DNA from: a candidate division WWE3 bacterium CG_4_9_14_0_2_um_filter_35_11 | Lineage (GTDB): Bacteria; Patescibacteriota; WWE3; 2-01-FULL-39-13 | Assembly (NCBI GenBank): GCA_002789015.1 | Contig: PFSJ01000030.1 | Location: 1 to 39,392 of the forward strand | Direction of reading: 5' to 3' | Length of the DNA: 39,392 nucleotides | Shown: positions 1 to 39,392 of the stretch, piece by piece | Layout: every line of letters begins with the position of its first letter | Position numbering within the stretch: the first letter of the stretch is position 1 | Notes under the pieces: generated by a model | The model's input: the letters and a program-made list of their open reading frames with translations, nothing else | Told to the model about the DNA's origin: nothing | Databases searched by the model: none | Translations under genes and position numbers: made by a program

Positions 1-2211
1 AGAATTAGTTGGAGTACCGATGTCTTTATATTGAACCATGCCACCAATGCTGTAATCATCAGTACCGCTACAAATTCCATGAATATATATCGAATTAGAA
101 CAATTGTGATTTATTTTTGTTTCAATTTGATCAAGATTATCTTGATCTGTAACAGACCAAGTATTATTTCTTGCGTCTATATTATTTACAGTATAATTGT
201 CTAGGTCGTAATCGTTATTGCTGAATATATTTGTATCAAATTGAGATACAGAAGTAGTATCACCGCCGGCATAACCAACTACAATACCGTATGTAGAACC
301 AGTAATAGTATTTCCAGTTATTGAAGCTGTCGTGCCTGTTCCATAATAATCCGTGAGCAAGATACCGGCAGAAGTTGAGTTATCCGAAGAAGCTTCACCG
401 CGACAGTTAGTGATAGTATTATTTGAGATTGTTGCAGTAGCGCCTGCGCCAACCTCGACTCCGTAATCAAGAACGTCTCCTGCACCTTTGCAGGTATAAG
501 TATTACCAGTTACCGTAGCATTACCAACTGAGGGTCCGCTATAAGCTCCGCGAACATGAACGCCTATACGCTCAATATTATTGAAAGTATTATTACTGAC
601 CGTTGTGTTGTCCCCAAATACTACAATTCCTCGACCAAGATATGTACCACCTTTAATATTTTTTATGATGATGTTGTTAATCGTTCCGTGACCATAAGAA
701 GCTATCGCCCAATTAATGGTACGTGTTGGTGCGTCACCATCTAAAGTTACATTACTGAGATTGAAAGTCACTCCGGTATTTACTAAAAGCCATGCCGCGC
801 TATCCACATTGTTTCCGGTCGTATTTGTAGATGGTTTTATAATCGTAGTATTCTTATCTGCACCAGTGATTGTCAAATCTTTATCAATAACAATTTGACC
901 AACTTCTGTGTATGTTCCCGCAGCGACATTTACGGTTCCACCTGAAGCTACGGCAGTAATTCCGTCCTGAATATTTGTGAATACATCATAGCCCCATACA
1001 TACCCACTATTTTTTGAATTAATTGTGAAGTCATCATCAACCCATACGTCAGTAGGAGCGGTATTAGGAGCGAGTAATACTTCATCTGCGATCACATAAG
1101 CTGTTCCTGATGAGTTGTCTACACTAGAAAGAACAATGTTCGAACTGCTATCTAGATTAAATGCCCCTAAGTCATACCATCCCGACCATTGACCAGAAGT
1201 GCCTGTGGTTGATTGATCTGCAAGTTTTTCCTGATTTATAATAAATGGAGTGGTTGGGCCACCATCATAATTAAGTACATATGGTGCAACTTGAGTTCGA
1301 TTATCATGAGTCGACCAGCTGATATATACCTTATATGATCTTGGGGTGATGCCAGAAAATGTCCAAATGGCTGTTTGACCTGCAGACATCTCGGTTGGAT
1401 AGTGTACTCCATCATCAAAATATCCTTGAGCAGCGTAATCAACCCATGTACCGGTTGAATACGTAGCTTCATCATCAGTAATTATGAAAATCGTAAAATG
1501 ATCTAAGCTTTTTACAGATACTGACGTGTCCGATTTAGTTATTTCGTTGTCTATTTTTTCCATCGCATGGATGTCTGAGATTTTTTCTGCGTATTTTACT
1601 TGTATAAGTTTTCCTTTTGAGGATTCTGGAATTGGAAGTGAAAGGTCGTATTTAAAATCACCATTTTTCATGTCTGATGTTATGTCGTATGCTTTTTCTG
1701 ATAATGAACCGGTTTGTTCAATTTGTTCTTTTGTAAGTTTAATTTCCTCAATTTTGATATTGCCAGAAGGATTTGGAAGTTTTGTGAATGTCAACCTCAC
1801 TTCACTATTTTGTGGTGAAACATATTCTTTATTTAGCTCTACATTTTCAAAGGTCCAAATCGATTTTGAAATTGATTGTGAAGTAAAATCAATCGGAGTC
1901 GTCAATACAAGTGGTATAGTTTCTATAGTCGAAGTAGGTACCAATACTGGTTCAAATATTTTGTCTTCTTGAGGTTCCTTATCTGAATCTGAATTTGAAT
2001 TTGAAGAAAAAACTACCTCATCCTCCTCGTCTTTTCCTAATGCACTTTCATCGATGACAATCTCATTCGCATTTTCATCAGAAATAGTAATTTCACCAGC
2101 TTGGACACGTGTAACAAATGTGTAAGAAGATAGAGTAAAGAATAATGTAGAGAAATAAAACAACAGGGCGAAAATTTGAAAATAATTTTTAAATTTTGTT
2201 TTATATTTCAT
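1..2211 (-). CDS. Secreted beta-helix surface protein with golvesin-like domain (C-terminus cut by window edge)
   Basis: One open frame runs from an ATG at 2209-2211 to base 1 with no stop, so at least 737 residues are encoded and the end lies outside the window. Residues 1-40 are a basic start plus a hydrophobic stretch ending in VQA, as in a Sec signal peptide. A Ser/Asp/Glu-rich linker follows. Residues about 90-245 form an all-beta-looking region ending in DHFTIFIIT. Residues about 248-382 resemble the golvesin C-terminal / Xly carbohydrate-binding-like fold (WVDYAAQGYFDDGVHY; later YVIADEVLL). From about 386 onward the repeating Asn/Thr/Gly-rich units (SNNTFNNI, TGNTITGSTYGI) look like a right-handed parallel beta-helix opened by a DUF1565-like segment (GGTVNVAAGTYTEV). 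I infer a cell-surface or secreted adhesin or carbohydrate-interacting protein; no catalytic residues were identified. It lies 51 bases downstream of the membrane Clp-like ATPase on the same strand. Confidence 0.85.
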   Translation of the reverse strand, partial: MKYKTKFKNYFQIFALLFYFSTLFFTLSSYTFVTRVQAGEITISDENANEIVIDESALGKDEEDEVVFSSNSNSDSDKEPQEDKIFEPVLVPTSTIETIPLVLTTPIDFTSQSISKSIWTFENVELNKEYVSPQNSEVRLTFTKLPNPSGNIKIEEIKLTKEQIEQTGSLSEKAYDITSDMKNGDFKYDLSLPIPESSKGKLIQVKYAEKISDIHAMEKIDNEITKSDTSVSVKSLDHFTIFIITDDEATYSTGTWVDYAAQGYFDDGVHYPTEMSAGQTAIWTFSGITPRSYKVYISWSTHDNRTQVAPYVLNYDGGPTTPFIINQEKLADQSTTGTSGQWSGWYDLGAFNLDSSSNIVLSSVDNSSGTAYVIADEVLLAPNTAPTDVWVDDDFTINSKNSGYVWGYDVFTNIQDGITAVASGGTVNVAAGTYTEVGQIVIDKDLTITGADKNTTIIKPSTNTTGNNVDSAAWLLVNTGVTFNLSNVTLDGDAPTRTINWAIASYGHGTINNIIIKNIKGGTYLGRGIVVFGDNTTVSNNTFNNIERIGVHVRGAYSGPSVGNATVTGNTYTCKGAGDVLDYGVEVGAGATATISNNTITNCRGEASSDNSTSAGILLTDYYGTGTTASITGNTITGSTYGIVVGYAGGDTTSVSQFDTNIFSNNDYDLDNYTVNNIDARNNTWSVTDQDNLDQIETKINHNCSNSIYIHGICSGTDDYSIGGMVQYKDIGTPTNS

Positions 2212-2262
2212 AGAGACTTATTCTGACCTATATAATAAACCTTATGGTCTCATAGTACAAAC

Positions 2263-4803
2263 CTATATTTTATCAATCAAGATCTCATCCCCTGCTTTTG
2301 CCTCTCCGTTTATTATTTTGTCAGCAATATAAGTTTCAATTTTATCTTCGATTAATCGATTTAAAGGCCTTGCTCCCCATTCTCTTGAAAACCCTTCTTT
2401 GCTTAATTTTTCTATTAAGACAAAATCGAAACTTAATTTTATCTTATTTTTTTCAAGCATTTTCTCTGCCAAATTATTAAGTTTGATTTCTGTAATTTTC
2501 CTGACCTGATCCATAGTTAACGGAGTAAATGGAACAAGTGCAGTAAATCTATTTAAGAATTCTGGTGCAAAATAATCCTTAAGTCCTTCGATTGTTATCT
2601 TAGTAATCTCATCATCAGACTTATTTTCACCAATTGTTTTTATAACTTCCCTTGTTCCAGCGTTTGTCGTCATTATAATAAACGTATTTGTAAAATCAAT
2701 AACTTCACCTGTCGAATCAGTTAATCTTCCGTCATCTAAAATTTGAAGGAAAATATTCAATACATCTTTATTAGCCTTTTCTACTTCATCCAAAAATAAC
2801 AAAGAATATGGATGAGTCTTAACTTTCGAAGTCAAAATTCCAACATTGCCATTAGTATCGCCAATTAACCTACTTAAACTTGAAGCGTCTTTAAATTCAC
2901 TCATGTCGATTCGAGTTACAAAATCTTCACGACCAAAATAATTTTTGGCTAAAGCCTTGGCTGTTTCGGTTTTACCAACTCCGGTTGGTCCTGAAAACAA
3001 AAAGCTTGCTATAGGTTTTTTATCATCCCTTACACCTGCCCTTGACCTTTTTAGTGCATTCACAATTAAAGTGATTGCTAAATCTTGACCAACGATACTT
3101 TCGTGTAAAATATTTTCAAGCGTTTTTAAAATCTTTTTTTCGTCAATATTTAAAGCAGAAACGGGAATATCGAAAGTTTCAGAAAAAACTTTCTTTAAAA
3201 ATTCCCTATCTAAAATATTGCTTGCGTTACCTTTCGAATTTGATACGGCTTGAATAAAAAGTTCAACTGCTTTATCTGGCATTACGCTTCTATGCAGATA
3301 TTTTTTAGAAAGTGCAACTGATGTAAGTATCGATGGGAAAGTTACAAGCGGATAACCTTTAGTTCCACGACTTTTTTTGACTAAGTGCTGAATTATTTCA
3401 ATTGTTTCTGAATCCGTGGCTTCAGGCATGTTTATAACGTCAAAATCACGGGCAAAAGATGCAATAGGAGCAATATATTTTTCGTAACCTTTCCCCGTTG
3501 TCGCACCTACAAATTGAAATTCTGCAGATGATAAATGTGGTTCAAAAGCATTAAATAGATTTGTTTCTTTAGACTCTGCAAGTGTATGGATTTCATCGAC
3601 AAATAAAATTATATTTCCAGCACCTAGGACTTCTTTTATTATATTTGTGATTCTTGCATTAACTTCTCCAGGAGTTCCAGACTGTAAAGCAGTTGTATCA
3701 AGTTGAATTATTCTTTTGAATCTTAATGCTTGAATTTTTGTGCCAATGGCAATTTCGCGGGCCATGGCCTTAACAAATGTAGTTTTTCCACAACCAGGTT
3801 GGCCTATTAACATTATATTGTTTCTCGATGATTTACTTAATATATTGATAAATTCTTCTTTGACAGTTTCCCTTCCGACAAGTTTTGGCATTAAACCTTT
3901 TAAAGCAAGTTTTGTGAGGTCAGTTCCATATTTATTGAGGTTGCTTGTATATCCAACCGCCCACGATTTATCAACTCCTCCAGCTGGAGGAAGCTTATAT
4001 TCATCACTCCAAATTGTAAATGGCTTTATCTTTAGAAAATTCGCAAAATCCAATGCGGAAATTAGATCTGTTGTTGTGATTTCAAATTTATTTAAAAATT
4101 CCTCGGAGTCTACAAAGTGTAAAAGATAACTTACAAATAAAAGTTCCATCGTTAAGTGTGAATTATTCTTAATTTGTGTATTTATAGATAAAAGTTTCTC
4201 TATATAAAGCTTTGCGTTCGCGGGATTTTGATTCGCGTCTAAATACTCAAACACTTTTTGAAAGTCTAATTCGGAAACTTTAAGAAAAGTTATAACGCTA
4301 TCACTTGATCTAAAATTAGTCGGAATGCTTTTAAAGTTTCCGCTTTGGAGCTTTTTGAATAAGCTTCTAAGCGAATGATTTCCCGCTAAATGATATTCGT
4401 TTATGTCGGATGGATTTTTAATTTTAGAAAGTGGAAAAAATAAGAAGAAACAAGTTCTATATGTAAGTAGGAATAAAGCGACTGAAACGCCAATCAAGAA
4501 ATATTCATAAAATAAATATGGAAGACCTGCAATTAATCCTGCATATGTAACAAGTCCAATGACTGCTCCTCCAAGGACTATAATACTTGAAAGAATAATA
4601 GCAACAGTTCTAATCACAAAACCATTAATCCTAGAAAAAATTCCAGGCATTCCAAAAAGCGGTTTAAATAAGCTTTTAACCATTGCGACTGTTCCAAATT
4701 GATGACTTAAAATGGCGGAAAGTCTATACAAAGAGCGAAAATACTTACGGTGGAAATCGTACAAATAAAAACGGAAAAGGTAAAAAATTAAATTAGAAAT
4801 CAC
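2263..4803 (-). CDS. Membrane-anchored ClpB/ClpC-like double AAA+ ATPase
   Basis: 846 residues. Residues 62-97 and 101-125 are strongly hydrophobic and should anchor the protein in the membrane; a helical Clp-N-like segment (about 140-260) follows. AAA module 1 has Walker A GQPGCGKTT (334-342), Walker B FVDEIH (401-406) and sensor GATT. Module 2 has Walker [10 protein letters not shown] (604-612), Walker B LDEVE (671-675), FLNRF and a C-terminal D2-small GARPLNRLI motif. It is a class I Clp/Hsp100 unfoldase by family knowledge. Where clpC in this window has the ClpP-docking tripeptide IGF, this protein has IGE, so ClpP partnership is doubtful. The GTG start is supported by a TACTAT hexamer exactly six bases upstream. 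It probably handles envelope proteins, since it sits next to a secreted surface protein; that role is inference. Confidence 0.88.
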   Translation of the reverse strand: MISNLIFYLFRFYLYDFHRKYFRSLYRLSAILSHQFGTVAMVKSLFKPLFGMPGIFSRINGFVIRTVAIILSSIIVLGGAVIGLVTYAGLIAGLPYLFYEYFLIGVSVALFLLTYRTCFFLFFPLSKIKNPSDINEYHLAGNHSLRSLFKKLQSGNFKSIPTNFRSSDSVITFLKVSELDFQKVFEYLDANQNPANAKLYIEKLLSINTQIKNNSHLTMELLFVSYLLHFVDSEEFLNKFEITTTDLISALDFANFLKIKPFTIWSDEYKLPPAGGVDKSWAVGYTSNLNKYGTDLTKLALKGLMPKLVGRETVKEEFINILSKSSRNNIMLIGQPGCGKTTFVKAMAREIAIGTKIQALRFKRIIQLDTTALQSGTPGEVNARITNIIKEVLGAGNIILFVDEIHTLAESKETNLFNAFEPHLSSAEFQFVGATTGKGYEKYIAPIASFARDFDVINMPEATDSETIEIIQHLVKKSRGTKGYPLVTFPSILTSVALSKKYLHRSVMPDKAVELFIQAVSNSKGNASNILDREFLKKVFSETFDIPVSALNIDEKKILKTLENILHESIVGQDLAITLIVNALKRSRAGVRDDKKPIASFLFSGPTGVGKTETAKALAKNYFGREDFVTRIDMSEFKDASSLSRLIGDTNGNVGILTSKVKTHPYSLLFLDEVEKANKDVLNIFLQILDDGRLTDSTGEVIDFTNTFIIMTTNAGTREVIKTIGENKSDDEITKITIEGLKDYFAPEFLNRFTALVPFTPLTMDQVRKITEIKLNNLAEKMLEKNKIKLSFDFVLIEKLSKEGFSREWGARPLNRLIEDKIETYIADKIINGEAKAGDEILIDKI
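3976..3991. repeat. 16-base perfect GC-rich palindrome inside the membrane ATPase gene
   Basis: TCCTCCAGCTGGAGGA is its own reverse complement. It encodes the PPAGG segment between the N-terminal region and AAA module 1, a linker that should tolerate change. It is more GC-rich than the gene around it. Short enough that chance is possible. Confidence 0.5.
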
Positions 4804-4809
4804 ACAAAC

Positions 4810-4815
4810 ATAGTA
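4810..4815 (-). promoter_or_regulatory. -10-like hexamer before the membrane ATPase
   Basis: TACTAT on the minus strand, followed by exactly six bases and the GTG start at 4803. No convincing -35 box. It matches the six-base spacing seen before several other genes here and implies a leaderless transcript. Confidence 0.5.
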
Positions 4816-4879
4816 GCAAAAAGATTCACTGTATGCATGAAGAAAGATTAAACATGTATGCTAAAATCTTTTCAAACGA

Positions 4880-6124
4880 ATGCTTTTTATTATTTTATCC
4901 AACCAACAGTTTGATTCTGATTTGAAGACTAATAAGTGGCATGTTGCAAATCAGCTTGTAGCAAAGGGCCATAAGGTTATTTTTGTAGATCCACCTTTAC
5001 GTTTTAAGGCGATAAAGAATTTTTCAAAGGTTATAGACAAAAAGTCAGATAATTTGATTGTTTATAAACCGATTAATTTATTAAATTTCAAACCGATTTC
5101 TAAATTAAATACAATCTCACAAGTCAATATTATTGAAAACGCAATTAAAATTCTAAAAGCAGAAAATGAAAAAAGAGTTTTATATATTTATCACTTTGAT
5201 TTTCCTGATTTAAGAGACTTTATAAAAGATTTTAAACACGACGTTAAAGTTTATGATTGTGTTGATATTTATTCAGAATTCCCAGAATATGCAACAGGAG
5301 CAAAGGTTAATCCTTCCATTATTTCTCTAATTCAACATTTGGACGACGCATTAAAAATCAAATTTAATCAAAATGGGCTAAGCTTAAAAAACTGGGTTGA
5401 TGATCAAGAAAAATGGCTATGTAAAAACTGCGATTTAGTTTTTGCAAGCGCTCCTGGAATAGTTACACATCTAAATAAATGGAGAAAAGATGTGCAGTAT
5501 CTTCCAAATGCAGTCATATTTGAAAAATTTGACCATGAAAAAAAACTCGAAGAACCAAAAGATTTAAAAGAAATTCCACATCCACGAATCGGATTTACAG
5601 GAGCCATAGACACATATAAAACTAATATTCCGCTAATTGAAGAATGTGCTGCTACATATCCAAATTATCAATTTATAATGATTGGGCCCGAAAAAGTTTC
5701 TGATCCAAACTTAGATCTAAGTAAATTAAAATCCATGGAAAACGTTCACTTTCTTGGATCAAAACCATGGGAAGAAACTCCGACGTACTTTGACCACTTT
5801 GACGCTTTTTTCATTCCATACAATATCAATGACTACACAATTGGCTCACATCCAATTAAATATTTTGAAAGCCTGGCCGCAGGACTCCCAACAATCGCAA
5901 TGCTATCATCTGTAAAAGAATTTGACGTTGATGGGTATATTACAGAAGACGAAACACAATTCATAAAAAACATAAAAATTGCAATCGATGAAGACTCCAC
6001 TGCAAAAAGAAAAGCACGAAAAGAATTAGCCAAAAAACACAGCTGGAGCAATAAAGTAGATAGACAAGTGGAATTAATAACACAGAAGCTCAAAGAGCTT
6101 ACAATTGTGAACTATTCAAACTAG
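4880..6124 (+). CDS. Glycosyltransferase, GT4-like (GT-B fold)
   Basis: 414 residues. The start (LFIILSNQQFDSDLKTNKWHVANQLVAKGH) looks like a GT-B N-terminal Rossmann domain. The second half has the typical donor-domain pattern: RIGFTGAIDTYKTN (new Rossmann strand and glycine turn), FIMIGP, VHFLGSKPWEETP and FFIPYNINDYTIGSHPIKYFESLAAGLPTI, the last matching the GT4 nucleotide-sugar-binding region. It probably transfers a sugar onto a lipid or polysaccharide in the cytoplasm; the substrate cannot be read from sequence. Start is the ATG at 4880, behind a TGCTAAAAT extended -10-like box at 4861-4869. It diverges from the membrane ATPase. The TAG stop is followed 27 bases later by the next ORF, so the two may be co-transcribed. 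Confidence 0.82.
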   Translation: MLFIILSNQQFDSDLKTNKWHVANQLVAKGHKVIFVDPPLRFKAIKNFSKVIDKKSDNLIVYKPINLLNFKPISKLNTISQVNIIENAIKILKAENEKRVLYIYHFDFPDLRDFIKDFKHDVKVYDCVDIYSEFPEYATGAKVNPSIISLIQHLDDALKIKFNQNGLSLKNWVDDQEKWLCKNCDLVFASAPGIVTHLNKWRKDVQYLPNAVIFEKFDHEKKLEEPKDLKEIPHPRIGFTGAIDTYKTNIPLIEECAATYPNYQFIMIGPEKVSDPNLDLSKLKSMENVHFLGSKPWEETPTYFDHFDAFFIPYNINDYTIGSHPIKYFESLAAGLPTIAMLSSVKEFDVDGYITEDETQFIKNIKIAIDEDSTAKRKARKELAKKHSWSNKVDRQVELITQKLKELTIVNYSN

Positions 6125-6151
6125 TTGGATTTTGATAGAATTGTGGCAATT

Positions 6152-6433
6152 ATGAACACAGGCGAAATAGAAAAACAGGACAGGGATGAAGTCCTAAATC
6201 CAACCGAAACTGATATTGATGATCAACCATCTGATAATACTGATAGGTGGGAGATGTGGGCCAGAAGCCAACAGTTAATCGAAGCCTTTAAATATCCAGA
6301 CACAGAGATTCGGTGGACTAAAGATGGCAAAGAAGTATCTATTCCAGGAGATCCTGGGTATGATGATCTTCCATCTGCATACCCAAAGAAGTCAAAAAGC
6401 TTCTTAGGAAAACTAAGAAATCTTTTCCCATAA
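6152..6433 (+). CDS. Small acidic hypothetical protein
   Basis: 93 residues from the ATG at 6152; a TTG at 6125 in the same frame is a less likely start. The first 45 residues are rich in Glu and Asp (MNTGEIEKQDRDEVLNPTE), the middle has RWEMWARSQQLIEAF, and the end is basic (PKKSKSFLGKLRNLFP) with possible amphipathic membrane-binding character. No family recognised and no signal peptide or clear membrane helix. A TAGAAT hexamer at 6136-6141 could be its own -10 with a very short leader. It follows the GT4 gene and may be in its operon. Confidence 0.6.
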   Translation: MNTGEIEKQDRDEVLNPTETDIDDQPSDNTDRWEMWARSQQLIEAFKYPDTEIRWTKDGKEVSIPGDPGYDDLPSAYPKKSKSFLGKLRNLFP

Positions 6434-6452
6434 AATTTTTGATGTAATAAGT

Positions 6453-6705
6453 TCATACATTTGCTGTCTTTTTAACAGTTTTAATTAGCTTTTTAATATC
6501 TTCTTTATCGTTTAAGGTATATGCACGCCCGTTTTTTAAATCATCCTTCGCCTCACCTGCCCAAATATCGTATTGGGTTTTTTTCAATCGCATTTCTTAA
6601 CGAAGTTCTTATTAAATCACTAAACGAAGAAAAATATCCACCATCAACTAACTTTTGCCCTTTCTCTTTTATTTTTACAGAAATAGAAACATTAATAGTG
6701 GCCGT
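6453..6705 (-). pseudogene. Ribbon-helix-helix antitoxin-like gene, frameshifted and without a start codon
   Basis: The minus strand reads (ACG)ATINVSISVKIKEKG, then QKLVDGGYFSSFSDLIRTSL. This is the pattern of a ribbon-helix-helix DNA-binding protein of the ParD/CopG type: a beta strand with alternating polar residues, then GYFSSFSDLIR. The frame breaks at a run of seven T at 6578-6584. In the neighbouring frame it continues as QYDIWAGEAKDDLKNG and ends at a TGA at 6453-6455. The codon at the expected start is ACG, six bases after a TACAAT box. Both defects suggest decay of a former antitoxin or autoregulator; no toxin gene of the ParE/RelE type is adjacent. A single homopolymer sequencing error could explain the frameshift but not the start. 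Confidence 0.6.
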
Positions 6706-6711
6706 AGAGAT

Positions 6712-6739
6712 ATTGTATTAAGATTGTATTACTAGTCAA
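6712..6739 (-). promoter_or_regulatory. Promoter of the ribbon-helix-helix remnant
   Basis: TTGACT (6734-6739), 16-base spacer, TACAAT (6712-6717) on the minus strand. The former start codon position (now ACG, 6703-6705) lies six bases downstream. This is among the best sigma-70-type matches in the window. Confidence 0.6.
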
Positions 6740-6777
6740 TAACTTTATTTGTGTAAACAAGAAAACACAACTAGAGA

Positions 6778-8067
6778 TTATGAAAAGCTCATATACTCCT
6801 CAATACCTTTTAATAGGAACTCGCGTAAAGGTATAAACCTAACCGTACTTGAACCGATTCTCGACTTTCCTACTAAATCCTTAGTAATATACAATATTTT
6901 TTCAGGCTCTATAACTTTTAACGCGGATTCCAATGCGCTAAAATTTATATCATTCTCACTACTTACATATTTAGATTCAATTAGAACTTTTTTATTATTT
7001 TGAGATATAACAAAATCTATTTCGGATTTATTTTCATACCAGTAACCAAACTTAATTCTTAACTTGCCAACCAAGGCCGTTTTAATAGAATTATATATAG
7101 CGTTTTCGGCTAACGCTCCTAAATTTATTTTGCTTGAATATTTATTACAGATACCAGTATCGTCAAAGTATATTTTTGGCGGATTATAAATTTCCTTATT
7201 CCTTGAAGTAGAATAATTATTTAATTCCGATGTTATATATGTTTTATTCAAATAATCCAAATAAGTTAACACTGTATCCTTATTTATCTCGAGAATTTTC
7301 GACAACTTTAAAGAACTTGTAGTTGTACCAACTCTATCTGACAAAAGATATATTAAATCAGTCAATATACTAGGATTACGCAGTTGGAACTTCGATACAA
7401 GGTCCTTAAATAGGATACTTTCTACTGTTGTTTCGAGATAACGATCTACCTTATTCAAAACATATTCTGGTATTCCACCATTATCTAAAAAATCTTCCAA
7501 ATGCTTTTGCATCAAAAAGCTATCTATTTCTGAATATGTAATTTTCTTAAAACTCAAATATTCTGCAAAATTAAGTGGGAAAACCTGTGTTTTGAGATAT
7601 CTACCTGTAAGGTAAGATAATCTGTCAGATAAAAACACAGCAGATGAGCCAGTTAATACGAATTTAATATTTTCGGAATCATATAAAGACTTAATTTCTT
7701 GTTCCCAATTTTCCCTAAATTGGATTTCGTCAATAAATACAAATATCTTCGTACCTGATTTTATATTATGTTCTAGACGAAATTCATTTATTATATCGAT
7801 AATAGAAATTTTCGATATCAATGGTTCTTCTATAGAAAAGAATAATATTCTGTTAGGATTTACTTTTTTCTTTTCTATCAAAATGTGAATTAGCTGTAGT
7901 GACAGCGTGTTTTTCCCAACCCTCCTAAGTCCTGTCAATATTTGAATTATCGTTTGATCAAAGTTTTTTTCTAGCTTATTGAGATAATCTGGGCGAATAA
8001 TTCCGTAGTCAAAGGTTTTATTTTCCCACCAAGGATTAACTACATGGAAATATCTATTCATGGACAT
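6778..8067 (-). CDS. AAA ATPase with DUF4143 (AAA_14) architecture
   Basis: 429 residues. The N-terminal ATPase has P-loop GLRRVGKNT near residues 42-50, Walker B IFVFIDEIQF and the sensor-like VLTGSSA. The C-terminal part (KIYFDDTGICN; later YWYENKSEIDFVI and VLIESKY) is the DUF4143 region, which resembles a PD-(D/E)XK nuclease-like fold. Such proteins are common accessory genes in bacteria and archaea, scattered by transfer; their biological role is unsettled. Oddity: the residue after the P-loop Lys is Asn, where this family normally has Thr or Ser to hold magnesium. Two palindromic repeats overlap its promoter region. ATG at 8067 chosen; a second Met two codons on is possible. It is flanked downstream by a broken ribbon-helix-helix gene. 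Confidence 0.85.
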   Translation of the reverse strand: MSMNRYFHVVNPWWENKTFDYGIIRPDYLNKLEKNFDQTIIQILTGLRRVGKNTLSLQLIHILIEKKKVNPNRILFFSIEEPLISKISIIDIINEFRLEHNIKSGTKIFVFIDEIQFRENWEQEIKSLYDSENIKFVLTGSSAVFLSDRLSYLTGRYLKTQVFPLNFAEYLSFKKITYSEIDSFLMQKHLEDFLDNGGIPEYVLNKVDRYLETTVESILFKDLVSKFQLRNPSILTDLIYLLSDRVGTTTSSLKLSKILEINKDTVLTYLDYLNKTYITSELNNYSTSRNKEIYNPPKIYFDDTGICNKYSSKINLGALAENAIYNSIKTALVGKLRIKFGYWYENKSEIDFVISQNNKKVLIESKYVSSENDINFSALESALKVIEPEKILYITKDLVGKSRIGSSTVRFIPLREFLLKGIEEYMSFS

Positions 8068-8121
8068 ATTCTATTATACTAGAATATATCCGTCAACACA
8101 TTCTATTATAATAGAATGTGT
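8067..8121. promoter_or_regulatory. Two operator-like palindromes upstream of the DUF4143 ATPase
   Basis: 8096-8121 is a perfect 26-base palindrome centred on TTATAA. At 8067-8087 a related imperfect copy has arms ATATTCTA and TAGAATAT. The two share TTCTATTATA followed by one base and TAGAAT, with starts 32 bases apart (about three helical turns). The first contains TATAAT (8073-8078, minus strand), five bases before the ATG, so a protein bound here would cover the promoter. Confidence 0.7.
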
Positions 8122-8135
8122 AGCCTTATCATGAA

Positions 8136-8978
8136 CTACTTTTTGATAGCAACAACCCAAATAGTATCAAATACGTTTATTCCCAAGGTTTTATTTATAA
8201 TGTTGCAGATAAAGTAGTAAATCTGAAGCCTCAGGAGTTTTAGTCCTTCATTTGCAAAATATGGATCTGGACCAAGTTCAATAATTTCAAATCCCTTTTT
8301 GATTAAGAAATCTTTTAGCACTTGCGGTGTAAAGTGAGAGAGATGTATTTCGTCAACACTCCCGTCTAGTTTGATTTTCTTGAGGTATGGCTTCCCTATT
8401 ATTTTTTTGACAATTGCTTTTAAGCTATATATGTCGTTTGGAACTGCGATTGTTAGGATTCCGCCTGGAATGAGGAGTTTATGAACATTTAAGATTGTCC
8501 CATTCACATCGTTCACGTGTTCTAAAAGGTGAAACATAGAGATATTGTCAAACTTTTTTCCATTGAAATTTATATCATCAAGTGTTCCATGAAAAATATC
8601 TAAATTATATTTTTCTTTTGCAATTTTTACAGCGGAGTCAGAAACTTCAGTTCCGAAAACTTCCGTGTAGTATGGTTTTGCAATATCAAGAAATTGACCA
8701 ATTCCACATCCAACATCAAGAAGTGTCCCTTTTTTTATGTTTTTCCGCATTTTTTTAACACGTCTTTGCCAAAGTAACTTGCGCGAAGATAGATTCGAAA
8801 GCCATCCGTCATATTTTGAGGATTTTGAATAATAATTGATAATTTCTTTTAAAGTTGGGCACGGATTGTCGAATATATATCGACAATCCGCGCATCTATA
8901 AAGCCCGACTTCTTCATCAAACATTTCAATATTTTTGCTTTTGCACAAGTTACATTTAGTTATAAATTCCGTTTCCAT
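8136..8978 (-). CDS. SAM-dependent methyltransferase with N-terminal zinc ribbon
   Basis: 280 residues. The start holds a four-cysteine zinc ribbon (CNLC near residue 9, CADC near 28). Residues about 80-95 carry SAM motif I, LLDVGCGIGQFLDI, followed by FGTEVSDSAVKIAKEKY and the motif IV-like SMFHLLEHV; IPGGILTIAVPN is the usual post-strand-5 turn. This is the class I Methyltransf_23-type layout common in sugar and polysaccharide clusters. The substrate is unknown, but lying between two glycosyltransferases suggests envelope glycan or sugar-nucleotide modification. ATG at 8978, with TATTAT six bases upstream. It diverges from the second GT4 gene across 41 bases. Confidence 0.82.
   Translation of the reverse strand: METEFITKCNLCKSKNIEMFDEEVGLYRCADCRYIFDNPCPTLKEIINYYSKSSKYDGWLSNLSSRKLLWQRRVKKMRKNIKKGTLLDVGCGIGQFLDIAKPYYTEVFGTEVSDSAVKIAKEKYNLDIFHGTLDDINFNGKKFDNISMFHLLEHVNDVNGTILNVHKLLIPGGILTIAVPNDIYSLKAIVKKIIGKPYLKKIKLDGSVDEIHLSHFTPQVLKDFLIKKGFEIIELGPDPYFANEGLKLLRLQIYYFICNIINKTLGINVFDTIWVVAIKK
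8862..8890. repeat. Inverted repeat inside the zinc-ribbon methyltransferase
   Basis: Arms CGGATTGTCGA (8862-8872) and TCGACAATCCG (8880-8890), perfect over 11 bases, with a 7-base AT loop. It encodes the residues right after the second zinc-binding CxxC (RYIFDNPCP), so it is coding as well as hairpin-forming. Confidence 0.7.
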
Positions 8979-8984
8979 AGCGGA

Positions 8985-8990
8985 ATAATA
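8985..8990 (-). promoter_or_regulatory. -10-like hexamer before the zinc-ribbon methyltransferase
   Basis: TATTAT on the minus strand followed by exactly six bases and ATG. No clear -35. Confidence 0.5.
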
Positions 8991-9007
8991 CCAAATAATT
9001 CATGTGT

Positions 9008-9013
9008 TAGAAT
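9008..9013 (+). promoter_or_regulatory. -10-like hexamer before the second GT4 gene
   Basis: TAGAAT followed by exactly six bases (TTCAGC) and the ATG at 9020. No clear -35. It overlaps no gene and predicts a leaderless mRNA. Confidence 0.5.
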
Positions 9014-9019
9014 TTCAGC

Positions 9020-10144
9020 ATGCGAATAGGCATTAATGGCCAGATACTTTTTATAGACGAAATCGAAAAAACTGGCCCTGTAACATACCTTACAAATCTT
9101 TTAATAGGAATTTCAAAAATTGATAACAAAAGTTCATTTATAGTTTATTTATCAAACAGGATAAACAAAAAAAACTTCGCAAATTTTAAATCTAAATTTC
9201 CTCAAAATTTCGAATTTAAAGTACTCCCTAATTCAATATCTTGGATGCAGTTTTCATTGGCAAAGGAACTCCTATCAAGCCCTCTCGATATATTTTTCAC
9301 TTCAACACATTCAATTCCATTTTTACATAATCCAAAACTAAAAATTGTTTCAATGATTCATGGTCTTGAATACAAAACTAATAGACAATATATAAATTCG
9401 CCAATTAAAGCTTTTATTCATCCATTGATACTTTCTGGAGTTTTAAAATTTTCCCAAATAATAATTACACCGTCGCAAGCTACAAAAGATGCGATTTTAA
9501 AATCGTTCAGTATAGATTCCCAAAAGATACAAGTTATACCAGAAGGCGTAAGTGACGATTTTTATAAGAGAACTCCACGTGAAATATCGGACATTAGAAC
9601 AAAATATAAACTCGGAGATTCAAAATATCTTTTTTTTGTTTCAAGGATTCAACCAAGAAAAAATATACCGAAAATGATTGAAGGTTTTGGAAATGCGATT
9701 AAGGAAAATCCATCTATCAGAGATATTAAGCTTGTTATTGCAGGAAAAAATGGTTGGATGTACGAGGAGTCACTTGAGGCACCTAGTAAATTTGGAATCT
9801 CCGAAAACGTTATATTCACAGGACAAGTCCCGGATGAAGACCTTCCAATACTTTTTTCAGACGCACATGCATTTATAAGTTGTTCATTAGAAGAAGGCTT
9901 CGGATTGCCACTTTTAGAATCATTGGCATGTGAAACACCTGCGATGGTTTCTGACATTCCTGCATTTAGAGAGATAGGAGAAGACAAAATAATTTATATA
10001 AATCCAAACGACGTTAAAAGCATCAAACACGGATTTTTAGAAATAATTTCGCATCCTTTAACAAAAAATTTAGATAGTCTTGCCCGAAAATATACGTGGG
10101 AAAAAACGGCCGAAAAAACGCTAAAGCTTCTTATAAAACAGTAA
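9020..10144 (+). CDS. Glycosyltransferase family 4
   Basis: 374 residues with a clear GT4 layout. N-terminal domain: MRIGINGQILF, then GPVTYLTNLL. Acceptor region: SMIHGLEYKTN. Inter-domain: IIITPSQATKDAI, then IQVIPEGV. Donor domain: LFFVSRIQPRKNI, VIAGKNGW, VIFTGQVPDEDLP, and the E-x7-E nucleotide-sugar motif EEGFGLPLLE near residue 295. It belongs to the retaining mannosyl/rhamnosyl-type transferases of envelope polysaccharide synthesis; the exact sugar cannot be told. It diverges from the zinc-ribbon methyltransferase and runs into the NicO gene tail to tail, the two coding regions overlapping by 14 bases (10131-10144). Confidence 0.9.
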   Translation: MRIGINGQILFIDEIEKTGPVTYLTNLLIGISKIDNKSSFIVYLSNRINKKNFANFKSKFPQNFEFKVLPNSISWMQFSLAKELLSSPLDIFFTSTHSIPFLHNPKLKIVSMIHGLEYKTNRQYINSPIKAFIHPLILSGVLKFSQIIITPSQATKDAILKSFSIDSQKIQVIPEGVSDDFYKRTPREISDIRTKYKLGDSKYLFFVSRIQPRKNIPKMIEGFGNAIKENPSIRDIKLVIAGKNGWMYEESLEAPSKFGISENVIFTGQVPDEDLPILFSDAHAFISCSLEEGFGLPLLESLACETPAMVSDIPAFREIGEDKIIYINPNDVKSIKHGFLEIISHPLTKNLDSLARKYTWEKTAEKTLKLLIKQ

Positions 10145-11474
10145 TAATCGCATATATTAATAAAAACACACCCGACAATATTGGCGAAATTTCCGCTAGC
10201 TTTTCAAATCTTCCATATGTTTTGTTTTTTAGTTTTGAAATCAAAAATACTGTAAGTGAAAGTGCTGAAAATATTCCAAGACCAAACGATAGAATTACTG
10301 GAACTAAGTTCCACATCTTTCCAGTTGAAACTACCAACATAAATATTGACCAACCAAATAAGCAAGGAGCGATTCCAGTTATAAATCCCAAAAATAATTG
10401 TTCTTTAAAACTTACATCGGTTTTCAACTCATGTGTATGCACATGTTCGTACATATGTCCGTGTGTATGTTCGTGTCCGTGCTCATGACTTTTATTATGC
10501 CTGTAATCTAATGTGTTTTTAATTAAAATCCAAATTGCAGTCACCAATAAAACGTATCCTGCGGATGTTCCAAGTTGTGTGAATTTTGCATAGAATTGGA
10601 AAAAATTATTCGCAACTGCAAATATTATTCCCATGATTATAATGTCTCCTATATGAGTAGCTGTAAAAATTACAGCATATGCGATTCCACGCCTAAAGCT
10701 CATTTTTTTATGAAGCATCGCAGATGCCAAAATAGCCTTGCTATGTCCAGCTTCAAGCGTATGTAAAGCACCAAGAACAAAAACAAAAATTAGCATTACA
10801 CCAAGAGATTCGTTTTTGATCTGATCTGATTTTAAAAAAAGAAGATCTTTGAATTTAGACAAAATCCCAATTTTTTTGACATCCTTTCGACTTTCATTTG
10901 GCGTTATTTTAGGTTTGCTTTCATCGCTAAAAGCAAAAACATATTCAGTTTTCTCTCTGTTGAATTCAGTTTGGAATAATGTGTTTTCACCGTTTGAAAT
11001 ATTTAAATAATTAATCCCAGTCTCGAATTCGATGTTAAACAAAGTATTATTAACGGTGACATTTTCAATAGGATCTTCGCACTTATATGTAATTATGATC
11101 CTAGTTCCAAGAGAAAGAGAAATCTGATCTTCTGTAACAGGAGATTCATCAACAATTTCTTCGCAAACTTTGCCACTATTTGAAATTATTAAATGGTCCT
11201 TAACATAATCGTTATATACAGTTTGGTAATTCAATAACTCCTGAATATCTTGAGCTTGAACTCCATTGAATTTTTCAACAAGTAAAGCTGACTGAAACCA
11301 ATTTATATACGTATAGGATTTAATAACATTGTCATTCAAACGTCCTCCATCTGATTCATTCAAGATATATAGATAGGAATCAGTATTATCAGGAGGATCA
11401 GCATAAACCTTTTCGTGAAAAACTAGTGGTAGAAATAGCAAAAGTATAAATATTTTGTGTAAAAACCCACACAT
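10131..11474 (-). CDS. NicO/RcnA-type metal exporter with long N-terminal extracytoplasmic domain
   Basis: 447 residues. Residues 1-25 are a signal peptide or first membrane helix (KIFILLLFLPLVF, then VYADPP). Residues 26-200 form a soluble domain outside the membrane with two Cys, possibly a disulfide. A polytopic membrane part follows with the NicO family signature GALHTLEAGHSKAILASAML, a His-rich loop HNKSHEHGHEHTHGHMYEHV near residues 320-345, and GITPC-like GIAPCLFGW. NicO proteins move nickel or cobalt; RcnA exports them, using a His-rich loop of this kind. The N-terminal domain recalls DUF1007-like fusions in this family, but I could not assign it. ATG at 11474. It overlaps the GT4 gene by 14 bases at its 3' end and diverges from the ABC exporter. 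Confidence 0.83.
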   Translation of the reverse strand: MCGFLHKIFILLLFLPLVFHEKVYADPPDNTDSYLYILNESDGGRLNDNVIKSYTYINWFQSALLVEKFNGVQAQDIQELLNYQTVYNDYVKDHLIISNSGKVCEEIVDESPVTEDQISLSLGTRIIITYKCEDPIENVTVNNTLFNIEFETGINYLNISNGENTLFQTEFNREKTEYVFAFSDESKPKITPNESRKDVKKIGILSKFKDLLFLKSDQIKNESLGVMLIFVFVLGALHTLEAGHSKAILASAMLHKKMSFRRGIAYAVIFTATHIGDIIIMGIIFAVANNFFQFYAKFTQLGTSAGYVLLVTAIWILIKNTLDYRHNKSHEHGHEHTHGHMYEHVHTHELKTDVSFKEQLFLGFITGIAPCLFGWSIFMLVVSTGKMWNLVPVILSFGLGIFSALSLTVFLISKLKNKTYGRFEKLAEISPILSGVFLLIYAIITVL

Positions 11475-11508
11475 ACATTATACGTCAACAGATATTTGAA
11501 AGACAGAA

Positions 11509-11537
11509 TTGATTAATCTACAGGCAGAAACTAAAAT
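11509..11537 (+). promoter_or_regulatory. Promoter of the ABC exporter
   Basis: TTGATT (11509-11514), 17-base spacer, TAAAAT (11532-11537), then eight bases to the ATG at 11546. A good sigma-70-type match predicting a leader of zero to two bases. Confidence 0.65.
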
Positions 11538-11545
11538 AACCGGAT

Positions 11546-13363
11546 ATGGAAGTAAAAATACAAACTAAAATTGACGTAAAACAGTTTCTCAAGGTAGTTA
11601 AATGGATTCTCACGCTTTATTTCAGAATGTCTCCAGTCCGGACACTCTTCTTAATGGTCGCACGAATAGCATCTTCTTCTCGTGGACTAGTAATGACATT
11701 TCTATTTGGAAAATTGATCGACGTCGTAACACAACAAGCTCTTTCCCAAAATCCAGATATAACCTCGGTATACGTACCACTAGGATCCCTCCTTGTATAT
11801 TATCTTGTGTTCGAGGGAATTTTAAACGAGTTAGGTTACTACTGTAGACGTAGCTTACGTTATCTAAGCAGATCAGAACTCAACATCATTTTCTATCAAA
11901 AGATGAATGAATTAGGTATTCAAACTCTCGAACTACCAGAGATGCAGGATAAAATAAAAAGAGCTGACGAATGGTTAAGAGATTCGATGCATGTATTGGA
12001 ACAAGTAGTGGACCTGATTGCAAATATAGTTCTATCAATCGCTTCTGCAGTTATTATTTATAAATATATTCCTGCAATGGTTCCATTGCTAGTGATATAT
12101 GCACTAATACGATTTTTGCCAGATAGATACTTTTCGAAACAAGATTTCAATTGGCAAGTCGAAAACACAGAAAGCTCAAGGAAAGCAAGAATGTTATCAA
12201 ATATTCTTGCAGACCCTAAAGAACTTTTGGAGATCAAAATCAATTCCGCATATAACTTTTTAGATAACAAAGTTAGATCTTTTTATGACTGGTATAACGC
12301 GGGAATGATAAAAATCATTCGAAATACCCATACAACAAACTTTTCCCTTGGCATAGGTCAAAGCATTTTTGGCATTGCAGGTTATTTTGTAATTATAAGG
12401 AAAACGATACTAGGTGCATTAACAGTTGGCGATATGCTATTCCAATTTAGAGCACTTGATAATTTTAGTGGGTCACTATCACATACACTCGAAACAGTCT
12501 CATCCATGTATGACGTGGCAATTAAAATGACTGATGTTGTAGATGTGTTTGAGGCAACTCCAGTACATAGTGATGGTAGACAAAAACTAGATACCTCAAA
12601 ACCTCCTGAAATAGAATTCTGTAATGTATCCTTTAAATATCCAAACGCAGGTACTTATGTCTTCAAAGATCTTAATTTTAAATTTAAATCAGGTGAAAAT
12701 GTTGCAATTGTCGGGCACAACGGCGCAGGCAAAACAACCTTAGTTAAACTACTCGCAAGAGTATATCGCGTTAGTAAAGGCGAAATATTAATAAATGGGA
12801 TTAACATAAATGATTTGCAAATTGACAATCTATATAAACAAATTGGGGTTCTATTTCAAGAATATTCATTTTATGCATATCTTTCAGCTAAAGAAAATAT
12901 AATTATTGGTAATCATAGCAAAAAGTTTACGGACGCAGATGTAATAAATGCAAGTATAAATGCTGAAGCTCATGAATTTATTTCTGAATATAAAGATGGT
13001 TATAACCAAATCTTAAGCGAACACATCGAAGGTGGAATAAGACCAAGTACAGGCCAAAAACAAAAAATTGCAATCGCTAGATTCTTTTTTAGAAATCCAT
13101 CTTTAGCAATTTTTGATGAGCCAACATCCGCGATCGACGCAGTTTCAGAATATAGAATTTTCAACAAGATTTATAAATTTTTTAGAAAGAAAACTGTGGT
13201 TATAATATCTCATCGGTTTTCTACTGTTAGAAATGCAGACACAATATTTGTAATCAATAAAGGGAAATTAATCGAAGAAGGATCACATCAAATGCTGATG
13301 CGACAAAATGGTTATTATGCAAAAGCGTTCAATCTTCAAGCAAAAGGTTATAAGGAGACTTGA
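11546..13363 (+). CDS. ABC exporter half-transporter (fused membrane and ATPase domains)
   Basis: 605 residues. Residues 1-330 form a six-helix type-I exporter membrane domain. The ATPase domain has Walker A VGHNGAGKTT near 390, Q-loop LFQEYSF, signature region RPSTGQKQKIAIAR, Walker B LAIFDEPTSAID and H-loop IISHRFSTV. The signature normally reads LSGGQ; here it is PSTGQ, keeping only the last two residues, a drift seen in some exporters of this type. It should work as a homodimer or with an unseen partner; the substrate is unknown (lipid, peptide or drug). TGA stop. Its last 16 bases overlap the 3' end of yraN on the other strand. Confidence 0.9.
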   Translation: MEVKIQTKIDVKQFLKVVKWILTLYFRMSPVRTLFLMVARIASSSRGLVMTFLFGKLIDVVTQQALSQNPDITSVYVPLGSLLVYYLVFEGILNELGYYCRRSLRYLSRSELNIIFYQKMNELGIQTLELPEMQDKIKRADEWLRDSMHVLEQVVDLIANIVLSIASAVIIYKYIPAMVPLLVIYALIRFLPDRYFSKQDFNWQVENTESSRKARMLSNILADPKELLEIKINSAYNFLDNKVRSFYDWYNAGMIKIIRNTHTTNFSLGIGQSIFGIAGYFVIIRKTILGALTVGDMLFQFRALDNFSGSLSHTLETVSSMYDVAIKMTDVVDVFEATPVHSDGRQKLDTSKPPEIEFCNVSFKYPNAGTYVFKDLNFKFKSGENVAIVGHNGAGKTTLVKLLARVYRVSKGEILINGININDLQIDNLYKQIGVLFQEYSFYAYLSAKENIIIGNHSKKFTDADVINASINAEAHEFISEYKDGYNQILSEHIEGGIRPSTGQKQKIAIARFFFRNPSLAIFDEPTSAIDAVSEYRIFNKIYKFFRKKTVVIISHRFSTVRNADTIFVINKGKLIEEGSHQMLMRQNGYYAKAFNLQAKGYKET

Positions 13364-13704
13364 TCTATTGCAACCAAGGACTTGTTATTTAAATCAATCA
13401 CTATCGAAACAGCATCAATTCTATATGGTCTATCTAAAAACTCCCTTCCTTCATGCGTTAAAAAATAATTTATAGTTCTTCTTAAAGCCTTTAATTTATA
13501 TTGAGTAATCGCATCAAGTGGATCTCCATAATTATTATTTGTTCTAGATTTAACTTCGATAAAAACGAGTTCTTCTTTATCTAAAGCAATAATATCAAGC
13601 TCACCCCAACGTGGCATCGAATAATTCCTGTATAAAATTTTATATGATTTGGAAATTAAAAAATCGCAAGCAAAAGATTCACCAAGAGGCCCAATGTCAC
13701 CCAC
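13348..13704 (-). CDS. yraN: YraN family (UPF0102) nuclease-fold protein
   Basis: 118 residues, normal for the family. It has the family's start, [21 protein letters not shown], and the PD-(D/E)XK-like core [20 protein letters not shown], giving the Glu/Asp and E-x-K metal-site pattern. Family members are predicted endonuclease-like proteins, sometimes linked to DNA uptake or Holliday-junction-like processing; no firm role. The start is a GTG overlapping the end of rplS by eight bases, so translation is probably coupled. The rplS-yraN order is common in bacteria (often with rnhB between). Confidence 0.9.
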
Positions 13705-14029
13705 GCTTTTCTTTGACCTTCATGGCCAATTTACCTACACGCTCTCTCATGTAATAAAGTTTTGCACGTCGGACTTTACCTGCAGCTTTAACAACAATAG
13801 ATTCTATATTTGGAGAAAATTCAGGAAAAATTCTTTCAAGACCAAGGCCACCATTTGCAATTCTTCTAACTGTAAATGTTCTAGACATACCTGAGCCTTT
13901 TTTGGATATAACAAGCCCTTCATATGGCTGGATTCTAGCTTTTTCACCTTCTTTGATTCTATAATTTACAACGACCTTATCGCCTACATTGAAAGTATTT
14001 GGTTTTACCGGTGTCTCGGGATTCTCCAT
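13697..14029 (-). CDS. rplS: 50S ribosomal protein L19
   Basis: 110 residues, a little short for L19 but complete. Family motifs are present: [16 protein letters not shown] near the start, [41 protein letters not shown] and [13 protein letters not shown]19 sits at the 30S-50S interface. It lies 18 bases downstream of clpC and overlaps yraN. The TGA stop inside the yraN start region shows that TGA is read as stop in this genome. Confidence 0.96.
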
Positions 14030-14047
14030 GATGTTGGCAATTTTAAC

Positions 14048-16174
14048 TTATTTTGTACTAGCTAGCAAGACATCTGATTTTGATTCACCATCAATAGTAA
14101 CAAAAAAACCAGAATCGTCGTAATCGACGACTATTTTACTGCCTTTTTTGGCGATATCATCGATAATAGCCTCTGAGATTTTATTTTCCACGCTTTTTTG
14201 AATCAGCCGTTTTAGAGGCCTAGCGCCCATATCTAAACTATAACCATCCTTCACAAGTGAGGCTTTAGCTTTTTTTGTAACAGAAACTTCGATATCACTT
14301 TCGGAAAGAAGTTTTGCAACCGTGCTTAATTCAATATCAACAATTTCTTTTACCTCACCTTCATTTAAAGGTTTGAATATAATAATATCGTCAATCCTGT
14401 TTAAAAATTCAGGTCTAAACCGGCTCTTTAGCGAATCCTGCAAACTATACTTTATTCTTTTATAAGCGTCCTCGACTTTGTCCTCACTCACATCATTCAA
14501 CGTCAATTCAGAAAATCCAATCTTTGAATGGTTCAAAAATTCTGAACCAACATTTGATGTCAAAATAATTATTGTATTTTTAAAGTCAACAACACGTCCA
14601 TGTCCATCTGTAAGTCTGCCGTCATCCATAATCTGAAGCAGTGAATTGAAAATATCAGGATGGGCCTTTTCAATTTCATCAAATAAAATAACGCTAAATG
14701 GTTTCCTTCGTACCTTTTCAGTCAACTGACCGCCTTCGTCATAACCAACATAACCTGGAGGAGAACCGATAAGTCTTGCAACATTATGCTTTTCATTATA
14801 TTCACTCATATCTACGCGAATCAAATAATCTTCAGAACCATATAAAACTGTTGCTAAAGATTTTGCCATTTGAGTTTTTCCAACACCAGTTGGGCCCAAA
14901 AACATAAAAACACCAATTGGCCGATTAAGTGGTTTTACTCCAGCTCTTGCCCTTCTAATTGATTGAGAAATAAGTCCAACCGCCTCTTTTTGTCCAACAA
15001 CCATCTTTCCAATATCTGATTCTAAATTTTTCAATTTCTTTTTTTCATCTAAAGATAATTCGCTTAATGGAATTCCAGTTGCAGTAGAAACAACAGCCGC
15101 AACGTGCTCAACTTTTAAAACTGGTATATTTTCTAATTTCGTCTGAACCCACAAATCAGTAAGTTCATTCTTAACCTGACTTAACGACTTAATCTTGTCC
15201 TCTAGTTCCTTTTTCTTTGATATATCATCTTCTTTTCTAGCCTTATCCTCTAAACCTTCGATTTGCGTTAAAACTTCACGTAAATTTTCTGGCTCTTTTA
15301 GTGAAAGTTGTAACCTTAAACCTGCTCCAGCTTCGTCAATTAAATCAATTGCTTTATCTGGCTGGAATCTATCGGAAATATATCTTGACGAAAGTTTTAC
15401 AGCAGATTCCAAAGCTTCATCGCTAATAATTATCTTGTGATGCTCTTCATACTTCTTTCTTAATCCTTCAAGAATCTTGATCGTATGTTCAGGTGAAGGT
15501 TCCTCAACAAGAATTTGCTGAAATCTTCTTTCTAATGCGGCATCTTTTTCTATAATCCTATATTCCTTTAAAGTCGTTGCACCAATTAGCTGAAGCTCTC
15601 CACGTGCCAAATAAGGCTTTAATATGTTAGATGCATCCATCGAACCTTGAGCACTTCCAGCACCTACTAAAGCATGGACTTCATCTACAAATAAAATAAC
15701 TTGTCCCTTAGTTTTAATTACTTCTTCGACCACCTCTTTTAATCTTTTCTCAAATGAACCACGATGAACAGTTCCAGCAAGCATCGCAGCTAAATCAAGA
15801 GCAACCAAACGTTTTTTTCGTAAAGGCTCTGGAACCATATTTTGAACAAGCTTTTGAGCAAGGCCCTCTACAATTGCAGTTTTTCCAACACCAGGTTCAC
15901 CAATTAAAACTGGATTATTTTTTTTGCGTCTAGATAAAATGTGGATAACACGATCAATTTCAGCCTCGCGACCAATTACTGGGTCAAGATTGCCTTCTCT
16001 GGCGTATTCAGTTAAATCCTTACTAAACTGGTTCAAAGATTCAGTTCCTTCGGATTCTTTTTGAAGTTCAGAAAAACACTGATCACAAAGAGGCATATAA
16101 ACAAGTCGCCCGTTAATATTCATTGCCGTTTGTTGTTTTGCTTCTCGTTTTCTGCAGTTGGAACATACCACCAT
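14048..16174 (-). CDS. clpC: ClpC-type ATP-dependent protease ATPase subunit with N-terminal zinc finger
   Basis: 708 residues. It starts with a four-Cys zinc finger (C4, C7, C30, C33), as in some ClpE/ClpC-type proteins, and lacks the double Clp_N repeat of standard ClpC (about 810 residues). AAA1: Walker [10 protein letters not shown], Walker [14 protein letters not shown], Arg-finger region AALERRFQ. A short charged coiled-coil middle segment (about 300-340) is compatible with the ClpC/ClpE class rather than the long ClpB arm. AAA2: Walker [10 protein letters not shown], Walker [12 protein letters not shown], and KIGFSE, whose IGF is the ClpP-docking loop. So it should unfold substrates for ClpP. 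It is followed by rplS and yraN, an uncommon operon for a clp gene. An inverted repeat encloses its start codon. Confidence 0.92.
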
Positions 16175-16195
16175 AATACTTATAAAGTATGTTCC
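16160..16195. promoter_or_regulatory. Inverted repeat enclosing the clpC start codon
   Basis: Perfect 9-base arms GGAACATAC (16160-16168) and GTATGTTCC (16187-16195) with an 18-base centre that contains the ATG (16172-16174). A second small inverted repeat, ATACTT-TAT-AAGTAT on the minus strand (16176-16190), lies inside it and overlaps a TATA-like stretch. It could be an operator or an mRNA hairpin around the start. Confidence 0.5.
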
Positions 16196-16298
16196 TACTG
16201 AAACTTGAGCCTTAGCGAAAGTTCACAGTTTGAACATATAACTATATTCTCTAACACCAAAATATTATCACTCCAAGCCAACCATTGCCAGAATCAAT

Positions 16299-16883
16299 TT
16301 ACGCCCAATTTATGCCAAGCACAAGAGGCATTTTTGCTACTAAATTAAGCAATATATCTTTATCCACCTTTTTTTTCATTTTGAACTTTCGTATCTTATC
16401 ATTACTTGGAATATTTAAAATTACTTCTACACTACCTGGATTTTCAAACAACAAATCTCTTAACTGTTCCAAATCATTCGAGGTTGCGTTCGTTATAATT
16501 TCTAATGTCGCAACTTCTGTTTTTTCCATTTTCGGCATTTCAAATTCGGAGACATCAGTATTCTCAGCATCATCAGCAATAACTTTTACCATATTTACGA
16601 TCAGCGTCATTTCACCATTGCGCATATTACATTTCCCTTTAACCATAGCGACATCCCCAGCTTTTATTACGTCCTTGAATTTTAAAAAATCTCGTGGGAA
16701 CAAAACCGCTTCAATCGTCTTATATGTATCTTCGAGTGTCAAAAATGCCATTGCGTCGCCACTTTTTGTAGAGATCTTTTTTATACTAGATATTAAACAC
16801 CCAACTGCAACATCTTGTCCGTCTTTCAAATCAACTTTTCCTAAAACATTTATATTTAGCTTCGCTAGTTTTGCCGCAATATT
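16299..16883 (-). pseudogene. dnaE: Detached C-terminal OB-fold region of dnaE
   Basis: In the same frame as dnaE, directly after its TAA. The bases read NIAAKLAKLNINVLGKVDLK, then the OB-fold sequence DGQDVAVGCLISSIKKISTK, MAFLTLEDTYKTIEAVLFPR and a C-terminal tail ending in GINWA and TAA. In ordinary DnaE this follows the SGHPL-type motif without a break. Together the two parts give about 1,167 residues, the normal DnaE length. The only late start is a TTG at 16829, with no ribosome-binding site that I can see. So this is either a dead tail, a separately translated tail, or an artefact of one base in the assembly. Confidence 0.8.
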
Positions 16884-19802
16884 TTACATTGGATGAGAAG
16901 TAAAATAGATTCCAAGCAAATCTTTTTCCCAACCTAAACGATCAGAAAGTTTAGCTTTTGGAACGTCAGGCAGAATTGTTGCTTTTACTATTTTTGTTGT
17001 ACCGTCTGCACCTCCAAACATTCCAAGTTGACCCGCTTTGTTTTTTTGAATTTCTTTTGAACTTGAAGATAGAATTCCAGGATATGCAGAAAGCATGGAG
17101 GCAATATCTCCAAAAGGATCCATGCTACCTACTTTAATTAATGATTCAAGCGTTCTCGAATTAACTGAAGTAACTCGTATACAAACTTCATCTAAACTTT
17201 TAAATTCACCCTTTTCATCTCTTTCTTTTATGATTTCTTCGACCACGTTAGCTCCGACATTTTTAATTCCGTCTAAACCATAACGAATTCCGTCATCACC
17301 TTCTGGAACAAATTCTGCATGACTTTTATTAATATCTGGAGGCAAAATCGCAAGACCAATATGTTTTGCTTCCTCTAAAGCCACAATAAGTTTATCTGGA
17401 TAATCCATATCGGATGTTAATCTTGCGCACATAAATTCAACCGGAAAATGCGCTTTTAAATATGCCGTCCAATATCCTATAACTCCATAAGCCGCAGAGT
17501 GAGCTTTATTAAATCCATAATTTGCAAACTCAACCATGTATTCAAAAAGTTTTTTACCAATTTCTTCGGTAAATCCATTTTTTATGCAACCATCTACAAA
17601 AGTCTTTTCCTGAGCATTCATTATTGCCATAACCTTTTTACCCATAGCTCTTCGCAAAATATCGGCTTGACCCATAGAATAACCTGCAATATCTACGGCA
17701 ATTCTAATAACCTGCTCTTGATAAATCAAATATCCATATGTATTTCCTAAAATAGGTTTAAGTTCTGGAATTAAATATTCTTGATCTTTTTTGCCATGCT
17801 TACAATCAATATATGGCTGAATAAACTGCATTGGACCTGGCCTATATGCCGCAGCCATAAAACAAAGGTCCTCAAGATTTTCTGGATGAAGCTCTTTTAA
17901 ATATCTTTTCATTCCAGCAGATTCAAATTGGAATACAGCAGTTGTATTTCCATCTTGAAAAAGCTTGAAAGTTTTTTCATCATCTTCTGGAATTGTGTAA
18001 ATATCAATCTTTTCACCTGTCCTTTTTTCAATTAACTTTAATGCATAATCAATAATCGAAAGATTTGAAAGTCCCAAAAAATCAAATTTCATGAGGCCTA
18101 AATATTCAAGTGGAGCAAATTCAATTTGAGTAATAACTTTCTCGCTAGTTCCAGTTTCTGTTTGAAGTGGAACATATTCCACATTTGGTTTTGGAGTAAT
18201 CAGATGACCACAAGCGTGTGTTGAAACATGCCTACATAAGCCATCAATTTTTGAAACAACTCGAGCCATTTCTTTTAATTGCGGACTTGATTCAACAATT
18301 CCTTTAAATTCATGATTGTTTTCAATCATCCAATCAATTGCTTTTGGCTTTCCATAAACAACTTCAACAAGTTTTGACAAAGTATCCGCAGTTGAAAGAT
18401 CAATTCCCATAACTCGAGAAACATCGCGGATTGCGTTTCTAGTTTTTAATCTTCCAAATGCTGCAACTCCGCAAAGATTTTCTTTTCCATATTTCCCTTC
18501 GACATATTTAATAAGCTCTGCTCTTCTATTATCTTGAATATCCATATCAATATCAGGAGGACTTTCTCTTTCAGGATTCAAAAATCTTTCAAAATATAAT
18601 TCCCATTTAATTGGTTCAATATTTATAATTTCAAGACAATATGCAATAACGCTTCCTCCAACAGATCCCCTGGCACCTACAATAATTCCTTGATTCCTGG
18701 CCCATTTCATCATGTCGGAAACTACTAAAAAGTAATCGTCATAACCTTTATCATGAATAACTGTGAGTTCTTCTTCCAAACGATCTTTTAATTCTTCCGT
18801 TATTTCGCCATATTTTACTTTTGCACCTTCATATGCAAGTTCTCTCAAAACTTTGCCAGCAGTTTTCCCTTTTGGAACATCAGGAAATGTAGGCTGAACC
18901 CGATCATATGTAATGTCATAATCAGAAACGGAATCTGCGAGCTTTTGAGTATTTGCTATAACCTCTGGAATATCTGAAAAAACCTCAGACATTTCTTCCG
19001 TAGTTTTTATATATGTATGTTTATATGGAAGTCTTCTAGTTGGATCCTCTAAAGTTTTTCCGTCTTTTATAGCAAATAAAACTTCCTGTGTAAATTCGTC
19101 GGAATCATCTAAATAATGCGCGTCAGTAGTTGCAATCAATGGAAGATTAAATTCCTTTGACCATTTTATCAACTGCTTATTAATCTTGGATTGCTCCTTC
19201 ATAAAATCAGTTGCGTCTTTTGGATCCTTTGGAAGTTCGTCGTTACCTACTAAACCATGTCTTTGAAGCTCCAAATAAAAATCGCCTTTATATGTCTTTT
19301 TCAAAAACTCTAGCCATTCTTTTGCTTTTTTTGTTTGATCTAAAAGTATGTGCCTTCCCAAAGGTCCAGCCGGACAAGCTGAAGTGCAAATCAATCCTTC
19401 TGAATATTTCTCTAAAATTTCCTTATCTACTCTTGGCCTATAATAGAAACCTTCTAAATGTCCTATAGAAACAAGCCTTATTAGATTATGATAGCCAACT
19501 AAATCCTTAGCGAGCAAAACAAGATGATAATACTTAATGCCATTAACTTCTTGTCTTAAAGTTCTTTCTGTCGGGGCTACATAAATCTCGCAACCTATAA
19601 TTGGCTTAATTTCGGCTTCATGACAAGCCTTCCAAAATTCAAACATGCCATACATAACACCATGATCTGTTAGAGCAACTGCATTCATACCTGAATTTTT
19701 TACCTTTTCAATAAGCCTAGGGATTTTGTTTAATCCATCAAGCATCGAATATTCAGTATGTACGTGCAGGTGAACAAATGAAGGTTTATTTTCTTCAGAC
19801 AT
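16884..19802 (-). CDS. dnaE: DNA polymerase III alpha subunit, ending at an in-frame TAA
   Basis: 972 residues of the replicative polymerase. The PHP domain is at the start (FVHLHVHTEYSMLDG, LTDHGVMYG). The catalytic aspartate motif PDIDMDIQD falls near residue 415 in the palm; the helix-hairpin-helix follows; and QLGMFGG near 925 matches the internal beta-clamp-binding motif (Q-x-x-L/M-F). The chain stops at TSHPM-TAA, exactly where the OB-fold domain should begin; that domain continues in frame after the stop. Polymerase activity does not strictly need the OB fold, which binds single-stranded DNA, so the truncated form might function. ATG at 19802, five bases after the pyrG stop, so the two are co-transcribed. 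Confidence 0.93.
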   Translation of the reverse strand: MSEENKPSFVHLHVHTEYSMLDGLNKIPRLIEKVKNSGMNAVALTDHGVMYGMFEFWKACHEAEIKPIIGCEIYVAPTERTLRQEVNGIKYYHLVLLAKDLVGYHNLIRLVSIGHLEGFYYRPRVDKEILEKYSEGLICTSACPAGPLGRHILLDQTKKAKEWLEFLKKTYKGDFYLELQRHGLVGNDELPKDPKDATDFMKEQSKINKQLIKWSKEFNLPLIATTDAHYLDDSDEFTQEVLFAIKDGKTLEDPTRRLPYKHTYIKTTEEMSEVFSDIPEVIANTQKLADSVSDYDITYDRVQPTFPDVPKGKTAGKVLRELAYEGAKVKYGEITEELKDRLEEELTVIHDKGYDDYFLVVSDMMKWARNQGIIVGARGSVGGSVIAYCLEIINIEPIKWELYFERFLNPERESPPDIDMDIQDNRRAELIKYVEGKYGKENLCGVAAFGRLKTRNAIRDVSRVMGIDLSTADTLSKLVEVVYGKPKAIDWMIENNHEFKGIVESSPQLKEMARVVSKIDGLCRHVSTHACGHLITPKPNVEYVPLQTETGTSEKVITQIEFAPLEYLGLMKFDFLGLSNLSIIDYALKLIEKRTGEKIDIYTIPEDDEKTFKLFQDGNTTAVFQFESAGMKRYLKELHPENLEDLCFMAAAYRPGPMQFIQPYIDCKHGKKDQEYLIPELKPILGNTYGYLIYQEQVIRIAVDIAGYSMGQADILRRAMGKKVMAIMNAQEKTFVDGCIKNGFTEEIGKKLFEYMVEFANYGFNKAHSAAYGVIGYWTAYLKAHFPVEFMCARLTSDMDYPDKLIVALEEAKHIGLAILPPDINKSHAEFVPEGDDGIRYGLDGIKNVGANVVEEIIKERDEKGEFKSLDEVCIRVTSVNSRTLESLIKVGSMDPFGDIASMLSAYPGILSSSSKEIQKNKAGQLGMFGGADGTTKIVKATILPDVPKAKLSDRLGWEKDLLGIYFTSHPM

Positions 19803-19807
19803 AAAAA

Positions 19808-21493
19808 CTATTCTAGCAGAGAGGCTTTTAAAAATTCTATAAAAAGTGGATGCGGATCAAGCGGTCTTGATTTATATTCGGGATGACCTTGAGTTGCAAT
19901 AAAAAATGGATGTTTATCTTTTGGAAGCTCAATAAATTCCACAAAAAAATTATCAGGCGAAGTTCCAGAAACAACAAGTCCAGCCTTTTCTAACCTTTCA
20001 CGATATGCATTATTGAACTCGTAGCGATGTCTATGTCTTTCGCGAACTAAGCCCGGTTTTCCTTTTTCAAACTTTTTATGTTTTTCATAAACTTCATATG
20101 CCAACGAACATTTTTTCAATTTACAATCAAAAGTTCCAAGTCTCATTGAACAGCCATCGCCTTTAATTGTTTGATATTTAGGATCAAAAGGAATTTCATA
20201 AATTATAGGATTTTTGGTATCAGGATTTACCTCAACTGAATTAGCATCTTTAAGGCCTAAAACATCTCTTGCATATTCAACACACGCAAGTTGCATTCCA
20301 TAACAAAGTCCTAAATATGGAACCTTATTTTCACGTGCAAACTTTACTGCTTCAATTTTTCCTTCGACACCACGCGAACCCCAACCAATTGGAACAACAA
20401 TTCCATCGGCATCTTTTAATGCAAAATCCATCTTTCCAGCTTCTTTTTCTGAATTAACAAACAAAAGTTCAACTTCTGTATCGTTAAAAACACTCGCATG
20501 CTCAATTGATTTTACGAGTGCATAATAAGAATCAATCAATTGCGAATTTCCAGTTGAAAAATATTTTCCAACAATTGCAATCTTTGTCTTATTTTTCATC
20601 TTTGACTTAAGAGTATTCACATAATTTTCCCACTTGCGTAAATTGAGCTTTGGCTTGGCCTTCATGTCAAAGAATTTCAAGATTCTTAAATCCAGGCCCT
20701 GTTCGTGAAGCCTAAGTGGAACTCTATCAGCGGTATCAAGATTCTCGTTAGAAAAAATATCTTCCTTTAAAATGTCGAACTTGTGTGAAAATTTATACTT
20801 TCTTTGATCATCAATTGGGATCTCGCTTCTTATGACCAAAAAATCCGGATAAATTCCCATTGTCATCAAAGCTTTAATTCCAAATTGAGCAGGCTTCGTT
20901 TTTGGTTCACCAACATGTGGCGGAACCGGAACATATGTAACATGAACATGCGCAACTGGGAGCTTTTTCGCAAGCCGTCTTGCAGCTTCATAATACAAAC
21001 CATTATTATTTTCGTATTCGCCGACTGTTCCGCCAAGCTCTATAACAATAAAATCAGCTTTACTATGTTCGGCAGCCGCCATATACCTTCTAATAATCTC
21101 ATTTACAACATCCGGATTTGGCTCGACGTCCTCACCGTTATATTTCATCTGGCGTTCATCGCTTATAACTTTGAGATAAAGTTGCCCCATTGTAATGAAA
21201 TTATCGTATCCAACTTCTTGCTCGAGGAATCTTTCATAGTTTCCCAAATCTATGTCAGACTCACATCCGTCGAAACACAAGAAAGGATCTCCGTGTTCGA
21301 TTGGATTGATTGTTCCAAAATCGACATTTAAATTATTTTCACATTTTATTGGACACACACTATATCCATGCTTTTTTAGAAGCATTGAAATCGATGCGGA
21401 AGTAACGCCTTTTCCTAAAGCACTCATAACACCACCTGATACAAAAATAAATTTTGTTGAGCTTGAAATGTTACTTGATAATGATTTATTTAT
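19808..21493 (-). CDS. pyrG: CTP synthase with probable AUA start
   Basis: Makes CTP from UTP, ATP and glutamine. The synthetase domain has the nucleotide-binding loop SGGVMSALGKG, the region CFDGCESDIDLGNYERF and VPPHVGEPKTKP. The amidotransferase domain has nucleophile Cys in PYLGLCYGMQ and the His-Glu pair in GHPEYKSRP. The first ATG (21427) lies inside the nucleotide-binding loop, so it cannot be the true start. The frame is open upstream to a TAG at 21503-21505 and contains no ATG, GTG or TTG. ATA at 21491-21493 lies six bases after a TAGAAT box, the spacing used by other genes here, giving MNKSLSSNISSSTKFIFVSG. ATT at 21467-21469 is the alternative. It precedes dnaE by five bases. Confidence 0.9.
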   Translation of the reverse strand: MNKSLSSNISSSTKFIFVSGGVMSALGKGVTSASISMLLKKHGYSVCPIKCENNLNVDFGTINPIEHGDPFLCFDGCESDIDLGNYERFLEQEVGYDNFITMGQLYLKVISDERQMKYNGEDVEPNPDVVNEIIRRYMAAAEHSKADFIVIELGGTVGEYENNNGLYYEAARRLAKKLPVAHVHVTYVPVPPHVGEPKTKPAQFGIKALMTMGIYPDFLVIRSEIPIDDQRKYKFSHKFDILKEDIFSNENLDTADRVPLRLHEQGLDLRILKFFDMKAKPKLNLRKWENYVNTLKSKMKNKTKIAIVGKYFSTGNSQLIDSYYALVKSIEHASVFNDTEVELLFVNSEKEAGKMDFALKDADGIVVPIGWGSRGVEGKIEAVKFARENKVPYLGLCYGMQLACVEYARDVLGLKDANSVEVNPDTKNPIIYEIPFDPKYQTIKGDGCSMRLGTFDCKLKKCSLAYEVYEKHKKFEKGKPGLVRERHRHRYEFNNAYRERLEKAGLVVSGTSPDNFFVEFIELPKDKHPFFIATQGHPEYKSRPLDPHPLFIEFLKASLLE

Positions 21494-21499
21494 GTTGTG

Positions 21500-21505
21500 A
21501 TTCTA
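21500..21505 (-). promoter_or_regulatory. -10-like hexamer before pyrG
   Basis: TAGAAT on the minus strand, six bases before the ATA proposed as start. A TTGATT lies 15 bases further upstream (21521-21526), overlapping the end of gatB. Supports a separate pyrG-dnaE transcript without a leader. Confidence 0.5.
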
Positions 21506-21522
21506 TCAGAAAATTTAGAAAA

Positions 21523-22803
21523 TCAAGGAAGGAGTTTAGCCAACATTGATGCAACAATTTGTGCATCAGCTTTGCCTTGAGTAGACTTCATAACCTGACC
21601 TATCAAAAATTGCATTGCAGATGTATTTCCAGACTTGTAATCTGAAACAACTTTTAGATTTTTGTTAACAACAGTTTCAACTATAGGTAATAAGACGGAT
21701 TCGTTGGAGATTTTTGATGACCTTTTTGATTTCTCAATTTTGTCGATTTCAGAAGGCGATTTTTCTTTGTATTCAGATATATTCACAACAAAGTTTGCGG
21801 ATTCCGAAGGGGAATATCCTAAATCCAAAACTGCCAAATATTTTTCATACAAAGAAAAATCGCCAACCAGTCTTAAAACATATTGATCATTTAGCCCTTT
21901 TTCTTTTAACTGTGTGCGCAATTCCGAGGGCAATAAAATTTTTCGCGTCGTAATTTCATTCATCCACTTTTCATCTATTTCAATGATTGGAATATCGGGC
22001 TCGGGGAAATATCTATAATCATTTGCTTCCTCCTTGCTCCTTTGGGTAAAGGTTTTTCCTGTCGTTTCATTAAATCCACGAGTTTCTTGAACCAACTTCT
22101 CGCCAACTGTCAACGCCCCAGACTGACGTCGTAATTCATATTGCAGTGCTTTTTTCATAAACGAAAATGAATTTATATTTTTCATTTCAACACGATAATT
22201 TGGAAGCTCCTTTTGTCCTAATTTCCTAACCGAAATGTTTGCTTCAAGCCTCATATTGCCTTTTTCCATGTCTGCTTCACTAATTCCAAGATACCTAACG
22301 ATTAGCTGAATTTCCTTACAAAATTCAACGGCCTCATCGATGTCAGTAAAATCTGGCTCTGTGACAATCTCCAAAAGTGGAACGCCAGATTTATTAAAAT
22401 CAATTAAAGTTAAATCACCGGTATGAATTGATTTTGCAGTATCTTCTTCGAGGTGAATTTCTCTAAAGTTAATTCCGCTTAAGCTTCCACCGACTGCAAT
22501 TGGATTATGCGGACACGTCAACTGAAAACCTTTTGGCAAATCCGGATAAAAGTAATTCTTCCGTTCATATATAATTTTTGTTTGTAATTTCGCACCTAAA
22601 GCATTTGAAAATATCTGCGCACTTTTTATTGCATTCAAATTTGGAATCGGCATAGCGCCAGGAAGCCCCATGCAAACAGGACAAACATTTGTATTTGCAT
22701 CACTAAAAAACGGATCATTCTTGCATCCACAAAACATTTTAGAATCTGTTTTAAGTTGCATGTGGATTTCAAGGCCTAATACCATCGAACAGTTTTGTGT
22801 CAT
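21523..22803 (-). CDS. gatB: Aspartyl/glutamyl-tRNA amidotransferase subunit B
   Basis: 426 residues, shorter than the usual 470-480 but with both domains. The catalytic kinase-like part starts LGLEIHMQLKTDSKMFCGC, with the zinc-site cysteines (CGC, then NVCPVCMGLPGAMP), YERKNYFYPDLPKGFQ and EEDTAKSIHTG. The C-terminal YqeY-like tail ends FLIGQVMKSTQGKADAQIV. It activates Glu/Asp on misacylated tRNA for transamidation, using ammonia from GatA. ATG overlaps the gatA stop as ATGA, so the subunits are translationally coupled. The presence of GatCAB implies that Gln-tRNA (and perhaps Asn-tRNA) is made indirectly. Confidence 0.95.
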   Translation of the reverse strand: MTQNCSMVLGLEIHMQLKTDSKMFCGCKNDPFFSDANTNVCPVCMGLPGAMPIPNLNAIKSAQIFSNALGAKLQTKIIYERKNYFYPDLPKGFQLTCPHNPIAVGGSLSGINFREIHLEEDTAKSIHTGDLTLIDFNKSGVPLLEIVTEPDFTDIDEAVEFCKEIQLIVRYLGISEADMEKGNMRLEANISVRKLGQKELPNYRVEMKNINSFSFMKKALQYELRRQSGALTVGEKLVQETRGFNETTGKTFTQRSKEEANDYRYFPEPDIPIIEIDEKWMNEITTRKILLPSELRTQLKEKGLNDQYVLRLVGDFSLYEKYLAVLDLGYSPSESANFVVNISEYKEKSPSEIDKIEKSKRSSKISNESVLLPIVETVVNKNLKVVSDYKSGNTSAMQFLIGQVMKSTQGKADAQIVASMLAKLLP

Positions 22804-24191
22804 TCTGAAGCCCTTTCAAAGTTATAACCAAGATTGTATAAATTTTTTTCTAAAAAATGATCGCCTATAAGTTGAATTCCAATTGGCAAACCACCCTTAC
22901 TAAATCCACATGGAATCGATAAAGCCGGAAGCCCGGCTAAATTTACAGGAACTGTTAAAATATCCATCAAATAGTTTTTCATTGGATCAGAAACAACTTC
23001 ACCAATTTTAGGAGGCATTACTGGTGAAACCGGTGCTAAGATTGCATCGACTTTAGAAAATGCCTTTTTGAAATCTTGGATAATAAGTGTTCTGACTTTT
23101 TGAGCTTTTAAATAAAGCCCATCATAGAAACCTGCAGAAAGTGCATATGTTCCAAGCATAATTCTTCTTTTTGCTTCGTCGCCGAATTTGTCTCGTGTAT
23201 TTCCAAATCTAATTCCATCAAATCGTGCGAGGTTTGAAGAAACCTCCGACGGTGTGATCACATAATACGACGCCAATGCATATTCACTATTTGGCAGACT
23301 TATATCAATAATTTCAGCTCCCAATTTTTCAAATATATTAATTGCGGATTTGGTCTTTTCTGAAATTTCAGAATCAATTTCATCAGATAAATATTCTTTA
23401 ACAATTCCAATTTTTTTGCCATTGATATCTGCTCCGATATTTTCTAAATAGTTTTCAACAGGATTTTTTGAAGTCGTTGCATCGTATTTATCAAAACCAG
23501 CAGTTTGAGATAAGATCAAGGCAGAATCCTCGACTGACGTCGTAATGTGTCCGACAGAATCAAGCGACGAAGCCATTGCAATAATTCCATATCTAGAAAC
23601 TCTTCCATATGTAGGTTTTATTGCAACTGTATTAGTAAACGATGCAGGATTTCGCAGCGAACCACCCGTGTCAGTCCCAGTTGCAAATACAACCATTTTT
23701 GAAGCAACAGAAGCCGCTGTTCCGCTTGATGAACCTCCTGATACCCTGCTTTTATCATATGGATTTTTTGTTGGTCCAAAATCACTATTTTCGCCAGTTG
23801 CCCCATGTGCAAAAGCGTCACAATTTAATTTTCCTAAAGAAATTCCGCCAGATTTTTTTAATTTTGAAACAACAGTCGCATCATAAACAGGAATGTAATC
23901 TTCTAATATTTTTGAGGCTGCAGTTGTTTTTATATCTTTTGTAGAAAAAATATCCTTATGCGCAAGTGGAATTCCTAAAAGCGGCCTGTTTTTAAATAAT
24001 TCATCTAAATCTTTTGATGCCCGAATCTCCTCGTCAACATGCTTTGCGGCATCAATCGCAGTTTCTGGAGTCTTTGTAATAAACGCATTAATATCTAAAT
24101 CCTGTGAAGATATTACATCCAAATGCGTTTTTATTAATTCTTCGCAAGTGATTTCTCTATTTTTTAGTTTCCTTTGGATTTCTAATATCAC
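22800..24191 (-). CDS. gatA: Aspartyl/glutamyl-tRNA amidotransferase subunit A
   Basis: 463 residues. Amidase-signature enzyme that frees ammonia from glutamine for GatB. The Ser-cisSer-Lys triad is intact: Lys79 in IPLAHKDIF, Ser154 in SGGSSSGTAA and Ser178 in GTDTGGSLRNPAS. These are the same residue numbers as in the Staphylococcus aureus enzyme. GTG start overlapping the gatC stop as GTGA; its own stop overlaps the gatB start as ATGA. The gatC-gatA-gatB order is the standard one. Confidence 0.97.
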   Translation of the reverse strand: MILEIQRKLKNREITCEELIKTHLDVISSQDLDINAFITKTPETAIDAAKHVDEEIRASKDLDELFKNRPLLGIPLAHKDIFSTKDIKTTAASKILEDYIPVYDATVVSKLKKSGGISLGKLNCDAFAHGATGENSDFGPTKNPYDKSRVSGGSSSGTAASVASKMVVFATGTDTGGSLRNPASFTNTVAIKPTYGRVSRYGIIAMASSLDSVGHITTSVEDSALILSQTAGFDKYDATTSKNPVENYLENIGADINGKKIGIVKEYLSDEIDSEISEKTKSAINIFEKLGAEIIDISLPNSEYALASYYVITPSEVSSNLARFDGIRFGNTRDKFGDEAKRRIMLGTYALSAGFYDGLYLKAQKVRTLIIQDFKKAFSKVDAILAPVSPVMPPKIGEVVSDPMKNYLMDILTVPVNLAGLPALSIPCGFSKGGLPIGIQLIGDHFLEKNLYNLGYNFERASE

Positions 24192-24478
24192 TTAAAAACT
24201 CCTTCCGTTGCAACATATTCATCTTTAGTCCTTGGGGCATTCTTAAGTACATCTTCTAAACTCAAAGTCCGATCAGCTGTATCATCATCTTGGAATCTGT
24301 TTTTAATATCCGATATAGGATGAGAAGTCGGCTCCACATTTGTAGTATCAACCTCATCCAGCTTTTTTATATACGAAAGGATTGATTGAATTTGAGGGAA
24401 AAATTTATCAACTTCATCTTCTTTTAGTTGAAGCTTTGCCAATTTTGCGATTTTTAGGATTTCATCTCTACTTATCAT
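24188..24478 (-). CDS. gatC: Aspartyl/glutamyl-tRNA amidotransferase subunit C
   Basis: 96 residues, normal length. It has the family start EILKIAKLAKLQLKEDEVDK, the helical FPQIQSILSYIKKLDEVDT, and the extended tail with NVEPTSHP and the late LSLEDVLKNAP, which wraps round GatA in known complexes. ATG at 24478, seven bases after htpX; its TGA overlaps the gatA GTG. Confidence 0.95.
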   Translation of the reverse strand: MISRDEILKIAKLAKLQLKEDEVDKFFPQIQSILSYIKKLDEVDTTNVEPTSHPISDIKNRFQDDDTADRTLSLEDVLKNAPRTKDEYVATEGVFK

Positions 24479-24485
24479 AATAATT

Positions 24486-25385
24486 TTACATTGAACGCAA
24501 ACGTTTTATCCTTTCTAATACAGGAGGATGTGTTTCGAACAAGTTTGCAAACTTGCTTGAATTTTTACCTTTTCGGAGTGGATTTGAAATATACATATGA
24601 GCAGTTGCTTCATTCGCGACCTCTAAAGCTTCGGTATCCGCGGAAATCTTTTCTAATGCAAGTGCAAGACCCTCAGGATCACGAGTAAGGAGTGCTGCTG
24701 AGGCATCTGCCAAATATTCTCTATTTCTTGAAACTGCAAGCTTTATAAGTTGAGCGATTATTGGGCTTAATATTAAAAGAACAACTCCAACTAAAACAAT
24801 CATTCCACCGATATCTTTTCCTCTATCGTTTCTGCGAAATCCTCCTCTTAAGAATATATTTGCCATCATTGATATTGAACCAACAAGAACAACTACAATT
24901 GTCATAAGACGAATATCATAATTTTTAACGTGTGAAAGTTCGTGTGCTAAAACGGCTTCAATTTCCCTTTTATTTAATTTTTCAACCAAGCCTTTTGTAA
25001 CTGCTACAACTGCGTGATCAGGATCACGACCAGTTGCAAAAGCATTTGTGGCTGTATCATCTATTAAATATAAATCTGGAATTTTCTTTAATCCTGCACC
25101 TATACAAAGATTATCTAAAACTCCATAGACTGATGGTAATGTTTCTCTTGAAACCTTTTTGGCGCCGGCTATCTTTAATGCTATTTTGTCAGAAAAATAA
25201 TAACTCGAAACCGACGACACCGAAGAAAACAAAACCGCAAATATCATGATAGGATAACCGGCGCCCTCTCCTACAAAAACTTCTCCAAAGAAAAATGCGA
25301 GCAAAGTAACAACTATTACAAATGCAAACATTATTACAATAGTCTCTCTTTTATTTGATGAAATCTGGTCGTAAATCGTCGTCAT
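24486..25385 (-). CDS. htpX: HtpX-type zinc-dependent membrane protease
   Basis: 299 residues. Two N-terminal membrane helices (about 17-33 and 42-60), then the M48 catalytic core: HELSH at 148-152 supplies two zinc ligands and the base, and NREYLADASAALLTRDP supplies the third (Glu, near 223). Two more hydrophobic segments lie at about 160-180 and 190-212. C-terminal THPPVLERIKRLRSM is typical. HtpX degrades damaged membrane proteins. It is four bases from lemA; the lemA-htpX pairing is widespread in bacteria, and the two are probably translated together. The ATG at 25385 is unambiguous. Confidence 0.95.
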   Translation of the reverse strand: MTTIYDQISSNKRETIVIMFAFVIVVTLLAFFFGEVFVGEGAGYPIMIFAVLFSSVSSVSSYYFSDKIALKIAGAKKVSRETLPSVYGVLDNLCIGAGLKKIPDLYLIDDTATNAFATGRDPDHAVVAVTKGLVEKLNKREIEAVLAHELSHVKNYDIRLMTIVVVLVGSISMMANIFLRGGFRRNDRGKDIGGMIVLVGVVLLILSPIIAQLIKLAVSRNREYLADASAALLTRDPEGLALALEKISADTEALEVANEATAHMYISNPLRKGKNSSKFANLFETHPPVLERIKRLRSM

Positions 25386-25388
25386 AGT

Positions 25389-25952
25389 TTAAAACTTGAC
25401 TTTTATGTCAGCCTTTTCGCTTTCTTCAGCTTCAAAGAAGATTTCTTCATTAAAACCGAGTGTGTTTGCGATTAAGACATTTGGAAACACTTTGATCTTA
25501 GTGTTGTATGACATAACGTTTCCATTATAAAATCTTCTTGAATAAGCAATCTTTTCTTCGATTTCTGTAACTTTATCCATTAAATTGTTAAGTTCTGTAT
25601 GAGATTTGAGTTCTGGATATGCTTCAACCTGGACACGAAGACCGCTTATTGCATTTGAGATTTGTGATTCGATTTGTCCACGAGCTTTTGGATCTAAACC
25701 TTTTGATGCATCTTCCATGGCCTTTGTTCTTAGTTCTGTAACTCTTGTCAAAATATCTTCGTCAACTTTTGTTGCTTTTCGAACAGTTTCAATTAAATCT
25801 GGCAAAAGATCGTATCTTTTTTTAAGTTGAACGTCTATGTCTGACCACGCTTCCTTAACTCTCATTCTTAAAGTAACAAGACCGTTATATGTTACCCATA
25901 CAAAACCTATAACTAAGATTGGTAAACTTACTAAAAATATTGTTTCGTACAT
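25389..25952 (-). CDS. lemA: LemA family protein
   Basis: 187 residues, normal for LemA. One N-terminal membrane helix (IFLVSLPILVIGFVWVTYNG), then the all-helical domain with family motifs VKEAWSDIDVQLKKRYDLLP, YPELKSHTELNNLMDKV, EEKIAYSRRFYNG and FPNVLIANTLGF. LemA proteins are outward-facing membrane proteins of uncertain function, often next to HtpX, as here. The gaps to the genes on both sides are three bases. Confidence 0.95.
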   Translation of the reverse strand: MYETIFLVSLPILVIGFVWVTYNGLVTLRMRVKEAWSDIDVQLKKRYDLLPDLIETVRKATKVDEDILTRVTELRTKAMEDASKGLDPKARGQIESQISNAISGLRVQVEAYPELKSHTELNNLMDKVTEIEEKIAYSRRFYNGNVMSYNTKIKVFPNVLIANTLGFNEEIFFEAEESEKADIKVKF

Positions 25953-25955
25953 TTT

Positions 25956-26144
25956 TTATTTCCTTTTTGATAACAAAACTACACCGAATGCGACAAAAGC
26001 AAGTGGCCACAATTTCCATATTGTTTCCCAAACACCATACTCTATTATCCCAAAATTGTTAAGAACCATTAAGCTTCCTATTATTATGATAGCTACTGCG
26101 AACCAAAACGCACCGGTTAGTTGGTTTTCTTTTTTGTTTTCCAT
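25956..26144 (-). CDS. Small two-helix membrane protein (LiaF/DUF5668-like)
   Basis: 62 residues. A short charged start (MENKKENQ) is followed by FWFAVAIIIIGSLMVLNNFG, then a loop with WETIWKLWPLAFVAFGVVLL and a basic end SKRK. The pattern of glycine-rich helix, NNFG, KLWP and a second helix matches the small LiaI/LiaF transmembrane-region family (DUF5668-like). Such proteins are membrane stress components of unknown mechanism. Its start overlaps the end of the thymidylate synthase-like gene by 28 bases, and it precedes lemA by three bases, so this is a tightly coupled unit. Confidence 0.75.
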   Translation of the reverse strand: MENKKENQLTGAFWFAVAIIIIGSLMVLNNFGIIEYGVWETIWKLWPLAFVAFGVVLLSKRK

Positions 26145-27691
26145 GTTTTTATTGTATCAAATTCCAAGTGATTATCTTGCGTGAATTTTAAACCTAATTT
26201 GATTGCCGTTTCAGCTCTTTCAAGTTGCCTGCCTATATAAAGTGCATTGCCTAAAGTTGATAGTGCAAGGCCATTTTCAATTTCAAAAGAAAGTAGTCTT
26301 GCTGCGTTCCTCTTTTTTCCATCTATTCGCCACTCCTTTATTTCCTCATTTCCCCTTGGAGTCATCCATCGAACAACTATATCGTTGCCTTCTACCATAA
26401 CGCTTAAATTTCCTCTTGGATCCCACTCACAGTATCCTTTGTCATTTTTTTCATACAATTCTTTTGCATCTTGATAATTGTGTTCATAAATATGAGCCAT
26501 GTTGGAAATTGTTATTAAAGCTCCCATTTCAACGTTTAGTTCGTTCGCGATTTTTGATTGGATCTTTCTTAATGCAAATGCGTTTAGTGGCCATGCGTTA
26601 TACATGTCATTGCTTCGAAAATATGCGGTTAGTGTTAATTTACCTTCATATATTTGACATTGAATTAAAAATAAACATGGCGTTTTTGTAGGTGGCCTTT
26701 TTGGAAAAACATCAGTAAATGGATTTGCTAAAAGCGCGATTGCGCCTTTGTCGTATTTGAATCCTTTTAGTTTTCGGACTATGGAGATCGCAACTTGGTC
26801 AAATCCCCCGTTTGTAAAAAATTCATCAAATCTTTCAAGTTTTAGCCATGGATAAATTTCTTTGAGCGCATTGATTTCTAAATGTGCAAAGTTAAATAAC
26901 CTTTCACCATATGTGTAATCTTCTGTGTGTAGATCTGGATCAAAAAATCCTTTGAAGTATTTTTCTAAATCTTCTTTTGAAAATGGCAGATATTCTGGAA
27001 CATTCCAATTTTCAGGATCTTCGTCTGTCACAACCGCTGTAAGATTTAGCATTTCCTTCATTGTTTTTGAAGTATCGGAAACATAACTTATTACGGCTTC
27101 TGATTGTAATCCAAACATGCTTATGTGCTTGAGTATGGAAGTGTATGTTTCTGCAATTGTAGGACGCCTTATTTTCGTGGAATCAATTTCGCTTGGATAA
27201 TTTTGAACATCGGCTTTTGGCGGATCAGGAAAAACTTCGGGGGAACGCCATGAGAGGGTAGCCCCGGCCGCGGCCGGGGCTACCCTCATTCCCCGAAGTT
27301 TTTCCACCCCTATCATGTCAATGACTTCTACGTTTTTACGAAAGGCTTCGATAGCTTCACGGGGAATTTCTTTCTCGATTTTTGCAATGTCATCGCCAAT
27401 AACTTTGTAATCATCATCAACGCCATTTTTCATGAAACGCAAAAACGCTTCTCCACTTCCCATTAAGTCGCTTCCTATTAAGTAAAGTTTTGTGATAGTT
27501 GGATTTGCAAGAATGTTTCGCAAGACATAATTAATGCCCTTTTTTGTATAAAGTTGACCGGCAATATAAAAATCATCGGGATCGACAAGCTTTTCAAGAG
27601 TCTCTTTAGGAGTCCACAAAGTTGCAATCGCAACGCCTGAATTGGGATTTGAAATAGTTAGGCGGTCCTTAAAATAAATCGGCCAAGACAT
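26117..27691 (-). CDS. Thymidylate synthase-like protein with N-terminal DUF4346
   Basis: 524 residues from the ATG at 27691 (a TTG two codons upstream is possible). The N-terminal half (SGVAIATLWTPKE, then DFYIAGQLYTKKG, and LYLIGSDLMGSGEAFL) resembles DUF4346, related to methyltransferase subunit MtrA. The C-terminal half follows thymidylate synthase: KTPCLFLIQCQIYEGKL holds the candidate catalytic Cys and the following Gln; FRSNDMYNAWPLNAFAL matches RSxDxxLGxPFN; and ISNMAHIYEHN matches the D-x-HIYxNH site. This fused, archaeal-type form is unlike standard ThyA. It should methylate dUMP to dTMP, with the folate or pterin type open. A 78-base near-palindrome is embedded near residues 129-155. 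First gene of the run into lemA-htpX-gatCAB. Confidence 0.78.
   Translation of the reverse strand: MSWPIYFKDRLTISNPNSGVAIATLWTPKETLEKLVDPDDFYIAGQLYTKKGINYVLRNILANPTITKLYLIGSDLMGSGEAFLRFMKNGVDDDYKVIGDDIAKIEKEIPREAIEAFRKNVEVIDMIGVEKLRGMRVAPAAAGATLSWRSPEVFPDPPKADVQNYPSEIDSTKIRRPTIAETYTSILKHISMFGLQSEAVISYVSDTSKTMKEMLNLTAVVTDEDPENWNVPEYLPFSKEDLEKYFKGFFDPDLHTEDYTYGERLFNFAHLEINALKEIYPWLKLERFDEFFTNGGFDQVAISIVRKLKGFKYDKGAIALLANPFTDVFPKRPPTKTPCLFLIQCQIYEGKLTLTAYFRSNDMYNAWPLNAFALRKIQSKIANELNVEMGALITISNMAHIYEHNYQDAKELYEKNDKGYCEWDPRGNLSVMVEGNDIVVRWMTPRGNEEIKEWRIDGKKRNAARLLSFEIENGLALSTLGNALYIGRQLERAETAIKLGLKFTQDNHLEFDTIKTWKTKKKTN
27228..27305. repeat. 78-base near-palindromic element inside the thymidylate synthase-like gene
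   Basis: Outer arms GGAAAAACTTCGGGG (27228-27242) and its reverse complement (27291-27305), 15 of 15. Inner perfect 34-base palindrome 27254-27287 centred on CCGCGG. Between them are bulges of 11 and 3 bases. The centre is almost pure G/C in an AT-rich gene. The frame stays open and reads MRVAPAAAGATLS across the centre. Confidence 0.9.
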
Positions 27692-27732
27692 AAACAAACA
27701 ATACGGGAGATGTTAAAAGCAAGCAAGAATGG

Positions 27733-28040
27733 TTACTCGGGGTTTTGATTGAGTCTTTCTAAAATGGCATCTTTAATATTTGGATCAAAGTTATCCAAAG
27801 CGCCCTTCTTCTTAAGACTTTCACCAAATATCATTATGAATTTGTCCACGGCAACCGTAACCATATCAGTTTTTCCCGCATCAGACATTATTCCGTCGCC
27901 TTGTAGTTCATTAGCTCCTCTGACTACATTCGTTAGATTAGTGGCTGCATGCCCATATCCGCGATCTCCACCAGCACCTGTCGGAGATGAGAGACGGAAT
28001 CTTCAGGATTTTGTGGTGTTTCAGATATAGTTTTGTTCAT
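27733..28040 (-). pseudogene. Frameshifted small gene, paralogue of the next gene upstream
   Basis: Starts at an ATG (28040) as MNKTISETPQNPEDSVS and reaches a stop in that frame after 35 codons. The neighbouring frame continues as GGDRGYGHAATNLTNVVRG and VAVDKFIMIFGESL, ending in DAILERLNQNPE and TAA at 27733-27735. The second part resembles the intact protein at 28084-28335 (DYGHAEASLRTSL; later EIRDRVQVLL), so the two frames are one gene broken by a single indel near 27980. A strong promoter lies upstream, suggesting recent loss or a base-calling error. No family recognised. Confidence 0.65.
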
Positions 28041-28049
28041 ATGCTTCGC

Positions 28050-28077
28050 ATTATATATACCTGCTATAAGACGTCAA
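28050..28077 (-). promoter_or_regulatory. Promoter of the frameshifted gene
   Basis: TTGACG (28072-28077), 16-base spacer, TATAAT (28050-28055) on the minus strand, then nine bases to the ATG at 28040. The nearest thing to a consensus promoter in the window; predicted leader of two to three bases. Confidence 0.75.
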
Positions 28078-28083
28078 GCTTTA

Positions 28084-28335
28084 CTAAATATCCCCAGATC
28101 CTAATAGTACTTGTACCCTATCACGAATCTCCAACGAAAATCTTGATAAATCAATCTCCTCTTGGGCATTCATTCGAACTATTGATTGATATAACCTTTC
28201 AGCAATCTTATCCAACTCTGTTGGATTTAAAGCACTCCCATCATTATAAATTGCATTGATTATCAGAGATGTTCGTAAAGATGCTTCAGCATGACCATAG
28301 TCCAAAGGATCTTCTACTTCAGCGGTTTCGTTCAT
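28084..28335 (-). CDS. Small hypothetical protein, intact paralogue of the frameshifted neighbour
   Basis: 83 residues from the ATG at 28335; an ATG at 28359 would add eight. The shorter form is preferred because MNETAEVEDP lines up with MNKTISETPQ of its paralogue. Mostly helical and acidic: LDYGHAEASLRTSLIINAI, then LNPTELDKIAERLYQSIVRM and SLEIRDRVQVLLGSGDI. No membrane segment, signal peptide or known motif. The tandem paralogue downstream (27733-28040) is broken by a frameshift. It may have arisen by tandem duplication in this unstable island. Confidence 0.6.
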   Translation of the reverse strand: MNETAEVEDPLDYGHAEASLRTSLIINAIYNDGSALNPTELDKIAERLYQSIVRMNAQEEIDLSRFSLEIRDRVQVLLGSGDI

Positions 28336-28371
28336 GTTCTTTGTGACAACAAATAGCATTTTTGAGTTGAT

Positions 28372-28673
28372 CTAACCCGCAACACAAATTTCCAGATCTT
28401 TTAGTTTTGCCGTTTCGGTTTTGCAGTCAGTATAAACAAATGAAGCAAATGCAGTTCTTCGATTTTCATCTACGATGCATTTTATTAATGCTTTGCAGCT
28501 TGTAAAGGCTCTTCATTTTTATCAACTTTTCCGCCTGCAGAATGAAAAAATCCCGAAGCAATCTTTTTATGCTCTGATCTTTTTAAAACCAAAATCTTTC
28601 CATCTTTACGAACAAACATATTCGCACACATAACAATATTATGAGTAATTATTGCGGAATTAACCACTTGCAT
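28372..28673 (-). pseudogene. Broken Nudix hydrolase gene
   Basis: ATG at 28673. The first 62 codons read as the start of a Nudix domain: CANMFVRKDGKILVLKRSEH, then GFFHSAGGKVDKNEEPLQAA, the first half of the Nudix box (G-x5-E). The REx2EExG half is absent and the frame stops at 28485-28487. A shifted frame continues as ALIKCIVDENRRTAFASF and ends DLEICVAG with TAG at 28372-28374; I do not recognise that part, which may belong to another gene joined by deletion. Without the catalytic Glu cluster the product cannot be an active Nudix enzyme. Confidence 0.6.
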
Positions 28674-28679
28674 AGAGGG

Positions 28680-28685
28680 ATTGTA
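28680..28685 (-). promoter_or_regulatory. -10-like hexamer before the Nudix remnant
   Basis: TACAAT on the minus strand followed by exactly six bases and the ATG at 28673. No clear -35. Confidence 0.5.
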
Positions 28686-28765
28686 GCAAATTAGGAAATC
28701 TATAGAGTCATGTGATTATTTCCCAACGACAATAAGTTCACTATTTAAATTCAGAGAATACTGAA

Positions 28766-29397
28766 AAAAATCATATGCCGATGTCGGCAAAATGATAAAA
28801 ATAGCAGTGGGAAGCCCTAAAGAGACAACGAGACAAATTCGTGACTACAAATTGTCACGATACGCATGCTATCTTATAGCGCAAAATGGTGATTCTTCAA
28901 AGAAAGAAATCGCACTTGCTCAAACATACTTTGCGATTCAAACAAGAAGGCAAGAAGTATTTCAACAGTTAGCACAAAACGAAAAAAAACTTTTTGTAAG
29001 AGGAGAAATAAAAAACCACAACAAAAAATTATTTGCTACTGCAAAACAAGCTGGGGTAAACAATTTCAGTCGCTTCAATAATGCAGGATATGAAGGTCTG
29101 TATGGTATGAGAAAAGATCAGATTCAAAAGAAAAAAGGCATAGGGAAAGATGACGTACTGGATAGGGCTGGAACAACAGAGCTTGCAGCTAACCTATTTC
29201 GCATTACCCAAACAGACGAAAAAATTAGAAACGAAGATATAAAGTGAGATTACAAAACAAGCAATACCCATTTTGAGATAGGCAAAAAAGTAAGGCAAAC
29301 AATCCGTGAAATTGGTGGAGCAATACCTGAAATACTCAAACCTGAAAAACATATCAAAGAATTAGAAAAGGAACAAAAAAAAATCATTAAAGAGTCA
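28766..29397 (+). pseudogene. dinD: dinD remnant: 5'-truncated with an internal TGA
   Basis: The plus strand reads [20 protein letters not shown], then [55 protein letters not shown] and [19 protein letters not shown], all close to the DNA damage-inducible protein DinD. A TGA follows EDIK at 29245-29247. The same frame then continues the family sequence (DYKTSNTHFEIGKKVRQTIR, ending HIKELEKEQKK). The TGA falls where the E. coli protein has Gly. The N-terminal third is missing; a fragment in another frame ([11 protein letters not shown]) just upstream suggests an extra frameshift. The upstream sequence holds no further recognisable dinD. A decayed gene. Confidence 0.8.
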
Positions 29398-29461
29398 GCT
29401 GAATACTTAATCCTCCTGGTTGTTCAGGCACTTAAATTCCACATATTACCCACTATTGTTT

Positions 29462-30211
29462 TTAGCTCCACTTATGCACAAAATACTCATTTAAGTCTCC
29501 AGTTTTTCCGTCTGCTTTGAATCTTTTTATTTGTTTTAGGCCGGCGGACGCCAGTATCTCCTCGATGTCGGAGATTTCTTTGACACTGTATTTGTGAAAA
29601 TATCTTTTTGCATTTTTGTTATTCGCCCATCCTAAAAAGTAGTCTCCTTCTTCAAGTTTAATATCCGATATTAAATCGTGGCTTTGTTTAGGCGTAAACC
29701 GCAGATCATCTTGATAGTTCCAAATTGTGAATATTAGAAGTCCGTTTTTTGAAACTAGTTTTGAAAGTTGCGAGAACCATTTTTTCCGAAGTTCATTTGA
29801 TGGAATATGATGCGTAATTCCAAAGGCAACTACGACATCGAAGGTCACGGGAGACAATGATTCTATGTCATTTATGACATCAATTTTCCTAAATTCAATT
29901 CGTTCATTTGCGTTTTTCCTTGCTATATCAAGCAAATAATCATTCGAGTCAATTCCGAGATATTTAAATAAGGGTAGCCCTTCTTTTTCAGGGGCTACCC
30001 CTATAAAGCGGCCGTTTCCACATGCAACATCTAAAACACTAATTGGACGCTCAAAGCTATTCGTTTCCCCAAACTCAACTCGTATAATTTCCATAACCCT
30101 CCCCCACCCCTTCCATGCGGATTTTCTGGTTTTATCAAAATCTGGTCCTACTTTGTCGTAAAAATCCTTATTTACACGTATAATGTTGTCAATCGTTGTT
30201 TTATCCATCAT
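29462..30211 (-). CDS. Trm9/ABH8-like class I methyltransferase
   Basis: 249 residues. SAM motif I is VLDVACGNGRFIG near 60-72, followed by YLGIDSNDYLLDIAR, VVVAFGITHHIPS (motif IV region) and GLLIFTIWN. The start (FYDKVGPDFDKTRKSAWKGW) and the late GDYFLGWAN, RYFHKYS and EILASAGL segments match the Trm9/ABH8 family, whose members methylate the carboxymethyl group on uridine 34 of tRNA. It abuts elp3 head to head; Elp3 makes that carboxymethyl group, so context supports the assignment. ATG at 30211; a second ATG follows at once. An inverted repeat sharing the core GGGTAGCCC with the thymidylate synthase element lies inside it and encodes the segment right after motif I. Confidence 0.75.
   Translation of the reverse strand: MMDKTTIDNIIRVNKDFYDKVGPDFDKTRKSAWKGWGRVMEIIRVEFGETNSFERPISVLDVACGNGRFIGVAPEKEGLPLFKYLGIDSNDYLLDIARKNANERIEFRKIDVINDIESLSPVTFDVVVAFGITHHIPSNELRKKWFSQLSKLVSKNGLLIFTIWNYQDDLRFTPKQSHDLISDIKLEEGDYFLGWANNKNAKRYFHKYSVKEISDIEEILASAGLKQIKRFKADGKTGDLNEYFVHKWS
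29972..30000. repeat. Inverted repeat with GGGTAGCCC core inside the Trm9-like gene
   Basis: Arms GGGTAGCCC (29972-29980) and GGGCTACCC (29992-30000) with an 11-base loop. The same core sits in the inner palindrome of the element at 27228-27305. In frame, it encodes GVAPEKEGLP after the glycine-rich SAM motif. Confidence 0.75.
30179..30184 (+). promoter_or_regulatory. Possible elp3 -10 box inside the Trm9-like coding region
   Basis: TATAAT, 27 bases before the elp3 ATG. Since the two start codons touch, the elp3 promoter has to lie in the partner's coding sequence. The mirror-image TATAAT for the Trm9-like gene is at 30236-30241 inside elp3. No strong -35 boxes. Confidence 0.4.
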
Positions 30212-31921
30212 ATGAAAAAAAATAATTTAAAAACTATTATAGACTCGCTTTCAAAATTAAATAAGCCATTGGAAAAGGATCTATTTAAATTGCTTCACGA
30301 AAATACAAAAGATGATGGCGGATTATATTCAAAAAGCGAAATCTTAGCAGAAATCGAAAAACTTAATAATCCACTTTATAAAAAGCTTGTACAAATAATA
30401 AAAATGAAATCAACTAGAACTATTTCTGGAGTTACTCCGGTAACTGTTTTAACAAAACCTTTTCCTTGCCCTGGCAAATGTATTTTTTGCCCAAATGATG
30501 TGCGAATGCCAAAAAGTTATTTATCCGACGAACCTGGTGCCCAAAGAGCAAATCGAAATAATTTTGATCCATATGCACAAACTTTTAATCGCCTTTTAGC
30601 ATACAAAAATATCGGACACCCTACAAATAAAGTAGAACTTATAATTTTAGGCGGAACTTGGACCTCATACCCAATCGATTATCAAATTTGGTTTGTTAAA
30701 AGATGTTTTGATGCAATGAATGATTTTAAAAAAGCTAATGAAGATACATACGAATCCAAAATGGATATTCCATATGAAGAAAAATCCTTACACGAAATCA
30801 ACGGTGAAAAAATAGTTGATTCATATAATAAGGTTATTTCAAAAGCAATAATTCCTAAAAAATCTCAAGCAAAAAATGAAACCGCAACATGGGAAGAACT
30901 CTTTGCCGTTCAAATCCAAAATGAGAATGAAAAAACAAGGTGTATTGGACTTGTAATAGAAACACGTCCAGATGAAATCACAGAATCTGAAGTTATAAGA
31001 ATTAGAAAACTTGGAGCGACAAAAGTCCAAATCGGTTTTCAAAGCTTAAACGACAAGGTTTTGGAAAAAAATCACCGCGGACATAACGTAGCAACAACAA
31101 GAAATGCAGTAAAACTTTTACGTCAAGCAGGTTTTAAAATTCATGCACACTGGATGCCAAATTTGTATGGATCAAACCCAGATATGGATATTGGAGATTT
31201 TAAAAAAATGTTTGAGGATGAGGATTTTATGCCGGATGAATTAAAGATATATCCATGTTCACTAATTCAAAGTGCTGAACTTATGCAGTATTACAAAAAG
31301 GGTTTATGGAAACCATACACATTCGAAGAATTATCTTACGTTTTAGAAGAATGTTACAAATTAACTCCTGAATATTGCAGAATAACAAGAATGATAAGAG
31401 ACATCGGATCTCAAGATATCGTAGTTGGAAATAAAAAAACAAATTTCAGACAAATAGTTGAAATAAATCTAAAAAAGCAAAAAGCTGAAATAAACGAAAT
31501 TAGATATAGAGAAATAAGAGGCGAAGCCATAGAAGCTGACAAACTAAGTGTAAAAACAACAAAATATGAGACGTCCACATCAACTGAATACTTTTTAGAA
31601 TACGTTACAGAAAAAAATAAAATAGCAGGATTTCTTAGGCTTTCAATTCCTAAAATTCCAAATTATATTGAGGAACTAAAAAATGCAGCAATAATCCGCG
31701 AAGTTCACGTCTATGGACAAAGCATAAAAATCGGACAAAAAGACGAAGGCAAAGCTCAACATCTAGGACTTGGAAAAAACTTAATCTTGCTTTCCAAAAA
31801 ACTTACAAAAGAAAATGGATTTGATAAACTAGCTGTGATATCGTCAATCGGAACACGTGAATACTACAAAAAACAAGGATTTGAAATGAAAGAAATATAT
31901 CAAATATCTGAAATAGATTAG
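30212..31921 (+). CDS. elp3: Elp3-type tRNA uridine-34 radical SAM/acetyltransferase
   Basis: 569 residues. The radical SAM domain starts with TKPFPCPGKCIFCPND, giving Cys spacing C-x3-C-x2-C, then the Elp3-specific YLSDEPGAQRANRNNFDPYAQ (acceptor-site and tRNA-linked loop), LIILGGTWTSYP and GLVIETRPDEITE. The C-terminal GNAT domain has the acetyl-CoA loop KAQHLGLGKNLI and KLAVISSIGTREYYKKQGFE. Elp3 puts a carboxymethyl group on U34 of tRNA using acetyl-CoA and SAM. In eukaryotes it works in Elongator; bacterial and archaeal Elp3 acts alone. ATG at 30212 touches the start of the Trm9-like gene. The N-terminal basic helical region (about 1-75) is the likely tRNA-binding part. Confidence 0.93.
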   Translation: MKKNNLKTIIDSLSKLNKPLEKDLFKLLHENTKDDGGLYSKSEILAEIEKLNNPLYKKLVQIIKMKSTRTISGVTPVTVLTKPFPCPGKCIFCPNDVRMPKSYLSDEPGAQRANRNNFDPYAQTFNRLLAYKNIGHPTNKVELIILGGTWTSYPIDYQIWFVKRCFDAMNDFKKANEDTYESKMDIPYEEKSLHEINGEKIVDSYNKVISKAIIPKKSQAKNETATWEELFAVQIQNENEKTRCIGLVIETRPDEITESEVIRIRKLGATKVQIGFQSLNDKVLEKNHRGHNVATTRNAVKLLRQAGFKIHAHWMPNLYGSNPDMDIGDFKKMFEDEDFMPDELKIYPCSLIQSAELMQYYKKGLWKPYTFEELSYVLEECYKLTPEYCRITRMIRDIGSQDIVVGNKKTNFRQIVEINLKKQKAEINEIRYREIRGEAIEADKLSVKTTKYETSTSTEYFLEYVTEKNKIAGFLRLSIPKIPNYIEELKNAAIIREVHVYGQSIKIGQKDEGKAQHLGLGKNLILLSKKLTKENGFDKLAVISSIGTREYYKKQGFEMKEIYQISEID

Positions 31922-31971
31922 AGGTATTGCAATTTCTGTCATATCAAACTAAAATTTCCAACAATAAATTT

Positions 31972-32241
31972 ATGTCTGAATCAGAATTAGATTTTGAACC
32001 AATTGAATACTGTGGAAATAATACCTGTAATCAGCACTGCCTTGAAGTTGAGTTCATTTTAACCAATGATAATAAAGTTATGAATCTTGCGCAACTATAC
32101 GAAGATCCAACAAGATGTAATGATTGTGTTGACTCACAAACTGTGTATAGAGAAAATAATAATAGAGGAAAAGGAAAGCCTGGAGCAAACAAAGGAGAAA
32201 GAAAGGCTGAAAGAGGAGGATCCTCACATTTCCATAGATAA
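31972..32241 (+). CDS. Small Cys-rich protein with basic Gly/Lys tail
   Basis: 89 residues from the ATG at 31972; a TTG at 31927 in frame would add 15. The first half is acidic and has cysteines as C-x4-C-x3-C (YCGNNTCNQHCLEVEF) and later C-x2-C (RCNDCVD), a possible zinc site. The tail (NNRGKGKPGANKGERKAERG) is basic, as in nucleic-acid-binding tails. No family recognised. It follows elp3 by 50 bases on the same strand and may be co-transcribed; the link to tRNA modification is only positional. Its stop is six bases from the stop of the convergent deaminase gene. Confidence 0.6.
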   Translation: MSESELDFEPIEYCGNNTCNQHCLEVEFILTNDNKVMNLAQLYEDPTRCNDCVDSQTVYRENNNRGKGKPGANKGERKAERGGSSHFHR

Positions 32242-32247
32242 AATATT

Positions 32248-32763
32248 TTAGAAATTTGTCACTTCACAAGGTATAGAATTTTTGCATAGGATTTCAATCC
32301 CACTTGTATCCGTATGTTTTGATATGTAGTAGATTTTTTTGATTCCCGCTTGGATTATTGATTTTGCGCAGATGTAGCACGGAGAGTTTGTTAGAAAGAT
32401 TGTCATTTCTGGTGTTTGAATTCCGTATTTCGCACATTTTGCAATTAGATTTGCTTCGGCATGAATTGAACAGACTTTTTGAATATCTTTTCCTTTTAAG
32501 TTTTCGACTTCGCGGATGCAAATTCTCTTATTATTTTTGTCACATGTTTGGCAGAAAATTTCGCCTTTTAGAGTTTCGTTCCAAGTCTTTAAATAAATAA
32601 AGCCATCTTTTCTTCTAAATTGTGGATCCTTTTTGGCAAATGGCGAAATTTTCTGCCCTATGTCCTTTACAACTCCAACACATCCAATTTTATAACCACA
32701 TGTTGAATTGTCTGCAATAAAGGCAGCTTTTTTTAAAAAATCAGTTATTTGAGATTTTTGCAT
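32248..32763 (-). CDS. dCMP deaminase-like cytidine/deoxycytidylate deaminase
   Basis: 171 residues from the ATG at 32763 (a TTG at 32781 is possible). The zinc site is intact: IHAEANLI supplies His and the catalytic Glu, and SPCYICAKSIIQAGI supplies both Cys. The N-terminal part has extra cysteines (EIFCQTCDKNNKRICIRE), an insert typical of dCMP deaminase-type proteins and possibly a second zinc site. It should deaminate dCMP (or a related nucleotide) to dUMP, the substrate of the thymidylate synthase-like enzyme at 26117-27691. The start lies within the end of the HIT gene (23-base overlap), so translation is coupled. Confidence 0.85.
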   Translation of the reverse strand: MQKSQITDFLKKAAFIADNSTCGYKIGCVGVVKDIGQKISPFAKKDPQFRRKDGFIYLKTWNETLKGEIFCQTCDKNNKRICIREVENLKGKDIQKVCSIHAEANLIAKCAKYGIQTPEMTIFLTNSPCYICAKSIIQAGIKKIYYISKHTDTSGIEILCKNSIPCEVTNF

Positions 32764-33208
32764 TTCGTAATCTTTCAGCAAGTTCTATTGGAGGAATTGT
32801 AATCTCCTGATAATTCCACTTCATAATTCCATCTGTATACGGCATAATAACTAAATGCCCATGAGAAACGCTTTTTCCACTAGTTAAGCCCCTAGACGTT
32901 TTATAGTTAAGCCAAATCTCACCTATCTTGAGTTCGTTTTGTAAAAGCCTGATACCTAACTCTGTAAGGTTACGCATACTCCCCCATACTTTTGGCGATA
33001 TATCTAAAAATCCTTCGACATGCGTCTTTGGAATAACTAGGAGATTTCCATCAATATATGGAAAAAGATTAACTGTCAAAACTGCATCTGCGTTTTTTGC
33101 GATAATGTATTTATCCTTTAGATCGCAAAAAACGCACCTCCCTGTTTTCGTCCAAATATCTCCATAACTTCCATTTTTTCGCGCATGATAATCAGAATAA
33201 TCCGGCAT
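32741..33208 (-). CDS. HIT family nucleotide hydrolase/transferase-like protein
   Basis: 155 residues. N-terminal GRCVFCDLKDKYII matches the HIT start (C-x2-C), then NLFPYIDGNLLVIPKTHVEG and the HIT motif region GKSVSHGHLVIMPY. The first two His of H-x-H-x-H are present, including the middle one that acts as nucleophile; the third is Val. HIT proteins cut or transfer nucleotidyl groups (Ap4A, AMP-lysine and similar). ATG at 33208 with TATATT six bases upstream. A long perfect inverted repeat lies in its 5' part. It is paired with the deaminase and diverges from the ATP synthase operon. Confidence 0.83.
   Translation of the reverse strand: MPDYSDYHARKNGSYGDIWTKTGRCVFCDLKDKYIIAKNADAVLTVNLFPYIDGNLLVIPKTHVEGFLDISPKVWGSMRNLTELGIRLLQNELKIGEIWLNYKTSRGLTSGKSVSHGHLVIMPYTDGIMKWNYQEITIPPIELAERLRNAKISNN
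33089..33136. repeat. 15-base perfect inverted repeat inside the HIT gene
   Basis: Arms TGCGTTTTTTGCGAT (33089-33103) and ATCGCAAAAAACGCA (33122-33136), 15 of 15, loop 18 bases. In frame it encodes CVFCD at one end and IAKNA at the other, so the arm includes the conserved C-x2-C. Confidence 0.85.
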
Positions 33209-33214
33209 GTTTTA

Positions 33215-33220
33215 AATATA
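33215..33220 (-). promoter_or_regulatory. -10-like hexamer before the HIT gene
   Basis: TATATT (minus strand, with TGA just upstream) followed by exactly six bases and the ATG at 33208. Confidence 0.5.
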
Positions 33221-33239
33221 TCACGCAAGTGAAAATAGC

Positions 33240-33245
33240 TAATCT
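33240..33245 (+). promoter_or_regulatory. -10-like hexamer before the ATP synthase operon
   Basis: TAATCT followed by five bases and the ATG at 33251. The HIT and ATP synthase promoters share a 42-base divergent region. Confidence 0.4.
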
Positions 33246-33250
33246 GTAGT

Positions 33251-33505
33251 ATGATTATTTCAAGAATGAAAAAAACTGATAAGGAGTATTTAGAAAACTT
33301 CAAACGAAACCGAATCAAAGCATTTGGATCAATCGCAGGAATAACTTTTGGAGTTGTCATTATCTTTTTTTTAATCGGATATTACATTGACACAACATTT
33401 AATACGAAGCCATATGGCATAATAATCCTTTTAGTAGTATCATTTCCCATTGTTCAAGTCATTTTGTATAGAATTTTAAAGAAAATTTACTCAGATAAAA
33501 ATTAA
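33251..33505 (+). CDS. AtpZ/AtpI-like small membrane protein of the ATP synthase operon
   Basis: 84 residues; a second Met at 33266 could be the start, but the upstream -10-like box favours 33251. A basic cytoplasmic start (MKKTDKEYLENFKRNRIKAF) is followed by two membrane helices (GITFGVVIIFFLIGYYID and YGIIILLVVSFPIVQVILYR). Size, two-helix shape with a GYYID turn, and first position in the operon fit AtpZ/AtpI, which helps assemble the c-ring and in some species moves magnesium or calcium. It ends five bases before atpB. Confidence 0.75.
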   Translation: MIISRMKKTDKEYLENFKRNRIKAFGSIAGITFGVVIIFFLIGYYIDTTFNTKPYGIIILLVVSFPIVQVILYRILKKIYSDKN

Positions 33506-33510
33506 GTTAT

Positions 33511-34302
33511 ATGGAAGAAATCTCACTAGTCCCAGGTACAATATTCTCGATTCTTGGCATAAACATAAATAATGCTGTTTTAGCAAGCTTTTTAGTTTCT
33601 GGAATATTAATTTATTTAGCAACCACAATTTCAAAGAAAATAAACCTAATCCCTGGAAACTTGCAAATCGCAGGAGAAGCCGCCGTTTCAATCTTTTACA
33701 GTAAGCTTCTTGAGACATACAACAATAAAGTCCTTGCAAAAAAACATACTGCATTAATTGTTAGCTTTTTTCTTTTTGTATTAATATCAAATCAATTTAG
33801 CTTAATCCCTTTGGTTCAAAGCATCACTGTAAATGGGATTAGTGCATTTAAAACCCCAACAGCTCACCTATCACAAACAATTGCTTTAGCACTAGCAGTA
33901 GTTGGATTCTCTCACTACATTGCACTTAGAATGTCTCCAATAAAGCACATCGGAAATTATATAAAAATAAAAGCAATCTTAGACATAAGGTCTCCAAAAG
34001 GTATCGGGATGGCACTTTTGGAAGTTTTTTTAGGCATATTAGATATAATTGGTGAACTCGCAAAGGTCATTTCACTTTCATGCAGGCTTTTCGGAAACAT
34101 ATTCGCAGGTGAAGTCATGATTGCAGTCATTTCCGGAATGTCCATATATACTAGCTATATTGTCCCTGCGCCCTTCTATTTTTTAAGCATCTTTTCTGGT
34201 ATTATTCAGGCGTTGGTTTTTGCTTATCTAGCAACATCATTCATATCAGGCATGGCAGTTTCAAGTGGCGCTAACCTAGTAAAAAATGCGAATCAAAGTT
34301 AA
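33511..34302 (+). CDS. atpB: ATP synthase F0 subunit a
   Basis: 263 residues with five to six membrane helices. The essential Arg is in LSCRLFGNIFAGEVMIAV (near residue 193), next to the c-ring. Other family features are FFLFVLISNQFSLIPL and, near the end, IQALVFAYLATSFISGMAV. It forms the ion half-channels facing the c subunit. In operon order it follows the AtpZ-like gene and precedes atpE. Confidence 0.93.
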   Translation: MEEISLVPGTIFSILGININNAVLASFLVSGILIYLATTISKKINLIPGNLQIAGEAAVSIFYSKLLETYNNKVLAKKHTALIVSFFLFVLISNQFSLIPLVQSITVNGISAFKTPTAHLSQTIALALAVVGFSHYIALRMSPIKHIGNYIKIKAILDIRSPKGIGMALLEVFLGILDIIGELAKVISLSCRLFGNIFAGEVMIAVISGMSIYTSYIVPAPFYFLSIFSGIIQALVFAYLATSFISGMAVSSGANLVKNANQS

Positions 34303-34313
34303 TTTATTTTTTT

Positions 34314-34320
34314 AAGGAGA
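34314..34320 (+). promoter_or_regulatory. Strong ribosome binding site of atpE
   Basis: AAGGAGA four bases before the ATG at 34325. It is the clearest Shine-Dalgarno sequence in the window; it fits the need for many copies of subunit c per complex and shows that leadered initiation also works in this organism. Confidence 0.8.
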
Positions 34321-34324
34321 AGCT

Positions 34325-34555
34325 ATGGACACAGAAGCAATGAAGTTACTTTCAGCAGGAATTTGTATGGGAATCGGAAGTATCGCCCCAGCAATTGGTG
34401 AGGGAATGATAGCCTCAAAAACGATGGAAGCTATTGGAAGAAATCCAAAAGTTGCCGATAAATTATTTCCAAACATGCTTGTTGCAATGGCTGTTACAGA
34501 ATCAACAGGTATTTATTGTTTAGTCATCTCACTAATAATCTTATTTGTTGCATAA
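34325..34555 (+). CDS. atpE: ATP synthase F0 subunit c with Na+-type two-carboxylate site
   Basis: 76 residues in two membrane helices joined by the polar loop GRNPKVADK. Helix 1 has SIAPAIGEGM (Pro22, Glu26) and helix 2 has AVTESTGIY (Val57, Glu59, Ser60, Thr61, Tyr64). Counted against the Ilyobacter tartaricus Na+-binding c subunit (Gln32, Val63, Glu65, Ser66, Thr67, Tyr70), every ligand position lines up, with Glu in place of Gln32. That Glu/Glu arrangement is the two-carboxylate motif known from the Fusobacterium nucleatum Na+ c-ring. Hence Na+ coupling is the best prediction. Expressed from a strong Shine-Dalgarno site. Confidence 0.95.
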   Translation: MDTEAMKLLSAGICMGIGSIAPAIGEGMIASKTMEAIGRNPKVADKLFPNMLVAMAVTESTGIYCLVISLIILFVA

Positions 34556-34556
34556 C

Positions 34557-35063
34557 ATGAGCGCTTTAGAAAACCTCGGGATTGATCTAACCAGCATATC
34601 TTTATATATCGTAAATTTCGGTATCATAGTATTTTTCATGAATAAATACTTAACTGGACCATTGATTGAAATGCTGGAAAAAAGAAGGTCCACAATTGAA
34701 AATAATCTTAATGAAGCCGAAAAATTGAGAGAAGAAATGTCAAAACAAAAGATACAAATTGATTCGGAAAAAACCATTTCAGAAAAGAAACTTCAAGAAC
34801 AGGAAGCAAACTTAAATGACAAGCTCCAAAAAAAAGCGTCAGAGGTTTTAAAATTGGCGGAAGAAAAAAGCGCAGAGATAATTAGTAACGCAAATGAAGT
34901 TTCAGAAAAAAAGAAAAAAGAAATTCTTTCAGAAACCGAAAAAGAAATTAAATCGACAGTCAAAAATATGGTTATGTATATAGTTTCAAACAAACTTCCC
35001 GAAGATATTATTGTAGAAAGTGTAGATGAAGCTTGGCAAAAAAGCTTCCAAAACAAAAAATGA
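34557..35063 (+). CDS. atpF: ATP synthase F0 subunit b
   Basis: 168 residues from the ATG at 34557, one base after the atpE stop. One N-terminal membrane helix (SLYIVNFGIIVFFMNKYL) is followed by a long, charged, nearly unbroken coiled coil (KLREEMSKQKIQIDSEKTIS onward) that forms the peripheral stalk. The tail (VMYIVSNKLPEDIIVESVDE) contacts the delta subunit. Its TGA overlaps the atpH ATG as ATGA, so b and delta are translationally coupled. Confidence 0.92.
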   Translation: MSALENLGIDLTSISLYIVNFGIIVFFMNKYLTGPLIEMLEKRRSTIENNLNEAEKLREEMSKQKIQIDSEKTISEKKLQEQEANLNDKLQKKASEVLKLAEEKSAEIISNANEVSEKKKKEILSETEKEIKSTVKNMVMYIVSNKLPEDIIVESVDEAWQKSFQNKK

Positions 35064-35644
35064 TTAACTATTTAACAAAATTGGCATTAATAGACGGATT
35101 AAAAAATATACGTGATGATAAGAAATCTCCAGAGTCGTACCCAAAAACAATAGTTGATTATTTCAATAAAATTTCAGAAAAAGACCTTACGGATGAAATT
35201 AAGATTATAGTAAAAGACAAATACGCGCAATCCAAGCTATCACAAATAATAATTGAATTTATATCCAAAGATTTTGGAGAAATTGCAGATGAATATTACT
35301 ATGGTAAATCAAAATCAATCAAAATAGACCCCAGATCTCATTTTGAAAAAGAATTATTAAGTCAGCTTGAAAATTCAACTTACAACGAAATTAGCGAAAA
35401 AGCTGCAAGGGAACTTTATAAAACAGATAAAGGGAAAATCATAATTGTTGAATCACCAGTCGATTTAGATTTAAGTTTAAAAACAAAAATAAGAAAAAGC
35501 TATCAAAATGAGAAGGCTTTGAATTTTGTTGTTTTTAAAGTTAACGAAAGTATACTTGGTGGTATAAAAACGTATATTGACGGCAAAATCGTTGATGATT
35601 CGTGGGCAGAAAAGATAGAAAAATTAGAGTATATAGGTGCATAA
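35060..35644 (+). CDS. atpH: ATP synthase F1 subunit delta (divergent)
   Basis: 194 residues from the ATG at 35060 (overlapping the atpF stop). Sequence is divergent, but size, position and the C-terminal family motif SILGGIKTYIDGKIVDDSWA agree with delta, which ties the b stalk to the top of F1. The N-terminal six-helix domain is weakly conserved (YFNKISEKDLTDEIKIIVKD). Six bases separate it from atpA. Confidence 0.85.
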   Translation: MINYLTKLALIDGLKNIRDDKKSPESYPKTIVDYFNKISEKDLTDEIKIIVKDKYAQSKLSQIIIEFISKDFGEIADEYYYGKSKSIKIDPRSHFEKELLSQLENSTYNEISEKAARELYKTDKGKIIIVESPVDLDLSLKTKIRKSYQNEKALNFVVFKVNESILGGIKTYIDGKIVDDSWAEKIEKLEYIGA

Positions 35645-35650
35645 AATATC

Positions 35651-37180
35651 ATGGCAGAACAACGATTACAAGAATTACTAAAAAATATAGAAGAATCTTT
35701 CTTCAACTCCGATTCAAAATCTGATTCAAAAACAGCATTTGGAGTAATTAGATCATTCAAAGATGGCGTCATTGAAATAGAGGGCCTCAAAAATCTCAAA
35801 ATGGGCGAAATCGTAACGGTGCAATCAACCGATACAAAAGCGCTTGTTTTGAATTTGGAAAAAAATCTATCATATGCAGTCACGCTACAATCAAACAATA
35901 AAGTGAAAGCTGGCATGTATGTTGAATCAACTGGGAAAACATTGGAAATGCCAGTTTCAGAAAAATTTATAGGCAGAGTAATAGATAGTCTTGGAAATGA
36001 ACTTGACGGAAAAGGTAAAGTCGAATCAAAAGAATTTTATGCACATGAAAAAATAGCGCCAGGAGTTATCACGCGAAAACCAGTACATGAGCCTTTGCAA
36101 ACGGGAATTATTGCAATAGATGCTTTAATCCCAATCGGACGTGGACAAAGAGAATTAATAATTGGAGACAGACAAACGGGAAAAACAGCTATTGCGATAG
36201 ACACAATCATCAATCAAAAAGAACAAGATATAACATGTATATATGTAGCAATTGGCCAAAGAGAATCAAAAGTTGCGTCCGTTTATAACCAACTCGAAGC
36301 AAACGGAGCACTTGATTACACAATTATCGTATCCGCATCCGCAGCTACATCTGCTGTAATGCAATTTTTAGCTCCATATGCTGGAAGTGCTATTGCAGAA
36401 TACTTTTTAGATAAAGGCAAAGACGTTTTAATCGTATACGATGATCTTTCCAAGCACGCAGTTTCATACCGCGAAATGTCACTTCTTTTAAGAAGGCCTC
36501 CGGGAAGAGAGGCCTACCCAGGAGATGTTTTTTACATTCACTCAAGGCTATTAGAACGAGCAGTCAAACTTAACGAAAAAAATGGTGGAGGAAGTATCAC
36601 AGCCCTTCCTATAATAGAAACACAAGCTGGAGATGTTTCTGCATACATTCCAACAAACGTAATTTCAATAACTGACGGACAGATATTTTTAGATACTGAC
36701 CTTTACAACAACGGTATATTTCCTGCAATAAATGTGGGTATTTCAGTTTCAAGAGTTGGAGGAAACGCCCAAACAAGAATCATGAAAAAGATTTCAGGAA
36801 CAATGAAACTTGATTTGGCATCTTACTACGAGCTAGAAGCGTTTTCTCAATTTGCAAGCGATTTAGACGAAAATACGAAAATGATACTAAAAAGAGGGAA
36901 AAGAATTGTCTTAAGTCTTACACAAAAACAAAACGCTCCATATCAACTCTGGGAAGAAGTTATGATTACATGGTCAGCAACTAATGGATACCTTGATATT
37001 CTCGACGAAAATGACGTTAGAGAAAAAATAAGTGGGCTTTTGTCATATATTCGCAATAATAAGACAAAGCTTGTCAGTGCAATTAACGAAAAGAAAGAAT
37101 TGACAGATGAAATAAAGGGTCTAGTTGATTCCGCATGCAAGGAATTCTTTAAATCAGTTATCGGGTACGATATCCTGTAA
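35651..37180 (+). CDS. atpA: ATP synthase F1 subunit alpha
   Basis: 509 residues, normal length. Nucleotide-binding domain: Walker A GDRQTGKTA at about 172-180, DALIPIGRGQRELIIG before it, and VLIVYDDLSKHAVSYREMSL (Walker B and the following helix). LLRRPPGREAYPGDVFY and the ISVSRVGGNAQ segment are strongly conserved. This is the non-catalytic nucleotide-binding subunit. The C-terminal helical domain is complete. Confidence 0.97.
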   Translation: MAEQRLQELLKNIEESFFNSDSKSDSKTAFGVIRSFKDGVIEIEGLKNLKMGEIVTVQSTDTKALVLNLEKNLSYAVTLQSNNKVKAGMYVESTGKTLEMPVSEKFIGRVIDSLGNELDGKGKVESKEFYAHEKIAPGVITRKPVHEPLQTGIIAIDALIPIGRGQRELIIGDRQTGKTAIAIDTIINQKEQDITCIYVAIGQRESKVASVYNQLEANGALDYTIIVSASAATSAVMQFLAPYAGSAIAEYFLDKGKDVLIVYDDLSKHAVSYREMSLLLRRPPGREAYPGDVFYIHSRLLERAVKLNEKNGGGSITALPIIETQAGDVSAYIPTNVISITDGQIFLDTDLYNNGIFPAINVGISVSRVGGNAQTRIMKKISGTMKLDLASYYELEAFSQFASDLDENTKMILKRGKRIVLSLTQKQNAPYQLWEEVMITWSATNGYLDILDENDVREKISGLLSYIRNNKTKLVSAINEKKELTDEIKGLVDSACKEFFKSVIGYDIL

Positions 37181-37195
37181 CGATTACATTATGAT

Positions 37196-38104
37196 ATGTC
37201 TGGAAAATTAATCACAATACAAAAGAGAATAAAATCGACAAAAAATACAAAAAAGATAACAAAAGCTATGCAACTTGAAGCTTCTAGCAAAATGAAAAAA
37301 CTTCAAAATAAAGCGGTTTCATCAAGAGAATACACTCAAGGACTTTTAAGTATATTGAAAAATACTACGGCAGAGGATGAAGAAACAGGAGTTTTCAATC
37401 AAATAAGAGAAACAGGGAAAACCGTTTTCATTTTGTATTCATCAGATAAAGGACTTTGCGGAGGACTAAATTCACGAATCATAAATACACTTCTTAGTTC
37501 TATGGAATGGAAAGAAACGCCAGAAGAAGATCGAATATTGATAACAATAGGAAAAAAAGGTTACGACTACGCGATGTATAACAAAATTCCAGTTGATAAA
37601 TCATTCAAAGCAATTAGTGAAAAAATCACACTAATAGAAACATTAGAAATAATAGAAGTCATCTTAGAATATTGGATATCAGGCGAGGCCATGAAAGTAT
37701 TCATGGCCTCGCCCCACTACAAAAGCCCAATAATTTTTTATCCACAAGTGAAATCCTACCTTCCTTTGACTAACGAAACTATAAAGTTACATTTGTCTCC
37801 TATGTCAGATATTTCAATCAAAAAAAGCGAAGAAAATGAAAACGATAACAAACCAATAGTAATATATGAACCAAGCTTTTCCGAATTTAAAGATTCAATA
37901 ACTAGGCAGATAATCCAAGCATTGTTTCTGGCTTCCTTTTTAGAATTAAAAGCATCCGAATATTCAAGCAGAATGTTGGCGATGCAAAATGCTACAGATT
38001 CTGCAGGAGAAATAATCGACACGTTGTCACTAGAGTTTAATAAAGCAAGACAGGCGGCCATAACGCAGGAAATTGCTGAAATAGTTGCAGGCGCATCAAT
38101 ATAA
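37196..38104 (+). CDS. atpG: ATP synthase F1 subunit gamma
   Basis: 302 residues. The N-terminal helix (IQKRIKSTKNTKKITKAMQL, EASSKM) and the C-terminal helix (ALFLASFLELKASEYSSRML, then AMQNATDSAGEIID and LEFNKARQAAITQEI) form the central shaft; the Rossmann-like middle has SDKGLCGGLNSRI. It lies 15 bases after atpA. A 14-base perfect inverted repeat falls in the middle domain at the strand-turn-strand SGEAMKVFMASPHYK; length there matches other gamma subunits, so it has not clearly inserted extra residues. Confidence 0.96.
   Translation: MSGKLITIQKRIKSTKNTKKITKAMQLEASSKMKKLQNKAVSSREYTQGLLSILKNTTAEDEETGVFNQIRETGKTVFILYSSDKGLCGGLNSRIINTLLSSMEWKETPEEDRILITIGKKGYDYAMYNKIPVDKSFKAISEKITLIETLEIIEVILEYWISGEAMKVFMASPHYKSPIIFYPQVKSYLPLTNETIKLHLSPMSDISIKKSEENENDNKPIVIYEPSFSEFKDSITRQIIQALFLASFLELKASEYSSRMLAMQNATDSAGEIIDTLSLEFNKARQAAITQEIAEIVAGASI
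37682..37713. repeat. 14-base perfect inverted repeat inside atpG
   Basis: Arms GGCGAGGCCATGAA (37682-37695) and TTCATGGCCTCGCC (37700-37713), 14 of 14, loop AGTA. It encodes GEAMKVFMAS and is richer in G/C than the surrounding gene. Confidence 0.9.

Positions 38105-39392
<1,288 letters not shown>

Follow-up and report, generated by a model that had tools for sequence, protein, structure and literature searches.

The 78-nt near-palindrome at 27228-27305 of the window (the whole 39,392-nt stretch of DNA that was analysed) most likely carries, as its core (27254-27287), an intragenic REP/REPIN-like copy, composed of an inverted doublet of GGG-TAG-CCC triloop hairpins. The copy is part of a genome-wide family, and a RAYT-like HuH/Y1 transposase from the same genome (C30:5065-5625) is very probably the enzyme that goes with this family. 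That genome (G000; 750,652 bases in 31 contigs, designated by C-numbers, GC 34.7%; patescibacterial and WWE3-like, judging from the relatives of its RAYT) and the comparison genomes are draft assemblies, and the gene calls, made with a simple purpose-built caller, are approximate. Features of the window are listed in Table 1.

Table 1. Repeat elements, palindrome arms and host gene in the window
Feature	Position	Strand	Remarks
Whole 78-nt near-palindrome	27228..27305	.	In frame in host gene
Inner loop-free palindrome	27254..27287	.	Inverted family-A doublet; GC-rich centre CCGGCCGCGGCCGG replaces the usual T-rich spacer
First family-A unit, GGGTAGCCC	27256..27264	+	GGG/CCC stem, TAG triloop
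Second family-A unit, inverted (GGGCTACCC on +)	27277..27285	-	21 nt from first unit, start to start
Outer arm 1 (GGAAAAACTTCGGGG)	27228..27242	+	Outside the repeat family; complementarity missing in sister species
Outer arm 2 (CCCCGAAGTTTTTCC on +)	27291..27305	-	Exact complement of arm 1
Host gene: MtrA-like, thymidylate synthase-like and PterinBD-DUF4346 parts	26117..27697	-	Pfam; alignment; AlphaFold2 model
Second-family palindrome copy (TTTAATATCCGATATTAAA)	29657..29675	.	In frame in methyltransferase ORF 29462-30211(-), which also holds a family-A doublet
Second family-A doublet in window (ATAAGGGTAGCCCTTCTTTTTCAGGGGCTACCCCTAT)	29968..30004	.	In frame in methyltransferase ORF 29462-30211(-); conserved in sister genome

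A near-palindrome within a fused thymidylate synthase-like gene

The original prediction, made from the letters of the window, described perfect outer arms around a perfect 34-base core, and both are present: the outer arms are complementary at 15 of 15 positions, and the core (GAGGGTAGCCCCGGCCGCGGCCGGGGCTACCCTC) pairs at 17 of 17 positions (27254-27270 with 27271-27287) with zero loop, leaving 11 bases (27243-27253) on one side and 3 (27288-27290) on the other unpaired between the outer arms and the inner palindrome. The term near-palindrome is accurate in view of these unpaired bases. A loop-free palindrome of 34 bases had been estimated as not expected by chance in 39 kb; the loop-free arm measures 17 nt, whereas 60 dinucleotide-shuffled versions of the window gave arms of 11 nt at the longest. 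The reading frame does stay open through the palindrome, which lies in frame within ORF 26117-27697(-). RNA folding, proposed at the time as a check, gave a strongly stable transcript structure for the near-palindrome (-65 kcal/mol, z -7.8); the corresponding value for single-stranded DNA was -36.2 (z -8.7). An Rfam search of 26500-30300 returned zero family matches.

The host gene encodes an MtrA-like part fused to a thymidylate synthase-like part and a pterin-binding DUF4346 part, and relatives are found in 15 of 37 related genomes. MtrA is a family of methanogen methyltransferase subunits. The Pfam domain order, MtrA (residues 4-135), thymidylate synthase (262-420) and PterinBD-DUF4346 (426-508), places the palindrome between the MtrA-like and synthase parts and not, as had been supposed, between the DUF4346 and synthase parts. 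AlphaFold2 modelled residues 137-173, at the palindrome, as a coil, in a prediction whose quality is modest (mean pLDDT 68).

The core belongs to a genome-wide repeat family

The core consists of two inverted GGGTAGCCC units, and a search for second copies, which had been called for beforehand, revealed that the unit is multi-copy: 81 copies of GGGTAGCCC and 12 of GGGCAGCCC are spread over 57 places or clusters in the whole of G000 (k-mer expectation ~0.1), and the 10-mer AGGGTAGCCC was observed 62 times versus 0.14 expected under a second-order Markov model. The unit of this repeat, which we call family A, is a small triloop hairpin, (A)AGGG-TAG-CCC(TT), and at many of its places two units, inverted or direct, are spaced by exactly 20 nt; the core at 27254-27287 is atypical both in its GC-rich centre and in its spacing. 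Among 45 genomes of the class, AGGGTAGCCCTT is limited to G000 and a sister species of the same genus (G001), plus one stray match elsewhere. Although 91% of G000 was called as coding, 36 of the 57 family-A places are intergenic and 21 (37%) are inside called genes. GTAG is present within GGGTAGCCC, where it seems to belong to the hairpin's own stem and loop and not to form a foot; the units AAGGTTCAACCTT and AAGGACTGTCCTT, beside related RAYT genes, are without GTAG. A reading of family A as GTAG-tagged was doubted after a survey of the flanks of RAYT loci.

A second palindrome family in G000 (TTTAATATCSGATATTAAA; 22 copies, and 0 in G001) also occurs inside genes, with 11 of its 22 places intragenic according to the simple gene caller and all 11 read in one open frame, as ISDIK. 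In-frame copies inside unrelated genes comprise 21 of family A and 11 of the second family, and some intragenic copies change length in frame relative to G001, the one at C9:7624 by 8 extra residues. Retention of in-gene copies only where they are readable and tolerated would parallel the account given of REPs inside genes and of Rickettsia palindromic elements (RPEs) (PMC3733652). The gene that holds the family-A doublet at C9:7624-7654 in frame encodes 690 aa and by eye is uvrB-like, a candidate identity; REPs have also been reported in uvrA and uvrB (PMC3733652).

Family-A elements lie on both sides of a RAYT-like gene

G000 encodes three Y1_Tnp proteins. The 186-aa product of C30:5065-5625 has REP_Tyr_transpos as its sole NCBIfam match (E 2.5e-13), and because its 50.2 bits fall below the curated NF047646 cut-off of 80 we refer to it as RAYT-like. 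It contains the motifs NHFH, WQ and YIHENP, of which HxH and YIH-NP do not vary among the aligned proteins, corresponding to the HuH and Y---NP catalytic motifs of RAYT (TnpA_REP, class 2 of PMC6006769); a PDB search with this protein gave a chance match only. Family-A elements at C30:4983-5011 and 5612-5640 immediately flank the gene, and three further elements (3573, 6784 and 7611) lie within ~2 kb, for five in total. C30 carries another RAYT-like gene as well, and there the flanking palindrome is TTTAATATCSGATATTAAA, of the second family. The third protein is an IS200/IS605 TnpA (C11:3276-3725; 115.7 bits versus a cut-off of 55) that lies far from family A, the nearest element on C11 being at 21231.

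Taking E. coli TnpA_REP and IS200/IS605 (PMC6006769) as analogues, we infer that family A is mobilised by the C30 RAYT. The enzyme would recognise the hairpin in single-stranded DNA and cut and rejoin it, such that copies spread, and those that land in genes would persist only where they can be read in frame and the protein tolerates them, as in the coil that separates the synthase part of the host protein from its MtrA-like part.

Family-A sites differ between sister species

G001 holds 15 family-A places. Its site syntenic to the C30 RAYT locus (C7:6640-6759) has neither the RAYT gene nor the repeats, and it has empty sites corresponding to the G000 copies at C24:8177, C4:1206, C10:40539 and others; in the reverse case, the G001 copy at C1:256343 is absent from G000. 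Places common to both genomes are C10:28404, C11:21231, C19:29972 and C7:16134. The proposal that the palindrome is a mobile element tolerated in frame was therefore right in kind, given the multiple copies, the presence/absence differences between sister species and the in-frame copies, but the outer 15-nt arms proved to lie outside the repeated element.

The G001 orthologue of the host protein is 92% identical. Rather than lacking an insertion of about 26 residues, as had been anticipated for relatives, it has a single family-A unit (AAAAAGGGTAGCCCCTATAAAATGG) in the corresponding linker, which is shorter by only 3 residues. Since G001 carries one unit, the site was probably already occupied in the common ancestor of the two genomes. 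G000 and G001 differ here in the 34-nt doublet and in the outer arms, with a direction of change that we infer. Complementarity of the outer arms is missing in G001 and in the homologous stretches of outgroups, and the G001 linker folds no better than shuffles (z -0.2); the arms look like a later templated (quasi-palindrome) rewriting of the flanks.

Two other kinds of difference were observed at orthologous places. At C11:21231 and C21:253 of G000, compared with C1:54360 and C1:13154 of G001, the triloop is flipped and the stem kept (GGGTAGCCC versus GGGCTACCC), which suggests inversion of the hairpin tip. At the sites orthologous to C10:17048, C16:42968 and C31:24216 of G000, G001 carries a different palindrome, resembling its RAYT-linked GGCCAGGCC type; different palindrome families thus seem to be drawn to the same places in genes.

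RAYT genes are paired with their own repeats in other genomes

RAYT homologues were collected from 80 loci, mostly in Patescibacteria, the closest being from a WWE3 genome (50% identity). At 47 of the 59 testable loci the two flanks had a repeat of 12 nt or more in common, versus a mean of 1.7 in displaced control flanks. These repeats differ in sequence and share one design, GGN-NNN-N'CC hairpins with odd loops, often in inverted doublets 17-21 nt apart, and hairpins that combine a 3-nt loop with a stem of 6 or more were present in 43% of RAYT flank windows versus 6% of controls. The G001 RAYT pairs with GGGCCTGGCC; the two RAYTs of another genome of the class, G007, pair with GGGATTATCCC (24 copies) and GGGTGTCACCC (21 copies), both rare elsewhere; and the RAYT of G009, the closest relative within the class (51%), pairs with GGGTAGTCCC (28 copies, rare elsewhere). 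Each RAYT thus has its own co-occurring repeat in G000 (two RAYTs), G001, G007 (two) and G009.

The synthase linker itself differs among lineages. In G007 the homologous linker holds GGGGTGTCTCCCC, 1 mismatch from that genome's own RAYT repeat, and in G014 it holds a AGGACACTGTCC doublet that is not repeated in the G014 genome. The G014 linker sequence GGACACTGTCC was considered as a repeat family, a status unsupported by its single copy in that genome. One linker with different palindromes in different lineages offers a natural experiment in how coding genes absorb mobile DNA. We give roughly even chances to the broader idea that patescibacterial RAYTs represent a widespread non-GTAG class of REP systems, with the inverted GGN-NNN-N'CC triloop doublet as its hallmark, and that entry into genes in frame is so frequent that this one linker independently acquired lineage-specific palindromes (GGGTAGCCC in G000, the one-mismatch RAYT repeat in G007 and a third in G014). 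A literature search, mostly without subscription papers, found no paper joining RAYT with Patescibacteria and none joining a palindromic element with the Candidate Phyla Radiation.

Alternative explanations

That the outer arms are missing from relatives is what would be expected if the palindrome were purely mutational, template switching in an imperfect hairpin having rewritten one arm in a genome without SbcCD and with no mobile element involved. SbcCD is a hairpin nuclease; an SbcD model found no match in G000, while 13 of 14 control genomes matched, and long hairpins may be easier to keep where SbcD is not detectable. Moreover, G000 contains 47 GC-rich in-gene hairpins (a few of them family A) versus 0-1 after synonymous codon shuffling, G001 contains 22 versus 0, and several GC-clamped hairpins differ between the two species without a change in length, as if templated. 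Mutation would nevertheless leave unexplained the 57 places that have one unit in common, their position at the RAYT gene and the empty sites, and we consider it improbable as an account of the whole, although rewriting by template switching probably does account for the outer arms and may account for the GC-rich centre too.

The very stable RNA hairpin, together with the many intergenic family-A copies at most ~50 nt past a stop codon (some then followed by T runs), could point to an RNA or DNA structure that serves the host, such as a terminator, an mRNA-stability or translation-pausing hairpin, or a binding or uptake signal, maintained by selection and spread only incidentally. Such a role is very unlikely for a repeat that matches no Rfam family, occupies just 57 places among ~786 called genes with 21 of them inside genes, differs in its sites between sister species and, across the class (45 genomes), is restricted to a single genus. 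We think it just as unlikely that family A is an RPE-like or MITE-like repeat moved by a different enzyme. The IS200/IS605 TnpA, which scores above its cut-off, is one candidate, and the in-frame copies do behave like RPEs, but no family-A element lies near this gene, compared with five around the C30 RAYT, and the pairing of RAYT with repeat recurs in other genomes; its distance from family A disfavours the IS200 TnpA as mobiliser.

Comparison with known palindromic repeats

Family A is of the REP/REPIN-like kind, without a conserved GTAG foot. Like REP/REPIN and RAYT systems (PMC2817692, PMC3116915, PMC6006769), it comprises short, multi-copy palindromes, often in doublets, with a RAYT gene flanked by its own, lineage-specific repeat, an enzyme with HuH and Y---NP motifs, and sites that differ between sister genomes. 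Several features set it apart: units are triloop hairpins of 9-19 nt whose stems are GG..CC, a GT[AG]G foot is not conserved from one RAYT locus to the next, the RAYT scores below the NCBIfam cut-off, 37-50% of copies are in genes, and the host is patescibacterial, a group that PMC6006769 does not mention. In that paper, the atypical REP-like structures beside TnpA_Y1 of subclass 2.6 (Bacteroidetes) and of class 3 likewise are without a GT[AG]G foot and have copies elsewhere in the genome, and the subclass 2.6 motifs NH[LIV]H, WQ and YIH[QN]NP resemble NHFH, WQ and YIHENP here. Family A may be akin to the subclass 2.6 atypical repeats.

Intragenic GTAG and CGTC REPs and RPEs (PMC3733652) are also in-gene palindromes that keep the frame in unrelated proteins, probably in flexible parts. 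The CGTC tag reported for R. conorii repeats (PMC3733652) did not recur in the family-A unit or its flanks, and whereas the CGTC repeats, RPE-4 and RPE-6 included, are without a dedicated transposase (PMC3733652), the repeat described here flanks a RAYT-like gene. The analogy with RPEs drawn in the original prediction holds for the in-frame copies in unrelated genes; REP/RAYT is the closer kind, since family-A repeats border a RAYT-like gene.

Little room for selfish repeats might be expected in reduced patescibacterial genomes; this one has two co-resident RAYT-like genes, each with its own palindrome family and with a third to half of the copies in genes. The triloop-doublet design common to several lineages provides an easy signature for finding more, and the enzyme-repeat pairs provide a test set for hairpin recognition by RAYT without a GTAG guide.

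Separate from the repeat families are the GC-clamped perfect in-gene hairpins, which often start with GGCG or GCGG and have unique stems; examples are at 37682-37713 and 8859-8893 of the window and at C20:15714-15749, C15:35881-35912 and C24:15722-15759 of G000. Some are conserved between the species, and at C15:35881 both arms have changed together.
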